This document shows, one piece after another, positions 1-64,000 of a stretch of DNA of 64,000 nt. Source of the stretch: Lachnospiraceae bacterium (GTDB taxonomy: Bacteria > Bacillota > Clostridia > Lachnospirales > Lachnospiraceae). Where the stretch lies: contig JAAUZJ010000001.1 of assembly GCA_014804695.1 (NCBI GenBank), positions 56,193 through 120,192 on the forward strand, read 5' to 3'. Within the stretch, counting starts at the first letter, position 1, and the number at the start of each line of letters is the position of its first letter. The translations under genes and the position numbers were made by a program. Under the pieces are notes generated by a model. The model was given only the letters and a program-made list of their open reading frames with translations, was not told the origin of the DNA and did not search any database.

Positions 1-412
1 TCTCCGTTGCCGACTCCTCAAGCATGGCTGCCACCATATCAGTCGTTAACGGCTCATCTGCTGCATCCGGTGTACTTTCTTCCATAATCCCCAAATCCGC
101 CATTATGTCTCCAAGTAATGGCTCGCCTGCTGTTTCTTCCTTAACCTCCACCGGAATCTCTTCCTGTTTAGGCAGTTCATCAGCTGTTTCTCTTGTTTCT
201 GAGTTCAATGCTTCGTTTTCTGCGTTCATTGCTTCTACCTTGTCGAGCATATCACTTAATTCTTCCGAAGTGATTATATCACTCTGCAAATCCTGAACGG
301 CTTCGCCTGCTGATATCTTTTCATCGGCAAGATTCTCTTTAAGCTCCTCTTCCGGCATCAACTCATTTACAGCCTGAGACAGGTCATCTTTCAAATCCGA
401 GAAAAAACCCAT
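1..412 (-). CDS. Probable polymer-forming cytoskeletal protein (bactofilin), N-terminal part
   Basis: This gene runs off the low-coordinate edge of the window, so only about 137 N-terminal residues are visible. It begins MGFFSDLKDDLSQ and is then very acidic, rich in Glu, Asp, Ala and Leu, without a signal peptide or membrane segment. The ATG at 412 is preceded by GGAGG about six bases upstream; an in-frame ATG at 427 lacks such a site. The opening residues resemble the acidic leader that precedes the bactofilin beta-helix in Lachnospiraceae proteins as I remember them. The diagnostic bactofilin domain itself would lie outside the window, so the family call is an inference. It follows the polysaccharide deacetylase gene by only 18 bases, suggesting co-transcription and a role in cell shape or envelope organisation. 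Confidence 0.5.
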   Translation of the reverse strand, partial: MGFFSDLKDDLSQAVNELMPEEELKENLADEKISAGEAVQDLQSDIITSEELSDMLDKVEAMNAENEALNSETRETADELPKQEEIPVEVKEETAGEPLLGDIMADLGIMEESTPDAADEPLTTDMVAAMLEESATE

Positions 413-430
413 TCCATAGTCCTCCATTCT

Positions 431-1360
431 TTATTCATTACTTATATGTTGTATCGGTTCCGTATCTTCTGTGATCGGAACGATAATTGTCTCATCCATT
501 GCCTGAATTCTTTCAATCAAGGTCGGTAATGCTTCTACAGTAGTGTTTTTATTCGATGCGTCATGCATCAAAATAATAGCTTCTCTGTGTTTCGAAAGAT
601 TAGCCAGACAGTTATGCAGTATCGTATCCGTACTTATATATCCACCCGATGCATCTCCGGATGATATATTCCAGTCATAGTAGGTAATATCCTGCTCGTC
701 CAAATAATCAATCAGTTCATGCATGTCTACCATTCCGGTCGTATTGCTGCTGCCGCCCGGAAATCTGCACACCCGGCACCACACGCCTGTAGTATCATAC
801 AAAAATTCCTGCAGTTTACTCATATCCTGCGCATAACTATCTACCGACTGATAGATTTCGTTATACTTATGGCTGTAAGAATGCATCCCCAGAGTATGCC
901 CTTCGTCAACTATCCTTTTATACAAAGACTGGTATTCTTCCTCTTCTTTACCTATTACGAAGAATGTTGCCTTAACATTATACTCCGCAAGGATGTCCAA
1001 TATCCTTCCGGTATTACTGCTTGGCCCATCGTCAAAAGTCAAATATACTTTCCGTACGCCATCTTCCGGTGAATTTCCGTCTGTCTGGCCTTCTCCATAT
1101 CCAGCAGACTTATCGCGCTTAGATACGGTAACGCTGTCCGCTGTATACATATCCGTATACTCCTCCGTATCGCTGCCCATATCTCCATCGGCATACATAT
1201 CATAATATGCCATGGCTTCCTTGGCCTCTGAACGCAGACTCGTCAATTCTTTCTGCACAATATGGAGTCTTATACCCAAAAAAATGCATAATGCCGTAGG
1301 AACAAGTATAGCCATAGCAATAATAAAGAAGCTTAATTTCCTTGAAAACCCGGTATGCAT
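431..1360 (-). CDS. Membrane-anchored polysaccharide deacetylase (NodB/PdaA-like)
   Basis: Predicted carbohydrate esterase family 4 enzyme that removes N-acetyl groups from peptidoglycan or another surface glycan outside the membrane. Residues 9-30 form a single N-terminal membrane anchor, followed by a linker to about 100. The NodB domain then shows its first motif TFDDGP (108-113, catalytic/metal Asp), the metal-binding HSYSH (160-164), RFPGG, a DWN motif and a C-terminal LMHD motif carrying the catalytic His. All expected active-site motifs are present. I prefer the ATG at 1360, which has GAGGTG upstream, to the in-frame GTG at 1372, which overlaps that site. A terminator separates it from the rubrerythrin gene upstream. 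The exact substrate cannot be told from sequence. Confidence 0.85.
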   Translation of the reverse strand: MHTGFSRKLSFFIIAMAILVPTALCIFLGIRLHIVQKELTSLRSEAKEAMAYYDMYADGDMGSDTEEYTDMYTADSVTVSKRDKSAGYGEGQTDGNSPEDGVRKVYLTFDDGPSSNTGRILDILAEYNVKATFFVIGKEEEEYQSLYKRIVDEGHTLGMHSYSHKYNEIYQSVDSYAQDMSKLQEFLYDTTGVWCRVCRFPGGSSNTTGMVDMHELIDYLDEQDITYYDWNISSGDASGGYISTDTILHNCLANLSKHREAIILMHDASNKNTTVEALPTLIERIQAMDETIIVPITEDTEPIQHISNE

Positions 1361-1397
1361 CTTCAATGGCACCTCATTTTTTTCAATATTCTTATAT

Positions 1398-1406
1398 ATA
1401 ATAACA
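1398..1406 (-). promoter_or_regulatory. Candidate extended -10 promoter of the deacetylase gene
   Basis: On the minus strand the sequence reads TGTTATTAT, a TGn-type extended -10 element, about 40 bases before the ATG at 1360 and just after the rubrerythrin terminator. No good -35 box is visible at the right distance. Confidence 0.35.
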
Positions 1407-1437
1407 CATATTATGAGATACGAAAAGGAATTTTATT

Positions 1438-1480
1438 AAAAAAAACAGAGAAAAAAACGGAGAATAATATATTATTCTCC
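1438..1480 (-). terminator. Rho-independent terminator after rubrerythrin
   Basis: Positions 1459-1480 form a perfect 22-base palindrome (GGAGAATAATA and its complement), equivalent to a 9 bp stem with a 4-base loop. On the minus strand it is followed by GTTTTTTTC and then a second T run, a strong intrinsic terminator layout. Confidence 0.9.
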
Positions 1481-1523
1481 ATTCTGACATAAACTCTTTC
1501 AAAATATCTCAATTCCAAAACCT

Positions 1524-2126
1524 TTATAAACAGCAGGCTCCCGTATAAGGTGCAAGCTCCAGACGTACAAAATAGCCTCTGTCGCTGTGGCACACCGGAC
1601 ATACCGGCGGCACCTCGGTTCCACGATAGATATGTCCACATTCCATACACATCCATGCAGTCTCGACATCCGACACAAAAAGTTTCCCCTCTTCAAGCCA
1701 CTGTGCAAACTGTCCGAAACGATTCCCATGAACTTTTTCAATCTCTGCAATTTTATTAAAAGAATCCGCGATGGCGCTATATCCCTCTTCCGCCGCTTTC
1801 TTTGCAAAGTTCATATATACGTCGTCATGTTCCTCATACTCGTTATGCTGCGCCATACGAAGCAGGGATACAACATCATTAGCAATATCCACAGGATATG
1901 CGCCTGAAATTTCAATGTTTTGTCCTGCCATCTCGCTTAAATGCTTATAAAAAACTTCCGCATGTTCTCTTTCCTGCTCCGCAGTAAAACGAAAAACCGC
2001 TTCTATTACATACAATTTTTCCCTATGAGCCTGGCTTGCGGCAATTGTATAGCGGTTCCTTGCCTGACTTTCTCCTGCGAAAGCCCTCATAAGGTTATCT
2101 TTGGTCTCACTGTTTTTAAAATCCAT
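1524..2126 (-). CDS. rbr: Rubrerythrin (ferritin-like diiron domain plus rubredoxin domain)
   Basis: Cytoplasmic peroxide-reducing protein of anaerobes, taking electrons through its rubredoxin domain to reduce hydrogen peroxide at a diiron site. Residues 1-145 are the four-helix ferritin-like domain with iron-ligand pairs visible at Glu19, Glu52/His55, Glu98 and Glu130/His133. The C-terminal rubredoxin-like domain has two knuckles, Cys160/Cys163 and Cys176/Cys179. The length of 200 residues is normal, and the domain order is the standard one. GAAAGGAGC upstream of the ATG is a strong ribosome site. The gene is followed by a strong terminator. Its presence supports an anaerobic host. Confidence 0.95.
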   Translation of the reverse strand: MDFKNSETKDNLMRAFAGESQARNRYTIAASQAHREKLYVIEAVFRFTAEQEREHAEVFYKHLSEMAGQNIEISGAYPVDIANDVVSLLRMAQHNEYEEHDDVYMNFAKKAAEEGYSAIADSFNKIAEIEKVHGNRFGQFAQWLEEGKLFVSDVETAWMCMECGHIYRGTEVPPVCPVCHSDRGYFVRLELAPYTGACCL

Positions 2127-2201
2127 ATAACTGCTCCTTTCCGGATATGATATTCTTACTCATCTATTATCATTTCCCTAAAAGAAGCTTTTATTCTTAA
2201 A

Positions 2202-3827
2202 TTAATTTAGCAGCCCTTTGATTCCCTCCCTGCGAAAGACTTCTTTATAATATACAAGTTCATTTTTAATCAGATCATCAATCACCCGCATACCGAGAAG
2301 TTCTACCGGAGCCTTGTCGTCCGTCAGAATATAATTTCCTTTTTCATAGGCAGTTATGCCATTCGATACATTAGCAAGCATGATCTGAAGTTCAGAATCC
2401 TCTATTACCGCTCTGCCCTTTTCAAACTCTGACATCATGTCAGGGTTTTGCGCCGCAAACAGTTCTGTATTGGTTGTACCGGGTACATCCACGGTATAAA
2501 CATGATCGAAGACAGTGGATATCGTATCCGCCAGATATTCATTTATATTTCCCTCGGCGTCGGAATGCATATTCATATTGACTACCATAACACCGTTTTC
2601 ATTAAGATGCTCTTTTACCAGTGTAAAAAATTCCACAGAAGACATCTGAAACGGTATGGTGATATCCTGATAGGCATCCACCATAATCACATCATACGAA
2701 TCCGAAACAGCTTCCAGATAGGCGCGTCCATCATAGGTCGTTACCGGAACCGATTCCGGAAGCCCAAAATATTTACCCGCCAGATCAGTGATCTTCTTAT
2801 CGATTTCCACACCCTCTATAGAAGTGCTTCCATAATAATGCCGGCACTGCTTTGCATAAGTGCCGGTTCCCATACCAAGAATAAGAATATCGCCATCCGT
2901 CCTGCCCGCCATAACCGGAGCGGCCATAGCATAATCATAATACATTCCCGTGGCCCCGCCGTCCTTTTTCATAATGGACTGCACTCCGAATAATACATTC
3001 GTGGACAGGATAACGCTGTCATCCGTATCCTTTACCTGTAAATAATTATAAATCGATTCTCCCTCATATAACAGATCATTTTCCCAAAAAGCAAAGCTGT
3101 TCGAGCTTCCCAATATGCAGCATATGAAAAATAAAACAATTCCCGTTGCACATTTTTTCTTTTCCACACCGACACTGATAAAATAAATTAAAGCAAGAAT
3201 TAATAAAATCCCAGCAAAAATCAAAAACGTAATAGAAGTTCCCACATAAGGAATGGTCACAAACGTCGGCATAAATGTACCTATAATACTGCCTATGGTA
3301 TTAAAGGCTCCAAGTGAGCCGACAGTTTTACCGCTGTCATCCAGGCTGTCCACCGTATACTTTACCAATGACGGCGTTACCGTTCCAAGTAAAAAAAGCG
3401 GAAACACAAAAACTACCATACACGCCAAAAAAGCCGCGCATATAAGAAAATTATTACTTATAGTAAAGACCAGCGCCGCCGAAATTGCGATAATTATATA
3501 TTTTCCAAGTACCGGAATCGCCGCGATCCACACCGCAGCAATTATAATGCGGATATATAGCCTGTCCGGATCAGGATTTTTGTCTGCGCTCCTTCCACCC
3601 CAGATATTACCAAGCGCCATAGCTATCATAATCGTGCCTATGATGATGGTCCATACAATCTGGGAAGAGCTAAAATACGGAGCAAGGAGCCGGCTTGCGC
3701 CCAGCTCCACTGCCATAACCGACATTCCCGCAAAGAACTCCGTAATATAAAGATAATACTTATTCCTCAAAATACCTTTTCTCATGGAATTTCCTGCGGA
3801 AACTGCCTCTGTTTTCTGTTTTTCCAT
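2202..3827 (-). CDS. Membrane-fused spermidine synthase-like methyltransferase-fold protein
   Basis: The first roughly 245 of 541 residues contain about seven hydrophobic helices; the rest is a soluble Rossmann domain of the spermidine synthase/SAM-methyltransferase type. The cofactor loop LGMGTGTY starts at residue 317, followed by the acidic GVEID about 20 residues later and a MVDAYQD motif typical of polyamine synthases. Proteins with this fusion are annotated as fused MFS/spermidine synthase, but whether they make polyamines or another aminopropylated or methylated product is not established here. It starts 28 bases after the DUF6033-like gene and is probably co-transcribed with it from the sigma-28 promoter. 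It would act at the inner face of the membrane. Confidence 0.8.
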   Translation of the reverse strand: MEKQKTEAVSAGNSMRKGILRNKYYLYITEFFAGMSVMAVELGASRLLAPYFSSSQIVWTIIIGTIMIAMALGNIWGGRSADKNPDPDRLYIRIIIAAVWIAAIPVLGKYIIIAISAALVFTISNNFLICAAFLACMVVFVFPLFLLGTVTPSLVKYTVDSLDDSGKTVGSLGAFNTIGSIIGTFMPTFVTIPYVGTSITFLIFAGILLILALIYFISVGVEKKKCATGIVLFFICCILGSSNSFAFWENDLLYEGESIYNYLQVKDTDDSVILSTNVLFGVQSIMKKDGGATGMYYDYAMAAPVMAGRTDGDILILGMGTGTYAKQCRHYYGSTSIEGVEIDKKITDLAGKYFGLPESVPVTTYDGRAYLEAVSDSYDVIMVDAYQDITIPFQMSSVEFFTLVKEHLNENGVMVVNMNMHSDAEGNINEYLADTISTVFDHVYTVDVPGTTNTELFAAQNPDMMSEFEKGRAVIEDSELQIMLANVSNGITAYEKGNYILTDDKAPVELLGMRVIDDLIKNELVYYKEVFRREGIKGLLN

Positions 3828-3855
3828 TTATTACTTTCCTTTAAACCACTTTCCC

Positions 3856-4557
3856 TTAAATGCTGAAATCAAATCTGCTGCCTGCCTCAGGTTTCTCTTC
3901 TGACTTTATCTGATCCCAGTCAACTGCGTTGATTTTCTCAAGCAGTTCATCTACGGAATTTGCACGTACAGTTGTTTTCTTAACTCTCTCCTGTGCAGCA
4001 AGCTCTTCATGTGCTTTCTTCTCCTGCTCGGTCTTTTCTTCTTTCTTGCTCTCTCTGAATTTCTCTATCCATTCTTTCTGTTTTTCGCCCATCTTCTCTA
4101 AGTCGGCGAAGTAAGAAACCTGACCGTCTTTTCCAATAGAGATTCCAATATTTGTTACTTCATCTGCCTTATCTCCAAGCTGTTCTTTCATATCATTGAG
4201 CTGAGAGACAGAATCCTCAAGAATACCTACATATTTATTCTTGGTTTCTTCATCGGCAGCCATTTCTTCTAAGGTTTCCGGATCAAGCAGTACGCTGTAT
4301 TCCTTAGTTCCTCTTGCAAGATAAGCAGATGCTTCTTCATCTGTCTCATAGTCCGCAATAATGAAATCCATATTGCTATATGTTTTCTTCAACTCTTCTA
4401 ACAATTTCTTAGCATTGCTGCTAAGCTGTACGTTATCGTTTTTGTTTGTTTTGTCTGTCTTATCGGTCTTGTGGGAGTTCTGCGTCTTATTAGAATCTTT
4501 TACCGCACCTCCGTAATAATTGTTCTGATAAACGCCATAACCTTCAACCTTGCTCAT
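3856..4557 (-). CDS. DUF6033-like protein of unknown function, sigma-28 promoter upstream
   Basis: A 233-residue soluble, highly charged protein. It starts MSKVEGYGVYQNNYYGG, then has a Lys/Thr/Asp-rich linker (residues 22-42) and a QLSSNAKKLLEEL segment like the motif found in several flagellum-associated proteins. A central alpha/beta region (about 60-150) is followed by a Lys/Glu coiled-coil (about 145-200). I recall similar Firmicutes proteins under DUF6033, but cannot confirm it. No signal peptide or membrane segment is visible. Its promoter matches the flagellar sigma factor, so it is likely made late in flagellar gene expression. The next gene downstream is the membrane spermidine synthase homologue. 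Confidence 0.65.
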   Translation of the reverse strand: MSKVEGYGVYQNNYYGGAVKDSNKTQNSHKTDKTDKTNKNDNVQLSSNAKKLLEELKKTYSNMDFIIADYETDEEASAYLARGTKEYSVLLDPETLEEMAADEETKNKYVGILEDSVSQLNDMKEQLGDKADEVTNIGISIGKDGQVSYFADLEKMGEKQKEWIEKFRESKKEEKTEQEKKAHEELAAQERVKKTTVRANSVDELLEKINAVDWDQIKSEEKPEAGSRFDFSI

Positions 4558-4673
4558 TTCTTTGTCCTCCTTTGACTTTGTGCGAAATCCGTTTCTACGT
4601 TCTTGAAATATGTTGCATGCGGTATATCATTATATAACATTTTACATGACAGACATACCATTTGTTATTGTAT

Positions 4674-4701
4674 GTATCGGAGTATTTTAAGTTTTCCTTT
4701 A
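4674..4701 (-). promoter_or_regulatory. Sigma-28 (FliA/SigD) type promoter
   Basis: On the minus strand TAAA, 16 bases, then TCCGATAC closely match the SigD consensus TAAA-N15-GCCGATAT. The site ends about 117 bases before the ATG at 4557. The sigma factor itself is encoded in the window at 18905-19687. Confidence 0.7.
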
Positions 4702-4735
4702 GGTTAATTTTGGATTAGTTTATCTAATACGAATT

Positions 4736-6199
4736 CTATTTTTGCTGCTCTAAAGCTTCATCCAGCCATTCTACCAGTTTAAGATCAACCTTACCCCTAT
4801 TAGCCATATTCTTAAGTATGTCAATTGCCCCTTCTTTCGATATCGGATCCTTGTAGGGTCTGTCGCTTGCCGTCAACGCATCGTATATGTCCACCACTGT
4901 CAAAAGCCTTGTTTCCAAATCCAGCTCGTCTCCTTTAAGCTGTTTCGGATAGCCGCTGCCGTCCAAATACTCATGATGGGCGCCAACCCATTTGGGTACC
5001 ATGGAAAAGCCTTTGTAGAACTGAACTTTCTCCAATATCTTAGAGGTCATAACCACATGATTTTCCATCTCCTTGCGCTCCTGCATCGTCAGTGTTCCGC
5101 TGCGTATGCTTAAGCAGGAAACCTCTCGTTCCGTCAAATAAGGAAGGACGTTTCCGTCTTTATCAACATGTTTCTTTACGGCAAGTCTGCATATATGCTC
5201 GTATGCCTCATCGTCTACACAATCTATGATATCAATCTTATGAATAAATTCAAGTTCTTCATCTAAGTCAGCCACAATTTCTCTATATTCTTCAGATGTA
5301 ATGCTTCCGCGAAGCATATCAATCTCATACAGAGCTTTTAGAAGCTTAAAGCGTTCATCAATCTTCTCAATCTCTTTATCTAATCTGGTAGCCTTATTCA
5401 TAATACTTAGTGGCACAACCATTTTACCAATATCATGAAGCAGCGCCGCAAGCCTGAGCTGTTCTATCTGCCTTGCTTCAAATTTCTCTTCGCATTTACC
5501 CTGCCTATTAAGCTTGGTAATATAATCGGCAAGAATACACACATATTTTTCCACATTCTTTGTATGCAGGGCATTGTACGGCGTCCGTTCCTCAAGCGCC
5601 GTTGTAAGCGCCTCCACAAAAGAATAAATCTGCATTTTAAGCGCTTCCACATAAGAGAGATTGGTAAGCTCAATTGCCGCCATAGAACCAAGCGAACGGA
5701 TAATAATCTCATACTGAGGGTCAAAAGCAATGACATTGCCGGTCTCATCCATGGCATTTATCAGTTGCAGTACTCCTATGAGCTCATTCTCATTGTTCTC
5801 AAGCGGCACTACGAGCTGCGATTTTGTACGGTATCCGGTCAGACTATCATACTTTCTTGGTCCAGAAAAATCAAACCTACTGCTGTTGTAGACATCCGGG
5901 ATATTTACAACCTCCCTATGTATTGCCGAATAAGAACATACGTTCTTCTCTTCCATAGGAACCGGCGGCATATCGTCAATAGGTTCATTCATCCCCCGAT
6001 TTATCCCTTTTGAGAGTGTTTTCATAAGCTTAAAAGTCAACTCATTGTTCTCATACAGATACAAGGTTCCGGCATCACAGTTTGTAACCTCCATTCCCTT
6101 CTCTAATATCGCTATGAGCATATGGTTCCTGTCTTTTTCCTTAGAAAGACTAATTCCAATATTCAGTATTTTTTCAAAATCCTTATATTGTAAGTTCAC
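4736..6199 (-). CDS. GAF-HD-GYP cyclic dinucleotide phosphodiesterase
   Basis: Predicted cytoplasmic hydrolase, most likely of cyclic di-GMP, controlled by an N-terminal GAF sensor (about residues 20-180). The HD-GYP domain follows with LLHDIGK (HD at 255-256), HHE at 408-410 and GYP at 416-418, so the catalytic signature is complete. The stretch between HD and HHE is about 150 residues, some 90 longer than usual, because of an insertion at roughly 272-368. The start is the GTG at 6199 with AAGGAG in front of it; the longer frame would run into the previous gene. The gene begins two bases before the stop of the TIM-barrel gene, so the two are translationally coupled. A cyclic mononucleotide or cyclic dinucleotide substrate is possible. 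Confidence 0.88.
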   Translation of the reverse strand: MNLQYKDFEKILNIGISLSKEKDRNHMLIAILEKGMEVTNCDAGTLYLYENNELTFKLMKTLSKGINRGMNEPIDDMPPVPMEEKNVCSYSAIHREVVNIPDVYNSSRFDFSGPRKYDSLTGYRTKSQLVVPLENNENELIGVLQLINAMDETGNVIAFDPQYEIIIRSLGSMAAIELTNLSYVEALKMQIYSFVEALTTALEERTPYNALHTKNVEKYVCILADYITKLNRQGKCEEKFEARQIEQLRLAALLHDIGKMVVPLSIMNKATRLDKEIEKIDERFKLLKALYEIDMLRGSITSEEYREIVADLDEELEFIHKIDIIDCVDDEAYEHICRLAVKKHVDKDGNVLPYLTEREVSCLSIRSGTLTMQERKEMENHVVMTSKILEKVQFYKGFSMVPKWVGAHHEYLDGSGYPKQLKGDELDLETRLLTVVDIYDALTASDRPYKDPISKEGAIDILKNMANRGKVDLKLVEWLDEALEQQK

Positions 6200-6200
6200 T

Positions 6201-7010
6201 TTATATCTCCTTTTTGTCCATCGGGTATATCCCATATTGCTTCATATATTCCAGTGATTTCTTCTGAGCCTCGTAGCCGTTTACCTCCACTAAAACCGGC
6301 GCATCAATTCCGTATTTCCTAACCAGGCTGTCAAATTCTTCCCAGTCAATACTGCCGCTGCCCACCGGCCTGTGTAAGTCATTTTTAAGGTCATTATCAT
6401 TGATATGCATATGCTTAATGTAGGGCGCAAGCGCAGCAATCCACTCTTTTCCTGAAGATCCTGAAATTATCGCGTGGGCATAGTCCAAGCAGATTCCGAA
6501 ATTCTCTACATCCCGCATCTGTTCCGCTAACTTTGCCAGAATATCAGGAGCCTCGTCAAACATATTTTCCATATAAATCTGCTGTTTAGGATATTTATCG
6601 GCTAATCTGGTAAAAAACTCCACATTAATTTTTTCCCAATTCGCTAAATATACCGGCTCTCGGAATCCGGCAAGCCGCCCTGTATGGAACACAACGCCCC
6701 TTAGTTCCATGCGCTCCGCAATCTCCATTGACTGATTCAGTCGAAGCATAGAAGCCTCCTGTATCAGTGGATCGCTGCTGTGGATAGTCACATCCAGAAA
6801 CGCCCCATGCATCGTATCTTTTATAAAACTTTTTCTATAATTATTATAAAACTTAATTATCTCCTCCTGGCTTTCGGGATCATCCAAAACCTTAGCCAAA
6901 TAAAAATCATTATATTCAAAAGCGCAGTCGTATTCATCCGCCAACCTGCACATCCGCTCCATATCCGTCTTAGCCGGAACCAGATACAACTTACTCATTT
7001 CTATAATCAT
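6201..7010 (-). CDS. Sugar phosphate isomerase/epimerase-like TIM-barrel protein
   Basis: A 269-residue protein of the xylose isomerase/AP endonuclease family 2 fold. Metal-binding-type residues appear in order along the barrel strands: HTG near 117, MEN (Glu), LDYAHA (Asp and His), HMHINDND and a C-terminal VLVEVNG (Glu). No membrane segment is seen. The family includes isomerases, epimerases and endonucleases, so the substrate cannot be assigned. It sits between the nucleotide cyclase and the HD-GYP phosphodiesterase, with almost no gap before the latter. The preceding gene junction contains two long hairpins that could affect its translation or mRNA level. The ribosome site GAGAGGAGC is very close to the chosen ATG; an ATG four codons later is possible. 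Confidence 0.8.
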   Translation of the reverse strand: MIIEMSKLYLVPAKTDMERMCRLADEYDCAFEYNDFYLAKVLDDPESQEEIIKFYNNYRKSFIKDTMHGAFLDVTIHSSDPLIQEASMLRLNQSMEIAERMELRGVVFHTGRLAGFREPVYLANWEKINVEFFTRLADKYPKQQIYMENMFDEAPDILAKLAEQMRDVENFGICLDYAHAIISGSSGKEWIAALAPYIKHMHINDNDLKNDLHRPVGSGSIDWEEFDSLVRKYGIDAPVLVEVNGYEAQKKSLEYMKQYGIYPMDKKEI

Positions 7011-7036
7011 GCTCCTCTCTCAGCCTGTTGGCTTAT

Positions 7037-7065
7037 GAAGAATGCCTGTATTTTGGGCATTCTTC
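7037..7065 (-). repeat. Inverted repeat (hairpin) without U tract
   Basis: A perfect 10 bp stem (GAAGAATGCC and GGCATTCTTC) with a 9-base loop lies between the cyclase gene and the TIM-barrel gene. The minus strand shows no T run after it, so it is not a standard terminator. Confidence 0.75.
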
Positions 7066-7068
7066 AGC

Positions 7069-7129
7069 GTGAGACTTAGAACTTCTTCACGAATCAGCCT
7101 TTGCTGAGAGTGTTAGAAGTTCTTCTCAC
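7069..7129 (-). repeat. Long imperfect hairpin spanning the cyclase stop codon
   Basis: Outer arms GTGAGA/TCTCAC, inner arms AGAACTTCT/AGAAGTTCT and an apical TCAGC/GCTGA fold into one 61-base structure that contains the TGA stop codon of the cyclase gene (7094-7096). It is followed directly by the hairpin at 7037-7065. Confidence 0.7.
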
Positions 7130-8914
7130 GTTATCTATTTGATATACAAAAACTCCGTTAGTCTTTCCTTTAAGTGGAATCTCACCAATAGGCGTTACAT
7201 CCACCCGGTCTTTTACAGCCTCGTAAACGTCCTTACTGATAAGAATCTGTCCCGCCCCTGCATTGCTCTCCAGCCTGGCCGCCGTATTAACGGTATCGCC
7301 GATTGCCGTATAATCCATACGGAAATCACATCCGATATTTCCGACTACGGCATTACCGCAGTTGACTCCAATCCCGAAAGATACGCTTTTGTTAAACCGC
7401 TCACTAAACTTCTTGGAAATAATATCAGATCCCGCCTTCATATCCCATGCCGTACATACCGCGCGGAAAATATAGTCATCCAGATCAAAAGGCGCATTAA
7501 ACACTGCCATTGTAGCGTCACCTACAAACTTATCCAGCGTTCCGCCATTATCGAAAATAGCCTGTGTGGTAAGCGACAAATATTCGTTGAGAATTTCCAC
7601 TACTTCTTCCGGTCTCAAACTCTCCGACATAGTAGTAAACCCGCGTATATCCACGAATAACACCGCAATATGACGGTTTTCACCACCGATTACCAGTTCA
7701 AAATCCTTGTCCTTACTTATTTTATCCACAACCTGCGGCGCCACATACTGTTTAAATACATTAATAACACGCCGCCTGCGCATAATCTCCGCCAAATATG
7801 CCTGAATCACCTGTATAAGATAGATTACAAACAAGCAGACAGGCCACAGCAGCGTCGGAACAATCCATCCGCGCAGATACATCGCCCTTGAAAAAATCAG
7901 ATCAAGAACTGTAAGAACTACAAACAGGATGGTTGAATGTAATAACCTGAGCTTTCTGGTGCATACATAAAACAGTCCGCATAAAACCGCAGCCACGACA
8001 GCATATAGCATCGAGGATATCGGAAGCTGGGTCCTGCCTTCTAACAACGCTTCTATTATATTCGCATGTATCTCAACTCCATATATTTGACTGTTATGGT
8101 CAATAGCCGGCATATAGGAATCCTGCATACCTACCGCATAAGCACCCACAAGCACGATCGCATCCTGAAAAATAGCAGCGTCCACTGTTTCATCAAGTAC
8201 ATCCGCCATAGAAACTACGCTGTATCCACCCGCTTTTCCGGAATAATTGAAATAAAAGCGATTATTCCGTCCATACGTATCCGGCAATATCGCTTCTTCT
8301 CCCCTGTGCTCCTGATAAACCATGTATACGCGGGAAGAAAGACTGTACATTCTTTCGCCGTCATAATCTAAATATGCCATAGCCTGACGCACATATCCGT
8401 CCGTATCTACAAAGGTATTGGCAAATCCGCACATAACCTCGTCTTTTAAACTATCATAGGGATCAATAAGATAATCCACATGATAAGGATTATACGTAAT
8501 TTTGCCGTTCTCATCCCTCTCCGGCTGTTCCTTAAAAGAAAAGCTCATTGCCGAAACAACATTTCCCGCCTCTCCGCAGACTCTTGCAAAATTATTATCC
8601 GCCGTTTCATCAACATTCTCACTGTAAATAACATCGAAGCCGATTACAGCCGGTCTTTTTTGAGCATCGTTGTTTAGCATTGATACAAGCTTCGCCGGAA
8701 TATCCCTGCTCCATGTATTAACAGGACCGTACTGTTCTAACGTCTTATCGTCAATCCCTATTATATATATCTTCTTATTAGTGACAGACTCTCTCTGATT
8801 CAGCCTGTCGGATATTCCCATATAAGAATATCCTGCCGTACTAAAGTACAAAAATATAAAAGATGCCATAATAACGGCGGCCGCAATCGCCGCCGCCTTA
8901 ATCCATTTTTTCAT
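7094..8914 (-). CDS. CHASE2-domain class III adenylate/guanylate cyclase
   Basis: Membrane receptor cyclase of 606 residues. An N-terminal membrane helix (about 5-25) precedes an extracytoplasmic CHASE2 sensor (about 30-285), then three membrane helices (about 290-385) and a C-terminal catalytic domain (about 415-600). Catalytic residues of class III cyclases are visible: the metal Asp in FVDIRGFT and in GDATMAVF, Lys in LDKFVGD, Thr in MDYTAIGD, and the Asn and Arg of VNTAARLES. The Lys/Thr pair favours ATP as substrate, so cyclic AMP is the likely product. ATG 8914 has GGAAG upstream and lies two bases after the FecR gene stop; the ATG at 8926 overlaps that gene and has no site. A FecR-CHASE2 cyclase neighbourhood is a known pairing. 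Confidence 0.92.
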   Translation of the reverse strand: MKKWIKAAAIAAAVIMASFIFLYFSTAGYSYMGISDRLNQRESVTNKKIYIIGIDDKTLEQYGPVNTWSRDIPAKLVSMLNNDAQKRPAVIGFDVIYSENVDETADNNFARVCGEAGNVVSAMSFSFKEQPERDENGKITYNPYHVDYLIDPYDSLKDEVMCGFANTFVDTDGYVRQAMAYLDYDGERMYSLSSRVYMVYQEHRGEEAILPDTYGRNNRFYFNYSGKAGGYSVVSMADVLDETVDAAIFQDAIVLVGAYAVGMQDSYMPAIDHNSQIYGVEIHANIIEALLEGRTQLPISSMLYAVVAAVLCGLFYVCTRKLRLLHSTILFVVLTVLDLIFSRAMYLRGWIVPTLLWPVCLFVIYLIQVIQAYLAEIMRRRRVINVFKQYVAPQVVDKISKDKDFELVIGGENRHIAVLFVDIRGFTTMSESLRPEEVVEILNEYLSLTTQAIFDNGGTLDKFVGDATMAVFNAPFDLDDYIFRAVCTAWDMKAGSDIISKKFSERFNKSVSFGIGVNCGNAVVGNIGCDFRMDYTAIGDTVNTAARLESNAGAGQILISKDVYEAVKDRVDVTPIGEIPLKGKTNGVFVYQIDNVRRTSNTLSKG

Positions 8915-8916
8915 AT

Positions 8917-10236
8917 TTACTTCCATTCTATAGTTGTATCCGCTGTAATTTTTGTATCGAAGTTAAAATCCCATGCCCCTTCTGTAGCCGGTACCAATGT
9001 AGGTGCCGTAGCTTTGTCTCCTTTTTTAACGCTCTGCGTAGCAAATACAGAACCCTGATATTTATAAGTTACCGTATAAGTTACTGTTTTAGAAGGTTTC
9101 TTAGGTTTGCTGCCGGAACCATTGTCAGGCTTCTTATCTTGTGAATCGCCGGAGCCGTTATCAGAATTGCTATCCTGAGAATCATCATTCGGAGTAGTGT
9201 TTCCGGATTTATCCGACTTATCGTCTGATGACGGCGATGTATTCTGTGGTTGCTTATCGTCTTTATCTCCTACATTCTTTCCGTCTTTTTTGTCGGTCGT
9301 TTTGTCCTTATCGTTTCTAGAAGTCTTCTTATTTGAATCGTCCTTCTTATTGTTACCGCTCTGAGCATCATCTTTACTTTGCTTATTATCATCCGTTTCA
9401 GCCTGACCCGCCTCAGAAACTTCCGTTGTACCCTGTACTATCTCAGATTCAGATGTTTCATTTTTCTGCGTGTCTGCACTCATATCATTCTTATCAGAAG
9501 AAATGAGACTGTTAAGCTCTTCCTTACTGATTCCTGTAATCTCCGTACCACTGCTTACTATATCGTTTAACGTCCAAATCGCCTGCTCTGGAAGCGTATC
9601 AAAATCAATATCCTTTGGTCCTTCTGTATTACCTTCACTGTCTACAGTCAATTCACTGCCTGCATGTACAAGTACCTCTTCTCCCATTGTTCCGTCAGGC
9701 ATAATCGGAGTTGTTGCTACCGTACCCTGGAAGCAGCAGATTCTCATATTCTGTCCGCCTTCTCCATCATCGCTAAGCTCTGCACGATATATCGTACCCC
9801 TTACCGCCATGACAGAGTTCGGGGTTGCTGTCTCATAAACTGCCTCCCCGCTCAAAGGATTCTGAATCTCATTAGTGATCGAACCCTGTTCCAAAGTGAT
9901 TTTAGTCTTGGAATCTTTTGCATCGCCTTTTGCTTGAAGCGAAAAAATCGTATTTTCTTCCGCCGTTATGTATTTATCGTCATCCAGCTTCATGCGCATC
10001 ATGCTCTCTTCTTTAACACTCACACGGTCGCCGGATTCCAGGTATAAATTCTCCGCCGCATCGATTGTCCCGATATCTGCACGCTCGATCACTGCGTTTC
10101 CTTCCAGATCATAAACGAGTATAGAACGGAAGAACTCATCTTTTCCGGATAAAAGAATCACTGCCGCAGCTGCAACTACAACTACTGCTGCAACTATCAT
10201 AATAATTATTTTCTTAGATGATATCTGCTTCTGCAT
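8917..10236 (-). CDS. FecR-domain membrane-anchored extracellular protein
   Basis: About 439 residues with one N-terminal membrane helix and an extracellular remainder. Residues about 40-150 match a FecR-type beta domain, including LESGDRVSV and the characteristic SVMAVRGT near its end. A long Ser/Lys/Asp/Asn-rich linker (about 235-375) leads to a C-terminal repeat of the Listeria-Bacteroides type (TYTVTYKYQG, then VKKGDKATAP). No anti-sigma or DNA-binding domain is present, so this is not a classical FecR regulator. It probably works with the CHASE2 cyclase encoded immediately downstream, perhaps as a ligand or wall sensor; that is an inference. ATG 10236 has GGTGG at suitable spacing; ATG 10248 is an alternative. 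Confidence 0.8.
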   Translation of the reverse strand: MQKQISSKKIIIMIVAAVVVVAAAAVILLSGKDEFFRSILVYDLEGNAVIERADIGTIDAAENLYLESGDRVSVKEESMMRMKLDDDKYITAEENTIFSLQAKGDAKDSKTKITLEQGSITNEIQNPLSGEAVYETATPNSVMAVRGTIYRAELSDDGEGGQNMRICCFQGTVATTPIMPDGTMGEEVLVHAGSELTVDSEGNTEGPKDIDFDTLPEQAIWTLNDIVSSGTEITGISKEELNSLISSDKNDMSADTQKNETSESEIVQGTTEVSEAGQAETDDNKQSKDDAQSGNNKKDDSNKKTSRNDKDKTTDKKDGKNVGDKDDKQPQNTSPSSDDKSDKSGNTTPNDDSQDSNSDNGSGDSQDKKPDNGSGSKPKKPSKTVTYTVTYKYQGSVFATQSVKKGDKATAPTLVPATEGAWDFNFDTKITADTTIEWK

Positions 10237-10273
10237 ATAAACCACCATGCCTTTCCATTATTACCCATATTCT

Positions 10274-11479
10274 TTAACGCTTTTTAAAATTATAGCTTCC
10301 GTCTGTATTAACATAGAATGTAATACCTCCGCTATAAACTGCACTGTCTCCCTGAAGCGTCCAGCTTCCGCTGCCTAAACGGTAAGCAGTTCCTGCATGC
10401 AAAGAATATGTTCCGTCATTATTTATGACAGTAATGTCATCTCCGGGTTTAGGGTTATCGGGATTATCCGAGTTGTCGGGGTTATCCGGATCTTCAGGTT
10501 TTTCTCCGCCAATTGTAATGCTGCAGGTTGTTTCATGATCTGCCTTATCCTTTGCCTTGATCACACAGGATGTGCCATTTGCCGCGACCTGATACAGTCC
10601 GTCATCAGACGGTGATACTACCTGTTCATTTACACGCACTTCAGCTAAATTAGCATCCTCTACTCCAAATTTTGTTCCAACCGGGTAAGTGCCTCCATCC
10701 TGTATTCCGGTAATCACAGGACGCACTGAATCTACCACCAATCCTTTAGTTCTGACACACATTACCTGACCATTATCCGCTACTGCCTTGACATATAATA
10801 CATATTTTCCATCCTCACTCATTTTAAATTCCTGATAGGATAAATTATCTGCGCCCTGCCAAAGCGAAGTAAGTTGTTCTTCGCTCATGCTTTCATTAGA
10901 ACCGCTCTTATCAAGATAATATGAAAGAGAGGCAAAACCGCCCTCACTTATGGAAATACTAATGTTCTGGTCACAGTTATTAATATATATATCATACTCT
11001 AACGGGACATCCAAAGCCTGAGTTAAATTCATCCCTTGGTATTTAAGGGCAATCACTGGCAAACCACCAAAATCGGAAGTAGTATAAATCGGTTCTGTCA
11101 GAGGTAAGGCTCCAATATTGATTTCATCCAAAGGCTGCTCCGCAACAGGTTCTGAATCCCCTATAGCCAAGTCCTCTGTAGCTGAATCGTCTTGGACGTC
11201 ATCTTGATCTACAACATCCGGGGTTTCCTGATTTTCAACAACTTCCGTATCCTGTTCTTCAATAACTGCCGCATCCTGTTCTTCATTAAGGATTTGCTCC
11301 TGGCTTTCAATTGTCTCGTCCTGACTATCCTGCTTGAAATCAAAATCAGAATCAGTTTTCTGCACATCGTCAGCAGTCTCTGCATTTTCTTCCGCTGCCC
11401 ACATAGTGCTTACCGGCATCGACAATCCCAGAACCGCTGCCAGACACAAGGCTGATAAACTTTTCCATTTTTTCTTCAT
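10274..11479 (-). CDS. Secreted acidic protein with Ig-like segment, function unknown
   Basis: A 401-residue exported protein with a clear signal peptide (MKKKWKSLSA, hydrophobic core, probable cleavage after residue 28 at Met-Trp-Ala). Residues 30-115 are acidic low complexity rich in Glu, Asp and Gln. The middle (about 120-320) looks like one or two beta-sandwich domains, including a segment with VRPVITGIQDGGTY that resembles bacterial Ig-like repeats. A short Pro/Asp/Asn linker follows and then a 55-residue beta-rich tail ending KKR. No sortase signal is present. It is the first gene of the cluster with the FecR and cyclase genes (25-base gap) and has its own promoter at 11505-11532. Confidence 0.7.
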   Translation of the reverse strand: MKKKWKSLSALCLAAVLGLSMPVSTMWAAEENAETADDVQKTDSDFDFKQDSQDETIESQEQILNEEQDAAVIEEQDTEVVENQETPDVVDQDDVQDDSATEDLAIGDSEPVAEQPLDEINIGALPLTEPIYTTSDFGGLPVIALKYQGMNLTQALDVPLEYDIYINNCDQNISISISEGGFASLSYYLDKSGSNESMSEEQLTSLWQGADNLSYQEFKMSEDGKYVLYVKAVADNGQVMCVRTKGLVVDSVRPVITGIQDGGTYPVGTKFGVEDANLAEVRVNEQVVSPSDDGLYQVAANGTSCVIKAKDKADHETTCSITIGGEKPEDPDNPDNSDNPDNPKPGDDITVINNDGTYSLHAGTAYRLGSGSWTLQGDSAVYSGGITFYVNTDGSYNFKKR

Positions 11480-11504
11480 AACAATATCTCCTAACTGTAT
11501 AGAT

Positions 11505-11532
11505 ATTATAATACTAATAATACTCCTGATAA
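11505..11532 (-). promoter_or_regulatory. SigA-type promoter of the secreted/FecR/cyclase cluster
   Basis: Minus strand TTATCA, 16 bases, TATAAT. The -10 is perfect and the -35 matches four of six. It ends 26 bases before the ATG at 11479. Confidence 0.55.
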
Positions 11533-11573
11533 TATATTACACATAATTTGGAAATAGGTCAATATTAACATGA

Positions 11574-13244
11574 CTAAGACAACCTAAAATAAGCAACTGA
11601 TTCTTTCAATTCTTCAGATATATTATCTGTATCTGTTGCCTGCGTATTTATCATTTCAATATTCTGTCTCAACTCTTCTATAGATGCTGTCGTTTCCTGA
11701 CAACTTGCGGTATTTTCTTCTGATACGGAGGACAGGCTGTTTATTTCGTCAAGTACCTTTTCCTTATCCTGATTCAGAACATCGCTTTCTGCCGATATGC
11801 TATGAATCGTATCAACCGTGATCTGGATCTTATCACTGACTTTATCAAAGCTGTCGCTCACCGAAACCAGCGCATCTCCCTCCGAATCAATGGCATCTTT
11901 GATCTCATTTGCAAGCTGCACATTACTTTGCGATTTCAATATAATTTCGTTGATAATATTTTGAATCTCCTTCGCTGAGCTATCGGATTCCCCGGCTAAT
12001 GACTGTATTGAAGATGCAACAACAGCAAAACCTTTTCCCGCTTCTCCTGCTCTTGCTGCTTCAATGGAAGCATTCAGCGCCAGCATACTCGTCTGGCCCG
12101 CAATGTTAGTGATTGCATCTGCTGCCTTCCTTATGTTTTCAATTGCAGCATTTGCCTCATTGATACCCATCACAACATTCTCCGATATTGTAACCGTATT
12201 TTTATTTGCTCCTATCAAGTGGGACAAATTATCCTTTGCCTCTTTATTGATGACTTCAATTTCCTGTGCCTGTGTATGCGCTTTCACTGCACTTTCAGCA
12301 ATGGAAGAAATACTTTCTCCCACATTCTGCATGGACGCTGCTGTATTCTGAACCGATTCCGCGATATGCATAGAACCTTCCGACAATTCATTTGCAGCTT
12401 TCATAATGCCTTCGGTTGCATCATTGGAAACCTGAATGCCATCATGAATTGTTTTCACATTCTGATTCAGCTGCAATGTCTTATCATCCACTTTGGAAAT
12501 AATGCTTTTCAAATTATCCTGAAGATTTTTAACAGAATCTATCAGGGCTGAGATTTCCCTGATATTTGATGTGCAGCTTGTATTGATGCCCAGATTACCT
12601 TCTGACAACTCATGTGTATAATCGACTATCCCAATGATCGACTTTCTTATGTTCAGCCCTATAAGTACAATTATCACAATACAAAAAGCGGCAGTACATA
12701 CGGCAACAAGCACCATGCTCATTGTATTTGATCTTATATTTTCGTTTACAAAATATTCTGGCATTCCCGCAAATGCCATTCCGACGATCTCACCGCTTTC
12801 ATTACTAACAGGGGTATAATATACATAGTACTTATTTCCCCCGATCACCGTCCCATTCGTGTGATAATCATTTCCCTGCCTGACAAAATCCCAAATTCCC
12901 TCTGAAGCTTTTGTCCCTATATTACGTTCTCCATCCTCATTATAAATAGATGTGATAAACCTTACATCCTCAACAAACAGCGTAAGATCGACATCCTGAT
13001 CTTTAAGGCTGTCAATAAATTCCAGACTGACCTCATCCACTTCAAGAATATCTTCATTAATATCCCATTCAAAATATTCCCTTACCGACATGGCACATGC
13101 CTGCAGCTGTAAATTCACTCTTTCTTCCAAATTGCTTTTTGTTTTAGAAATCGCCATGGTAGATATTGTGACTGACGCCACAAGCAGGGGAATCAATCCC
13201 ATTAAAATACTGGTTGCCAAAAAAGATAATTTATGTTTCTTCAT
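11574..13244 (-). CDS. Methyl-accepting chemotaxis protein
   Basis: Transmembrane chemoreceptor of 556 residues. A first membrane helix (about 9-30) is followed by an extracellular sensor of roughly 150 residues of the Cache type, a second helix (about 175-200), a HAMP-like segment, and a long coiled-coil signalling domain. The hairpin tip is conserved: EAARAGEAGKGFAVVA. This tip contacts CheA and CheW, both encoded in the flagellar region. The start at 13244 has GGAGG; the longer open frame extends through the tsf terminator and is not used. No clear promoter is visible between that terminator and the gene, so read-through or a promoter further upstream is possible. The ligand cannot be inferred. 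Confidence 0.92.
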   Translation of the reverse strand: MKKHKLSFLATSILMGLIPLLVASVTISTMAISKTKSNLEERVNLQLQACAMSVREYFEWDINEDILEVDEVSLEFIDSLKDQDVDLTLFVEDVRFITSIYNEDGERNIGTKASEGIWDFVRQGNDYHTNGTVIGGNKYYVYYTPVSNESGEIVGMAFAGMPEYFVNENIRSNTMSMVLVAVCTAAFCIVIIVLIGLNIRKSIIGIVDYTHELSEGNLGINTSCTSNIREISALIDSVKNLQDNLKSIISKVDDKTLQLNQNVKTIHDGIQVSNDATEGIMKAANELSEGSMHIAESVQNTAASMQNVGESISSIAESAVKAHTQAQEIEVINKEAKDNLSHLIGANKNTVTISENVVMGINEANAAIENIRKAADAITNIAGQTSMLALNASIEAARAGEAGKGFAVVASSIQSLAGESDSSAKEIQNIINEIILKSQSNVQLANEIKDAIDSEGDALVSVSDSFDKVSDKIQITVDTIHSISAESDVLNQDKEKVLDEINSLSSVSEENTASCQETTASIEELRQNIEMINTQATDTDNISEELKESVAYFRLS

Positions 13245-13270
13245 ACATTTCCTCCAAAAGTATTTTTGAT

Positions 13271-13304
13271 TAAAAAAGCAGAGACTCAGCTTGAATCTCT
13301 GCTT
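13271..13304 (-). terminator. Rho-independent terminator after tsf
   Basis: A 9 bp stem AAGCAGAGA/TCTCTGCTT with an 11-base loop is followed by a run of seven T on the minus strand, 26 bases after the tsf stop codon. Confidence 0.9.
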
Positions 13305-13330
13305 CAATTTCATTATTCCAAGTACAAACT

Positions 13331-14266
13331 TTACATACCCATCTGCTTAGCAACTTCTTCTGCAAAGTTCTCTTCCTTCTTTTCGATACCTTCGCCTGTC
13401 TCAAAACGAACAAATGACTTAATTGAAAGGTTAGCGCTGTTTTCCTTTGCAACCTGCTCAATATATTTAGCAACTGACTGCTTTCCGTCCTCTGCCTTTA
13501 CATATACCTGCTCTAAGAGACATACTTCTTTTAATTCTTTATTAAGACGGCCGTTTACTGCGCCCTCAATTACTTTATCCGGCTTGCCTGCCATCTTAGG
13601 ATCGTTTTTGATCTGCTCTGCAATGATTCCTTTCTCATGTTCTTTATATTCCTCAGATACATCATCTGTAGAAACATACTTAGGAGCAAGAGCTGCAACC
13701 TGCATTGCAATGTTTGTTAACGCTTCCTTAACTGCATCATTTACTACATCTGTAGCAGCTTCAACGATAACGCCGATTCTTCCGCCGCCATGTACGTAAG
13801 TAACTGCGCAGCCATCATTTGCGACGATTTTCTTAAATCTTCTGATAGATAAGTTCTCGCCGATTACTGCAATCTTATCAACCAATGCATCCTTAACTGT
13901 CTTGGATGAATCCAAAGTCCAGCTTTCAGCAAGGAAAGCATCAAGGTCTGCTGCATCTGAATTAACAGCCTGTTTTGCAACAGCTTCAACATATTCCTGA
14001 AATTCAGCGTTCTTAGCTACGAAGTCTGTTTCTGAATTAACTTCAACAACTGCTGCTGTTTTATCGTCTTTTACAGCGACACGACAAAGACCTTCTGCTG
14101 CAATTCTGCCAGCTTTCTTCTCAGCTTTTGCCTGTCCGTTCTTTCTTAAATATTCAACTGCTGCTTCCATATCGCCATTGGTCTCACCAAGAGCCTTCTT
14201 GCAGTCCATCATGCCTGCACCGGTCATTTCTCTTAACTCTTTTACCATTGCTGCTGTGATAGCCAT
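13331..14266 (-). CDS. tsf: Translation elongation factor Ts
   Basis: Nucleotide exchange factor that regenerates EF-Tu-GTP. The N-terminal UBA-like domain (VKELREMTGAGMMDCKKAL, about 8-28) and the conserved core motif SETDFVAKN are present. The length of 311 residues is typical. It follows rpsB by 30 bases in the conserved rpsB-tsf operon and ends in a strong terminator. GGAGG precedes the ATG. Nothing unusual was seen apart from its position directly after the flagellar region, which mirrors Bacillus. Confidence 0.97.
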   Translation of the reverse strand: MAITAAMVKELREMTGAGMMDCKKALGETNGDMEAAVEYLRKNGQAKAEKKAGRIAAEGLCRVAVKDDKTAAVVEVNSETDFVAKNAEFQEYVEAVAKQAVNSDAADLDAFLAESWTLDSSKTVKDALVDKIAVIGENLSIRRFKKIVANDGCAVTYVHGGGRIGVIVEAATDVVNDAVKEALTNIAMQVAALAPKYVSTDDVSEEYKEHEKGIIAEQIKNDPKMAGKPDKVIEGAVNGRLNKELKEVCLLEQVYVKAEDGKQSVAKYIEQVAKENSANLSIKSFVRFETGEGIEKKEENFAEEVAKQMGM

Positions 14267-14296
14267 TTATATCTCCTCCTATACGGTCAAATTTAT

Positions 14297-15088
14297 TTAT
14301 TCTGCATCTGCTGCTGTCTCTTCCACAGTCTCCTGCGCAGCTACTACTTCTTCTATATCCTCTGCTGCTTCTGCGCTCTGCACATTTTCTTCTACATATA
14401 CTTCCTCGCCCTGATTTGCTTCAATAACAGCATCAGCCATCTTGGATACGATCAGTTTTACAGCTCTGATAGCATCATCATTACCGGGAATTATATAGTC
14501 AAGCTCTTCGGGATCGCAGTTTGTATCACCGATACCGATAAGTGTAATTCCAAGAGTATGTGCTTCCTGTACGCAAATTCTTTCCTTCTTGGGATCTACA
14601 ACGAATATACAATCAGGAACTCTTGTCATTTCCTTAATTCCGCCTAAGTTTCTCTCTAACTTATCCCATTCTTTTTTCAACTTAATAACTTCCTTCTTAG
14701 GAAGTACGTCAAAAGTTCCGTCCTCTGACATTGTTTCAATAGCTTTTAATCTTTCAATTCTGGAACGGATTGTCTTAAAGTTGGTAAGCATACCGCCTAA
14801 CCATCTTTCGTTAACATAATACATACCGCAACGCTCTGCTTCTGTCTTAACAGCATCCTGAGCCTGTTTCTTGGTTCCTACAAAAAGAATAGTTCCTCCC
14901 TGGGAAGCTACTTCAAATACTGCTCTGTACGCCTCGTCAACCTTACCTACGGATTTCTGCAGATCAATAATATGAATTCCGTTTCTCTCTGTAAAGATGT
15001 AAGGAGCCATTTTAGGGTTCCATCTTCTTGTCTGGTGTCCGAAATGAACACCTGCTTCTAATAACTGTTTCATTGAAATAACGCTCAT
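14297..15088 (-). CDS. rpsB: 30S ribosomal protein S2
   Basis: Small-subunit ribosomal protein. The N-terminus [19 protein letters not shown] and the motifs [20 protein letters not shown] and DPKKE are hallmarks of bacterial S2. The protein is 263 residues with an acidic C-terminal tail from about 230, common in Clostridia. The start at 15088 has GGAGG; the open frame continues upstream in frame through the leader hairpin but that part is not S2-like. It heads an operon with tsf and is preceded by its own promoter and a structured 5' region that may regulate it. Confidence 0.97.
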
Positions 15089-15117
15089 TTTTCTACCTCC
15101 ATTTAGTTGTTTTCTTC

Positions 15118-15192
15118 CACATGCTTTTGCAAAAACCTGCTCATCTGCTAACCTCCGCGTCATGAGGCACCGGCAGATAATAAGCATATGTG
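15118..15192 (-). promoter_or_regulatory. Structured leader upstream of rpsB (candidate S2 autoregulatory RNA)
   Basis: Nested inverted repeats lie between the promoter and the rpsB start. Outer arms are CAC-AT-ATGCTT with AAGCAT-GTG, next arms ATCTGC/GCAGAT, and an inner CCTC/GAGG closes an 8-base loop. Ribosomal protein operons often use such leaders for feedback control. I cannot match it to a named family by eye. Confidence 0.5.
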
Positions 15193-15228
15193 ATTTTTTT
15201 TGCGCAGTTTATCTGCACACGCTTAGAT

Positions 15229-15257
15229 AGCATAACATATTAAAAAAACTTATGCAA
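15229..15257 (-). promoter_or_regulatory. SigA-type promoter of rpsB-tsf
   Basis: Minus strand TTGCAT, 17 bases, TATGCT. It would give a leader of about 135 bases before the rpsB ATG. Confidence 0.6.
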
Positions 15258-15308
15258 GTGGTTTTACCCGGTTTTGTGCATAAAAGTTTTAGTTTATTAA
15301 TAAGCTGC

Positions 15309-16064
15309 TTATTCTATACCGGTAAGTATTCTGGCCATCTGCTCATCGCTGGCATTAGCCGGTATCGTGTATGTCCCTGTTCTTATTTTTTTATCATAAC
15401 CATTTTCACATAAAAAAGTATCAAAGTCACCCGCTGACTCTATAGCCCCCACATCTGCAAGTTTCTTACTTACAGAATAGGAACCATCACCTTTTCCTAT
15501 TGTAATTACCATAGGCTTATCCGAAGCTACGGTATCTGTTCCTGATGGTTTCGTTTCCGAGCTGTCGTTTTTGTTATTGGTATCCGTATTGTCGGTCTTA
15601 GACTCCGCATCCGGGCTGTTGGTTTTAGACTCAGCATCTCCTGCCTCTGCATCAACACCTGAATCAGTCTTCCTGGTTCCTGCCTGAGAATTTCTTCCCA
15701 AAACATCCGAAGCCTCATTTTCTTCTGAGGCAGACACATTCGCGACGTTATCTGTGTCATCAGATTTTTGCGACGTATTGCTTCCATCCGCATTTGATGA
15801 GACGTCCTTCTTGTCAGCATCAGCTTTCCCCGAATCATCCGTCTTGTTGGCATCCGTTGAATCATCTGTCACATCAACATCCTGCTCGTCATCTTTATGA
15901 TTAATTTCATCAAGCACCGTATTCTCCGTCATCCCCAGCTGTTTAGCCCTTGCAATAATCTCCTCATTTGTCATTGTCTTGTTCTTGGATGAGACAATCC
16001 CCATAACAATTGCGGTTATTGCAATTCCAAGTCCCAGTCCGCGTAAATAATATTTTAACTCCAT
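15309..16064 (-). CDS. Membrane-anchored MltG/YceG-like C-terminal domain protein
   Basis: 251 residues: a membrane segment at about 8-25, a region with KQLGMTENTV, then an extracellular linker (about 55-180) almost entirely of Asp, Ser, Thr, Asn and Lys. The C-terminal 60 residues (TIGKGDGSYSVSKKLADVGA and onward) resemble the LysM-like N-terminal module of YceG/MltG endolytic transglycosylases. The catalytic transglycosylase domain is missing, so an enzymatic role is unlikely. It could bind or sense peptidoglycan near the basal body, but that is an inference. It is the last gene of the flagellar region, 13 bases after the DUF6115 gene. Confidence 0.65.
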   Translation of the reverse strand: MELKYYLRGLGLGIAITAIVMGIVSSKNKTMTNEEIIARAKQLGMTENTVLDEINHKDDEQDVDVTDDSTDANKTDDSGKADADKKDVSSNADGSNTSQKSDDTDNVANVSASEENEASDVLGRNSQAGTRKTDSGVDAEAGDAESKTNSPDAESKTDNTDTNNKNDSSETKPSGTDTVASDKPMVITIGKGDGSYSVSKKLADVGAIESAGDFDTFLCENGYDKKIRTGTYTIPANASDEQMARILTGIE

Positions 16065-16077
16065 AATTCACCTATAA

Positions 16078-16905
16078 TTATAATCCTTCAAACAGATCAA
16101 TGACTAACTTAACCTCTCCAATACCAAGCCCAAGTTCTTTGGCTATCGCCATATTGGATTTACCTGCTTTATGAAGCTCACGAATTCTGTCATTGCTGTT
16201 TCTTGTATTCTCATTTTCATCTGCCTGAGACAAATATTCCTGCTCGTCTTCTGAAATCTCTTTTCCGAAAACTTCATCATTTACAGGAACAAACTGTCTT
16301 AAGTCATCCACATCAAAAGTTGGTTCTTTGGACGCAACATAATCATATTCGGCATCCGGATCATGGATTATTTCAACTCTTGGCGGCATAATAGGTACAA
16401 AATTGTCATCAAACACCGTATTTACCCTGCTTTTTACGGTTTCTTCAACTTCCTTTGCAGTCTCTTCTGCTTCTCTTGCCGTTATTTCTGCATCCTTAAG
16501 CGTCTGTTTCACTTCTTCCACAGTCTTATTTGCTTCAGAAACAACCTCTTTCAAGCTATCATGCTTGTCATTCAGCATATCGTATAAAAAAAGAACCTCT
16601 TTGTGATTCTTATTTATCTCTTCCAATACAGTATCTGAATATTCATTTATAGCCATTATTTTCTCATTGGCAAGTCTTTCCATTGAGCGTTCTGTCTTTT
16701 CTATTGCATAAGTGATCGCTTCATCTACAATATCTGAAATATGATCCTTAACATCCTCTAATTCTTTATCAATAAGCTTTCTGACTTCATCCTCACTTAT
16801 TAATTGAAGATCATCATCCATATCCTTCTTTTTGGCAGGTATAGCATATCCAAGCAGCATAACAACAACACCTGCTAAAATTAATATTATTTCAGTAACG
16901 CCCAT
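16078..16905 (-). CDS. DUF6115 protein, possible SwrB counterpart
   Basis: A 275-residue protein with a single N-terminal membrane helix (about 4-22), a long coiled coil (about 35-165) rich in Glu, Lys and Val, a proline-containing linker, and a C-terminal helix-turn-helix-like tail (IRELHKAGKSNMAIAKELG and following). DUF6115 is a name I recall for such proteins in Firmicutes flagellar loci. In Bacillus subtilis the gene swrB, which promotes basal body maturation, occupies the same place between sigD and rpsB and also encodes a single-span membrane protein. The functional equivalence is inferred from position and architecture only. Confidence 0.7.
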   Translation of the reverse strand: MGVTEIILILAGVVVMLLGYAIPAKKKDMDDDLQLISEDEVRKLIDKELEDVKDHISDIVDEAITYAIEKTERSMERLANEKIMAINEYSDTVLEEINKNHKEVLFLYDMLNDKHDSLKEVVSEANKTVEEVKQTLKDAEITAREAEETAKEVEETVKSRVNTVFDDNFVPIMPPRVEIIHDPDAEYDYVASKEPTFDVDDLRQFVPVNDEVFGKEISEDEQEYLSQADENENTRNSNDRIRELHKAGKSNMAIAKELGLGIGEVKLVIDLFEGL

Positions 16906-16950
16906 TCTAATGCCCGTGCCTTTCTATAACCTGCGATATTTGGTCCCCGC

Positions 16951-17277
16951 TTAGTAGGATGCATCAAAGTTTCCGACACCCTTTAGGAGTACCTTTCCAT
17001 CCGGCTCTATTGGTTCTTTTTTCTTTTTCTCTCTATTTTTACCGCCGTCTCCGATATATTCATTACTGCCCTTTTCTTTTGCATCATGCTTTTTATTCTG
17101 GTTTTCAGACTGTTGTTTTTTATTTACTTTTTTAACCTGATCTTCAGCCTGTTTGGCAACTTTCTCTACAGTAACCGCCTGCTCTACCATACCTCTTGTA
17201 TCTTCATGATGTTTGATATTGGTAAAATCCTGCGCTCTGGTAATCTGTCCCTGTATCTCAATCTGTCCTATTGCCAT
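16951..17277 (-). CDS. Small charged hypothetical protein in the flagellar region
   Basis: 108 residues beginning MAIGQIEIQGQITRAQD, with a Lys/Gln/Asn/Glu-rich middle (about 40-95) and a conserved-looking end GVGNFDASY. It has no signal peptide, membrane segment or recognisable domain. GGGGT lies before the ATG. Its place between fapA and the DUF6115 gene in one transcription unit suggests a flagellar or surface role. It was kept as real because of the ribosome site, its gene-sized spacing, and the absence of any competing frame. Confidence 0.65.
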   Translation of the reverse strand: MAIGQIEIQGQITRAQDFTNIKHHEDTRGMVEQAVTVEKVAKQAEDQVKKVNKKQQSENQNKKHDAKEKGSNEYIGDGGKNREKKKKEPIEPDGKVLLKGVGNFDASY

Positions 17278-17296
17278 ACCCCTGCACCAGCCTTTC

Positions 17297-18886
17297 TTAA
17301 ATACCGGTAAGCTTTACATCTCCACGCGATCTGATAAATCTGCAATACTGTGCCTCTTTTTGGATTATCATAGAAGAATCCCCTATACAGATTATCGTAC
17401 CGGGATATGCCGAACCTCTGACAACAACAGAGGCACCTTCTCTACACTTCATTTGATTTTGCAGTTTATCATGTTCCTCTGTGTATTTATTAAGCTGCTC
17501 TGATTTTGTGCGGCTTCCTTCTATAAGTGTCTGTACATATTGAACCTGCTCTGGCGAAAATTTAACACCCTTAGCCATCTTCTGCTTGGTAGCGGTCAAA
17601 ACTTGATTAATTTGCTGCAATGAACTATTCTCTGCATCTATCTTCGCCTGCAGCTCCGCAACTTTCGCTGCAATACTAGGATCTGTACCAACCTCAACAG
17701 TTGTATCTGCTCCCATTGTGGAACCCAAAGTTTTCACATTAATTGTATTTACCGCACTGACCTTTCCGCCAATAATAAAGCCCCTTTTACCGTCAACATT
17801 TACCTCCGTTCCTGCTGTTACACGGCTGTGTAAAATTGAATCAGACGCCACATATCCCTGCGCCTGCGCCTGAACATTCTCCAGGAACTTGGAAATTATA
17901 TTGCCTCCTGCTTTAAGTGTACCCTTTCCCATTCCGTTCATACCACGAGCAATAATAATATTACCATCTGCTTCCAATAAAGCGCCTTCTACAACACCCT
18001 TTACCTCGATGTTTCCCTTCGCCTTAACCTGAAAATTAGTAGCAACGTTTCCGTTAATCTGTACACTGCCTTCATAGTCTATGTTTCCGGTCGAGGTATC
18101 AACATTCTCAACAATCAACACATCAGAAACAAAAACATTATCATCTATTAATTCGACATGCCCATTGACCATTGAAGTCAATATAGTTCTGTCTTCTGAA
18201 ATTTCTATGTTATTACCATATTGTAATATTACATTTTTTACATCCGCCGGTTTAATACGGCTTCCCATAATATTCATGCCATATTTACCCGGAACTGCCG
18301 GAATAAGTTTGGCCAAAACATCGCCCTTATTACAATGCTGAACCACATTTAACTGGAAAAAGTCCACGCTGCCGTCTTCCTTCAATGTGGGCTTAGCTTT
18401 TCTATCAGTATTAAAACAGTATTCAATATAAGCATCTTTTCCCTGTACCGGCTCCAAACCTTCCGCAACTAAAATATCTTCACAGTATTTACGGTTTGCA
18501 AAATATGCGCTTATATTTTCCTTCTTAACTCCAAAACGGATTCCCCTGCTTGCAAGGTCGTTAACCAGTTCCTGTGCAGTCATTTCCTCCCCATCAACAG
18601 AAGGTGCATAAAATCTGACATACGCACTCATATAATCCTGTGAAACCGTAAATTTATAACTTTCACGTTCCTTAAGAGTCTGCCTTCTCTCTAAAACAAC
18701 CTGCTTTTCTTCATTTCCTAATGATTCAACGGCCTGATATAAAGTAGTTTTATCAAAATTAATATTCCTGCGTGACAAATACTCCGTCATTTCGTTTACA
18801 ACAATCGGTTCTCCTCCATCTGTAGGTGGAATCAATTTAATGCAAGTCTTATCAGTTTCGTGAACTAACCTAAAATATCCGTTCAT
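17297..18886 (-). CDS. FapA family protein (DUF342)
   Basis: 529-residue cytoplasmic protein. The N-terminal half (about 90-200) contains the FapA N-terminal domain, including GDVLAKLIPAVPGKYG. The middle (about 225-385) is a glycine-rich right-handed beta-helix with short repeats such as EGSVQINGNV and KGNIEVKGV, followed by a coiled coil (about 395-465) and a small beta tail. Family members are frequently found in flagellar and envelope loci of Firmicutes and have been linked to polar or membrane scaffolding; the molecular role is not settled. It starts 18 bases after fliA. Nothing in the sequence suggests a disrupted gene. Confidence 0.85.
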   Translation of the reverse strand: MNGYFRLVHETDKTCIKLIPPTDGGEPIVVNEMTEYLSRRNINFDKTTLYQAVESLGNEEKQVVLERRQTLKERESYKFTVSQDYMSAYVRFYAPSVDGEEMTAQELVNDLASRGIRFGVKKENISAYFANRKYCEDILVAEGLEPVQGKDAYIEYCFNTDRKAKPTLKEDGSVDFFQLNVVQHCNKGDVLAKLIPAVPGKYGMNIMGSRIKPADVKNVILQYGNNIEISEDRTILTSMVNGHVELIDDNVFVSDVLIVENVDTSTGNIDYEGSVQINGNVATNFQVKAKGNIEVKGVVEGALLEADGNIIIARGMNGMGKGTLKAGGNIISKFLENVQAQAQGYVASDSILHSRVTAGTEVNVDGKRGFIIGGKVSAVNTINVKTLGSTMGADTTVEVGTDPSIAAKVAELQAKIDAENSSLQQINQVLTATKQKMAKGVKFSPEQVQYVQTLIEGSRTKSEQLNKYTEEHDKLQNQMKCREGASVVVRGSAYPGTIICIGDSSMIIQKEAQYCRFIRSRGDVKLTGI

Positions 18887-18904
18887 GCTTACCCCATATT
18901 TTTC

Positions 18905-19687
18905 TCAATGTCTATTCGTTAATATTCCCATATAGTTTCCTAATTTTTCTCTCATTTTCTGCAAGGCCCTGGTATGAAGTTGTGAAATTCTTGATTCCGA
19001 TACTTCCAAAATGCTGCTTATTTCTTTAAGCGTCAGTTCTTCATAATAATACAGCACAATAACCTTCTTCTCTTTTTCCGTTAAAAGCTCTAATGACTCT
19101 GTGAGTATATTCTTCAGTTCGTCTCTTTCAATAACCTCTTCCGGTCCGTCAAACTGTGAACTGCGGTTATAACTATTATCAGTCGGTATCTCGCTTCCCT
19201 GTTCCAAGAACTCATTTAAGGAAACCACGTTTGTTACCTTCATTTGGGACTGCCAATCGACATACTCATCATTTGTTATCCCAAGATTTTCCGCTATTTC
19301 TTCATCAGTAGCGCTTCTTCCGTATTTAGTCTCGATTTCCCTGATCGCAGCGTCAATCTTCTTCTGTTTCTGCCTGATTGTTCTGGGAATCCAGTCCATT
19401 TTTCGTATCTGGTCCAGAATAGCGCCCCGAATTCTCAGACTTGCATAAGTTTCAAACTTAACATCTTTGAGCGCATCAAATTTATCAATGGCGTCTATAA
19501 GTCCAAAGACTCCGTAGCTTACTAAGTCCTCATATTCTACATTATAGCCAAGATACATACTTAGCCGCCCTGCAACCATTTTAACAAGCGGGGCATACTC
19601 CAATATGATTTTTTCCCTCACTTCGGTAGACTTGGTTTTTCCATATTCTTCCCAAAGCTTCTTTCTGCCTGCCTCGTCCATGTGCAT
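18905..19687 (-). CDS. fliA: Flagellar sigma factor sigma-28 (FliA/SigD)
   Basis: RNA polymerase sigma factor for late flagellar genes. All sigma-28 regions are present in 260 residues: region 2 with YEDLVSYGVFGLIDAID and FETYASLRIRGAI, region 3 with the typical DWIPRTIRQKQ, and region 4 with LTLKEISSILEVSESRISQ. It binds promoters like the one at 4674-4701. It lies near the end of the flagellar region, as sigD does in Bacillus subtilis, where distance from the operon promoter influences how often cells become motile. No FlgM anti-sigma gene is visible in this window. Confidence 0.96.
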   Translation of the reverse strand: MHMDEAGRKKLWEEYGKTKSTEVREKIILEYAPLVKMVAGRLSMYLGYNVEYEDLVSYGVFGLIDAIDKFDALKDVKFETYASLRIRGAILDQIRKMDWIPRTIRQKQKKIDAAIREIETKYGRSATDEEIAENLGITNDEYVDWQSQMKVTNVVSLNEFLEQGSEIPTDNSYNRSSQFDGPEEVIERDELKNILTESLELLTEKEKKVIVLYYYEELTLKEISSILEVSESRISQLHTRALQKMREKLGNYMGILTNRH

Positions 19688-19713
19688 TTCCCCATTAAAT
19701 CAGACTAAATAAC

Positions 19714-20130
19714 TCAATTATCGGTATCTCCAGTATCTCCATTATCTCCGGTTTCATCCGGCTCCTTCTCATAAACTTCCCCTTTGTCCATCCGCGCTTC
19801 TTCAATCTGCGCTTCAAAACGGTCTAACATGTACTTTAATATCTCGCCTGCAATGTAAAAAACAATCAATACGCATAACAACACTATAAGCATATCCTTC
19901 AGCTTATAATGTGATACAAACATAGTAATGCTAAAAATCGCACCCGCGAGCAACATAACAAAGGGCGGAATCAGTTTTCTCTTCTTCGCCCGCTCCTTAG
20001 CCTTCTTTTTCTCCAGCTCACGTTCACGCTCTTTTTCTTTTTCCTTCTCAATATCCGTAATATCAATAACGTCCACACTTTCGTCGGCGTTCATATTATC
20101 GGTAACAACTTCTTGATTTTCAGTATCCAA
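19714..20130 (-). CDS. Small two-span membrane protein, function unknown
   Basis: 138 residues. The N-terminal part (about 28-52) is an extremely charged Lys/Glu/Arg helix, followed by two hydrophobic helices (about 55-70 and 79-97) and an acidic tail ending with Gly/Asp/Thr repeats. The start is probably the TTG at 20130, since GGAAGGT lies seven bases upstream and no ATG competes. It sits between cheD and fliA. I do not recognise a family. The gene is likely real because it fills the gap exactly, with normal spacing. Confidence 0.6.
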   Translation of the reverse strand: MDTENQEVVTDNMNADESVDVIDITDIEKEKEKERERELEKKKAKERAKKRKLIPPFVMLLAGAIFSITMFVSHYKLKDMLIVLLCVLIVFYIAGEILKYMLDRFEAQIEEARMDKGEVYEKEPDETGDNGDTGDTDN

Positions 20131-20163
20131 CTTTCTTACCTTCCGTCTATATAAAATACTATA

Positions 20164-20652
20164 TTATATAGTTCTTTCAGGCTTACCAACCGCCCTTATT
20201 ACAAAATCTCCGGTTTCAGGATAAAAAATAACGGTTCTTCCGAAATTTTTACCAGTATCCTCCGCCAGAATCGGTATTTTTAACTCGGCAAGCTTCTTCT
20301 TGGTTGCCTCAACATTTCTTTCACCCACACGAACAGCTTCAGAATTGCCGCCCTGAAACGAGAACATCTGCGCTCCGCCGGCAATTTTTGCAACCAGTCT
20401 TCCCCTGTTCGCTCCCTTTGCGACAATTCTTCTTACCAGTTCTTCAATTCCGGTATCCGCAAATTTAGGTATATTTGAGTTATTTCTTATTGATTTGCTA
20501 TCCGGAAGCATAATATGCGCCAACCCGCCAATCTTAGTAACGGGATCGCGTATTGCTATTCCAACGCATGAACCCAGTCCTAATGTGGTAATCCCATCAG
20601 GACTTACACATATATTTAAGTCGGCCATCCCGACCTTTATCACCTCTGCCAT
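20164..20652 (-). CDS. cheD: Chemoreceptor glutamine deamidase CheD
   Basis: Deamidates glutamines on chemoreceptors and, in Gram-positive bacteria, binds CheC and stimulates its phosphatase activity. The 162 residues contain the catalytic Cys in LGLGSCVG and His in GGLAHIMLP. A later KIAGGAQMF segment is also typical. It lies 33 bases after cheC, matching their known partnership. No anomalies. Confidence 0.95.
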   Translation of the reverse strand: MAEVIKVGMADLNICVSPDGITTLGLGSCVGIAIRDPVTKIGGLAHIMLPDSKSIRNNSNIPKFADTGIEELVRRIVAKGANRGRLVAKIAGGAQMFSFQGGNSEAVRVGERNVEATKKKLAELKIPILAEDTGKNFGRTVIFYPETGDFVIRAVGKPERTI

Positions 20653-20685
20653 ATTCCTGAATCCCCACCTTCGTTATCAGTATTA

Positions 20686-21303
20686 CTAAACCCCCATACC
20701 AAGCGCCGATAAAATTTTACCGTAAGACTCCATATCAGGTATCAAAATAAAATATCCGTCTATTGATTCATCATCAAAAAATTTATTCTGGATCAAAAGC
20801 ATTTTATCGCCCATTTTACCAAACTGTATTGCCGGTACGCTCATAATAGCGCCCGCCATATCTACCGTAACATCAGGTATGGAAGGATAGATAACCAAGT
20901 TGGTCAATGCAGAAAGGGAATTCAGATAAGCGCCCGTAATAATATTACCGACTTCCTTTAATGCGGAAAACTCCATTTCTGTAAATTCTTCTCCCTCCAA
21001 TTCCATCCCCATAAGCTTTGAAACAAGAAATCTTGCGGCTTGTTTTTCCAGAAGAAACATTATACTACCGGTAATATCACCTTCCACTTCCAGGTATATT
21101 CCCGCCATTATCTGCTCTTCGCCGCCCATTGCTTCGCCTACTTCCTTAAACTCTAATAACGCAACGTTAGGAACGGACATATCCACTTTGCATTGGAGCA
21201 TCTGGGCTAACGCTGTTGTAGCGTTACCAGCCCCGATATTCCCGATTTCTCTTAAAATATCAAAATATTCCTGACTCATTGAGTCAAAATTCATTTCACT
21301 CAC
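20686..21303 (-). CDS. cheC: CheY-P phosphatase CheC
   Basis: Removes phosphate from CheY-P during adaptation. Both active-site signatures of the CheC/FliY family are intact: DILREIGN and SALKEVGN (pattern D/S-x3-E-x2-N), each followed by Pro after 22 residues. The protein has 205 residues, the usual length, and is cytoplasmic. The start is a GTG with GGAGG seven bases upstream. It sits between cheW and cheD, as in Bacillus. Confidence 0.95.
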   Translation of the reverse strand: MSEMNFDSMSQEYFDILREIGNIGAGNATTALAQMLQCKVDMSVPNVALLEFKEVGEAMGGEEQIMAGIYLEVEGDITGSIMFLLEKQAARFLVSKLMGMELEGEEFTEMEFSALKEVGNIITGAYLNSLSALTNLVIYPSIPDVTVDMAGAIMSVPAIQFGKMGDKMLLIQNKFFDDESIDGYFILIPDMESYGKILSALGMGV

Positions 21304-21314
21304 GTATTATCCTC

Positions 21315-21776
21315 CTATGAAACTTCCGGTACAACCATATTAAGGTCTAAAAGAGAAATTAGTCCGTCTTCACATTTTCCGACGCCTGAAATGAAATTTC
21401 CCTTTTCATCCTTAGAATCATAAGATACTTTTTCAATCTGACTGGCATCAAGTGTAACTACCTCTTTGACTTCGTCTACAATAATACCTATGTATCCCTG
21501 CGTCTCCAGTTTAATTATAATAATACGGCTGGATTTGGTAAACTCGTCCTCCGGAAGTCCCATTTTAATACGTATACTCATAACCGGAACAACTTCTCCA
21601 CGCAGGTTTATTACCCCTTTAAGATACGGGTCCACCTTAGGAACTCTTGTAATATGTGGCATCCTTACAATATTATCAATATATTTTATATTAATTCCAT
21701 ACTGCTCATCCCCCAGTTTGATCACTATAAACTGAGTTGTATCCCCAATTGTCTTTAATTCATCCATTCCGCTCAT
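21315..21776 (-). CDS. cheW: Chemotaxis coupling protein CheW
   Basis: Adaptor that connects chemoreceptors to CheA. The whole protein (153 residues) is one CheW domain with the expected elements FIVIKLGDEQYGI, a PYLKGVINLRGEVVPV core and a GIIVDEV strand. The ATG at 21776 has a G run directly before it; an ATG three codons in (21767) has better spacing and may be the true start. It begins 8 bases after cheA. Confidence 0.95.
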   Translation of the reverse strand: MSGMDELKTIGDTTQFIVIKLGDEQYGINIKYIDNIVRMPHITRVPKVDPYLKGVINLRGEVVPVMSIRIKMGLPEDEFTKSSRIIIIKLETQGYIGIIVDEVKEVVTLDASQIEKVSYDSKDEKGNFISGVGKCEDGLISLLDLNMVVPEVS

Positions 21777-21784
21777 CCCCCTTC

Positions 21785-23962
21785 TTAAATCAATGAGTTA
21801 GTATCAAGTATCAATGCCACTTCACCATCACCAAGAATCGTTGCTCCACTGATAATCTTACATTTATTAATGTATTTGCCCATTGACTTGATAACAATTT
21901 CCTGCTGGCCTATAAGTTCATCTACAACGAGTCCTGCCAGTCTGTCGCCTTTCTTGACAATAACAACAACCAGATTCTCATTAGGATCTTTATCACTCTT
22001 GATATCAAGAATCTCACTAAGTCTTATTACCGGAATGACATCGCCTCTAAGCCGGATTACTTCCTTATTCTGTACCAATTGAACATCACTAGGAGAAATG
22101 TCCTCCAATGTCTGTATTGAGCCTAACGAAATGGCGTACTTTTCATCACCGACAACAACCATAAGAGCCTGAATAATAGCAAGGGTAAGCGGAAGTCTGA
22201 TAATCCATGTGCTTCCTTCTCCCAGTTTACTCTTTACTTCAATCTCTCCACTGAGCGCTTCAATCTTGGATTTAACAACATCCAGACCTACGCCCCTTCC
22301 GGATATATCCGATACGGTTTTGGCGGTAGAGAAACCTGCGTTAAACAGTAAACCAATTATCTCTTTTTCGCTCATATTCGCAGCCTGTTCCTCAGTAATT
22401 ACGCCGCGTTCTATAGCCTTATTCTTAACTGATTCGGTGTCTATACCGTTACCGTCATCCCTTACTTCGATAACTACATTATTACCATCCTGGTAAGCAT
22501 CTAAGAAAATAGATCCAACTTCCGGCTTTCCTCTTTCCTTACGCAGTTCGTTCGATTCAAGTCCATGATCCGCCGAATTACGAAGAAGGTGCATAAGAGG
22601 ATCTCCGATTTCATCAACCACTGTTCTATCAAGCTCAGTCTCTTCACCTGACATATACAGTTCCATCTTCTTATCAAGTTTCTTGGATATATCACGAATC
22701 ATTCTTGGGAATTTAGTTACAATGCTTTCAATAGGCACCATTCGTACCTTCATAACGGATTCGTGAAGCAATGTAGTAACGCTCTCCAAATATTCAATCT
22801 GCTCGTTAACCTCGTTGTTTGCTCCGTTTCCGGTATTGGTATTGGTAGATGCCGATACCAGTGAGTTCTTTGCAATAATAAGTTCGCTGACCAGATTCAT
22901 CAAAGTATCCAGCTTCTCAATATCAACTCTGACAGTTCTGTTAACAACCGGTTTGCCGGCAGGCTGCTTCTTCTCATTCTTACTAGCTGCCGGTGCTGCC
23001 TGCTGCACTGAGCTGCCTGCATTTGCAGGTGCCGTAGTTTCTGCTGCAACCGGTTTATTGTCACTTTCAGCTTTGACAGGTGCAGTCTCCGTACTATTTT
23101 CAGGTTCGGGTGCACTGTCAGTTTCAGTTTCACTCTCCTTAGTCTCAGCAGATGCATGTACATTCTTAACAGTATATACACCGCCAACAACATTTTCTAT
23201 TTCAGACACAGCCCTGGCTGCCGTTAAAATATTCTCAAGAGTATCATCTGTTACTACTATAAGAGTAAAATCCAAATCAAATTTCTCATCCTCAATATCC
23301 TGCGTGGAAGGATTAGAATATACGATTTCACCGCTTTCTTCTACTGCCTTGAATACAAGAAAAGCTCTAGCTGCTTTAAGTATACATGATTCCTGTACAG
23401 TTACTGTCAGACCATATACGTTCTTACCCTGACTTACTGCTTCCGAAAGCACTAATTTTTCAGATTCACCCAATTTAACATCTTTCCATTTTTCATCGGC
23501 AACTTCATCACTTTCCTGTTGTGGGGCGCTCCCATCAGTGCGTTCTTTGGCAGGCGCCGCTTCTTCTTTTGCAGCCGAGCCGCCATTTAAGATTTCATTA
23601 AGCTGTTTGATCAAGGGTTCGTTATCATTGGTACCCTCATCAGCGCTATCCCTGATATTCGAGTTATACTCCTCTAATGCATCAAGGCACTGGAAAAGTA
23701 TATCAATCATATTTGCCTTCACTGTAATATTGCCGTTACGCACTTCTGAAAATACGTTTTCCATATCATGGGTAAGATTCTGCATTCTCTTATACCCCAT
23801 GGTACCTGCCATACCTTTCAGTGAATGTGCAGCGCGGAAAATCTCATTGATAGTATCCATATTGTCCGGTTCCTGTTCCAATGAGAGAATCTGCGTATTC
23901 AAATTCTGTAAATGTTCATTTGTTTCATCAAGGAAAATTTCCAAATACTGGCTTACATCCAT
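21785..23962 (-). CDS. cheA: Chemotaxis histidine kinase CheA
   Basis: Receptor-controlled kinase that phosphorylates CheY and CheB. Domains in order: P1 with phosphorylated His46 in AAHSLKG, a P2-like response-regulator-binding region (about 170-270), an Ala/Glu/Pro-rich linker (about 275-345), P3 dimerisation helices starting at VRVDIEKLD, the P4 kinase domain with LLRNSADHG (N box), DDGNGID and GRGVGLDVV, and the P5 CheW-like domain. 725 residues, the usual size. It follows cheB by one base, so translation is coupled. Confidence 0.96.
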   Translation of the reverse strand: MDVSQYLEIFLDETNEHLQNLNTQILSLEQEPDNMDTINEIFRAAHSLKGMAGTMGYKRMQNLTHDMENVFSEVRNGNITVKANMIDILFQCLDALEEYNSNIRDSADEGTNDNEPLIKQLNEILNGGSAAKEEAAPAKERTDGSAPQQESDEVADEKWKDVKLGESEKLVLSEAVSQGKNVYGLTVTVQESCILKAARAFLVFKAVEESGEIVYSNPSTQDIEDEKFDLDFTLIVVTDDTLENILTAARAVSEIENVVGGVYTVKNVHASAETKESETETDSAPEPENSTETAPVKAESDNKPVAAETTAPANAGSSVQQAAPAASKNEKKQPAGKPVVNRTVRVDIEKLDTLMNLVSELIIAKNSLVSASTNTNTGNGANNEVNEQIEYLESVTTLLHESVMKVRMVPIESIVTKFPRMIRDISKKLDKKMELYMSGEETELDRTVVDEIGDPLMHLLRNSADHGLESNELRKERGKPEVGSIFLDAYQDGNNVVIEVRDDGNGIDTESVKNKAIERGVITEEQAANMSEKEIIGLLFNAGFSTAKTVSDISGRGVGLDVVKSKIEALSGEIEVKSKLGEGSTWIIRLPLTLAIIQALMVVVGDEKYAISLGSIQTLEDISPSDVQLVQNKEVIRLRGDVIPVIRLSEILDIKSDKDPNENLVVVIVKKGDRLAGLVVDELIGQQEIVIKSMGKYINKCKIISGATILGDGEVALILDTNSLI

Positions 23963-23963
23963 C

Positions 23964-25040
23964 TTACCTTACCCCCACGTTCATCGTAATCTCATGCGCA
24001 ATCTGTTCAAGCGGTACAATCTGGTCCGCAAGTCCTGCGTTTACCACACTTCTTGGCATTCCATATACCGCACATGTACTTGATTCCTGCGCAATAACAT
24101 GCAGTTTCTTTTTCTTTTTCAGATTTATGATTCCTTTTGTCCCGTCAGCTCCCATACCGGTCATAACTACACATACGACCTCATCAAATTTACTGTCGCA
24201 TAGAGATTCATACATATAGTTTGCACAAGGCTTTACGCCCTCGCGGTTTGGTTCATCCGTATAATGAATACTATATTTACCCGAAGACATTACTATATTC
24301 AGATGCTTTCCGCCTTTGGCAATATAGACATTTCCCGCTTCCAATACATCACCTTCCGCAGCTTCTTTTACATGAAGCTCGCTAAGCGTGTCAAGCCGTT
24401 CCGCCAAAGATGCGGTGAAAGCAGCCGGCATATGCTGTACAATAACCACCGGAACCTTAAGATTTCCAGGCAGCTTAGGAACTACTGACTGCAATGCCTT
24501 AGGCCCTCCTGTAGAACTTGCGATTGCTACAATCTTGCTTCCGGAAACCACCGGTATACTCCTTCTCGGTATATCCATTACCTTCCTTGGAGCAGCTGGA
24601 ATTTTGCTTGTCGGAAGCTTCTGGAATACATTCATCTTCATCTTGGAATCCGAAACCGCGGTCAGCACATTAAGCAGCCTATCCTTAAAATCTTCGGTCC
24701 GGCAGTCCATAGCATTGCCCGGCTTATGTACAAAGTCCATAGCGCCTAACTCCAGCGCATCTAATGTAGTCTTAGCGCCCTCCATAGTGTCGGTACTTAC
24801 CATCATTATGTTCGCTGAAACTTTACGCTTTTGCAGCTCCTGAAGTAACTCCAGTCCATTCATACGAGGCATATTCACATCCAGAATAACGGCATCATAA
24901 GATTTAGAACAAATCAAATCCAACGCTTCCAAACCATTGGTTGCCTTATCCTGCACATGGAATCTTTCATCGCTCTCTATTATATCACAAATTACCCTTC
25001 TCATGAGTGCAGAGTCATCAACAACAAGAATATTTTTCAT
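23964..25040 (-). CDS. cheB: Chemoreceptor methylesterase/deamidase CheB
   Basis: Response regulator that demethylates chemoreceptors. The N-terminal receiver has the acidic pair DD near residue 8 and the phosphorylated Asp54 in VILDVNMP. The C-terminal esterase shows the catalytic Ser in SSTGGP, His in VQHMP and Asp in MTGMGADG. The start at 25040 begins right at the receiver fold (MKNILVVDDS); ATG 25055 is an in-frame alternative with a GGAG site. It follows the PilZ gene closely in the flagellar operon. Confidence 0.95.
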   Translation of the reverse strand: MKNILVVDDSALMRRVICDIIESDERFHVQDKATNGLEALDLICSKSYDAVILDVNMPRMNGLELLQELQKRKVSANIMMVSTDTMEGAKTTLDALELGAMDFVHKPGNAMDCRTEDFKDRLLNVLTAVSDSKMKMNVFQKLPTSKIPAAPRKVMDIPRRSIPVVSGSKIVAIASSTGGPKALQSVVPKLPGNLKVPVVIVQHMPAAFTASLAERLDTLSELHVKEAAEGDVLEAGNVYIAKGGKHLNIVMSSGKYSIHYTDEPNREGVKPCANYMYESLCDSKFDEVVCVVMTGMGADGTKGIINLKKKKKLHVIAQESSTCAVYGMPRSVVNAGLADQIVPLEQIAHEITMNVGVR

Positions 25041-25072
25041 TTTTTTCCACCCCATTCTCTCCACTATTACTA

Positions 25073-25819
25073 TCAAATGTCATTTTCCATATTTCTCTGT
25101 TTCTGAATTGTTTTACGTTCTTCGTCAAAAATGTATTTAATGATATCCTCTCTATTATCATCATCCATATGTATATATTGTACGCGGTGCTCATAAATCC
25201 CCGGTCTGTTCTCAAGCTGCTTTACACTCAGCACTCTTCCAAGTAATCGGAATTCCTTACCTTCTCCAGCTATCCACAGATTATATTTACATAAAATCGT
25301 ACTGTCCTTCTCATATGCATAATTTGCTACAAATCTAAGTCCGCCCCCGCTGATATCCACTATAACGCTTCTTTGCAAAGGAAGTTCAGGCATCAGGGCT
25401 ATCGCATTATTCTCAATCGTACGTATTTCTTTTTCTTCTAGTATACGCGAATTCATCTCCAGTGCGCAACTGAATCTGTAATACTCCCTTCTTTGATACT
25501 TTCTAAGATTACTTGTCAGATCCATCAACACCGAAAAAACATTGTTATTTTTATAACGATCTACTACCCTTGCGGAACACTGATATAAACCGTTCGGCGT
25601 ATAGAAGAACAAATTATACTCTCCGTCAACCGGCAGTAAAACCAGCTTAGTTTTTTCAAAAGGCATGGACACCTCAATCCGGTCATCGGAAACAATGTCG
25701 ATAACCTGACTGTCATAAGTCTTGCGGACTCCGTCCTCCTTTTCTTCTTTCATTCTTACAATCTTTTGAATCTGTAATCGGTTTCCCGGTTCAATGTATT
25801 TAGAAAGTACAAATTCCAT
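25073..25819 (-). CDS. YcgR/DgrA-type PilZ protein, c-di-GMP-responsive flagellar brake
   Basis: A 248-residue cytoplasmic protein with a YcgR-type N-terminal domain (about 1-100) and a PilZ domain (about 105-225). The cyclic di-GMP-binding residues are present: the RRxxxR-type motif KYQRREYYR (Arg110, Arg111, Arg115) and DISGGG at 155-160. Proteins of this kind slow the motor when c-di-GMP is high. It lies between flhG and cheB. I placed the start at 25819, where the YcgR-type domain begins; the open frame upstream overlaps flhG. It complements the HD-GYP protein in this window. Confidence 0.88.
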   Translation of the reverse strand: MEFVLSKYIEPGNRLQIQKIVRMKEEKEDGVRKTYDSQVIDIVSDDRIEVSMPFEKTKLVLLPVDGEYNLFFYTPNGLYQCSARVVDRYKNNNVFSVLMDLTSNLRKYQRREYYRFSCALEMNSRILEEKEIRTIENNAIALMPELPLQRSVIVDISGGGLRFVANYAYEKDSTILCKYNLWIAGEGKEFRLLGRVLSVKQLENRPGIYEHRVQYIHMDDDNREDIIKYIFDEERKTIQKQRNMENDI

Positions 25820-25856
25820 ATAAGTTTTACCTTGCCTTTCTCCTAACCTGCGTATG

Positions 25857-26732
25857 CTATCTCTTTGATATAATATGTGAAAAGAATGCTGCCATGCCAC
25901 GCTTGGTCAAGGTTTTATTTAATTCTTTATTCATAAGTTTTGCTGCCATCATCTCATATGCCTGTGCCGACTTGCTTTCCGGATTCTGGATTGAAACCGG
26001 CATCTGCTGCATAACGGCTCTTGAAAGCTGTACATCCTGAGGTATCATACCCAGATAAGAAATTGGTATTTTTAAATACCTTGTAACAACGGTATCCAGT
26101 TTTTCAAAAAGGTCTCTTCCCTCATGTCCGCCCGATACCTTATTGGCGATCACCTTAATCTCGGACTCCTCCTTAGAGTATCTAGGATGCCTGTTCAAAG
26201 CCTTTAAGAGCGAGTAAGAATCCGTTATTGAGGTAGGTTCCGGAGTAGTAACTAACAAGATTTCCCCACTAGCTATAAGAAATTCCAAAACCGCATCCGA
26301 AATGCCGGCTCCGGTATCTACGATTATAATATCCGCCATCTCATCAAGCTGTGTAAGATTCTTAATAATATATGTCAGATAATCAACACTTAAGTTAGAC
26401 ATTCCGGCAATTCCTGAACCGCCTGAAATAAAACCCACATCCATAGGTCCCCATGTAATTATATCCTTAATATTTTTCCCCTGATAAATCAAGTCATATA
26501 AATTGTGCTTCGGTACCGCTCCAAACATAATCTCTATATTTGCAAGTCCAAAATCCGCATCCAGTATAATGACACGCTGTCCCATTTTCTTAAACTGAAC
26601 AGCAAGATTAATTGCCGTATTCGACTTTCCGACGCCGCCCTTTCCACTTGTTACGGTAAGGACTCTTGCCAATGGGCGCTGTGGCTGGCTGCTTGCTTTT
26701 ATTATATTTCTCAGTTGTTCGGCCTGATCCAT
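25857..26732 (-). CDS. flhG: Flagellar number regulator FlhG (MinD/ParA-type ATPase)
   Basis: ATPase that limits the number and sets the placement of flagella with FlhF. The deviant Walker A KGGVGKS is at 31-37, with ILDADFGLAN and the VDTGAGIS switch after it. The C-terminal helix, which would contact the membrane, follows KTLTKRG. 291 residues, normal for FlhG/FleN/YlxH. GGGGAAGGG precedes the ATG. It starts 36 bases after flhF. Confidence 0.95.
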   Translation of the reverse strand: MDQAEQLRNIIKASSQPQRPLARVLTVTSGKGGVGKSNTAINLAVQFKKMGQRVIILDADFGLANIEIMFGAVPKHNLYDLIYQGKNIKDIITWGPMDVGFISGGSGIAGMSNLSVDYLTYIIKNLTQLDEMADIIIVDTGAGISDAVLEFLIASGEILLVTTPEPTSITDSYSLLKALNRHPRYSKEESEIKVIANKVSGGHEGRDLFEKLDTVVTRYLKIPISYLGMIPQDVQLSRAVMQQMPVSIQNPESKSAQAYEMMAAKLMNKELNKTLTKRGMAAFFSHIISKR

Positions 26733-26768
26733 TCTTTACCCTTCCCCTTTCCCAAAATCGAAAGAATT

Positions 26769-28010
26769 TTAATTTTTCCCGCCAAGTAATCTCTTTACTG
26801 TTTTCTGAGGATTAAAGTCCTCTATATCATCCGGAACATTCTGTCCGCATGTTATATAGGAAAGCGGTGCGCCCGTGTATAACTTTAAATTTAACAGATT
26901 TCCCAAAGTAGTAGTTTCATCTAATTTGGTAAAAATCAGTTTATAATCCACCATTTCCTTATAAGCATCTGCAATGCTGACCAAGTCCTTATATTTAGTT
27001 GTTGCGCTGAGCACCAAAAAGACTTCACGCTCAGCAAGATCATCAACCGAATGTATGAATTTACACATGCTCTCTTTCTGAGCCGCATTTTGATAAGAAT
27101 GACCTGCCGTATCGACCAGAATATAGTCATATTCCTTAAAATCCGTCAATGCCTGCTGCAGTTCTTCTACCGCATATATAATCCTGAATGGCACTTCTAA
27201 TATATTGGCGTAAGTCCGCAACTGTTCAGCCGCTGCTATACGATAAGTATCTGCCGTCAAAAGTGCGACCTTTTTCTTATCATCTACCTGAAATCTTGAA
27301 GCGATCTTAGCAATTGTAGTTGTCTTTCCAACACCGGTAGGGCCTATGAAAAAAACCACCTTCACCCCTTTTTTAGGGGGTGTAATACCTAATGGCTTGC
27401 CGAATTTCAAAATCATCTTCTGGTAAGTATTGGCAAGTGCAAAATCAAATGGAGTATTAGGTTTATTATTCTTCTTTATTTCTTCAATAATCTGGTCCGC
27501 ATAAAGTCCGTCAACCTCATTGTCAAGCATAGTTGTATGAAGAAGCGTCATGAACTTCTCGGTTTCACTGACTTCTTCTTTTTCTTCTTTCTTCTCTTCC
27601 TCGGGTTTTTGAAGCTGCTGTTCCAATAATGACTGAAGACTGTCAAGTTTTTCCTCTATGACATTATTCTCCTTTTTATTATCAGGAACCTCTTCCTTAA
27701 TGACACCCGAAGGCACCGATGCAGGCTTAGCAGTCTGCTTCTGTGTTTGGGTGGCATTGTTCATGTTTGATACAACCACGTTATTAATTGCTGACACCGC
27801 AGCCTTCACGTCAGCGGAAATTGCCGCTTCGTTGTTGCTTTCTTCTTCAAGCGCAACGGTAACCTCAACCATCTGAGGTTTAAGAATATCGAAGAGCCCC
27901 TTTTTCTTAACGTTTTTAACATTCATGACAACGACATTGGTACCAAGTTCTTTCTTCGCTGTTTCTACTGCTTCCGCCTCTGTTTTTCCCACAAATTTTT
28001 TTATTATCAT
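26769..28010 (-). CDS. flhF: Flagellar SRP-type GTPase FlhF
   Basis: Signal-recognition-particle family GTPase that positions flagella and recruits early basal body parts. The 413 residues comprise a basic N-terminal B domain, an extended variable linker (about 60-150) rich in Glu, Lys and Gln, an N domain and the G domain with GPTGVGKT (223-230), TADTYRIAAAEQL, VDTAG and TKLDE. The start overlaps the flhA stop in the sequence TAATG. Confidence 0.96.
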   Translation of the reverse strand: MIIKKFVGKTEAEAVETAKKELGTNVVVMNVKNVKKKGLFDILKPQMVEVTVALEEESNNEAAISADVKAAVSAINNVVVSNMNNATQTQKQTAKPASVPSGVIKEEVPDNKKENNVIEEKLDSLQSLLEQQLQKPEEEKKEEKEEVSETEKFMTLLHTTMLDNEVDGLYADQIIEEIKKNNKPNTPFDFALANTYQKMILKFGKPLGITPPKKGVKVVFFIGPTGVGKTTTIAKIASRFQVDDKKKVALLTADTYRIAAAEQLRTYANILEVPFRIIYAVEELQQALTDFKEYDYILVDTAGHSYQNAAQKESMCKFIHSVDDLAEREVFLVLSATTKYKDLVSIADAYKEMVDYKLIFTKLDETTTLGNLLNLKLYTGAPLSYITCGQNVPDDIEDFNPQKTVKRLLGGKN

Positions 28011-30052
28011 TATGCTGTCACCATCCCAACGGACTGTAATTCAATATTGGATTCTACCTCATTATATGATACAACCACTAACTCTTTAAAATAATCTTCC
28101 GTTAATTTCTTAAAATATGCACGAACGATAGGAGAAGTAATAACAATCGGAATCTTTCCAAGGTCTTCTAATTTCTTGGTCTCTACGCCAACCGAATCCA
28201 TGATCGCCTTCGTTTTGGCAGGATCGAGAGTCAGATAAGCGCCCTGTTCGGTTTGTTTCACGCTTCCCATTATCTCCTGTTCCAGCTTCGGATCCAGTGT
28301 TACTACGCTGGTAGTCTCGTTTGCTGGGAAGAATTTGTTAGAAATAGCCCTCTTAAGGCTTTGTCTTACATATTCCGTTAAAATATCCGTATCTCTCGTA
28401 GTTGATGCATAATCTGCAAGTGTCTCAAATATAGTCAAAAGATCTCTTATGGAAATACCCTCTCCAAGCAGATTCTGCAATACCTTCTGTATTTCACCAA
28501 GTCCAAGCAGCTTCGGTACAAGTTCTTCCACAAGCGATGGATTGCTCTCCTTCAAATTGTTGACAAGGTTCTGTACATCCTGTCTTGTAAGCAGCTCTGC
28601 TATGTACTGCCTTATTACCTCAGTCAAATGCGTCGCAATAATGGAAGGGGGATCAACTACCGTATATCCCATACTTTCCGCGCGCTCCCTCTGGCCCTCA
28701 GTAATCCATATAGCAGGTAAATGGAAAGAAGGCTCAAAGGTAGGAATACCTGTAATCTCTTCTTCTACATACCCCGGATTCATAGCCATGTAATGGTCGA
28801 AAAGAATCTCACCCTCACTTACCTGTACACCTTTTATCTTAATAATATACTGATTAGGGTTAAGCTGAATATTGTCACGCAGACGAATGATAGGGACAAC
28901 GGTTCCCAGTTCCAGTGCAATCTGTCTACGGATCATGACAACACGGTCTAACAAATCACCGCCCTGATTCACGTCAGCCAGCGGAATGATTCCGTAACCA
29001 AACTCCAGTTCAATAGGATCAACCTGAAGCAGTGAAGTAACATTCTCCGGCTGCCTGATTTCTTCTGCTGCAGCTTCCTCAACATCCACTTCATGCTCTA
29101 TTTCGGCAGTCTCTATTGTTCCGGAAATAACCCTTGCCACCACTATAAAGCATAAACCCAAACTCAAAAAGATAAGTGTGTTAAGAGGGGTCACTATACC
29201 AAGCATGATCATAATGGCGCCTACAAAGTAAAGTACTTTGGGTACACCAAACAACTGGCTCACCAACACTGTACCGAAATCCGCCTCTTTAGATCCCTTT
29301 GTTACAAGAATACCGGTAGAAAGTGAAATAAGAAGTGAAGGAATCTGGCTGACCAGACCATCACCGATCGTTAAAATCATATAATGGTTCATAGCCTCGT
29401 TAATAGACATACCCTGTCGCCACATTCCCATTATAGCTCCGCCAATAAGGTTGACCGCCGTAATAACAAGACCGGCTGTAGCATCTCCTTTAACGTATTT
29501 TACAGCACCGTCCATAGAACCGAAGAAGTTCGACTCTTCTTGAATTTTCTCACGCTTTTCCTTAGCTTCGGCATCCGTGATCGCGCCCGTATTTAAGTCA
29601 GCGTCAATAGCCATCTGTTTTCCCGGCATAGCATCCAGGGTGAATCTTGCGGTTACCTCAGCAACACGCTCGGTACCTTTATTAATGATCATAAACTGTA
29701 CGATAATAAGTATAATAAAAACTATTACACCGATAACAAGATCGCCGCCGCCTACATACTGTCCGAATGTCGAAACAACATTACCGGCGTCTCCGGTCGT
29801 CAAAATAAGTCTGGTAGAGGATATATTTAAGGATATTCTAAATATCGTTGTAAACAACAGAATGGTAGGGTAAAATGACATTTTAAGAACTTCATTTGCA
29901 AACATACAGCCAAACATAACCGTAAAAGCCACAGATATATTAAAAGCAAGCAATACATCCAAAAGCGTTGCCGAAATCGGAATGATCATCATAACAAATG
30001 CTGCAAGCAAATAAAGCGCTACGCCAACATCGGCTTTCTTCATACCCTGCAT
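28010..30052 (-). CDS. flhA: Flagellar export apparatus protein FlhA
   Basis: Large export-gate membrane protein. About eight membrane helices fill residues 1-320, including a conserved cytoplasmic loop with DAMPGKQMAID and SNFFGSMDGA. The C-terminal cytoplasmic domain (about 350-680) forms the ring that docks export chaperones. 680 residues is the typical length. It starts 22 bases after flhB with GGAGG before the ATG. Confidence 0.97.
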   Translation of the reverse strand: MQGMKKADVGVALYLLAAFVMMIIPISATLLDVLLAFNISVAFTVMFGCMFANEVLKMSFYPTILLFTTIFRISLNISSTRLILTTGDAGNVVSTFGQYVGGGDLVIGVIVFIILIIVQFMIINKGTERVAEVTARFTLDAMPGKQMAIDADLNTGAITDAEAKEKREKIQEESNFFGSMDGAVKYVKGDATAGLVITAVNLIGGAIMGMWRQGMSINEAMNHYMILTIGDGLVSQIPSLLISLSTGILVTKGSKEADFGTVLVSQLFGVPKVLYFVGAIMIMLGIVTPLNTLIFLSLGLCFIVVARVISGTIETAEIEHEVDVEEAAAEEIRQPENVTSLLQVDPIELEFGYGIIPLADVNQGGDLLDRVVMIRRQIALELGTVVPIIRLRDNIQLNPNQYIIKIKGVQVSEGEILFDHYMAMNPGYVEEEITGIPTFEPSFHLPAIWITEGQRERAESMGYTVVDPPSIIATHLTEVIRQYIAELLTRQDVQNLVNNLKESNPSLVEELVPKLLGLGEIQKVLQNLLGEGISIRDLLTIFETLADYASTTRDTDILTEYVRQSLKRAISNKFFPANETTSVVTLDPKLEQEIMGSVKQTEQGAYLTLDPAKTKAIMDSVGVETKKLEDLGKIPIVITSPIVRAYFKKLTEDYFKELVVVSYNEVESNIELQSVGMVTA

Positions 30053-30074
30053 ATCCTCTCCTCCTTTCTACATT

Positions 30075-31187
30075 TTAAACTTTTCCTTGCAGATGGTATA
30101 CAAATGCAAGTACCTCCGCAACCGCCTGATACAACTCCGGCGGCACTATACTTCCAACATCCACATTAGCATACAACATTCTTGCAAGTGGCTTATTTTC
30201 TACAATTTCAATATTATTTTCTTTTGCTGCATCTTTAATTTTCTGTGCAAGATAATCCGCTCCCTTAGCCACAACATACGGTGCATCATAGAGTTCAGGA
30301 TCATACTTGATGGCAACGGCATAATGCGTCGGGTTAGTGATAACGACGTCAGCCTGAGGCAGATTCTGCATCATACGCCTTCTGGAAGCCTCCATCATAC
30401 GCTGCCTCTGCTTGCTCTTAATCTGCGGATCACCTTCCTGGTTCTTGTATTCATCCTTGACTTCCTGCTTGGTCATCTTCATATCTTTTTTGAATTTAAT
30501 CTTCTGATATATCAAATCCACAGCAGCCACAAGCATATAATACAATGCAATTCTCAATCCAAGATTGATAACCAGGTTTCCCATCTGTACTATAGACTGA
30601 TTAAGCGTCAGTCCATACATCAAAAAAATACTGGGAGCGTTCTTCTTAAGGTAGCTGTAAACTGCATATACGATTATTACAATCTTCGCAATAGACTTTA
30701 CAAGCTCAACCAGCGAATTAACAGAAAAAAGTCGCTTAATGCCGCTTGCTGGATTAATCTTGCTAAATTTAGGCTTAAGCGGCTTAGTAGTCACTTGCCA
30801 TTTAACCTGTAACAAATCACATATGAATGCCACCGCAAATCCGATCAAAAGCACCGGTGCGATCAACGTAAGAACACGGTACATTGCCCTTTCAAAAATA
30901 GCCCGGAATGTAATCTGTTGAAGATTTCCATCATATAACTTAATATACTCCGGAATCTGGGTATAGAGGTTGCGAAACAATCCTACAAACCCCTCTCCCA
31001 TATGACTGATCCAGAATTTCATAATAAGAAAAAGCGCTAACAACTCAAAAGCATTTGTAACCTCTTTGCTTTTTGCAACCTGACCTTCTTTTCTTGCGTC
31101 AGTTAACTTTTTGGATGTAGGCTCCTCGGTTTTTTCACCACCCGGACCGTCTTTTGCAAAAAATTGGAGATTATATTCCAATATCAT
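30075..31187 (-). CDS. flhB: Flagellar export apparatus protein FlhB
   Basis: Export-gate component that switches substrate class. The N-terminal KTEEPTSKKL, four membrane helices between about 45 and 225, and a cytoplasmic domain with the self-cleavage site NPTH (285-288) are all present. The intact NPTH indicates normal switching with FliK. 370 residues. It follows fliR directly. Confidence 0.97.
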   Translation of the reverse strand: MILEYNLQFFAKDGPGGEKTEEPTSKKLTDARKEGQVAKSKEVTNAFELLALFLIMKFWISHMGEGFVGLFRNLYTQIPEYIKLYDGNLQQITFRAIFERAMYRVLTLIAPVLLIGFAVAFICDLLQVKWQVTTKPLKPKFSKINPASGIKRLFSVNSLVELVKSIAKIVIIVYAVYSYLKKNAPSIFLMYGLTLNQSIVQMGNLVINLGLRIALYYMLVAAVDLIYQKIKFKKDMKMTKQEVKDEYKNQEGDPQIKSKQRQRMMEASRRRMMQNLPQADVVITNPTHYAVAIKYDPELYDAPYVVAKGADYLAQKIKDAAKENNIEIVENKPLARMLYANVDVGSIVPPELYQAVAEVLAFVYHLQGKV

Positions 31188-31188
31188 A

Positions 31189-31968
31189 TTATATCATTCC
31201 TTCAACAAAAGCTGCAATCATAGTCTTCATTTCCTGAAAAATAAAATCCGCCGCTCCCGGAAGCATCCTGACTGTCAGAAACATTATACAAAGTCCTGTA
31301 AGCACCTTCATCTGCATACCTACCGCAAACATATTCATCTGCGGCGCCACTTTGGCAAGTATACCCAACACACAGTTAAGCAGCAATATCACACAGACTA
31401 TAGGCATACATATTCTAAAACCAATCACAACATAATCGCTCATAAAACCTATCATAGAGCTGACCAGCGAATCTATCTGAAAAACGGCTCCGTTTACCGG
31501 TATAAGCGTAAACGTATCTATCAGTGCCTGAAGCAGATACTGATACATGCCGGATATGATCATAAACAACGTAAACATATACTGATAGTAAACACCACTG
31601 AATGAAGCGCTCTGCCTTGTTGCCGGATCCATAAGAGAAACCATCGTAAGTCCCACTTCCATATCGGAAATATGCCCTGCAAAAGCTGCTATTGTTGTGC
31701 AAAGCTGCGCTCCCCAACCTATTAGCAGACCTGTCAACGCCTCTTTCATAACAATAATGGCATACTCCGTTACAGTGTCATATACTACCTCGTTATGGTT
31801 AATCGAGACAAAAATCAGATAAGAAATAAAGATTCCAAGTCCTACCTTTACCCGCCTCGGCACATTATCCATTCCGAAAAAAGGCGCTATGAAAATAAAG
31901 CATGTCACGCGCACCACTATAAGTAAAAAGAATTCTAAATCCGCATAAGTAAATGTAAAATCTATCAT
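31189..31968 (-). CDS. fliR: Flagellar export apparatus protein FliR
   Basis: Integral membrane part of the export gate core with FliP and FliQ. 259 residues with about six hydrophobic helices, a conserved NVPRRVKVGL near residue 33, and the QMNMFAVGMQMK segment close to the C-terminus. It lies in the standard order fliP-fliQ-fliR-flhB with 4 bases from fliQ. Confidence 0.95.
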   Translation of the reverse strand: MIDFTFTYADLEFFLLIVVRVTCFIFIAPFFGMDNVPRRVKVGLGIFISYLIFVSINHNEVVYDTVTEYAIIVMKEALTGLLIGWGAQLCTTIAAFAGHISDMEVGLTMVSLMDPATRQSASFSGVYYQYMFTLFMIISGMYQYLLQALIDTFTLIPVNGAVFQIDSLVSSMIGFMSDYVVIGFRICMPIVCVILLLNCVLGILAKVAPQMNMFAVGMQMKVLTGLCIMFLTVRMLPGAADFIFQEMKTMIAAFVEGMI

Positions 31969-31972
31969 ACGC

Positions 31973-32242
31973 TTACCTTATATATAAACTAAAGTTCTCC
32001 CAAAGGCTAACCATGTATCCAACCATATTGTTCATCATCCAATGCCCAAGCAGCATTATTGTAAGAAAAATCGCCATAACCTTAGGTACAAATGTAAGGG
32101 TTTGTTCCTGAATGGATGTAACAGTCTGAAATATACTGACCGTCAAACCCACGCAAAGCGAAATCAAAAGCAATGGCGCCGCTGTCTTAATGATCGTAAA
32201 CAAAGCATTTGAAGCAATTGTAGTCACTGTGTCTATTGTCAC
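31973..32242 (-). CDS. fliQ: Flagellar export apparatus protein FliQ
   Basis: Small export-gate protein of 89 residues with two hydrophobic helices (about 16-38 and 50-75) and the conserved QEQTLTFVPK between them. The start is a GTG with AAGGGG eight bases upstream. Confidence 0.95.
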   Translation of the reverse strand: MTIDTVTTIASNALFTIIKTAAPLLLISLCVGLTVSIFQTVTSIQEQTLTFVPKVMAIFLTIMLLGHWMMNNMVGYMVSLWENFSLYIR

Positions 32243-32260
32243 GTTAAGTACCCCTTTCTA

Positions 32261-33151
32261 CTAATAAAACGTCCTAACCAAACTACCGATAATTAAATTC
32301 CAGCCATCCGCCAATACAAACAACAGAATCTTGAACGGCATAGATATTGTTGTAGGCGGCAGCATCATCATACCCATAGCCATCAAGGTAGACGCCACCA
32401 CCATATCTATTACAATAAACGGAATATAAATTAAAAATCCTATTATAAAAGCAGTCCTAAGCTCGCTTATAATAAAAGAAGGAACCAACACACTAAAAGG
32501 AATATCATCCAATTCCCCACTCCACTCAGTACCGCTGACTTCCATAAAAAGACCTACATCCTTCTTCTGGGTATGCGGGTACATAAACTCACGAATCGGA
32601 TGTGAAGCCAATTCAAGTGCCTCCTCCTGATCGATCTCCCCCGCTTCAAATGGAATAATCGCATCATTATATATGCTTGTTATTGTAGGCTGCATAATAA
32701 AGAATGTCAGAAACAGAGCCAAACCAATCATCACATTATTCGGTGGAGCCGTCTGCGTATTCATAGCTGCCCTCGTAAAATGCAGAACAATTATTATTCT
32801 GGTAAACGAGGTTAACATAACAATCAATGACGGTGCAATAGCAATTAAGGTAAGGGTAATCAGAATTCTTAAAGCACCATTCAAAGTACCGTTACCATTG
32901 TTATATGTAACCGTCACCGTATTTGCAATATTCAATTCACGTAAGTCGTCAGCATCCTCTGATGCTCCCGGCGCGTTAATATTAGTTCTTTCCGTTGTAT
33001 TTCCGGTCAGATTTGATTCCACAGTTGGGTGTTGTTCTGTTGCATATACAGTATTTTTTACACCCATAAAAACTGTAGCAAACAATATGCCTGCAAGAAA
33101 TAGCAGGCATACCACTCTTTTTATGTGACGTCCGGAAAAATATTTTTTCAT
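32261..33151 (-). CDS. fliP: Flagellar export apparatus protein FliP
   Basis: Core protein of the export gate. The first 38 residues look like a signal sequence, usual for FliP, then come an extracellular linker and membrane helices with the conserved TSFTRIIIVL, QTAPPNNV(M)IGLALFLTFF and a PF-x-VLVP segment before the C-terminal helices. 296 residues, slightly long because of the linker at about 40-80. Confidence 0.96.
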   Translation of the reverse strand: MKKYFSGRHIKRVVCLLFLAGILFATVFMGVKNTVYATEQHPTVESNLTGNTTERTNINAPGASEDADDLRELNIANTVTVTYNNGNGTLNGALRILITLTLIAIAPSLIVMLTSFTRIIIVLHFTRAAMNTQTAPPNNVMIGLALFLTFFIMQPTITSIYNDAIIPFEAGEIDQEEALELASHPIREFMYPHTQKKDVGLFMEVSGTEWSGELDDIPFSVLVPSFIISELRTAFIIGFLIYIPFIVIDMVVASTLMAMGMMMLPPTTISMPFKILLFVLADGWNLIIGSLVRTFY

Positions 33152-33160
33152 CCTAATCGC

Positions 33161-33550
33161 CTACTCATCCTTATCTCGGTCATCTTTACTATTCAGAAAA
33201 TTCTTCTTCTGTATTTTATCCAATAATTCCTTAAAACTGGGTTGAATACTATCGACACCATCAGAAAGCATAAGCTGCTCCTCAGGTATCTCTGTTAACA
33301 TTGTAACAGAATCTTTCCCAATTGCTACTGCCAAATATTTCTTCCCAACACGAATAATCTGAATGTACTTATTATTAGCCAGATGAAAAGTTTCTATTAC
33401 TTCTACATTGGCATTAAACGACCTTGATTTTTGGTATCCACCAATCCACTTTGTTACAAAGTAGGTAATACCCAAAACAAAGACAAACAAAATAAGCACA
33501 GTCATAAACTGTAAATAGGAATTCATACTGTTTGAAACAGTAAGTATCAT
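33161..33550 (-). CDS. fliO: Flagellar biosynthesis protein FliO (FliZ in Bacillus)
   Basis: A 129-residue single-span membrane protein: a helix at about 10-32, then a conserved GGYQKSRSFNANVEVIE region and a small beta domain with VGKKYLAVAI. It assists FliP assembly. The start overlaps the cheY stop as TAATG. Sequence conservation in this family is low, so position adds much of the confidence. Confidence 0.88.
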   Translation of the reverse strand: MILTVSNSMNSYLQFMTVLILFVFVLGITYFVTKWIGGYQKSRSFNANVEVIETFHLANNKYIQIIRVGKKYLAVAIGKDSVTMLTEIPEEQLMLSDGVDSIQPSFKELLDKIQKKNFLNSKDDRDKDE

Positions 33551-33912
33551 TAACCTACAACCTTCTTAACTGCTTCCAAAACACGATCAGCCTGGAAAGG
33601 TTTAACAATAAAGTCTTTGGCACCTGACTGAATAGATTCAATAACCATTGCCTGCTGACCCATAGCGGAACACATAATAACCGTAGCTCCCGGATCTCCT
33701 TCCTTAATCTTCTTTAAGGCTTGAATACCATCCATTTCAGGCATAGTGATATCCATAAGTACAAGGTCCGGTTTGAGTTCATTGTACTTTTCTACTGCTT
33801 TAAGACCATTTTCAGCCTCACCCGCAACGTTATATCCATTCTTTGTCAGGATATCCTTAATCATCATACGCATGAATGCTGCATCATCACAAACCAAAAT
33901 ATTCTTTGCCAT
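33550..33912 (-). CDS. cheY: Chemotaxis response regulator CheY
   Basis: Single receiver domain of 120 residues. Acidic pair at 9-10, phosphorylated Asp54 in VLMDITMP, Ser in IMCSAMG and Lys in FIVKPF are all in place. CheY-P controls the switch through FliM and FliY, encoded directly upstream. GGAGA precedes the ATG. Confidence 0.96.
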   Translation of the reverse strand: MAKNILVCDDAAFMRMMIKDILTKNGYNVAGEAENGLKAVEKYNELKPDLVLMDITMPEMDGIQALKKIKEGDPGATVIMCSAMGQQAMVIESIQSGAKDFIVKPFQADRVLEAVKKVVG

Positions 33913-33950
33913 TGTCTTCTCTCCTATTACACATTTTTTTAATAATACAT

Positions 33951-35177
33951 CTATTTAATAATTTCACTTACTCTAACGCCAAAACTTTCTTCGATTACTA
34001 CAACTTCACCTTTGGCTACGAATTTACCATTAACCAACACATCAATCGGTTCACCGGCAATCTTATCAAGTTCTATGATTGTACCAGGTGCAAACTCCAG
34101 AATATCCGAAATGGATTTTGAAGTTCTTCCAAGCTCTACCGTAACCTCCAACGGAACATCCTTAATCAAATCTATGTTCTCTTGAGGCTGCATCGGATTA
34201 AAACCTGCTGCAAAACTCTGGAACTGTGCCGGCTGAATATTCATATTCTGCTGCATCTGCGGCATTCCCATCGGCATCATCTGCATCTGTGGCATCATCT
34301 GCATCTGACTCATATCCATCTGCGGCATCTGCATCTGTGGCATACCCATCTGTGGTGCCTGCATCTGACTCATATCCATCTGCGGTGCCGGCGCAGGTGC
34401 AGGTGTAGGTGCTGGAGCAGGTGCGGGCGCTGGAGCAGGTTCAGGTGCCGGTTCGCCTCCCATTTGCGAAGTTAAGAAAGTGTTACATACGTCTTTAGCA
34501 AAATCTACAGGATACAACTGCATAATTGTTGAATCCACTAAATCTTCAATCTGCATACGGAACACAATTCTTACAAAAGTACCTCCTAAGAATGGTGAAA
34601 TATCTGCTCCCGACTTAAATTCGGTCAAATCCACCAAACTCGCCTCCGGAGGGCTGATATCAATCATCTTTCCAAGCATTGTTGAAAGCGAAGTTGCCGA
34701 AGATCCCATCATCTGATTCATAGCCTCAGAAATTGCGCTAAGATGCAGTTCTCCCAACTCTCCATCGGTATTGCTTCCGTCGCCACCCATCATTAAATCT
34801 GTAATAACTTTAACATCATGTTCTTTTAAAATCAAGATGTTTGAACCGTCTAAACCAACCGTATATTTAATCTGAATAAATACACAGGGCTTTTCATATT
34901 CCGTCAATACATTTTCCCATCTAGACAGGCTTACAACCGGAGTTGTTATATTTACCTTGCGGTTAACTAATGAGAACAAGGTTGTTGCCGAGGAACCCAT
35001 GCTTATATTAGCAACTTCCCCTATCGCATCTTTTTCAATATCAGTTAAAAGGCTTTCGTCAACAGGGGTACCGCCCTCTGCCGCTGCGCTGGACGATGAA
35101 GTATCGCTTTCAGCATCAGAACTTCCTCCTCCGCTGAGCAATGCATTTATTTCATCCTGTGATAACATTCCGTCCAT
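33951..35177 (-). CDS. fliY: Flagellar switch/CheY-P phosphatase FliY (FliN-type)
   Basis: C-ring protein with phosphatase activity. The N-terminus MLSQDEINALLSGG matches the CheY-P-binding peptide seen in FliM. The CheC-like middle contains two complete active sites, DAIGEVAN and SAISEAMN, each followed by Pro after 22 residues. A linker (about 235-310) of Ala-Pro repeats and then Met/Gln/Pro repeats leads to a C-terminal FliN/SpoA domain with VTVELGRTSKSISDIL. 408 residues, longer than Bacillus FliY because of the linker. Confidence 0.95.
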   Translation of the reverse strand: MDGMLSQDEINALLSGGGSSDAESDTSSSSAAAEGGTPVDESLLTDIEKDAIGEVANISMGSSATTLFSLVNRKVNITTPVVSLSRWENVLTEYEKPCVFIQIKYTVGLDGSNILILKEHDVKVITDLMMGGDGSNTDGELGELHLSAISEAMNQMMGSSATSLSTMLGKMIDISPPEASLVDLTEFKSGADISPFLGGTFVRIVFRMQIEDLVDSTIMQLYPVDFAKDVCNTFLTSQMGGEPAPEPAPAPAPAPAPTPAPAPAPQMDMSQMQAPQMGMPQMQMPQMDMSQMQMMPQMQMMPMGMPQMQQNMNIQPAQFQSFAAGFNPMQPQENIDLIKDVPLEVTVELGRTSKSISDILEFAPGTIIELDKIAGEPIDVLVNGKFVAKGEVVVIEESFGVRVSEIIK

Positions 35178-35181
35178 GCTT

Positions 35182-36165
35182 CTATTCTTCCCCCTCTCTA
35201 AATACCGACGTTACTCTGACAGCATACTTATCCTTTTCAGAACCAGGTAATGCGGCAAATTTCTTAATATTACCAACGTAGACTTTTAAATCTTCGTCCA
35301 CCTTAGAATCAAGTCGTATAATATCTCCGACTTGAAGATTAACAAAATCAGTTACAGATATCCGGCTTCTTCCAAGTACAGCCTTGATAGGAACATCTAC
35401 TCTTCTAATTAAAGCTTCTATATATTCTTCGTAATTTTCCTCAGTACGTTCCTGCATATTAGCATACCAGTACTTGGTATTCAGCTTATCCATTACACTT
35501 TCCAATGTAAAGAACGGCAGACAGATATTCATTAATCCCTCTACATCCCCAAGCTTAATACTTAGAGTAACAATAGCTATCATATCATTGGGAGCTATTA
35601 TCTGTGCGAACTGGGAATTTGTCTCAATGCGCTCAAGCACAGGATTTATATCTGCAACATTCTTCCATGGCTCACGCATAAGCTGCATACAAATTACCAT
35701 CATCTTCTCAACAATTACCATCTCTATCTCAGAAAATTCTCTATTCTTTTCAAGCGGGAGACCATAACCTCCCAACATTCTGTCTATCATTGCAAACGCA
35801 AGATTAGATGCCAGTTCCACCAGAATTGTCCCTCCCAGCGGTTGAAAATCTGCAATTCCCAATATAAGCGGATTAGAAAGCGCATTGCTGAATTCAGAGA
35901 ATACAACCGTCTCAGAACTCGTTACGGCAACCTGCACATTTTTTCTAAGATAGACTGGAAGATTAGTAGACAACAATCTTCCATAATGTTCAAAAATAAT
36001 TTCCAGAGTTCGGAGATGTTCTTTTGAGAATTTCGTAGGCCTCTTGAAGTCATAATTTTTAACCTGTTTCTCATTGGAATCTGGTATCTGGTCTGCATCT
36101 AATTCACCGCTGCTCAGTGCAGCAAGCAAATTATCAATCTCACTTTGAGATAGTACCTCGCCCAC
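35182..36165 (-). CDS. fliM: Flagellar motor switch protein FliM
   Basis: C-ring protein that binds CheY-P. The N-terminal peptide LSQSEIDNLLAAL is the CheY-P site, followed by the CheC-like middle domain with GGTILVELASNLAFAMIDRMLGG-type core (seen in pieces) and a C-terminal SpoA domain from about 245. 327 residues. The start is a GTG at 36165, with GAGGAGGTG upstream; that GTG lies in the arm of a short hairpin (36162-36185). Confidence 0.96.
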   Translation of the reverse strand: MGEVLSQSEIDNLLAALSSGELDADQIPDSNEKQVKNYDFKRPTKFSKEHLRTLEIIFEHYGRLLSTNLPVYLRKNVQVAVTSSETVVFSEFSNALSNPLILGIADFQPLGGTILVELASNLAFAMIDRMLGGYGLPLEKNREFSEIEMVIVEKMMVICMQLMREPWKNVADINPVLERIETNSQFAQIIAPNDMIAIVTLSIKLGDVEGLMNICLPFFTLESVMDKLNTKYWYANMQERTEENYEEYIEALIRRVDVPIKAVLGRSRISVTDFVNLQVGDIIRLDSKVDEDLKVYVGNIKKFAALPGSEKDKYAVRVTSVFREGEE

Positions 36166-36185
36166 GAAAATTCACCTCCTCGTGG
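36162..36185 (-). promoter_or_regulatory. Hairpin holding the fliM ribosome site and GTG start
   Basis: Arms CCACGA and TCGTGG form a 6 bp stem. The Shine-Dalgarno GGAGGTG is in the loop and the GTG start is in the 3' arm, a layout that could tune fliM translation. Confidence 0.45.
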
Positions 36186-36210
36186 CATTATAATAGGGTG
36201 AGCACTTAAT

Positions 36211-36726
36211 CTATTGATATATAATACTACTGAATGATACATCAAAAATGAAGTCAGAGTCAAACATTTTCTGAACACCCTTTAAGATTTCATCTTTAAT
36301 CGCTTCCTCATTTCCCTTTGCCTCTTCCATCGAATAATTAGCAAACACGCTATTTATCTTATCCTTAATCATTGTCTCCTGCGGGGACAAATCAGAAGTA
36401 TAGGTCTTATATCCATCAGCCTTGGTATTAATAGAAAAACCAATTGATACCAAGCAGAAATGGCTGGATCCGTCTTCACTGTCCTTGAGCGGAATAGTCA
36501 TTGATTCCGAAATATCATATGTCTCGATATTCTCCATCGGCACATAAACTTCTGCGTCACCGCCTGCCTGTGCAGTCAGCTCTAAACTCAAAGCGGTTGC
36601 AATATTATCAACTAATGATGCGGTCTTCTTCGACGCGCTCGTTACACTGAACATCATGATTGCAGTAAGAATAATATTAACAATCAATAATGCCAGTATA
36701 ATAACAGAAATCAAATTCTTTTTCAT
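36211..36726 (-). CDS. fliL: Flagellar basal body-associated protein FliL
   Basis: Single-span protein (helix at about 5-27) with a periplasm-side domain, associated with the stator and basal body. The 171 residues include a KDSEDGSSHFCLVSIGFSI-like strand and a C-terminal region ending VSFSSIIYQ typical of FliL. Overall identity is usually low in this family. It lies after motB and before fliM, the Bacillus position relative to fliM. Confidence 0.88.
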   Translation of the reverse strand: MKKNLISVIILALLIVNIILTAIMMFSVTSASKKTASLVDNIATALSLELTAQAGGDAEVYVPMENIETYDISESMTIPLKDSEDGSSHFCLVSIGFSINTKADGYKTYTSDLSPQETMIKDKINSVFANYSMEEAKGNEEAIKDEILKGVQKMFDSDFIFDVSFSSIIYQ

Positions 36727-36799
36727 TATAGCACATTCTCCCTCTTATTATTATATAAAATTTTATTATATAAACTTCATATCACAAATTTTATCCAGA

Positions 36800-37606
36800 T
36801 CAATACGAACTTAACGAATTATAAATTTTAATTTCAACACGTCTGTTCATTGTTCTTCCCTCAGGTGTAGAATTATCTGCTACCGGCACATACTCTCCTC
36901 TTCCGGAATGTTTAACCGTTGCAGGATCCAGACCGGTTGTATGCATCATGTAATTAAATACTGATAATGCACGCCCCGAACTCAGTTCGTCATTATTGGA
37001 ATATTTAGCCCCGGACATCGGTACATTATCCGTATGTCCCTCTATTTCAATCGTACTCTGTGCATAACGTTCAAGTATGACGCCCACCTGATCCAATACC
37101 GGCAGCGCCGCTTCTTTAAGTTCAACGCTTCCCGAATCAAAAAGTAATGAGCCTTTCAGTGTAAGCTGCACATATTGTGCGGTAAATTCAATATCTATAT
37201 CTTTATCAAGATTATTTTCTTCAAGAGCTTCCTCTATCTTCTCTGCAAGTTCTTCCGACTCTTCAAGCTGCGCTTTCTCTAATTCCGCCTGCGCACTGGC
37301 AACGTCTTCAGAAACCGTCTCCCCCGTATCCATCTTACCGGTGCTGTTTATATACTGATCCAATTCATTTAACTGACTTACGCCGTTACTTATAAGTATT
37401 CCGTCACCAATTGCTGTGGCTCCGGCAGAAAAAATACTGAATGTCTGGTTAAAAGACGCTGCTATCATTTCAAATTTCTGTGCATCGACAGTTGACATCG
37501 AAAACAAAAGTACGAAGAAACAAAGTAGCAGGTTCATCAAATCGGCAAAGGTAGACTGCCACGCAGGCGCGCCCGGTTTTACCTCATCCTCTTTTCTTTT
37601 AGCCAT
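36800..37606 (-). CDS. motB: Flagellar stator protein MotB
   Basis: Stator subunit that anchors to peptidoglycan. The essential proton-channel Asp is Asp22 in TFADLMNLLLCFF. An Ala/Glu-rich linker precedes the OmpA-like domain (about 150-265) with IEIEGHTDNVP and NRRVEI. 268 residues. It overlaps motA by 8 bases. The channel motif cannot by itself distinguish protons from sodium. Confidence 0.96.
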   Translation of the reverse strand: MAKRKEDEVKPGAPAWQSTFADLMNLLLCFFVLLFSMSTVDAQKFEMIAASFNQTFSIFSAGATAIGDGILISNGVSQLNELDQYINSTGKMDTGETVSEDVASAQAELEKAQLEESEELAEKIEEALEENNLDKDIDIEFTAQYVQLTLKGSLLFDSGSVELKEAALPVLDQVGVILERYAQSTIEIEGHTDNVPMSGAKYSNNDELSSGRALSVFNYMMHTTGLDPATVKHSGRGEYVPVADNSTPEGRTMNRRVEIKIYNSLSSY

Positions 37607-38408
37607 CTACTTCACCTCCGCCTTCCTCTTCGGAGCTTCCTCTATCTGCCGGTGCAAGGAACGATTTCAGTTTTTCTTCTATAACACGCGGATTTTCACC
37701 TGCCTGAATAGATAACAGACCTTCAATCTCAATTTCCTTCACCATCATCTCATCAGCATTCTTTTTCTTCAATTTACTTTCCACCGGCGCACAAATCCAG
37801 TTGGCAAGCAAAGAACCATACAATGTTGTGATCAGGGCGACAGCCATAGCAGGTCCGATAGCGGACGGATCATCAAGAGCCTTCAACATGTTGATCAGAC
37901 CAATCAGGGTACCGATCATACCCCAAGCCGGACCCATGGCTCCCAAATCTCCCCAGAATCCGATTTTATCCTTATGTCTTCCCTCTACGCTGACTAATTC
38001 TGTTTCCATAATCGCACGAACAAGTTCAGGATCCGTACCATCGACTACCAAAAGGATACCTTTCTGTAAGAACGGGTCATCGATATCTCCTGCCGCTTCT
38101 TCCAAAGAAAGCAGTCCTTCTTTACGGGCTACGTTGGATAAATCAATAATTTTCTGAATGATCTCAGGAACATTCATCTGAGTTTCTTTAAGAACCAGGG
38201 TAAAACTCTTCAACCCTGCAACAAAGCTTTGTATTGAGTTACTTGCGAGAATACACATGAACGCACCACCGAATGTGATCAGCGCCGACGGAATATCCAC
38301 GAAACTGTTCAGATTACTGAAAACGATTCCCGCATCTGTATCAAATACGATACCAAAAATAACCAATACCATACATAATACTAAACCTAAAATTGAACCT
38401 AAATCCAT
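37599..38408 (-). CDS. motA: Flagellar stator protein MotA
   Basis: Stator subunit with four membrane helices (about 3-22, 33-52, 148-172 and 180-205) and a cytoplasmic loop between the second and third carrying the conserved charged residues that touch FliG. GPAWGMIGTLIGLINML and a later TTLYGSLLANWI are family signatures. 269 residues, usual length. Its presence inside the flagellar region between flbD and fliL is common in Clostridia. Confidence 0.96.
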   Translation of the reverse strand: MDLGSILGLVLCMVLVIFGIVFDTDAGIVFSNLNSFVDIPSALITFGGAFMCILASNSIQSFVAGLKSFTLVLKETQMNVPEIIQKIIDLSNVARKEGLLSLEEAAGDIDDPFLQKGILLVVDGTDPELVRAIMETELVSVEGRHKDKIGFWGDLGAMGPAWGMIGTLIGLINMLKALDDPSAIGPAMAVALITTLYGSLLANWICAPVESKLKKKNADEMMVKEIEIEGLLSIQAGENPRVIEEKLKSFLAPADRGSSEEEGGGEVDG

Positions 38409-38439
38409 AGTAGTATCACCTGTCTAAACCATATTTACA

Positions 38440-38625
38440 CTAATCTGCAAAAATATCCTTTCTATACGATTTTACTAAATTTTTTACGTCTTGTCTACTT
38501 TCTTTTACAATTATTTTTCGACCTGTGGTAAAAGAAAGGACCGTATCCGGTGTTTCTTCTACAAGTTCCAGCAAATCCGGATTCACAAGAATCTTAGCAC
38601 CGTTGATTTTGGTTACCTCTATCAT
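38440..38625 (-). CDS. flbD: FlbD family protein (SwrD-like)
   Basis: 61 residues starting MIEVTKINGAKILVNPDLLE, the standard FlbD pattern, and ending in a short charged helix. Bacillus SwrD, in the equivalent place, raises flagellar torque through the stator. The ATG at 38625 has GGGAG upstream; an in-frame GTG 12 bases earlier overlaps that site. It follows the terminator after flgE and precedes motA. Confidence 0.9.
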   Translation of the reverse strand: MIEVTKINGAKILVNPDLLELVEETPDTVLSFTTGRKIIVKESRQDVKNLVKSYRKDIFAD

Positions 38626-38647
38626 AGCTGTAATCACTCCCTATAGT

Positions 38648-38656
38648 ATTCTACCA
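38648..38656 (-). promoter_or_regulatory. Candidate extended -10 promoter for flbD-motA and genes after it
   Basis: Minus strand TGGTAGAAT, a TGn extended -10 element, lies just after the flgE terminator and 23 bases before the flbD ATG. The -35 is not convincing. Confidence 0.35.
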
Positions 38657-38660
38657 CATA

Positions 38661-38693
38661 AAAACAAAAAGAGGAACCCAAAAGTTCCTCTTT
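38661..38693 (-). terminator. Intrinsic terminator after flgE
   Basis: A perfect 10 bp stem AAAGAGGAAC/GTTCCTCTTT with a 6-base loop is followed on the minus strand by TTTTTGTTTT. It divides the flagellar region into a flgB-flgE part and a flbD-onward part. Confidence 0.88.
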
Positions 38694-38714
38694 CTTTAAG
38701 AATTATTTAACAAA

Positions 38715-40754
38715 TTATCGTTTCAGATTAACAAGTTCTTCCAACAAAGTGTCGGAAACCGTAATAATACGGCTGTTAGCCTGGAAGCCACGCTGAGTTG
38801 TAATCATCTCAGTAAATTCAGAGGACAAATCAACATTACTCATTTCCAAAACGCCAGATGTCATATAATCGCCGTCCGCAGTGATATCCTGACCTACACC
38901 ATCGAATTCACCGGAGTTCGACGTAGCGGAATAGAGGTTATCACCCTGTTTAGCAAGACCTGCCGCATTAGCAAATTTAGCTACCGCTATCTGGCCTAAC
39001 ACCTTGGTCTGGTCGTTATCGTAATATGCAGTAATTACACCGTCCTGACCAATTTCAATACCGGTCATCTCACCACGCTTTCTACCGCTTCCGCTCTTAG
39101 CCGCATCATTGGCGCCTGCAGTAAGACCTGCAGTAGATGTACCGCCGTTATTGAAATTCGTAAGAGACGAGAAATCAATATTAACATTAGAAAAATGGGT
39201 AAGCGAAATTGTTTCACCCTGTCTGGATGTAGCGCTGGCATTAAAACTCAATGAAACAGCATCTGTGTCCGGAGTCCCTACATATGAGAAATATCCGGTA
39301 TCCGTATCAAATATAAGTTTATTTCCTGTATATTCAAATATCTTAGTAATCTGAGCCTGACCATCCGGAGATGTAAATTCAATATTATATGTCGTATCCG
39401 ACGTATTGCTAAGTCCGTACGCTTCCAATGGGTCTTCAATATTCTCTCCGACAAAATATCCGGCGTCTGCACTATATTTTCCGGTCTTTGTTGCCTTAAA
39501 AGTCTGTGAAAATCCCATCTCAACGGAACCATCCGACTTAACTTCAATACTGGTAACATTTACTCCCGGGAAAGAACCCTCCAACGCCTTGGTCCAATTA
39601 TCCAACGCAGCATCAGTTCCACTAGCAGAATTTGCCAACTGGACACTGTCGCCATTTTCATCTTTTCCATAATAATAGTAATTTGTAACGTCTTCGCCGT
39701 CAACCTGTTCAACAACGGCCGCATATATAAGGTTGAAATTCTCTGCCTGAAGTTCACTCTTGGTCAACTTAATAGTTCCCGTAACTTCTACAGTATCACC
39801 TTCGTTAACTGTAGTACCATCTGTGACCACAAGAGTTGTAGACTCAGCTGCATTAACCAACTGGCTTGATGAATAACCATCCAATATATTAGCGGGATAG
39901 TATTTCATGGAATACTGACCAGTGGCAGAATCATAGGTAGCCGTATCCAATAACTGGTAAAGCATTTCTTCTTCAATTCTATCCTGACTGCCAAAAGATG
40001 CGATTTCGTTAATGCTGCTAAGGTTATATTTACTAACAAGAGAAACTCCGTCCTCATCCATAATATCATCTAAGCGCACATAATACTGGCCATCCGAACC
40101 AAGTGTATGGATACTGAACTTACCTGTATAAGCATAACCAAGTGCATCGTAGAATGTGAGTGTCATAATCTTACCAGCTGTGCTGCTAAGAGAAGGGTCA
40201 AGCTTATCTACAATACCGCTTGCATACGCCTGTGAAGTGGATTCCGGCGGATATACCAGATTATTACTGTTCATAACTCTTAATGCGGATACCGTATCGG
40301 CAAGAACCTCTCCGGTTTCCTCATCTACCTGCCAACCCATAACCGTATAACCGGTGGATGACATAACGAGATTTCCGGCACCGTCTATTGTAAATGAACC
40401 GTCTCTTGTAAAGAAGTTCTCTTTACCGTTACTTACAATAAAGAAAGATTCTCCGGTGATCATGATATCAAACGGGTTATTTGTTGACTGTGCGGAACCC
40501 TGTGTTGTAATTGATGTAGAAATAGCTCCGGTTTTAGCGCCAAGACCAATCTGTCTTGCGTTGGTACCGCCACGTCCTGATGAGGAATTAGCGCCGGTAG
40601 CTGCCTGTGTTGTCTGATACAGCAAATCACTAAATACCATAGACTGTGATTTGTAAGCTGTTGTGTTAACGTTTGCAATATTATTACCAATAACATCCAT
40701 CCTTGTCTGGTGTGTTTTAAGACCTGCCACGCCAGAGAACAATGATCTCATCAT
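38715..40754 (-). CDS. flgE: Flagellar hook protein FlgE
   Basis: Builds the flexible hook. The N-terminal rod-like signature MMRSLFSGVAGLKTHQ with MDVIGNNIANVNTTAYK and the C-terminal coiled coil LSSEFTEMITTQRGFQANSR are typical. The middle is a long variable beta region (about 150-560), making this 679-residue protein much longer than enterobacterial FlgE. FlgG-type rod proteins share both ends, but the size and the position after flgD and TIGR02530 favour the hook protein. The gene ends at a strong terminator. Confidence 0.94.
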   Translation of the reverse strand: MMRSLFSGVAGLKTHQTRMDVIGNNIANVNTTAYKSQSMVFSDLLYQTTQAATGANSSSGRGGTNARQIGLGAKTGAISTSITTQGSAQSTNNPFDIMITGESFFIVSNGKENFFTRDGSFTIDGAGNLVMSSTGYTVMGWQVDEETGEVLADTVSALRVMNSNNLVYPPESTSQAYASGIVDKLDPSLSSTAGKIMTLTFYDALGYAYTGKFSIHTLGSDGQYYVRLDDIMDEDGVSLVSKYNLSSINEIASFGSQDRIEEEMLYQLLDTATYDSATGQYSMKYYPANILDGYSSSQLVNAAESTTLVVTDGTTVNEGDTVEVTGTIKLTKSELQAENFNLIYAAVVEQVDGEDVTNYYYYGKDENGDSVQLANSASGTDAALDNWTKALEGSFPGVNVTSIEVKSDGSVEMGFSQTFKATKTGKYSADAGYFVGENIEDPLEAYGLSNTSDTTYNIEFTSPDGQAQITKIFEYTGNKLIFDTDTGYFSYVGTPDTDAVSLSFNASATSRQGETISLTHFSNVNIDFSSLTNFNNGGTSTAGLTAGANDAAKSGSGRKRGEMTGIEIGQDGVITAYYDNDQTKVLGQIAVAKFANAAGLAKQGDNLYSATSNSGEFDGVGQDITADGDYMTSGVLEMSNVDLSSEFTEMITTQRGFQANSRIITVSDTLLEELVNLKR

Positions 40755-40835
40755 AATTGAATGACCTCCTTAATATTAGTGTGCCGTTTTGTTCCTTCTG
40801 TCAGTCGGGAACTTAAGCCTCCATAAAAGGTCCGG

Positions 40836-41237
40836 CTAAATAATTACGGCTCCATCAATGTTTGTGAATACATTTTCGTCTGAATCTGCCTGGTCCATCG
40901 CCGTTATTACTGTCTGATTCGGTACATTAACAATAAATGCAAGTGAATCTACAATGACCAACGATTCGTTAATTCCTTTCGCACCGGCTCTCGCCATGCC
41001 CAGATTCAGGCGCTCTACCTGTTCCTCAGAAAGCTCTATATTTCTGTCTGCAAGCCTGTTTACGGCATGTTTGGAAAACTTGACTTCGCTCTGGTCCGTA
41101 CCCGTCTTCTGGGTTAAAATATCCTGAAAACTAAGTCCTTCTTTTGTTACAACATCGTTTTTCGTCTGCCTGTTCAGGTTAAGATATTGATCCTGCAGCT
41201 GCTCCAAGGAAAGGAATCCGTTGTTCTGAATCTTCAT
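40836..41237 (-). CDS. TIGR02530-family flagellar operon protein
   Basis: 133 residues with the family signature FSKHAVNRLADRNIELS and a C-terminal VIDGAV-like strand, here NIDGAVII. Proteins of this family sit between flgD and flgE in Firmicutes; their role is not well known and may concern hook assembly. GGAGG precedes the ATG. The gene order supports the call. Confidence 0.9.
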   Translation of the reverse strand: MKIQNNGFLSLEQLQDQYLNLNRQTKNDVVTKEGLSFQDILTQKTGTDQSEVKFSKHAVNRLADRNIELSEEQVERLNLGMARAGAKGINESLVIVDSLAFIVNVPNQTVITAMDQADSDENVFTNIDGAVII

Positions 41238-41272
41238 ACATTTCTCCTCCTTGAGATTACTGTGTATCCTTA

Positions 41273-41956
41273 CTATTCGTTATCGGTGTCAGTATCAGTT
41301 TTATTAGCGTTTGCCTGAGCAGCCGCAAGTTTAAGCTCTTCTGCTTTTGCGACGTATTTCTCAAGGCCTGATACATATTCATCGCTAATGAACTTCTTCT
41401 CGTAATCAGACATATTCTGATACATCTCATTAACTTTTTCAACTGCATCTACATCGTCGATTGTCATAACCGCAACTACCGGAAGTTTGTTATAAGCGTT
41501 AATGAAGTTAGCTGCAGTCTTGTAACCGTCGAGATATACCGGATCTGCTACAGTGCTAAGATCATCCATTGAATACAACTCTCCGTTGATTGAGAGATAT
41601 GCCTTGTTGTTTTCATACACAACATAGTCTACATTTCCCTGTACCGTAGTTGTTCTTCCCTGACTGTCGGTAACTTCCATAAGTACCGTCTGTCCTACCA
41701 GACTTGAAGCTCTGGCCAATTCCAGTGATGCGCTCATATTCTGCATCTGTTCAAGTTCTGAGAAAGTTGCATACTGTGAAATATACTCAGTATTAGAAGT
41801 AGGCTCCAACGGATCCTGATATTTCATCTGAGCTACCAAAAGCTGTAAAAACTGGTCTTTATCTACCGTAGAATTACTGGTTTTCTTACTGTTGGCTATT
41901 GACTCAGCTGAGGTATTTTTAATAATCTCGCCGTTTTCTACTTGTGCTATTGCCAT
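41273..41956 (-). CDS. flgD: Hook cap assembly protein FlgD
   Basis: Scaffold that caps the growing hook. The N-terminal KDQFLQLLVAQMKYQDPLEP with NTEYISQYATFSELEQM nearby is diagnostic. A beta domain with VGQTVLMEV follows. The C-terminus (about 170-227) is charged and helical. ATG 41956 has AAAGGAG; the upstream ATG at 41980 has none. Confidence 0.95.
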   Translation of the reverse strand: MAIAQVENGEIIKNTSAESIANSKKTSNSTVDKDQFLQLLVAQMKYQDPLEPTSNTEYISQYATFSELEQMQNMSASLELARASSLVGQTVLMEVTDSQGRTTTVQGNVDYVVYENNKAYLSINGELYSMDDLSTVADPVYLDGYKTAANFINAYNKLPVVAVMTIDDVDAVEKVNEMYQNMSDYEKKFISDEYVSGLEKYVAKAEELKLAAAQANANKTDTDTDNE

Positions 41957-42010
41957 ATGAAATCTCCTTTCTAACTGCATACGCCGTATGCGTTATATGC
42001 TTTAGTCTTA

Positions 42011-43594
42011 CTAGGCTGTGTAATCAACCATGTTGCCGCTCTGTGCCATCATTTCTGCCGCTATCCTCTCGGAATCATCCATATCTTCCGGAAGATCCTC
42101 TAAATCAAGTTCGCTTAAATTGATGTTCCTACGGCTCTTTTTGCCATTTTGTGCAGCGTCTCCCTGCTGGTTTTCTTCATTCCCTGCAAAGCTGTGGTCA
42201 AACTTATAATTTCCTACAGCTACTTCCACTTCGTCCACCTTAATGCCCTGTTCTTCGAACTGTTCTTTTAACTGAATGAGCTGGCTTTCGATTGCTGCTT
42301 TAACGGTTTCATTCTGTGCTATGAACTGGGCTGTAACCATACCATCCTTAGCTGCTATCTGGACATGTACATTTCCAAGACTCGCCGGATGCAATTGCAA
42401 TTCCAGTTCCTGAACATCGCCCTTAAGATTAATTTTCATGGATTCCATAATCTGATCCATGATATCCTGAGTGCTGACATAACGCTCCATCACAGGCTGC
42501 TGCACAGTTTCGTTAAAATCCGGCTGTTCTATAGGATTTTGCATAATAAGGTTTCCGGCCATATTGTCGTCACTCTTATTTTCACCCTTGCTGTTTCCGA
42601 ATAAATCACTGCTGTCCGATTTATTATCGGAGTTTTTCTGTGTTTCAGGCGCTGCCGTCACTTCTTCTTTAGAGGTCTGTTCTCCGCTCACATCATCAAC
42701 CGTAACCTTGACTTCAATGGTCTCACCGTCTTTGTGTACAGTTACCGCATAATCCTTCATACCTTCAAGATTAACTTCAGGTTCCTTGTCAGACTGGCTG
42801 GTAAGTTCTTCAGGTACGATCTCCGGTTCAGATGTAGTTTCAACCTGAGCCATATCAGCAATCAACGCTCCGAGTTCTTCCTCAGAAAGTCCTAACTGCG
42901 TCTGCAGATCCTCAAGTGTAGTCTCTACCATATCCAGCATATTCTGAAGATGCCCATAAAGTTCTCCATCGGTTAAAATGGATAAGCTATCTTCATTTCC
43001 GGATAATGTGATCAGAAGCTGCTTCATGTTCTCCGGGTCGAAAAGCTGCACTGCACTAAGACCAAGAATTTCCATTATTTCTTCAACTTCTTCAATGGTA
43101 ATTCCCATCTCGTCCGCAACCGCTTCTACCAGTTCCTCTCCAGCCTCAGATACCGCACTTTCATCCACATCGGAAACTGCTTTGTCTGAAACAGTATTAT
43201 CGGATGCTGTTTTATCGGAAACATTGCTTTCAGACACATTCTTGTCAGAAACGCCTTTGTCGGACATATCATTATCGGTCTGCTTTGCTGTGTTATCCTC
43301 AGACTTCTGTGTGGTCTGCGTCGAACTGCTCTTAAGGCTGCTCTGATTTGACGAATCCGAAGCTGCAACTGAGACCGACATATTCTTACTGCTTACCGCA
43401 GAAACATTGGGTGTCTGAACATTTGTCTGTCCGGCTGTCTGAGAGCTTACTCTGTTCATGACCATATCAAAAGAATCTTTGATCAGTTCTTCCTGTTTGT
43501 CACTTAAAACAGCGCGGCTGTCGGTAACTGTCTGAGTCTGATTCATGATGTTTGCAAGCACATTTAAATTGTTGTTTACAGGTATGCTTGACAT
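42011..43594 (-). CDS. fliK: Flagellar hook-length control protein FliK
   Basis: Molecular ruler for the hook. The C-terminal domain (about 375-475) has ELQLHPASLGNVHVQI, the FliK core. The N-terminal two-thirds is low complexity, rich in Ser, Thr, Asp, Glu and Gln, including seven pentapeptides of type VSDKx at 110-144. 527 residues. The exported ruler region matches the idea that length is set by this segment. It is preceded by an unusual 129-base gap with a small GNRA-like hairpin. Confidence 0.92.
   Translation of the reverse strand: MSSIPVNNNLNVLANIMNQTQTVTDSRAVLSDKQEELIKDSFDMVMNRVSSQTAGQTNVQTPNVSAVSSKNMSVSVAASDSSNQSSLKSSSTQTTQKSEDNTAKQTDNDMSDKGVSDKNVSESNVSDKTASDNTVSDKAVSDVDESAVSEAGEELVEAVADEMGITIEEVEEIMEILGLSAVQLFDPENMKQLLITLSGNEDSLSILTDGELYGHLQNMLDMVETTLEDLQTQLGLSEEELGALIADMAQVETTSEPEIVPEELTSQSDKEPEVNLEGMKDYAVTVHKDGETIEVKVTVDDVSGEQTSKEEVTAAPETQKNSDNKSDSSDLFGNSKGENKSDDNMAGNLIMQNPIEQPDFNETVQQPVMERYVSTQDIMDQIMESMKINLKGDVQELELQLHPASLGNVHVQIAAKDGMVTAQFIAQNETVKAAIESQLIQLKEQFEEQGIKVDEVEVAVGNYKFDHSFAGNEENQQGDAAQNGKKSRRNINLSELDLEDLPEDMDDSERIAAEMMAQSGNMVDYTA
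43163..43267 (-). repeat. Seven pentapeptide repeats in fliK
   Basis: The encoded residues 110-144 are seven consecutive five-residue units: MSDKG, VSDKN, VSESN, VSDKT, ASDNT, VSDKA, VSDVD. Codons differ between units, so the DNA repeat is degenerate. Confidence 0.85.
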
Positions 43595-43653
43595 CTACCT
43601 TCCTCCTTCCTTTAGTTTTCAAGGTTCTAGCCTTTAGCATTTATTTATATAAA

Positions 43654-43667
43654 GCGTGTCGCCACGC
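43654..43667 (-). repeat. Small hairpin with GCGA tetraloop before fliK
   Basis: Minus strand GCGTG-GCGA-CACGC, a 5 bp stem closed by a GNRA-type loop and followed by TTTATATAAAT. It lies in the gap between the MotE-like gene and fliK and may be a weak terminator or processing site. Confidence 0.45.
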
Positions 43668-43723
43668 AATATATCTAATACATTTCCATACATAAACTAT
43701 ATCGTATAATTTGAGTTTTTTCT

Positions 43724-44587
43724 TTAGTCCGGATCCATAATTCTGGCAATTCTTGCCGCAAACTCGGGATCCATAGCTGCCATAATAGAACCTCTCTTAT
43801 CAGCACTGATCTGACCAAGTATTTTGGCTGCAAGGTCCATATCCGCTGTCATTTCCTCTAAGATACTGGCTGCTGAAGCAGGTTCCATTGATGCAAATGC
43901 CTGAGCATAATCCTCAAGTTCGGCATTCACCTGCACCTGTTCCACTACCTGCTTATAAAGATATTCTGCGGTAGTAGGATCTATTTCTTCATAATACTTC
44001 TGATATTCTTCTATACCAGGCCCATTTTCCGCATAGACCACTTCTTCATAGAACTCAGTCTTAATTCTTTCAAATTCAACCTGGGCGTCCTCAAAAGTCT
44101 GGAGCCGCTCTACCTCTGCCTTAAGTTCTTCAAGTTCCTCTGCACTTACGTTGCCTGCCGACTGCGCCTGTTCTAATTCCAATTCCAGTTCCCTTATATA
44201 ATCAACGGCCTGCCTAAGGCTTGTATAACCGCCGTAAGACTCTCCATCATCCGTAGAAACAACGCTCTCCGAAGGAAGTATCTTATTAACTACCGGCACA
44301 TCCTTAAGCACCGGTGCAAGCACGTTAGAACCAAAACCGCCCACATCCAACTTAACGAGCAGACAAAGTATGGCAATCCAGATTATTACAATAACAAGTG
44401 TTACCAAAAAGACGGATGCTCCGCCTGCTTCTTCGTCTAATTCCGCTTCCTGTGCGGAAATTTCTTTTGCACGCTTTTTAGCTTCTTTTTTCTGTGCTTT
44501 CTGTTCGTCCTTTATTTTCTTACGCTCATCCTTGAGTCTTTTTTTCTCTGCTTCTGTATCTACAGCTTCATTTAAAATATCTGCCAT
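43724..44587 (-). CDS. MotE/YlxF-like flagellar membrane protein
   Basis: 287 residues. A highly charged cytoplasmic N-terminus (about 14-52), one membrane helix (about 58-80), an outside coiled coil (about 128-185), and a C-terminal MgtE-N-like segment (EPASAASILEEMTADMDLAA and following) are visible. This architecture matches MotE and Bacillus YlxF, encoded between fliJ and fliK, which act as stator or basal body chaperones. The exact partner is inferred from position. Confidence 0.82.
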   Translation of the reverse strand: MADILNEAVDTEAEKKRLKDERKKIKDEQKAQKKEAKKRAKEISAQEAELDEEAGGASVFLVTLVIVIIWIAILCLLVKLDVGGFGSNVLAPVLKDVPVVNKILPSESVVSTDDGESYGGYTSLRQAVDYIRELELELEQAQSAGNVSAEELEELKAEVERLQTFEDAQVEFERIKTEFYEEVVYAENGPGIEEYQKYYEEIDPTTAEYLYKQVVEQVQVNAELEDYAQAFASMEPASAASILEEMTADMDLAAKILGQISADKRGSIMAAMDPEFAARIARIMDPD

Positions 44588-44613
44588 TCTATGACTATGC
44601 CCCTTTCCTAGGT

Positions 44614-45060
44614 TTATCCACTCTTGTGCCCATAGGTATAGCTTGTCAGCTCATCTACTTCTTTGCTCTCTTTCGCATTTTCTTCCCTAATGAACTGTTC
44701 AAAGGCTTTTTCACGCAGTTTTTCCTGCCCCTTACGCTCTTTCATTACTTCTTCGAGCTTCTCCCTTGCTTCTTCAACCTTTTCCTCGGCCTTTCGCACA
44801 TTTAACGTCTGCGTTTCTATAAAGTCATCCATACGCGCTATCGCATATTCATTGTCTCTTAAACTCTGTACTTTTAAGGAATCCATCCTGATTTTCCGGC
44901 CTTCATCCAGATAATATTTTTTTCTGTCAAAAAGACGTTCCAGAATTTCCTCTTCCTCCATAAGTCTGCGCTGGGCCTGCCCCAGTTCCATTTTAGCCTG
45001 AGTTTCCATCTGATTTTTAATGTTCAGAATACTCTGCATCCTGTATACGAACTTTGCCAT
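44614..45060 (-). CDS. fliJ: Flagellar export chaperone FliJ
   Basis: 148-residue, almost wholly coiled-coil protein (about 10-130) that contacts FliI and FlhA. It starts MAKFVYRMQSILNIK, the normal FliJ pattern. Directly after fliI, with GAAGG before the ATG. Low-complexity charged sequence limits identity-based proof, but the position is standard. Confidence 0.92.
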   Translation of the reverse strand: MAKFVYRMQSILNIKNQMETQAKMELGQAQRRLMEEEEILERLFDRKKYYLDEGRKIRMDSLKVQSLRDNEYAIARMDDFIETQTLNVRKAEEKVEEAREKLEEVMKERKGQEKLREKAFEQFIREENAKESKEVDELTSYTYGHKSG

Positions 45061-45075
45061 GTGCCTTCAGCCCTT

Positions 45076-46383
45076 TTACTCTTCAAATAATGCTTCCAGT
45101 AACTTTAGTTCTTCATTATAATCAAATTTAGCATCAACTTCCTGCATCAGATAACCGTTGACAGCATCAATTTTATCTATTGCATAATCAATATTCGGGT
45201 TGCTGCCCTTCTTATAGGCCCCGATATTGATAAGGTCTTCTGCTTCATTATATGTAGCGAGTACATTTTTGAGTTTACCTGCTACAACCTTGTGCTCTTT
45301 AGGAACTATCTGGCTCATACAACGTGAAATACTCTGTAACACATCAATTGCCGGATAATGATTTTTATGTGCAAGTTTACGATCCAGCATAATATGCCCG
45401 TCCAGAATACTTCTTGCTGTATCGGTAATAGGCTCATTAAAATCATCACCGTCCACCAGTACCGTATAAAGTCCTGTAATGGAGCCTTTATCCGAACGGC
45501 CTGCCCGCTCTAAGAGCTTAGGCATCTCTGAATATACGCTGGGTGGATATCCCCTTGATACCGGCGGTTCCCCGCTCGCCAAGCCAATTTCCCTCTGCGC
45601 CATAGAAAAACGGGTCAGGGAATCCATCATCAACAACACATCCTTGCCCTGATCCCGAAAATACTCCGCAATAGCGGTCGCTGTCTGCGCCGCTTTCTTT
45701 CTCTCCATAGCCGGTTTATCGGATGTCGCCACTACTACAACCGAGCGCATCATACCCTCCGGCCCTAAATCTCTCTCTATAAATTCCCTTACTTCCCTGC
45801 CACGCTCTCCGATTAAGGCAATAACATTTATATCCGCTTTCGTATTACGCGCAAACATTCCCATTAGAGTAGATTTTCCAACGCCGGAACCTGCAAATAT
45901 ACCTATTCTCTGTCCCTTGCCTATAGTCATCAGACCATCCACAGCCTTTACCCCAAGCGGAAGCACTTCATCTATGATTTCCCTCGACATTGCATCCGGC
46001 GGCGCTGCTTCCATCGGATAGCTAAGCGCAAGATCGTCCATAACCACATCATTACATCTGCCAAGTCCATCAAGCACCTTTCCAAGCAGCTCGTTACCTA
46101 CCTTTACCGAAAGGAGTTTATTCATATTTTCAACTACACAGCCGCTGCCAATGCCCTCGGTTTTTTCAAAAGGCATGAGCAGGGTTTTTCTTTCCTTAAA
46201 ACCGACTACCTCGGACATAATAGGAGGCAGCTCCTTATCCGCGGGAAATATCATACACAAATCCCCAAGTCTGGCTTCCGGTCCTGCGGATTCTATGGTA
46301 AGACCTACCACATTCTCCACACGTCCCTTATTTTTGTAAAATATATTGTCTTTAATATTGCTGTATTTTGTAAAGTCTATCAT
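45076..46383 (-). CDS. fliI: Flagellum-specific ATPase FliI
   Basis: Export ATPase related to F1-beta. Walker A AGSGVGKSTL, ALIGERGREVREF and Walker B LLMMDSLTRF are present, as is VLDGLGR near the start of the core. The ATG at 46383 overlaps the fliH end; the open frame also has a TTG at 46410 without a ribosome site. 435 residues, the usual length. Confidence 0.96.
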   Translation of the reverse strand: MIDFTKYSNIKDNIFYKNKGRVENVVGLTIESAGPEARLGDLCMIFPADKELPPIMSEVVGFKERKTLLMPFEKTEGIGSGCVVENMNKLLSVKVGNELLGKVLDGLGRCNDVVMDDLALSYPMEAAPPDAMSREIIDEVLPLGVKAVDGLMTIGKGQRIGIFAGSGVGKSTLMGMFARNTKADINVIALIGERGREVREFIERDLGPEGMMRSVVVVATSDKPAMERKKAAQTATAIAEYFRDQGKDVLLMMDSLTRFSMAQREIGLASGEPPVSRGYPPSVYSEMPKLLERAGRSDKGSITGLYTVLVDGDDFNEPITDTARSILDGHIMLDRKLAHKNHYPAIDVLQSISRCMSQIVPKEHKVVAGKLKNVLATYNEAEDLINIGAYKKGSNPNIDYAIDKIDAVNGYLMQEVDAKFDYNEELKLLEALFEE

Positions 46384-46396
46384 AATATTTTTATTC

Positions 46397-47269
46397 TCAG
46401 TCCTTTTCAAAAGACAACAGTTTAAGTTTCTTTGTCAATTCTTCTAACTGGGTTCCTACGCCGCAGTCAAAAATTCCGCCGTCTGTCTCTATCATACATT
46501 CATTTTTACGAAGGGTTATATCTTCTATAACCTCTACCATGCCCCTGCCGCCTACGGCAGTTTCTGCCAGTTCTTTCTTCTGGCTGCTGACATACTCATA
46601 ATCCTCCTGAGACACATGCACAATAAAGGTCTTGCTGCTGTCAAGCCTTCTTAATGTTGAATCAATCAAATGTACCAGGATATCCTTATCGTTTTCCAGA
46701 TTCACATTAAAAATATGACGGTAGATATCCGTAATTGTATCTATAAACTTAGGCTCAAGCTCGTCTATCAACTGGTCATACTCGGCCTCTAACCTTGCTT
46801 TCTCCGCCTCCAGCTCGCGCTTCATCCTGTCAGCCTCATTCTGCGCCATCGCAAGACCTTCGGCATAGCCGCTGTTTCTGCCTTCTTCTATAGCTGCACG
46901 TTTCTCTGCGTCTATTTCACTTCTTGCAATGCTTTTAATCTGCTCTACTTCTTCTCTTGCAGCCTCTAATTCAGCATCAATCTGCTCTCTGACCTCTTCT
47001 AAAGTAGGTCCTTCCGGTTCCGTATCTTCCGGCGCTTTCAGCACATTGCCGCCCTCGGCATCTTCTCCATACTCCAAAGCGTCAATCCTCTCTGCACCAA
47101 GACCTCCGGTAAATCCCTCTTCGCCGCCTGCAGAAACGGCAGCCGCACGCTTTCTTCTACGTGCTTCCGCTTCCATCTTCTCAGCCATGCGTTCATTACT
47201 GTCAATAACCAGTTTATCGTCGTTTTGTACTACTACCCAGGCCGATTTATATATATTTCTATTATACAA
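46397..47269 (-). CDS. fliH: Flagellar assembly protein FliH
   Basis: Regulator of FliI, cytoplasmic. About 290 residues with a charged N-terminal half, a glycine/alanine-containing coiled coil (about 95-180) and a C-terminal domain with FIVHVSQEDYEYV and a GGIFDCGVGTQLEEL end. I place the start at the TTG 47269, with GGAGG upstream inside the fliG end; a GTG at 47281 is the alternative. Start uncertain, identity strong from gene order. Confidence 0.88.
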   Translation of the reverse strand: MYNRNIYKSAWVVVQNDDKLVIDSNERMAEKMEAEARRRKRAAAVSAGGEEGFTGGLGAERIDALEYGEDAEGGNVLKAPEDTEPEGPTLEEVREQIDAELEAAREEVEQIKSIARSEIDAEKRAAIEEGRNSGYAEGLAMAQNEADRMKRELEAEKARLEAEYDQLIDELEPKFIDTITDIYRHIFNVNLENDKDILVHLIDSTLRRLDSSKTFIVHVSQEDYEYVSSQKKELAETAVGGRGMVEVIEDITLRKNECMIETDGGIFDCGVGTQLEELTKKLKLLSFEKD

Positions 47270-48266
47270 TGATCTCGTCACCTCCACCTCTGGAGATAAC
47301 AATTTCTGCAGAGTCTTCTAACTTCCTGATGATATTTACAATCTTCTGCTGTGCTTCCTCTACATCCTTCATACGGACAGGGCCCATGAATTCCATATCT
47401 TCCTTGATCATAACAGCAAGACGCTTGGAGAGGTTGTTGAATATAGCATTCTGAACTTCCTCGTTAGAACCTTTAAGTGCAATTGCAAGGTCGCTGTTAT
47501 CTACGTCACGAAGCACACGCTGGATCGCTCTGTCATCGAGAAGAAGGATATCTTCAAATACGAACATCTTCTTCCTGATTTCATCAGCAAGCTCCGGCTC
47601 TTCGATTTCCATAGTTTCCATGATATGTTTCTCTGTACCTCTATCTACCGTATTCAGGATTTCTACGACAGCATCAACACCACCGATAATGGTGTAATCC
47701 TGATTTACTAAAGATGCAAGCTTGGATTCCAAAACTTTCTCCACCTCTTTGATAATATCCGGACTTGTTCTGTCCATAAGCGCAATACGCTTGGCAACTT
47801 CAGCCTGTCTATCCGGCGGAAGCGCGGATATAATAAGCGCGGACTGTGCCGGAGCCAAGTATGATAAAATAAGCGCAATCGTCTGAGGATGTTCGTCCTG
47901 AATAAAGTTAAGGAGCTGCGAAGGATCGGTTTTACGTACAAATTCAAACGGTTTAACCTGCAATGAAGCTGTGAGTTTGCCGATTACATCCCTTGCGCGG
48001 TCTGCACCAAAGGATTTCTCAAGCAGTTCTTTAGCATAATTGATACCGCCTTCCGCGATATACTGCTGCGCCAGACATACCTCATAGAACTCGCCTATCA
48101 CTTCGTCCTTCATTTGCGGAGTAATAGTTCTTGTATTGGCTATTTCCAAAGTTAATTCTTCTATTTCGTCATCTTTTAAATGTTTAAAGATAGTCGCCGA
48201 TTTCTCCGGTCCAAGCACAATAAGCAGTACAGCCGCTTTTTGTACACCGGTAAGCTTCTCAGACAT
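47262..48266 (-). CDS. fliG: Flagellar motor switch protein FliG
   Basis: C-ring protein that receives torque from MotA. 334 residues with three domains: an N-terminal FliF-binding part (LTGVQKAAVLLIVLGPE), a middle domain with EHPQTIALILSYL, and a C-terminal domain with the charged torque helix near ALKGSNEEVQ. It begins five bases after fliF. Confidence 0.97.
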   Translation of the reverse strand: MSEKLTGVQKAAVLLIVLGPEKSATIFKHLKDDEIEELTLEIANTRTITPQMKDEVIGEFYEVCLAQQYIAEGGINYAKELLEKSFGADRARDVIGKLTASLQVKPFEFVRKTDPSQLLNFIQDEHPQTIALILSYLAPAQSALIISALPPDRQAEVAKRIALMDRTSPDIIKEVEKVLESKLASLVNQDYTIIGGVDAVVEILNTVDRGTEKHIMETMEIEEPELADEIRKKMFVFEDILLLDDRAIQRVLRDVDNSDLAIALKGSNEEVQNAIFNNLSKRLAVMIKEDMEFMGPVRMKDVEEAQQKIVNIIRKLEDSAEIVISRGGGDEIIV

Positions 48267-48271
48267 TGACT

Positions 48272-49888
48272 TTACCCCCAGTCCTCATTCAACCAGTTAC
48301 GCAGCAGATTAGCCGCTGCCTCCGGATTTTCATCTACAAACTTACTAATAAGTTTTGCAGTCTCGCTCTCTTCTTCCGTCGGAATACTTTCAAGCGCATC
48401 AGGAGTAGACTGCAGTAAATTTTCCACTGAAAGCTCTTCCTCCTGCTCATCCTGTTTCTCTCCACGCATACTTCTCAGTACGACAAACGCAAGCAGAGCT
48501 AAAATTATAATAATCAGAATAATCTGTGCAATATCCGTTATACTGATGCCCGAAGCGTCTGAATCAAGGAATAGATTCTCGCTGTAAGCAACAATAGCAA
48601 TATTAGATGAATTAATACCGGTTGCTTTGGCAACCACATCGAAATAATCCTCATCCACATCAAGCTTGGTTCTTTCCTGATTGTTTAACTTATATTCATC
48701 CCATGTAATACCGTCCAAAAGTCCCTGGGTCCTGACATCATCTTCACGTACAACATTATACTGAATCATTGCAACCGACAAAGATGACTGTCCGTAATCT
48801 ACAACCCCCGGAGTAGTTTCGGTCGATGTAATCTTCTCATTAGGAAGATAATCGGTTGATGTCTCTGTCTGAGTAGCTTTTGAAGTATTATCATCCCTCA
48901 TCACATAGGTAGAATCATCATCATTGGAATCCGTACCCGGAACCCCTCCAACACCGCTTTGATTCTCAGATTCAAATGTATCCCGGTGAGCGTACACACC
49001 CTGATCCTGACCGTCAGCAGGCGTATAATTGTGTTCTACAATCGATTTCTTGGAAAAATCCAGTACAAGATTGGCAGCAACCTCTATGCTGTCAAACTCG
49101 TTTGTTCCCTTAAGCACCTGCTTAACTTCGCCTATAACCTGCTTCTCAGCCTCTGTCTTTACAGATAACTGCGCATTTGCAGTACCCGAAGCCGTATAGT
49201 TATCATCTCCGGAGAAAAGCATATTTCCATCGTAATCCATAATGACAATATTATTGGTCGTAGGATTACCGATTCCGGTTGCAACCGCACGCGCAATTGC
49301 AGCAGCGGTTTCACTGGGCATCTCGCCGGTAAGCTCCAGAATAATAGTTGCCGTGGATTCTTTATCGGCATCTATAAGCGTTCCGGTATTCTCCGGAATA
49401 GTCAGAGTAACATGAGCATGCTTAACTATGTTCATCGGCTCTAACATATTGTCTTCTATGTATTTCTCCCAATACAGCTTATACTGTCGCTGCTTGTCGG
49501 ATTCGGTTGTAGCAAATCCGCCGTTTGTTACATTGTCAAGACTGTAACCCTCTGTCCTGATGCTGTTTGAGCCAAGAAGAAGAATTGCATCCGACTGCTG
49601 GGATTTAAGAATTTTAAACTGCAGCCCGTCATCGGAAATTGTATACTTAAGCTCTTCTCCATCAAGCAACGCCTTTACATCAGCAGCCTGCGTAGTGTCC
49701 TCACATTGTTTAAGAAGAACGTAATCAGGTCTGTTAATGACAGTAAGAAGAATTGCAAGCGCCATAACGACGGCTGCAACCACCATGACAATCAGGGTCT
49801 TCTGTTTCGTGGTAAAGCGGTTCCACCACTCTAATATTCGATTACCTAACTCTCTTAATTTTTCTAACAATTTATCCACAGCTACCAT
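48272..49888 (-). CDS. fliF: Flagellar MS-ring protein FliF
   Basis: Forms the membrane ring on which the basal body is built. Two membrane helices at about 31-51 and 450-471 flank the large outside region with ring-building motifs. The C-terminal FliG-binding peptide AKLISKFVDENPEAAANLL is present. 538 residues. The ATG at 49888 is close to its AAGGAG site; a GTG at codon 4 is a minor alternative. Confidence 0.96.
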   Translation of the reverse strand: MVAVDKLLEKLRELGNRILEWWNRFTTKQKTLIVMVVAAVVMALAILLTVINRPDYVLLKQCEDTTQAADVKALLDGEELKYTISDDGLQFKILKSQQSDAILLLGSNSIRTEGYSLDNVTNGGFATTESDKQRQYKLYWEKYIEDNMLEPMNIVKHAHVTLTIPENTGTLIDADKESTATIILELTGEMPSETAAAIARAVATGIGNPTTNNIVIMDYDGNMLFSGDDNYTASGTANAQLSVKTEAEKQVIGEVKQVLKGTNEFDSIEVAANLVLDFSKKSIVEHNYTPADGQDQGVYAHRDTFESENQSGVGGVPGTDSNDDDSTYVMRDDNTSKATQTETSTDYLPNEKITSTETTPGVVDYGQSSLSVAMIQYNVVREDDVRTQGLLDGITWDEYKLNNQERTKLDVDEDYFDVVAKATGINSSNIAIVAYSENLFLDSDASGISITDIAQIILIIIILALLAFVVLRSMRGEKQDEQEEELSVENLLQSTPDALESIPTEEESETAKLISKFVDENPEAAANLLRNWLNEDWG

Positions 49889-49916
49889 TTCTCCTTAAGT
49901 AATTCTGCCGTTAAAC

Positions 49917-50243
49917 TTAAATCTGCATCTGCATAAGCTCTTTATATGCCTCAAGCAGTTTGTCCCTGATGGATACAGTATACTGCAGGGCAGTTGACGC
50001 TTTCATTAATGCTATTGATAGATCATGGGTATTCTCAGTCTCTCCAAGCGCCCACTTTATCTCTTCATTTTCTGCATCAGAAAGATAACTGTTCGTTGTA
50101 TTAATATTATCGATTGCAGTTCCAAGCAAATCATTAAAACTCTTATCAACATATGTATCCGGCTTAGTTGTAGGCGCGTTTTTCGCAGCCTCTTTAATCG
50201 CGCCGGAAGACACGTTATATAGTGCATTAATATCCAAAGCCAT
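49917..50243 (-). CDS. fliE: Flagellar hook-basal body protein FliE
   Basis: Small rod-MS-ring junction protein of 108 residues. The C-terminal ALMKASTALQYTVSIRDKLLEAY helix is the family hallmark and FNDLL lies in the N-terminal third. It follows flgC in the standard order, with GGAGG before the ATG. Confidence 0.95.
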   Translation of the reverse strand: MALDINALYNVSSGAIKEAAKNAPTTKPDTYVDKSFNDLLGTAIDNINTTNSYLSDAENEEIKWALGETENTHDLSIALMKASTALQYTVSIRDKLLEAYKELMQMQI

Positions 50244-50288
50244 TTTACTTTCCTCCGATACTATTAACTTTAATTATCTGACTTCACC

Positions 50289-50735
50289 TTAGCTGTTTAA
50301 CATATCAAGTCCCTTGGTCGCAATATTTTTGCTTGCGGAAAAAGCCGTTGAATTAGCCTCATAAGCGCGGCTTGCATCAATAAGGTTCGTCATCTCCGTT
50401 ATCGTATTTACGTTAGGATATGTAACATAACCATTCTCATCAGCATCGGGATGTGACGGATCATAAACCATATTCATCTCTGTCCACTCGTCCTCATAAA
50501 CGCCATTTACCTTAACTCCGTTTCCTGAATAACGATGCTTTGCCGTAGTAAGCACATGATGGAAATTGTGCGGAGAATTCTTCTCCTCAAACACTACCAC
50601 CTTTCTACGATATGGCGTGCCGTCTTCGGTACGCGTCGTATTGGTATTAGCAATATTCTGCGATATGATATCCATTCGGAAGCGTTCCGCCGTCATACCG
50701 GTAGCATTAATGTCAAAAGCAGTAAACATTCCCAT
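50289..50735 (-). CDS. flgC: Flagellar basal body rod protein FlgC
   Basis: Proximal rod protein of 148 residues. The N-terminal AFDINATGMTAERFRMDII with SQNIANTNTTRT and the C-terminal LIDASRAYEANSTAF are characteristic. GGAGG precedes the ATG. It starts 19 bases after flgB. Confidence 0.96.
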   Translation of the reverse strand: MGMFTAFDINATGMTAERFRMDIISQNIANTNTTRTEDGTPYRRKVVVFEEKNSPHNFHHVLTTAKHRYSGNGVKVNGVYEDEWTEMNMVYDPSHPDADENGYVTYPNVNTITEMTNLIDASRAYEANSTAFSASKNIATKGLDMLNS

Positions 50736-50754
50736 AGTCTATTCTCCTCCCACT

Positions 50755-51153
50755 CTATTTCATAACAGACTGCAGATTCTTAAATTCCTGATTAATACTA
50801 AGCACAAGCCCCTGATATGTAACCTGATTCTTCGCAAGATATACACCCTCTGTATCGATATCCACGTTGTTACCGTCCAGACGATAAGAAAAACCTGCAT
50901 AGTCGGTATAATATAAAGGATTCAGACGGTTTGACTTAATATTAGACACTCTGGCATCCATTGAAGTATATCTGGAATTATGCAAAGCCTTCGCAAGCTG
51001 TGATTCAAAATCCACATCCTGTCTCTTATATCCAGGCGTATCTACATTGGATATATTATTGCTTATTGCATCATTACGCAGCCAGGAAGCATCCGCCGCC
51101 TTATCAAGTACGTTAATATAATCAAATACATTGGTATTAATTAAAGCACTCAT
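50755..51153 (-). CDS. flgB: Flagellar basal body rod protein FlgB
   Basis: Proximal rod protein of 132 residues and first gene of the flagellar region. It has RNDAISNNISNVDTPGYKR and the C-terminal SINQEFKNL segment. ATG 51153 with GAGGTG upstream is preferred; a GTG two codons earlier overlaps the site. Two possible promoters and phased repeats lie in the 263-base gap before it. Confidence 0.96.
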   Translation of the reverse strand: MSALINTNVFDYINVLDKAADASWLRNDAISNNISNVDTPGYKRQDVDFESQLAKALHNSRYTSMDARVSNIKSNRLNPLYYTDYAGFSYRLDGNNVDIDTEGVYLAKNQVTYQGLVLSINQEFKNLQSVMK

Positions 51154-51190
51154 AATCACACCTCATCCATTTTAGTAAAATCCATATAAC

Positions 51191-51219
51191 ATTATAAAAT
51201 TATTTCATAAAAATTACAA
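51191..51219 (-). promoter_or_regulatory. SigA-type promoter close to flgB
   Basis: Minus strand TTGTAA, 17 bases, TATAAT. The -10 is perfect and the -35 matches four of six; the start site would be about 30 bases before the flgB ATG. Confidence 0.6.
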
Positions 51220-51336
51220 TACATAAGCTGAAAAAAATATAACCTTCTTTAGTAAAAAAAGTATAATACTGGGAAAAAAAAGATTTATAACTGCCAAATA
51301 ACATCCGTTATAAATCCTTTTATAATCCGTCACTCC

Positions 51337-51366
51337 ATTGTATATATGTAGTTTTATTAGTCTCAA
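51337..51366 (-). promoter_or_regulatory. Second SigA-type promoter upstream of flgB
   Basis: Minus strand TTGAGA, 18 bases, TACAAT, five of six matches in each box. It is directly downstream of the phased repeats at 51371-51410 and would give a leader of about 175 bases. Confidence 0.5.
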
Positions 51367-51370
51367 TACA

Positions 51371-51410
51371 AATTTATTACATTTTATTACAATCTATTAC
51401 GTTTTATTAT
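51371..51410. repeat. Four phased 10-base A/T repeats
   Basis: Four consecutive ten-base units on the plus strand: AATTTATTAC, ATTTTATTAC, AATCTATTAC and GTTTTATTAT. The core TATTAC recurs once per helical turn just upstream of the TTGAGA promoter, on the side where an UP element or activator site would be. Confidence 0.7.
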
Positions 51411-51422
51411 ATCTCAGCTTTA

Positions 51423-52208
51423 TTAAATTTCATTACGCTCTTTAAGTTTCTCGACTTCTTCAAAAACAACGTCGTTAAGAATTTTAATATAAGTTCCTTT
51501 CATTCCTGACGAACGGGATTCAATAACACCCGCACTCTCAAACTTACGCAAAGCGTTAACTATAACTGAACGGGTAATTCCTACTTTATCAGCAATTTTA
51601 CTTGCAACAAGTATACCCTCCATGCCGCCAAGCTCATCAAATATATGCGTAATTGCTTCCATTTCCGAAAAAGAAAGTGTACTTATAGCCGATTTGACTA
51701 CCGCAATCTTACGGTTTTCTTCAGCATTTTCCTCACTTACCGCCCTAAGCATCTCTAAGCCGACTACTGTAGTTCCGTATTCACAAAGTATAATATCGTC
51801 AATATCATACTGCTCATCCTGCTTATAAATAAAAAGCGTACCCAGCCTTTCACCGGAAATTTCAATAGGTGTGATCAATGCCTGAAACCTTTTTATATCA
51901 ACGTTTTCAAAACCTAATGTTTCAAGATTCACATTTTCCTTAGTGGAGAGCACACCCAGAAGTCTTTCGTTAAGCATACCGTCTATAAAACCGCCGACAT
52001 GATCCACAATAAGCTCTGTAAGCGATACTACACCGCTCAACTCACCGATTCCAAGCACCTTGCCCTTCTTGCTTATTACCAGAACATTAGATGCCAGAAT
52101 ATCTTTCAAAACGTCGCAAATATCATTGAACACAACCTTGCCCGAATTATTATTATGCAGCAGCTTTCCTATTTTTCTGGTCTTATCTAATAATTGTACG
52201 CCACCCAT
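51423..52208 (-). CDS. codY: Global transcriptional regulator CodY
   Basis: GTP and branched-chain amino acid-responsive regulator of Firmicutes. The N-terminal VQLLDKTRKIGKLLHNNNSG and GAF-type domain are followed by a winged helix-turn-helix with SKIADKVGITRSVIVNALRKF, nearly invariant in CodY. 261 residues, normal. In Bacillus codY also lies directly before flgB and represses it. ATG 52208 is used; an upstream TTG has no site. Confidence 0.96.
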   Translation of the reverse strand: MGGVQLLDKTRKIGKLLHNNNSGKVVFNDICDVLKDILASNVLVISKKGKVLGIGELSGVVSLTELIVDHVGGFIDGMLNERLLGVLSTKENVNLETLGFENVDIKRFQALITPIEISGERLGTLFIYKQDEQYDIDDIILCEYGTTVVGLEMLRAVSEENAEENRKIAVVKSAISTLSFSEMEAITHIFDELGGMEGILVASKIADKVGITRSVIVNALRKFESAGVIESRSSGMKGTYIKILNDVVFEEVEKLKERNEI

Positions 52209-52234
52209 TACCAATTAATCGCCTTTCAAAAGTT

Positions 52235-54322
52235 TTAACTATATGCTTCTTCGAGTTTAGGCTGTGCATCTTCCACATAGCCGCAATTCTCGTCAGCGCA
52301 TACCAGTTTATTGCCTTTTTGCAGCATAATCCCTCCGCATCTTGGACATTTCTTGTCAACAGGCTTCTGCCATACCATGAAATCACACTGAGGATTGTCT
52401 ACACATCCGTAATATTTTCTGCCCTTTCTGGTCTTCTTAAACACTATATCTTTGCCGCATTTAGGACAGGCAACTCCGATTTTCTCCAAATAAGGTTTGG
52501 TATTCCGGCAGTCCGGAAAGCCGGGGCATGCAAGAAATCTGCCGTGAGAGCCATATTTAATCACCATATTTCTTCCGCAGTTCTCACAAATTTCATCCGA
52601 TACCTCGTCAGCTATTTCTACCTTTTCCAAATCCTGCTGCGCTTGGTCTACGGCCTGCGCCAAATCGGGATAAAAATTAGATATTACGGTCTTCCATTTA
52701 ACACTGCCCTCCGCTACGCCGTCTAAAAGCGCCTCCATAGTTGCCGTAAAATTCACGTCAACTATCGACGGAAAGGCTTCTTTCATAATATTATTAACAA
52801 TCTCTCCAAGCTCCGTCACATATAAATTCTTATTTTCCTTTACAATGTAGCGTCTGGCAAGGATAGTCGTAATTGTCGGTGCATAGGTACTTGGACGTCC
52901 GATTCCAAGTTCTTCAAGAGCCCTCACAAGCGAAGCCTCGGTATAATGCGGCGCAGGCTGTGTGAAATGCTGCTTTTCCTCAAATGAACCAAACGTCAGT
53001 TTGGTATCTTTAGTGATTTCTTTTACTAACGTATTATTTTCTTCTTTTTCCTCATCATCAGTATATACGCTTAAGAAACCATCAAACTTGATTCTGGATG
53101 CCGACACTGTAAAACGTTGTCCTGCCGCATCTATTTTTACGGAAGTAGTCTCATATTTGGCGGCTGCCATCCGGCTTGCCACAAAACGTTTCCAAATAAG
53201 CTGGTAGAGCCTGAACTGGTCTCTGGATAACGAATCCTTAAGCGCCGCCGGAGTCATCGTAATATCCGTAGGACGGATTGCTTCATGCGCATCCTGAATC
53301 TTCTGACTGCTTTTCTTATCATTCTCCACTGTAGCGGCATATTCCTGCCCGTAAGTTTCTACAATATATTCATTTGCCATTTTCTGGGCTTCATCGGAAA
53401 TTCTGGTAGAATCAGTACGAAGGTAAGTAATAATACCGACAGTGCCGTTTCCCTTAATATCAATGCCCTCATACATCTGCTGAGCAATCCGCATGGTTTT
53501 TTGTGTGGAAAAATTCAAATTCTTACTTGCTTCCTGCTGCAGAGTAGATGTTGTAAAAGGCAGAGGCACCTTCTTAACACGCTCACCGTGCTTTACTTCG
53601 CTCACCTCATACTCAGCATCTTTTAAACTGTTTTTAATCTTTTCTAATTCTTCCTTTGAAGAAATATCCTGTTTCTGTTTAGTCGTTCCGTAATATTTGG
53701 CAACTAACGGTTTCTTCTCTCCGGCAAGCTTAAATGCCGCCTCAAGCGTCCAGTATTCTTCAGGGATAAAAGCATTAATTTCTTCTTCCCTGTCGCATAT
53801 GATCCTAAGCGCAACCGACTGAACCCGCCCTGCGCTTAAACCTCTTTTAACTTTCGCCCAAAGAAGCGGTGAAATCTTATAACCCACCATACGGTCAAGA
53901 CAGCGCCTTGCCTGCTGCGCATCCACTAAGTCCATATCAATTTCCCTGGCATTTTTCAAGGATTCTTTTACCGCGCTTTTGGTAATTTCATTAAAAGTAA
54001 TACGGTATACCTTCTTGCCTTCTAATTTAAGGGCATACATAAGATGCCATGAAATTGCTTCTCCTTCGCGGTCAGGGTCAGTTGCAAGATATATTTTATC
54101 CGCTTTCTTAACCTCTTTACGCAAAGATGCGAGAATATCGCCTTTTCCTCTTATGGTAATATATTTGGGTTCAAAATTATGTTCAACGTCTATGCCAAGC
54201 TGACTCTTAGGTAAATCACGTACATGCCCATTGCTTGCAGTAACCTCATAATTCGCCCCTAGAAATTTCTTAATCGTCTTAACCTTCGCCGGCGACTCCA
54301 CAATAACCAAATATTTTGCCAT
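52235..54322 (-). CDS. topA: DNA topoisomerase I
   Basis: Type IA topoisomerase that relaxes negative supercoils. It opens with a TOPRIM domain (VIVESPAKVKTIKKFLG, ATDPDREGEAISWHL), contains the catalytic Tyr in GIITYLRTDSTRIS, and ends with three four-cysteine zinc motifs: CENC...CPGFPDC, CPKC...C...C and CPRC...C...C. 695 residues. GGGGA lies before the ATG. Confidence 0.97.
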   Translation of the reverse strand: MAKYLVIVESPAKVKTIKKFLGANYEVTASNGHVRDLPKSQLGIDVEHNFEPKYITIRGKGDILASLRKEVKKADKIYLATDPDREGEAISWHLMYALKLEGKKVYRITFNEITKSAVKESLKNAREIDMDLVDAQQARRCLDRMVGYKISPLLWAKVKRGLSAGRVQSVALRIICDREEEINAFIPEEYWTLEAAFKLAGEKKPLVAKYYGTTKQKQDISSKEELEKIKNSLKDAEYEVSEVKHGERVKKVPLPFTTSTLQQEASKNLNFSTQKTMRIAQQMYEGIDIKGNGTVGIITYLRTDSTRISDEAQKMANEYIVETYGQEYAATVENDKKSSQKIQDAHEAIRPTDITMTPAALKDSLSRDQFRLYQLIWKRFVASRMAAAKYETTSVKIDAAGQRFTVSASRIKFDGFLSVYTDDEEKEENNTLVKEITKDTKLTFGSFEEKQHFTQPAPHYTEASLVRALEELGIGRPSTYAPTITTILARRYIVKENKNLYVTELGEIVNNIMKEAFPSIVDVNFTATMEALLDGVAEGSVKWKTVISNFYPDLAQAVDQAQQDLEKVEIADEVSDEICENCGRNMVIKYGSHGRFLACPGFPDCRNTKPYLEKIGVACPKCGKDIVFKKTRKGRKYYGCVDNPQCDFMVWQKPVDKKCPRCGGIMLQKGNKLVCADENCGYVEDAQPKLEEAYS

Positions 54323-54373
54323 AGTAATTCCCCTAACCTTGTATAGTCATATACAATTCTATTAACGTGAATC

Positions 54374-54402
54374 ACTATACACCATATTTCAATTTGTTGC
54401 AA
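54374..54402 (-). promoter_or_regulatory. SigA-type promoter of topA
   Basis: Minus strand TTGCAA, 17 bases, TATAGT, about 52 bases before the topA ATG. An A/T-rich inverted repeat AATTTGTT/AACAAATT overlaps the -35 side. Confidence 0.5.
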
Positions 54403-54444
54403 GAACAAATTTTTTACAACATATATAAAATTTCCAAAAAATTT

Positions 54445-56133
54445 TTATAAATCGAATGAAACCTTTACCATTTCATTAACGGAAGTAATACCTTCCTTAA
54501 CGTATTCGGTCGCGCTCATACGCAGTGTGCTCATGCCTTCTTCAAGTGCCTTATTTTTAATTGCTTCCGCATCGCCGTTCTTACTGATAATGCTCTTTAG
54601 CGGCTGGGTTACTTCCATAATCTCATAAACACCGATTCTTCCTTTAAATCCGGTGCCATCGCATTTAGAGCAGCCACAAGGTTCATATATCGTAACATCT
54701 TCATTCGGAGCATAGCCTAACAGCTCAAGTTCTTCTGCATCCGCTTTTTTGGGTTTCTTACACTCAGGGCACAGACGACGAACCAGACGCTGTGCAATAA
54801 CGCCGATAGTAGAGTCCGCTATCAGATACGGCTCAATACCCATATCGGTCAAACGCGTAATTGTACTTGCTGCCGAGTTGGTATGCAGGGTTGAAACCAC
54901 AAGGTGACCTGTAATAGACGCCTGTACGGCAATCGAAGCGGTCTCCTGGTCACGGATCTCACCTATCATGATAATATCGGGATCCTGCCTCAAAATTGAA
55001 CGCAGTGCACTTGCAAATGTCAATTCCGCCTTGTTATTTACCTGTACCTGATTGATACCGTCAATATTTGCCTCTACAGGGTCCTCTACGGTAATAATAT
55101 TAACATCTTCTTTATTTAATTCACTAAGCGCCGTATAAAGCGTTGTAGACTTACCACTACCCGTAGGTCCCGTAACAAGAAGGATTCCATGTGGGTTCTG
55201 GAGTATGTGGTCGAATTTCTTAAGTTCCTTTGGATTAAATCCAAGCTGGCTCTTAGAGCGCGTCAAGGCGTTCTTGGAAGTAAGACGCATAACTATCTTC
55301 TCACCGTATACAGTAGGAAGAATGGAAACACGGATATCAAACTCCTGTCTGTCTACAATCTGGGTTATACGTCCATCCTGTGGTTTTCTTTTTTCTGAAA
55401 TATCCATACCGCCTATGATCTTGATACGCGCTACCATAGCCGGAAGCAGCCTTATACTGTAGGTTGCCTTCTCATACAAAGCACCGTCGATACGGTATCT
55501 GATACGAACCTGACGCTCCATCGGCTCAATATGTATATCGGAAGACCGCTGTCTTACCGCCTGTTCAATCAGGTTCTTGACAAGCTGTACAATAGGAGAA
55601 TTGTTGACATCCTCACTGTACATATCCTCCTGCTCCGCCATCAGACTCTCTTTTTCCTTGGTATACTCTTCCAAGGCTGAATTAACCTCGGCATTACCGA
55701 CATATTTATCTAACGCCATCATAATGCTTCTTGTGGTAGATATTACGGGTTCAACCTGAAGGTTAGTAATAAGCGTAAGATCGTCTATCGCCGCAAGGTC
55801 AGTCGGATTCGACATTGCCACACGAAGTACGTTTAAGTTATCCGGCGCATACTCAAACGGCATTACCTTATATTTCTCAAGAATATTGGCAGGAACGAGA
55901 TTAACAATATCCTCTGTTATTACTACGTTCTGAAGATCTATTATGTCATACCCAAGCTGACTGCTAAGCGCTCTGTTAATAGCTTCTTCCGACGCAATTC
56001 CCTCATCTACCAAAACCTCGCCCAGCTTACGGCTGCCCTTGATTTCAAGAGCCTTTTCAAGCTGTTCCTCAGTTATAACACCGCTGTTTACAAGCAGGTC
56101 GCCCATTCGTACCTTTTTTGCACCATATGCCAT
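54445..56133 (-). CDS. pilB: Type IV pilus/type II secretion assembly ATPase (PilB/GspE)
   Basis: Hexameric ATPase that drives pilus extension or secretion. The N-terminal MshEN-like domain carries two related halves (MGDLLVNSGVITEEQLEKAL and KLGEVLVDEGIASEEAI). The core has Walker A GPTGSGKS at 322-329, the Asp box TVEDPVE, Walker B MIGEIRD, a His box STLHTNSA and the zinc-binding CPEC/CSKC cysteines. 562 residues. It follows the DUF5057-type gene after a gap with two hairpins. No other pilus gene lies in this window. Confidence 0.93.
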   Translation of the reverse strand: MAYGAKKVRMGDLLVNSGVITEEQLEKALEIKGSRKLGEVLVDEGIASEEAINRALSSQLGYDIIDLQNVVITEDIVNLVPANILEKYKVMPFEYAPDNLNVLRVAMSNPTDLAAIDDLTLITNLQVEPVISTTRSIMMALDKYVGNAEVNSALEEYTKEKESLMAEQEDMYSEDVNNSPIVQLVKNLIEQAVRQRSSDIHIEPMERQVRIRYRIDGALYEKATYSIRLLPAMVARIKIIGGMDISEKRKPQDGRITQIVDRQEFDIRVSILPTVYGEKIVMRLTSKNALTRSKSQLGFNPKELKKFDHILQNPHGILLVTGPTGSGKSTTLYTALSELNKEDVNIITVEDPVEANIDGINQVQVNNKAELTFASALRSILRQDPDIIMIGEIRDQETASIAVQASITGHLVVSTLHTNSAASTITRLTDMGIEPYLIADSTIGVIAQRLVRRLCPECKKPKKADAEELELLGYAPNEDVTIYEPCGCSKCDGTGFKGRIGVYEIMEVTQPLKSIISKNGDAEAIKNKALEEGMSTLRMSATEYVKEGITSVNEMVKVSFDL

Positions 56134-56185
56134 GTTGATACACCTCTGTTTTGTCTTTTTTTAATCAAGTCACTACACTAGCGAT

Positions 56186-56220
56186 GTTTGAGCCAGATGC
56201 TGCCAGAGTCTGACTCAAAC
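56186..56220 (-). repeat. 12 bp stem hairpin upstream of pilB
   Basis: Minus strand GTTTGAGTCAGA and TCTGGCTCAAAC pair over 12 positions including one G-U wobble, around an 11-base loop. No T run follows. Confidence 0.75.
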
Positions 56221-56224
56221 TCGC

Positions 56225-56249
56225 AGTTTAAAATCTCCGATTTTAAACT
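56225..56249 (-). repeat. 11 bp perfect hairpin directly after the DUF5057-type gene stop
   Basis: Arms AGTTTAAAATC and GATTTTAAACT with a 3-base loop begin at the stop codon of the large gene. There is no U tract on the minus strand, so it is not a standard terminator. Confidence 0.75.
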
Positions 56250-59200
56250 TAGTCAAGTTCGAACAAGTATGCCCTAAGTACCTGTAATTTTGCATACACC
56301 TTATCTGTTGTATAAACATTCTCAGTGGTTGTATTAGTTTTAACCGTACTCTGTGCTTCGAAGTAAATATCCAAGCCCTTCTCACAGTTACTCATTACAT
56401 CCTTAGGTACCAGAATATAGTAAATATCACCACTGGTAAGATGATAGGCATCTACAAGATTATCTGTCTCCGCATCATACATACGGTCTTCAAGCTGAAT
56501 TACACTTATCTCCTCGCCACCTACGGTAATTGTCTCGTTTCCGCCAATTTCGTCAATATGATAATATGCATGTGTCTCTATTTCCCTGGTTCCTTTTACA
56601 AAGTTAATATCACGTACCGTAAAGTAAACCTTCTCGTAATTCTCTTTATTGGCAAGATCCGTAATAGATATATCATGTTGACTATCATAGTATCTGTACA
56701 TGGTCGTAAGCTGTGAGGCATCCGGTGAACCGCTCTCAAGTACTGTAACCGTAGGCGGTTTAACTCCTGCCTGATAGGATGCGATCATAGTATTGATGAA
56801 AAGTTTGGCTTCATCAAATGTGTACCATACTGCCCAGCTTCTATCATTCTTACTTGCGTGGCCCATTCCTGTATATGTAATATTACCCTTATTATAAATA
56901 TAGTAATTATTACGCACATCATTCGGTGACTGTGAATAAATTGTTTCACTCTTGCCTGAAGTTGAAGTCCTTCCTCCAAGACAATACCACACTACCAAAT
57001 CGCTTTGACCGTCACCATCATCATCTGCGGTGTAATCAAGCTGGTAATACTGTGCATGAGTCAGTCCTACTTCAAAATCATCTTCGAGTCTATATGGATA
57101 TTCCGTAATCTGGCCCTCATTTACCTGGGTTACATGAACCTGCCATACTTCTCCGTTATTGACAATTTCCATCTCACCATTATCTTTACCATAGTTAGTT
57201 CCACCATTATCCCAATAATAACAGTCATCAAAACGCTGGCTGACATATGAATTACGGAAACTATCCAACTCACCCAAATTCATATCATTTTTTGTATAAT
57301 CAAGATTGGCGTTATTGCCGTCGTGTCTTTTATCCTTAGCGCTGATTGTAGAATAAGTATATCCCTGTGCCTCCGGGACAGACTCTTTTCTTCCGCTCTT
57401 AGGTTTATAGGCAACATCCTTTCCTGAACTAACCAGACTATTCCAGTCCGAACTTCCCTCATGCATAGCAACGCCACGCTTAACTACGGAAGAACTAAGG
57501 ACGCCATAACGATCCATTCCTACCAACGGACGGATATATTTATTCAAGGTTGCTGAAAAACGTGTGTCATCCTTATATCCATATAAACCACCATTAGTAT
57601 ATCCAAGTTCAGTGCCATCGACTATAGGATTATTGAAGAAAGAAGTCGTATCATGTGCCATAAGGACACTCTTTCCGCTGTTAATGAAATCCACTATAGC
57701 ACCCATAGCGCCGCTCTCACTATCTCCGGTAAAGTCACCGTACATATCCGAGAAGCCAAGAATCAGCATATTAAAATCGGATAAATAATCATTATTATTG
57801 CTGAAATTCTCTTCATACTCAGGAATCGTGATAGTCGTTACATCGAGCTCGAAATCATTTGTTATACCCGGATAATTAACTCCGTTATAATCTCCGCCAT
57901 ATACCAGAATATTGAAATAGGTGCCGGAAGTATTGATTTCCTTATCCAAATTAATTACATCATCGCCCACTTTGGTAATCTGACAGATTTTAAGGACCTC
58001 TTTGTCAAGTCCGGTCAGTTTGGTATATCCCTGTTCGGAAGCATAAATATTTTCATTATCAATCTGACATACTTCTACTTTCCAAGGCAGAAGCCCTTTA
58101 TAACCGGTCGGGACCTCCCTTATAATCGTATACGGAACTCCGGCATAAAGTTCATTCGATGAAACATAGCCGCCTGTATTCCTGTTCGTCATTGCTATAT
58201 CCGCAACTTCCTCAAATTCGGAGAACTTACCATCGGCATTAACATCTATATAGAGTTTGCAGTAATACTTGGTATCCATACTTGCAGCGCCCTCATTTTT
58301 AATCGTAAAGCTATACTGCAATGTATATCTTCCTACGGTATTCGGATATATGTAATACGCATCATTAACCCCGGTACCTCCATCTAATGAACCACCTTTA
58401 AAACCATTCGCAGAGAATTCAATCAAACTTGCCTTTGGACGGTTTAAATAGAATTTTAAAAGCTCTGAACCGGTTTCATCTATATCGCCTTTTACATAGA
58501 AATTTGTATACTTTTTCTTCAAAGCAGTATCTACAAGCTCATATAAATAACTACTGTTATCTATATGATTTTCGTCTATTGCCCTAACCGGCTGTGAATC
58601 TGTATCTTCAACTTTTCTCACTATAATGGAACGAGCACGGTTATTCCATGTCAGTCCGGATCCCTCCACTTTAGATGTTGTCAAATTTTTAACATCTTCT
58701 TTAATAGTTATGGATTTACCTTTAAAATTATCCTCCTCGAATAAAGTAATCTGATATCCCTTCTTAACCTGAATACTTGAAATTCCCTTAGCCGGCGTAT
58801 TAGCTGCTGCGTAAATCTGGTTATCTAACAAATCCTGTTCCGAATAATCTCCAACATCCAGAGTTGCCCGTCTTCCGGCATACTCATCATCCTCAAAAAG
58901 CGTCACCGGCTGTTCGATAAACTCATCCGAAACAATTATCGGGTATGACCCATTAAGGAAAGATATTAACGCATCTTTCTTTTCCTTCGTAATATCATTT
59001 CCGCCATATCTTGTAAAGTTGTAGTAATATGTTCTGCCACTAGTGTATTCCGAATCAAGCAAACCGGACATAGGCAGATATACAGCACGCTTATCACCGA
59101 TATTATAATAGATAAGTCCATCCATATCCTTGTCGTTGAATACAGTGCTTCCAAGATATTCGTTATCCTTGCTCTTTCCGGTTTCCGTAACCCAATTGCT

Positions 59201-62200
59201 AATGTTTAAATGCTCCTTGGATGTTCCAATATATACAAGGTCATAGATTTCATTTATCTTATCAATCTTACCTATAAACTCGGCTGTGGTCATAATGGTA
59301 GTTTCTACCTCTTCGACTCCCGGAGCCCACTTCTGTAGCTGCTCTTTGGTAATCTCCGCCTCGGTTGTAAGCGCAGGCTGAATTTCAAGCACTTTTATGC
59401 TCTTTTTCGTTTCTACATTCCTGCGGTTCTGATAGTTCAGAATATGCCTTACTGCCTCAGCCTGGGCAATATTAGTAGACAAAGGTTTATAATTACCTGA
59501 GGTATCAGACTCACGATACAGATTCTCTAACTTAATTTCATCCAAAACATTCTGGAAGCCCTCTTCAATCTCTCCGCCTTCCTTATATATAGTATAGTTA
59601 AAGAAATTATCGTTAATAATAGAGTCGCTTCCGTTACCAAGCCTGCAGTATACCTGCTCGGTTGTAAAGTTCTTGTCGGCATCGTCTACGATACCTTTCA
59701 ACAAATTCTCCTTAGAGACACTGGTATAATCCTTTTCCAAAGTTTCCTGGCAAAGCATGGCTGCCAGTCTGAACAGCTCGGTATTATCTGTATTAGCATC
59801 ACTCGCAATAATATTACCGCCGACTTCAGCCTTACCATATATAATCAAACCGTCTACCAGACAAGGAAGTGCCTTGGCTGATACTGTTTTAAATATAAGA
59901 TCAGATACTTTATCCTTCAAATCAACACCAGCGGTGTTGTACAGGACTATTGAAGCGTCTGATTTATTGTCTGAATCTGATGAAGGGTTTTCTTTATCAG
60001 ATTCACCATCAGCATTGCCTTCTTCTGAATTATCAGTGTCTACGGCATCGCCTGCATTGTCACCGTCTGTATCATCGGTGTTGTCTTTATTGTCGGAGTC
60101 ATCCGCGTTATCAGCATCACCTGTGGTGTCATCGTTATTGTTAATATCATCTGTAGTGTCACCATCGCTGTTGCTGCCATCTGTGGCGTCATCATTATTA
60201 TTGGTGTCACCTGCAACATCAGTATTATCGTCATTTCCTGTGCTGTCCGCAGCTCCGGTGTTGCTATCGTCAGCTTTGCTATCTTTAGTATTCTCAACGG
60301 CATCGTTCGATGTATCGGAATCCGATGAAACCTCACTCTTAGACACATCTGCAGAATCATCCTTTGAAACAAATGCCTTCCATAATGATGATTTGCCAGA
60401 ATAACTGCTGTTATTTACATTACTTGTTTTACTTTCACTGCCATTGTTCTCAGTATCAGCTGCATTTTTATTATCTGAATTATTGCTATTATCTGAATTA
60501 TTGCTATTATCAGAATTTTCGGCATTGCTGCTGTTGTCTGCAGAATTGTCTACATTACCGCCATCTCCGCTGTCGGTATTGCCACCCTCTTCAGTACTAT
60601 CATCATTTCCTGCTTTATCAGCATTATCTCCGGTGTTATCGTCGTCTCCGGTATTACCGGTATCACCGTTATCTCCGGTGTTATCGTCGTCTCCGGTATT
60701 ATCGGTATCACCATTATCTCCGGTATTATCGGCACCCTCATCTTTACTAGGATCAGCCCCCTTATTGTCACCTTCTCCATCTGATGGGGTAGTAATAACT
60801 ATGTCAGTAGATGTTCTATAGCCCGAATTGAGATAAAGGAAATCAAAATCAGGTATAGTACCCTGCTCATACTCATCCGTACCTTCTTCATAAATCTTAT
60901 TCAACATTTCAGGTGTAAGTGTAATAACTTTGACCTTAAAATTGTCGAAGTTCTCTTTGTTCATGTTAATAACATACTGTTTGAACCATTCATTATTATG
61001 GAAAATGCCCTTGCAGTAAAGGATTCTTCCGGGGAAGGTGTATGTCTGGATATTCTCACCATCTTTAACCTCTGCAAAATTGTACTGTCCCGTATAATGT
61101 TCATTTTCAATACCATAATTGGACAATTTAGCAGGTTTAATATCATTAACAACATAAGCTCCGGTATTCTTAAGAGAAGCTATATCGGTAACTCTTTCAA
61201 AATAAACAATATAATAACTTTCACTCTTATCCTGCGCCTGTGCCGTTTGAACTATTGAATTATCTTTTCCTGAATTTTTATCAGAATCCTTATCGGAATC
61301 TTTTTTATCATCATCCGAATCATCTCCCTCATTATCATCAGAATTGTCATCGGAATCATCACCGTCATTGTCATCAGAGTTATCTCCGGATTCATCACCA
61401 TTATCTCCGGAATTACCGCCTTGATTATCGCCAGTATTGTTTCCGGAGTTATCTCCATTATTGTCTCCGCTATTATCACCGGCATTATCTCCATTATTGT
61501 CTCCGCTATTATCACCGGCATTATCTCCATTATTGTCTCCACTATTATCGCCGGCATTATCTCCATTATTGTCTCCACTATTATCGCCGGCATTATCTCC
61601 ATTATCATCTCCGCCATTATCAGCGCCATCCGCAGTGGTATTATCAGAATCATTGCTCTGATCCGTACCGGCATTATTGTTAACTCCGTCACTATTGGTT
61701 CCGGAGTTAGTGTTTTCCTGTTTATTAGGAGAAGAAACCTTATCGGAAGTTCCAGACTTATCATCATCTGTACTTACATATTTAAGCCACTTCACCTGTG
61801 CAAAAGAACTTCCTAATGCCTTATTTTCACTTGCGGCATTATTTTCAATACCATTTTCATCATTTCCTCCGGTTCCGTCTACGCTATCTCCGTTATCGTT
61901 TCCGTCAGTCTCATTCGTGTTTTCTTCGCTGTCATTTTCGGCATTTTCGTTTCCGCCATCTCCACCCGCATTATCTCCGCTTCCATTTTCAGCGTCACCA
62001 TTTCCATTTTCACCGACATCATCTCCACTATCATCGGTGTTATCGTCATTCTTCTTATCGCCGCTATCCTCCTCATCATCGTCGGGAACCTTTTCCTCGC
62101 TTGAAGAAGAAAAAGAAATGCTGTCTTTAATCTCTCCCCATGTTCCGATACACCGATATAAAGCTCCGTCTAGCTTATAAATATACGTTCCATCGGCAAT

Positions 62201-62872
62201 ATCGTCAGCTGAATCGTATATCGGTTTTTCACTAAGCACTTTATAATAAACTGCATCCAGCTGTTTTTCAATATTTTCATAAGATATGTATTCTAAAGAT
62301 ACATAATATTTTCCACTATCATCGATAGCAGGCTTAAAATAGCCTGTCATATCATAACTGCCAGCTTCTACTTCCTCGTATCCGTCTATATAATCTTCGC
62401 TATCATCATAATCTTCTGTAGGACTTGTGACTGGAAAATTATCTTTTATGCCCTGTGCAGCATAATAATCCTCAAGCGCTTTCTTCTTTTCAAGCATAAA
62501 AGCCTGTCGTTCAGCTTTAGTATCAAAGCTGCACAGTACATCTTTCCAGCTCTTCCATGTCATTGTCTCACTATCCCATTCGGAAAGAACCGGCTCATAT
62601 CCATCAAAAAGATAACCAATTTCTGCGGCATTTATATCCGGTACAATTTCCAATACCGTGTACTCATCGCCTTCAGAAAACTGATTTCTCAACTTTTCAA
62701 TTCCCATAAGGGTATCCGCATTTTCCGCTGCCTGTGTACTGCTAAACACAGAAGAGACAACAACAGCGCCGGTAAGCAATACTGCTGTTGTCGCCGCTGC
62801 AATACGTCTATTACGTCCTGATTTAACAATGTCCATGAATTTACTTGTATTAATTTTCCCTACTTTTTTCAT
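56249..62872 (-). CDS. Giant DUF5057-type exported protein with acidic repeats
   Basis: About 2207 residues with an N-terminal signal-type segment (hydrophobic about 25-48, possible cleavage after TQA). The next domain starts with LEIVPDINAAEIGYL, which resembles DUF5057. Two very long low-complexity regions (about 288-535 and 698-970) consist mainly of Asp, Asn, Gly and Ser. Later parts include a beta/gamma-crystallin-like pair (about 1320-1422), an EF-hand-like loop DVNADGKFSEFE near 1542, a GATase-like region with GAIVDFINSGKSVLMAHDT, a DDDGDGQSD loop, and an Ig-like tail. No sortase or anchor signal is seen. It sits directly before pilB, so a pilus-linked surface function is inferred. ATG 62872 has GGAAG; a TTG at 62887 is unlikely. 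Confidence 0.75.
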   Translation of the reverse strand: MKKVGKINTSKFMDIVKSGRNRRIAAATTAVLLTGAVVVSSVFSSTQAAENADTLMGIEKLRNQFSEGDEYTVLEIVPDINAAEIGYLFDGYEPVLSEWDSETMTWKSWKDVLCSFDTKAERQAFMLEKKKALEDYYAAQGIKDNFPVTSPTEDYDDSEDYIDGYEEVEAGSYDMTGYFKPAIDDSGKYYVSLEYISYENIEKQLDAVYYKVLSEKPIYDSADDIADGTYIYKLDGALYRCIGTWGEIKDSISFSSSSEEKVPDDDEEDSGDKKNDDNTDDSGDDVGENGNGDAENGSGDNAGGDGGNENAENDSEENTNETDGNDNGDSVDGTGGNDENGIENNAASENKALGSSFAQVKWLKYVSTDDDKSGTSDKVSSPNKQENTNSGTNSDGVNNNAGTDQSNDSDNTTADGADNGGDDNGDNAGDNSGDNNGDNAGDNSGDNNGDNAGDNSGDNNGDNAGDNSGDNNGDNSGNNTGDNQGGNSGDNGDESGDNSDDNDGDDSDDNSDDNEGDDSDDDKKDSDKDSDKNSGKDNSIVQTAQAQDKSESYYIVYFERVTDIASLKNTGAYVVNDIKPAKLSNYGIENEHYTGQYNFAEVKDGENIQTYTFPGRILYCKGIFHNNEWFKQYVINMNKENFDNFKVKVITLTPEMLNKIYEEGTDEYEQGTIPDFDFLYLNSGYRTSTDIVITTPSDGEGDNKGADPSKDEGADNTGDNGDTDNTGDDDNTGDNGDTGNTGDDDNTGDNADKAGNDDSTEEGGNTDSGDGGNVDNSADNSSNAENSDNSNNSDNSNNSDNKNAADTENNGSESKTSNVNNSSYSGKSSLWKAFVSKDDSADVSKSEVSSDSDTSNDAVENTKDSKADDSNTGAADSTGNDDNTDVAGDTNNNDDATDGSNSDGDTTDDINNNDDTTGDADNADDSDNKDNTDDTDGDNAGDAVDTDNSEEGNADGESDKENPSSDSDNKSDASIVLYNTAGVDLKDKVSDLIFKTVSAKALPCLVDGLIIYGKAEVGGNIIASDANTDNTELFRLAAMLCQETLEKDYTSVSKENLLKGIVDDADKNFTTEQVYCRLGNGSDSIINDNFFNYTIYKEGGEIEEGFQNVLDEIKLENLYRESDTSGNYKPLSTNIAQAEAVRHILNYQNRRNVETKKSIKVLEIQPALTTEAEITKEQLQKWAPGVEEVETTIMTTAEFIGKIDKINEIYDLVYIGTSKEHLNISNWVTETGKSKDNEYLGSTVFNDKDMDGLIYYNIGDKRAVYLPMSGLLDSEYTSGRTYYYNFTRYGGNDITKEKKDALISFLNGSYPIIVSDEFIEQPVTLFEDDEYAGRRATLDVGDYSEQDLLDNQIYAAANTPAKGISSIQVKKGYQITLFEEDNFKGKSITIKEDVKNLTTSKVEGSGLTWNNRARSIIVRKVEDTDSQPVRAIDENHIDNSSYLYELVDTALKKKYTNFYVKGDIDETGSELLKFYLNRPKASLIEFSANGFKGGSLDGGTGVNDAYYIYPNTVGRYTLQYSFTIKNEGAASMDTKYYCKLYIDVNADGKFSEFEEVADIAMTNRNTGGYVSSNELYAGVPYTIIREVPTGYKGLLPWKVEVCQIDNENIYASEQGYTKLTGLDKEVLKICQITKVGDDVINLDKEINTSGTYFNILVYGGDYNGVNYPGITNDFELDVTTITIPEYEENFSNNNDYLSDFNMLILGFSDMYGDFTGDSESGAMGAIVDFINSGKSVLMAHDTTSFFNNPIVDGTELGYTNGGLYGYKDDTRFSATLNKYIRPLVGMDRYGVLSSSVVKRGVAMHEGSSDWNSLVSSGKDVAYKPKSGRKESVPEAQGYTYSTISAKDKRHDGNNANLDYTKNDMNLGELDSFRNSYVSQRFDDCYYWDNGGTNYGKDNGEMEIVNNGEVWQVHVTQVNEGQITEYPYRLEDDFEVGLTHAQYYQLDYTADDDGDGQSDLVVWYCLGGRTSTSGKSETIYSQSPNDVRNNYYIYNKGNITYTGMGHASKNDRSWAVWYTFDEAKLFINTMIASYQAGVKPPTVTVLESGSPDASQLTTMYRYYDSQHDISITDLANKENYEKVYFTVRDINFVKGTREIETHAYYHIDEIGGNETITVGGEEISVIQLEDRMYDAETDNLVDAYHLTSGDIYYILVPKDVMSNCEKGLDIYFEAQSTVKTNTTTENVYTTDKVYAKLQVLRAYLFELD
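60624..60733 (-). repeat. 45-base tandem repeats in the giant gene
   Basis: Two nearly identical 45-base units (60624-60668 and 60669-60713) and a partial third encode 15-residue units of type TGDNGDTGNTGDDDN. The reading frame is kept. Confidence 0.85.
61449..61592 (-). repeat. 36-base tandem repeat (minisatellite) in the giant gene
   Basis: Four in-frame 36-base units at 61449, 61485, 61521 and 61557; units 1-2 are identical, 3-4 are identical, and the two pairs differ at two bases. A diverged fifth unit follows. Each encodes GDNAGDNSGDNN-type 12-residue repeats. Confidence 0.92.
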
Positions 62873-62896
62873 AATCCGCACTTCCAATCATATACT

Positions 62897-62927
62897 ACCT
62901 GCGCTGTGAATTATTCACAGCGCAGGT
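62897..62927 (-). repeat. 14 bp perfect hairpin before the giant gene
   Basis: Arms ACCTGCGCTGTGAA and TTCACAGCGCAGGT with a 3-base loop lie between the partial gene stop and the giant gene start. It is GC-rich and perfect but has no T run on either strand. Confidence 0.85.
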
Positions 62928-62950
62928 TTACATAAATATAGTGTTCCCAT

Positions 62951-64000
62951 TTACACAAACTTCACATAACAATAGGTATATACGCTTGGATATTCTTTCA
63001 TGTATACCTTAACTGTTGCGCTCTTAATCTTGATGTCTCCATACACCTGCCAATCATATAGACCACTATTATTGATGACCTTAAAATTTGAATAGCCTCT
63101 AAGCATTTTAGGTGTACCAGCAACAACGTTAGTATCATTCCATGGTAACCCTTCCGGCTCTACAGTCACACCTGCCGGTGCTTCATAATCTAAAGTAATA
63201 TCATAATCAAAAACATGCGGTTCCTCTTGCCATGTATTGCAATAATATCCTATAACTTTATAATAGAAGTCAAACCCAGAATTTACATTACCTGTAGAAG
63301 TAGTAGTCTGACCATACAACTGAACATTACTTATATAATGAATACGACTATAGTTCCAAGTTGATCCATTTTTATATTCAAAATTAACCTCCACCATTAT
63401 ATAAAACTCTCGATCTGCCGGCAGGTCCTTATCAACAGTAAGCCAATAGTTAATTTTTTTACCTTCACCAAAATCGTAGGGCACTCCCAAATCTCCACCA
63501 TTCATGTCGAGAAGAACATGATCTTTCAACTCAGGTTCAACGTTTATTCTATTTCCATCCTTATCACAAAAATAATAATCGTAACTGGCAATTTGACACC
63601 AGCATTCGCCATCTACTACAGGCGGCCAAAACCAATACCAGTTCTCTCCATAACCACCACTGACTCCGCCTACGCCTTTTCCACGTTCCATTACAGAGTC
63701 CCCACCTAACGTTCTCTCAGGCGGAATATTATAATATACACGATCCGATACACTCTGATTAGTTGTAGGTGAATATAATGTAAGTATTATTTCTAATTGT
63801 TTATTATAATTTTCAGACTTTTGTATAATCGTCAAATCCAGAGTCTTATTTGTACTTGTAAAGCTTTCCACTCTGCTAGCTTCCACTACTTCCCATGTAT
63901 ATTTCAGCAACGCCTCATCTTCGTCGGTAAAGTCCGTCGTATGATATTCCGAATCATAATGCACTGTAAAAACAGGGTCATCACCCATCGGGATAATTTT
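62951..64000 (-). CDS. C-terminal part of an unrecognised exported or surface protein
   Basis: The reading frame is open to the high-coordinate edge, so the N-terminus is missing; about 349 residues are visible. The sequence is rich in Tyr, Trp, Asp, Asn and Val with alternating beta-strand character, contains several Cys (for example WCQIASYDYYFC) and a Gly/Trp segment GVSGGYGENWYWFWPP. It ends YTYCYVKFV without a membrane segment or anchor signal. I do not recognise a family. Its place just before the giant exported protein and pilB suggests a shared transcript and a surface location. Confidence 0.7.
   Translation of the reverse strand, partial: KIIPMGDDPVFTVHYDSEYHTTDFTDEDEALLKYTWEVVEASRVESFTSTNKTLDLTIIQKSENYNKQLEIILTLYSPTTNQSVSDRVYYNIPPERTLGGDSVMERGKGVGGVSGGYGENWYWFWPPVVDGECWCQIASYDYYFCDKDGNRINVEPELKDHVLLDMNGGDLGVPYDFGEGKKINYWLTVDKDLPADREFYIMVEVNFEYKNGSTWNYSRIHYISNVQLYGQTTTSTGNVNSGFDFYYKVIGYYCNTWQEEPHVFDYDITLDYEAPAGVTVEPEGLPWNDTNVVAGTPKMLRGYSNFKVINNSGLYDWQVYGDIKIKSATVKVYMKEYPSVYTYCYVKFV

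Follow-up and report, generated by a model that had tools for sequence, protein, structure and literature searches.

Gene layout at the window edge

The window, meaning the whole 64,000-nucleotide stretch of DNA analysed, ends in three genes that follow each other on one strand with gaps of 63 and 115 nt, the close spacing that the earlier note had pointed out.

54445..56133, (-) strand: pilB, extension ATPase of 562 aa with an N-terminal MshEN domain of c-di-GMP-binding type (Pfam, NCBIfam)
56249..62887, (-) strand: giant exported DUF5057 protein of 2212 aa, proposed non-pilin tip adhesin or cap (ORF, Pfam, linkage)
62951..64000, (-) strand: C-terminal part of a PilW-type minor prepilin of 674 aa, its gene running on past the window to L002:4167 (G000:C1:121167)

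The DUF5057 and pilB reading frames are both intact. PilB matches T2SSE at 469 bits as well as MshEN in Pfam, and its best NCBIfam model is the type IV-A PilB, at 627 bits and so below that model's cut-off of 676. The gene at the edge, taken earlier for a second unrecognised surface protein, is instead a class III prepilin (whole extent L002:2143-4167) whose N-terminus lies outside the window.

The expectation that the remaining pilus genes would lie beyond position 64000 was borne out. Upstream on the same strand are genes for PilC, the major pilin, PilD, PilM and a PilN/O-like protein, the end of pilT, and four minor prepilins in the order PilV-PilX-FimU-PilW; pilin and PilC genes are within the 15 kb suggested for the check, and PilM and the prepilin peptidase PilD are likewise upstream. 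The Pfam families involved are T2SSE with MshEN, T2SSF, the A24 peptidase, PilM_2 and N_methyl, the last of these over cut-off in PilV, FimU, PilW and PilA, while for PilX Pfam gives nothing at E <= 0.1. The pilT and PilN/O calls were made by reading and position: PilT is a partial ORF in L002, with full-length copies found in relatives by BLAST with that ORF, and the PilN/O candidate is a 256-aa ORF in the expected place, with an N-terminal membrane helix and no Pfam family over cut-off. On reading, the 577-aa PilM may be fused with a PilN-like part. The locus beyond the window edge is a type IVa pilus operon.

The DUF5057 protein and its homologues

The ORF for the giant protein begins at TTG and has a single stop, at its end. 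The likely start is an ATG five codons further on (62872), which would give 2207 aa. PF16480 (DUF5057) scores 126.1 bits against a Pfam gathering cut-off of 27.9. The features of the protein, all on the (-) strand and numbered from the TTG, are as follows.

62729..62887, (-): Sec-type signal peptide region, residues 1-53, cleavage placed by eye between ...SSTQA and AEN
62639..62656, (-): first VLEIVP motif, residues 78-83
61118..62104, (-): linker 1, acidic and D/N/G/S-rich, residues 262-590, with tandem repeats
59648..60685, (-): linker 2, acidic and D/N/S-rich, residues 735-1080
58883..59425, (-): module with VLEIQP ... YDLVYIG, residues 1155-1335
57650..58999, (-): Pfam DUF5057 (PF16480), residues 1297-1746
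58664..58753, (-): residues 1379-1408, weak beta/gamma-crystallin match scoring 21.3 bits where Pfam's cut-off is 25
58211..58246, (-): DVNADGKFSEFE loop, residues 1548-1559, EF-hand-like calcium-type
57353..58015, (-): module with NMLILGFSDMY ... GKSVLMAHD, residues 1625-1845
56252..56266, (-): C-terminal tail LFELD-COOH, residues 2208-2212

The description of a giant, repeat-rich exported protein without a wall anchor holds: there is a signal peptide by sequence, the DNA carries tandem repeats of 36, 45 and 72 bp along with the two linkers, no anchor domain is found at E <= 1 in Pfam or NCBIfam, and there is no LPxTG, the C-terminus being AYLFELD. No prepilin motif was seen in it. Besides DUF5057 itself Pfam returns only the sub-threshold match for the window protein, and searches with single modules at E <= 10 gave DUF5057 and chance matches only. 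Of the 14 sequences in alignment A1, the window protein is the only one with the beta/gamma-crystallin-like insert. Profile evidence for repeated modules within DUF5057 spans 32-44 columns, and the first VLEIVP segment taken alone has no profile match to the other repeated segments.

Among complete homologues a signal peptide is recognised in 64 of 66 by a hydropathy rule (a custom script rather than SignalP), LPxTG is absent from the last 120 residues in all 66, and three carry a loose lipobox pattern. Size is 1250-2417 aa in 66 of the 67 complete named homologues, and the L180 protein has 3304 aa. The N-half is variable and the C-half more conserved: over 28 sequences, in L095 protein numbering, the mean top-residue fraction is 0.17-0.39 for residues 101-650 against 0.28-0.61 for residues 701-1700, with 0.53 in the 51-100 bin. 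At the very end, 75 of the 78 homologues whose terminus is complete keep the penultimate Leu, and the full LF-[DEN]-L-[DEN] tail, missing from three proteins of another class, is exact in 43.

In alignment A2 the D, N, D and G of the DxNxDG core each reach at least 90% conservation. Of 101 proteins, in which five loci figure twice, 53 have the strict 12-residue loop with its downstream W motif; among 2020 shuffles it turned up in 2. Use of the loop as a diagnostic was rejected: such loops are common among extracellular proteins, and this one is missing from the same three other-class DUF5057 proteins. Further modules were sought with Pfam in 28 of the 66 complete named proteins of the family, namely the first 28 under a residue limit after 18 near relatives had been omitted. 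Ig_2, Ig_3, SHIRT, CBM26 and a CBM-like module appear once each, and at least 23 of the 28 have nothing besides DUF5057 at E <= 0.001. Two of the four DUF5057 proteins scanned from outside the family have pAdhesive_15/choice-of-anchor A with Big_2, a third has PA14 with CarboxypepD_reg, and the fourth has no further module.

Linkage to minor pilins rather than to pilB

PF16480 is present in 27 of 120 sampled Lachnospiraceae genomes, and all 27 have a close PilB, compared with 42 of the 120 overall (Fisher p = 1.9e-16, though the genera are not independent), so the linkage to be checked across the family is there. Loci were mapped around the PF16480 match with the exception of six of the 27 genomes (G007, G030, G031, G033, G076, G083). 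A PilW-type prepilin lies directly upstream of DUF5057 in 19 of 20 loci of the first set and in 60 of 67 named loci (80 in total, less 12 cut at the 5′ end and one without an upstream gene); since five loci are common to both sets this amounts to 74 of 82 distinct loci. The seven named-locus misses are L108, L109, L112, L119, L127, L128 and L153; in L108 and L109 the PilW gene overlap exceeded the rule and in L153 one extra gene intervenes, and all were still scored as misses. Sixty named loci have four or more upstream genes, and 52 of them show the exact order PilV-PilX-FimU-PilW, with names given by gene order and prepilin features. Commensals that have the locus include Lachnotalea glycerini, Kineothrix alysoides and Roseburia faecis. 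The linkage extends to other genera, other families and a second class; there, in a family that we guess to be Paenibacillaceae, the DUF5057 gene is in type IV pilus loci of inverted order in three of three cases, divergent from pilB and facing PilX/PilW/PilV-like genes.

The earlier note had coupled the protein to pilB. The link to the pilus stands; the adjacency does not carry it. Nineteen genomes have the two genes on a single contig, and in 16 of them pilB is 13.6-17.3 kb upstream of DUF5057. Of the 20 loci L075-L094, 17 have pilB after DUF5057 (a 206-aa ORF lies between in L089 and L090), but none of L095-L154 as labelled does, nor does the same-genus genome G049. Adjacency to pilB is thus a rearrangement of the window clade and was rejected as a meaningful link; the conserved neighbour of DUF5057 is the minor-pilin set. 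A hairpin between PilW and DUF5057 was also dropped as a conserved element, a perfect stem of at least 7 being present in 2 of 45 other loci whose gap plus 15 nt came to at least 25 nt.

Among the prepilins, Glu5 is present in FimU (58/58), PilW (61/61) and PilV (55/55 with the site found, of 56 tried), and PilX, like tip-capping pilins, is without it in 61 of 61. N_methyl is found at E <= 0.001 in all 32 long PilW proteins scanned (that of the window and 31 of 43 long named ones) and F5/8 type C in two; a search of PDB sequences with PilW found nothing useful.

Not every such operon has the gene. Fifteen PF16480-negative genomes have a close PilB; eight were left unjudged, because of a contig end or for want of an operon in the stretch read. 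Of the seven operons readable through PilW, three have a related protein in the slot and four (L055, L057, L061, L066) have the minor pilins and no DUF5057-type slot protein, so DUF5057 is not universal in these pilus operons. This, together with G212, where two DUF5057 ORFs have no type IV pilus gene near them over 19,965 of 32,365 contig bases read and the sole PilB match at E <= 1e-40 has an internal stop and belongs to a different contig, is what would be expected of a surface adhesin that acts independently of the pilus and is co-transcribed with it merely for joint regulation. That is unlikely, however, given that the place right after the minor pilins is kept across many genera, that the link survives inversion in the other class and that no wall-anchoring signal is seen.

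A proposed tip component and its relation to known systems

The reading that we favour, with a probability of roughly 0.58, is that the DUF5057 protein is a PilY1-like non-pilin tip component, adhesin or cap, of a monoderm type IVa pilus. The tip location is inferred from the pilus operon, the four adjoining minor prepilins, the Glu5-less PilX, the signal peptide, the lack of a wall anchor and the binding modules in some homologues. The unrecognised assembly suggested earlier would, though pilus-linked as proposed, most simply be a type IVa pilus whose non-pilin tip component had not been assigned before, rather than an unrecognised system.

On this scheme the protein would first be exported by Sec, and its conserved C-half, possibly by way of the C-terminal tail (LFELD in the window protein), would dock on the minor-pilin complex at its PilX/PilW end. 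The joint complex would start pilus extension and remain at the tip, where the variable N-half, held off by the long flexible linkers, might bind a ligand, probably a glycan or the surface of a particle, and PilT retraction would then draw in cell or ligand. The PilX C-terminal tail was considered as a DUF5057-specific signature and rejected; it is conserved also in operons without DUF5057 (L055, L057, L066), and so is no specific docking partner. A fuller version is more tentative, at somewhat under even odds: DUF5057 would be a counterpart of PilY1 without homology to it, serving Gram-positive type IV pili as priming and tip subunit, built of divergent module copies and exchangeable binding modules and locked by its tail to the Glu5-less PilX through strand complementation.

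The protein could alternatively be cargo: a soluble exoprotein that is secreted with the pilus through contact with the minor-pilin tip, as with TcpF of the toxin-coregulated pilus or type II secretion substrates, and released to act at a distance from the cell. Cargo should have this gene position and a signal peptide too, there is no anchor, and in parts of one review TcpF and PulA are grouped with PilC1/2 as non-pilin tip-located effectors (PMC10191384). We nevertheless regard this as improbable: a Sec substrate of a monoderm should need no outer-membrane exit, and the large size, long linkers and, in some, binding modules fit a fixed adhesin better. Least probable is an assembly factor at the pilus base, for instance one aiding passage through the thick wall, which would suit Gram-positive type IV pili, since these have no outer-membrane secretin and peptidoglycan crossing is listed as open in a portion of a review (PMC6916266), but sits poorly with the adhesive or binding modules that some homologues carry, great length variation and absence from some otherwise complete operons.

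Should the fuller version be right, the rule that Gram-positive type IV pili have no PilY1-type non-pilin tip effector would be wrong for many pilus-bearing Lachnospiraceae and some bacteria of another class. A dedicated non-pilin tip protein would give a function to the unassigned Pfam family DUF5057 and open a way to study how gut Lachnospiraceae may attach to mucus or food particles. Such a protein, placed in the slot that encodes PilY1 in Gram-negative bacteria and next to four minor pilins of the same kind, yet with no sequence relation to PilY1, would point to more than one origin for capped minor-pilin tips. Passages of reviews put PilC/PilY1 as absent from Gram-positive type IV pili (PMC4471445, PMC6916266) and look to modular minor pilins as the adhesins there (PMC6916266, PMC10191384). 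Literature searches on the DUF5057 protein found nothing.

By sequence tests DUF5057 is not a member of the PilY1 family: the window protein has no match at E <= 1 in Pfam to PF05567, the C-terminal PilY1 domain with its modified beta-propeller, a profile of 61 homologues found no PDB chain at E <= 5, and the idea of a sequence-detectable PilY1 was accordingly given up. A PF05567 search returned 0 of 120 family and 0 of 299 phylum genomes with the positive control silent too, and so no absence from these genomes is claimed. Pfam finds neither vWA nor DUF4114 in the window protein.

PilC/PilY1 (PF05567), which serves Gram-negative type IVa pili as non-pilin tip adhesin and primes them, resembles DUF5057 in several respects. 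Both have a type I signal peptide, both are encoded with FimU-, PilV- and PilW-type prepilins and a Glu5-less PilX-type, and both are large, with exchangeable modules, a variable N-half and a more conserved C-half, as described for PilY1 in part of one account (PMC7541494). Most DUF5057 family members have a DxNxDG calcium-type loop, usually without the ninth-position Asp of the Dx[DN]xDGxxD consensus given for PilY1 in an excerpt of another (PMC8833165). DUF5057 differs in that sequence searches found no PilY1 domain in it and in occurring in monoderms, a group without PilC/PilY1 according to the reviews cited above.

TcpF is much smaller. It and type II secretion cargo resemble DUF5057 as non-pilin effectors presumably bound by a minor-(pseudo)pilin tip, whereas DUF5057 has binding modules in some homologues. 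The modular minor pilins PilB and PilC of Streptococcus sanguinis, as far as the sections of two reviews go (PMC6916266, PMC10191384), likewise put adhesive modules on a Gram-positive pilus, and the long PilW of DUF5057 loci is of the same kind; those adhesins, however, are prepilins, whereas DUF5057 has a Sec-type signal peptide. With the type IVa operons of Clostridium perfringens, C. difficile and Paenibacillus thiaminolyticus the locus shares the core of pilB, pilT, pilC, pilD, pilM, pilN/O and pilins. The portions of the published accounts available to us name no DUF5057-type protein, and unnamed hypothetical proteins are marked in the P. thiaminolyticus operon figure; to that core the window-type locus adds the full FimU/PilV/PilW/PilX-like set and DUF5057.

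The pilus operon and the window edge

The three genes that the earlier note had read at one end of the window (bases 56193-120192 of the 192,781-bp contig) are present at the positions it gave:

54445-56133, minus strand: pilB, with T2SSE and MshEN domains
56249-62887, minus strand: DUF5057 gene, a single intact ORF of 2212 codons (PF16480, 126.1 bits vs the Pfam cut-off of 27.9)
crossing the window edge: the third ORF, which continues past the edge and in full encodes a prepilin of 674 aa bearing an N_methyl motif

The third ORF thus stands, but not its description as an unrecognised surface protein. The DUF5057 protein has a signal peptide and two acidic low-complexity linkers, and no wall anchor was found in it by Pfam, NCBIfam or sequence reading. 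Between the prepilin and DUF5057 genes is a hairpin (window 62897-62927, minus strand; perfect 14-bp stem, 3-nt loop, no T run behind) that might set the DUF5057 to pilin ratio; its conservation was looked for in relatives' loci and not found. After pilB, sequence reading places topA, codY and flagellar rod genes of the flgB, flgC and fliE types (window 49917-54322, minus strand).

The remaining pilus genes do lie beyond 64000, as had been expected. On the minus strand of L002, the stretch of the same contig that reaches past the edge, the order is the end of pilT, a HAD/FkbH-like gene, comM, dprA, pilC, pilA, pilD, pilM, a PilN/O-like gene, minor prepilins of PilV type (452 aa), PilX type (847 aa), FimU type (218 aa) and PilW type (674 aa), DUF5057 and pilB. 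PilC, the pilins, PilD and PilM are Pfam assignments; pilT, comM, dprA, the HAD gene and the minor pilin names come from reading, order and prepilin features. The 577-aa PilM (L002:9578-11311, minus strand) has by reading a C-terminal part with a membrane helix and looks like a PilM-PilN fusion. The dprA, comM and HAD/FkbH-like genes between pilT and pilC lie outside the window (L002:14525-19299, minus strand), and in some relatives (loci L045 and L056) comM, dprA and topA are downstream of the type IV pilus (T4P) operon; the pilus genes thus seem to have been inserted near a dprA-topA-codY region.

Linkage of DUF5057 to pilus genes

Among 120 family genomes, sampled at almost one per genus, 27 have PF16480 and 42 a close PilB (>500 bits), the 27 all being among the 42 (Fisher p = 1.9e-16, the genera being related); PF16480 is absent from the 18 further genomes that have only distant PilB-like ATPases. 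The co-occurrence of DUF5057 and PilB across Lachnospiraceae therefore held. Where both genes are on one contig they share a strand (19/19 genomes), and in 16 of the 19 DUF5057 is downstream of pilB by 13.6-17.3 kb, the others being the window genome, where pilB follows DUF5057, G018 (2.9 kb) and G054 (pilB 47.6 kb downstream). The position of pilB 3′ of DUF5057 is characteristic of the clade to which the window belongs, so that of the proposed coupling to pilB the link to the pilus stands and the adjacency as a conserved link does not.

What is kept is the neighbor on the other side. A PilW-type prepilin is directly 5′ of DUF5057 in 19 of the 20 loci mapped from the family sample, the sole exception (L042) having a reduced locus in which a remnant of 652 aa is left, and in 60 of the 67 judgeable loci among 80 (L075-L154) of 197 relatives found by contig scan (median gap 24.5 nt; 13 overlap). 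With five loci common to both sets, this amounts to 74 of 82 distinct loci. The exact order PilV-PilX-FimU-PilW is found in 52 of the 60 loci having at least four upstream genes; the BLAST labels of the small prepilins are partly weak (tens of bits), the prepilin motif also being present. Since the PilW and minor pilin adjacency is kept and the position of pilB is clade-specific, the conserved unit is the minor pilins with DUF5057. In genome G083 a 600-aa ORF after PilW, cut by the contig end (L072:3-1802, minus strand), gives a weak match (E 0.0012) to the profile of the first-motif region of DUF5057 and is probably the other half of that genome's DUF5057 gene. One contig (L079) has the gene order of the window's clade and a protein 69% identical to that of the window, and therefore its record title, Muribaculaceae, is probably a wrong bin label.

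Overlapping samples from beyond the family gave PF16480 in 12 genomes at the level of the order (196 sampled) and in 7 at that of the phylum (398 sampled). Twelve of the 14 loci read there are T4P loci; one of the two exceptions is a 4.6-kb contig (L177). The other, in genome G212, shows no T4P gene within the part of its contig that was read (19,965 of 32,365 bases), and the sole PilB match of that genome at E <= 1e-40 contains an internal stop. In three genomes of a family in another class (f49; at a guess, Paenibacillaceae) DUF5057 is divergent from pilB and points toward prepilin genes of the PilW and PilV types and one that by reading is PilX-like. The link to T4P survives this different gene order, which argues against mere operon inheritance. 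One genome has a tandem pair of DUF5057 genes (1633 and 1661 aa; L182:7170-17300), and another encodes a version of 3304 aa (L180:5292-15206).

Features of the DUF5057 proteins and minor pilins

In 28 aligned family members, numbered by the Kineothrix protein, the mean top-residue fraction per 50-residue bin is 0.53 at 51-100, only 0.17-0.39 at 101-650, and 0.28-0.61 at 701-1700 with its maximum at 1451-1550. Three stretches have in common a 'VLEI-P' strand and '..T..EF...YD-IYIG'; their fold may resemble the alpha/beta type of class I amidotransferases. The second half of the pattern is backed by profile-profile comparison, in which only 32-44 columns are covered (N-half vs second module, E 3.4e-6, probability 88; second vs third, E 1.5e-5, probability 80; N-half vs third, E 2.9e-4, probability 40), and the first VLEIVP segment alone gave no match to the other modules (probability 4 and 0.1). 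Of 78 complete C-termini, 75 have a penultimate Leu, 64 a Phe at -4 and 43 the exact LF-[DEN]-L-[DEN] end. Three proteins that occupy the DUF5057 slot of the locus and lack PF16480, in L065, L067 and L056, match the first-motif profile (E 5e-12, 2.8e-5 and 4e-4) and end in LFDLD, LFNLE and IKDLD, respectively; given these matches and similar tails, the family that fills this slot extends beyond DUF5057.

Modules vary. At E <= 0.001, 28 of the 66 complete DUF5057 proteins of the 80-locus set were scanned; all 28 have DUF5057, and Ig_2, Ig_3, SHIRT, CBM26 and a CBM-like domain each occur once. The window protein's sole extra module is a sub-threshold beta/gamma-crystallin match. Of four proteins scanned from outside the family, two (L186, L187) combine Big_2 with pAdhesive_15, an adhesive domain of ice-binding-like type that also matches choice-of-anchor A, one (L189) has PA14 and CarboxypepD_reg with GLEYA below cut-off, and one (L190) has only DUF5057; a large neighboring gene in L175 encodes NPCBM, CarboxypepD_reg, SdrD_B and SpaA.

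PilX alone among the window genome's minor prepilins is without Glu5 (G^AAMAM), and Glu5 is missing from PilX in 61/61 relatives' loci of the 80-locus set and present in FimU (58/58), PilW (61/61) and PilV (55/55 with the site found, of 56 tried). For T4 filaments, two papers describe a minor pilin without Glu5 that caps the tip complex (PMC10191384; PMC7541494). The PilX C-terminal tail is conserved (Y at -7 in 49/62, W at -4 in 56/62, K at -2 in 53/62), both with and without DUF5057 in the operon. PilW lengths in 60 loci of the 80-locus set are bimodal (127-208 or 423-1145 aa); 32 long forms scanned all have N_methyl, and some carry grafted modules (F5/8 type C in 2, Big_2 in 2). L142 has several additional prepilin-like genes 3′ of DUF5057.

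DUF5057 and PilY1

DUF5057 is a conserved, previously unassigned T4P component; what the earlier note observed is confirmed, and its interpretation as an unrecognised surface assembly is partly supported. The term 'DUF5057' did not occur in the literature searched, which, with subscription papers mostly outside its scope, named no such protein in Gram-positive T4P. Two reviews describe PilC/PilY1, the Gram-negative non-pilin tip adhesin, as missing from Gram-positive T4P (PMC4471445; PMC6916266), and one Gram-positive T4P operon figure shows hypothetical proteins without names (PMC9765702).

Some points count against a PilY1-like tip adhesin. No sequence relation of DUF5057 to PilY1 was found by Pfam scan or by profile search of PDB chains; genome searches with PF05567 had no working positive control. 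Of the 15 close-PilB genomes without PF16480, seven have operons readable through PilW, and three of these have a related slot protein and four none (L055, L057, L061, L066). In three of the four, PilW is 416-516 aa and may itself carry the binding function.

Compared with described PilY1 systems, the Lachnospiraceae locus has the same cast with DUF5057 standing in for PilY1, and DUF5057 is therefore read as a tip adhesin or cap, its docking at the tip being suggested by genetic context and analogy. Most likely it would be a tip adhesin that is PilY1-like yet arose independently.
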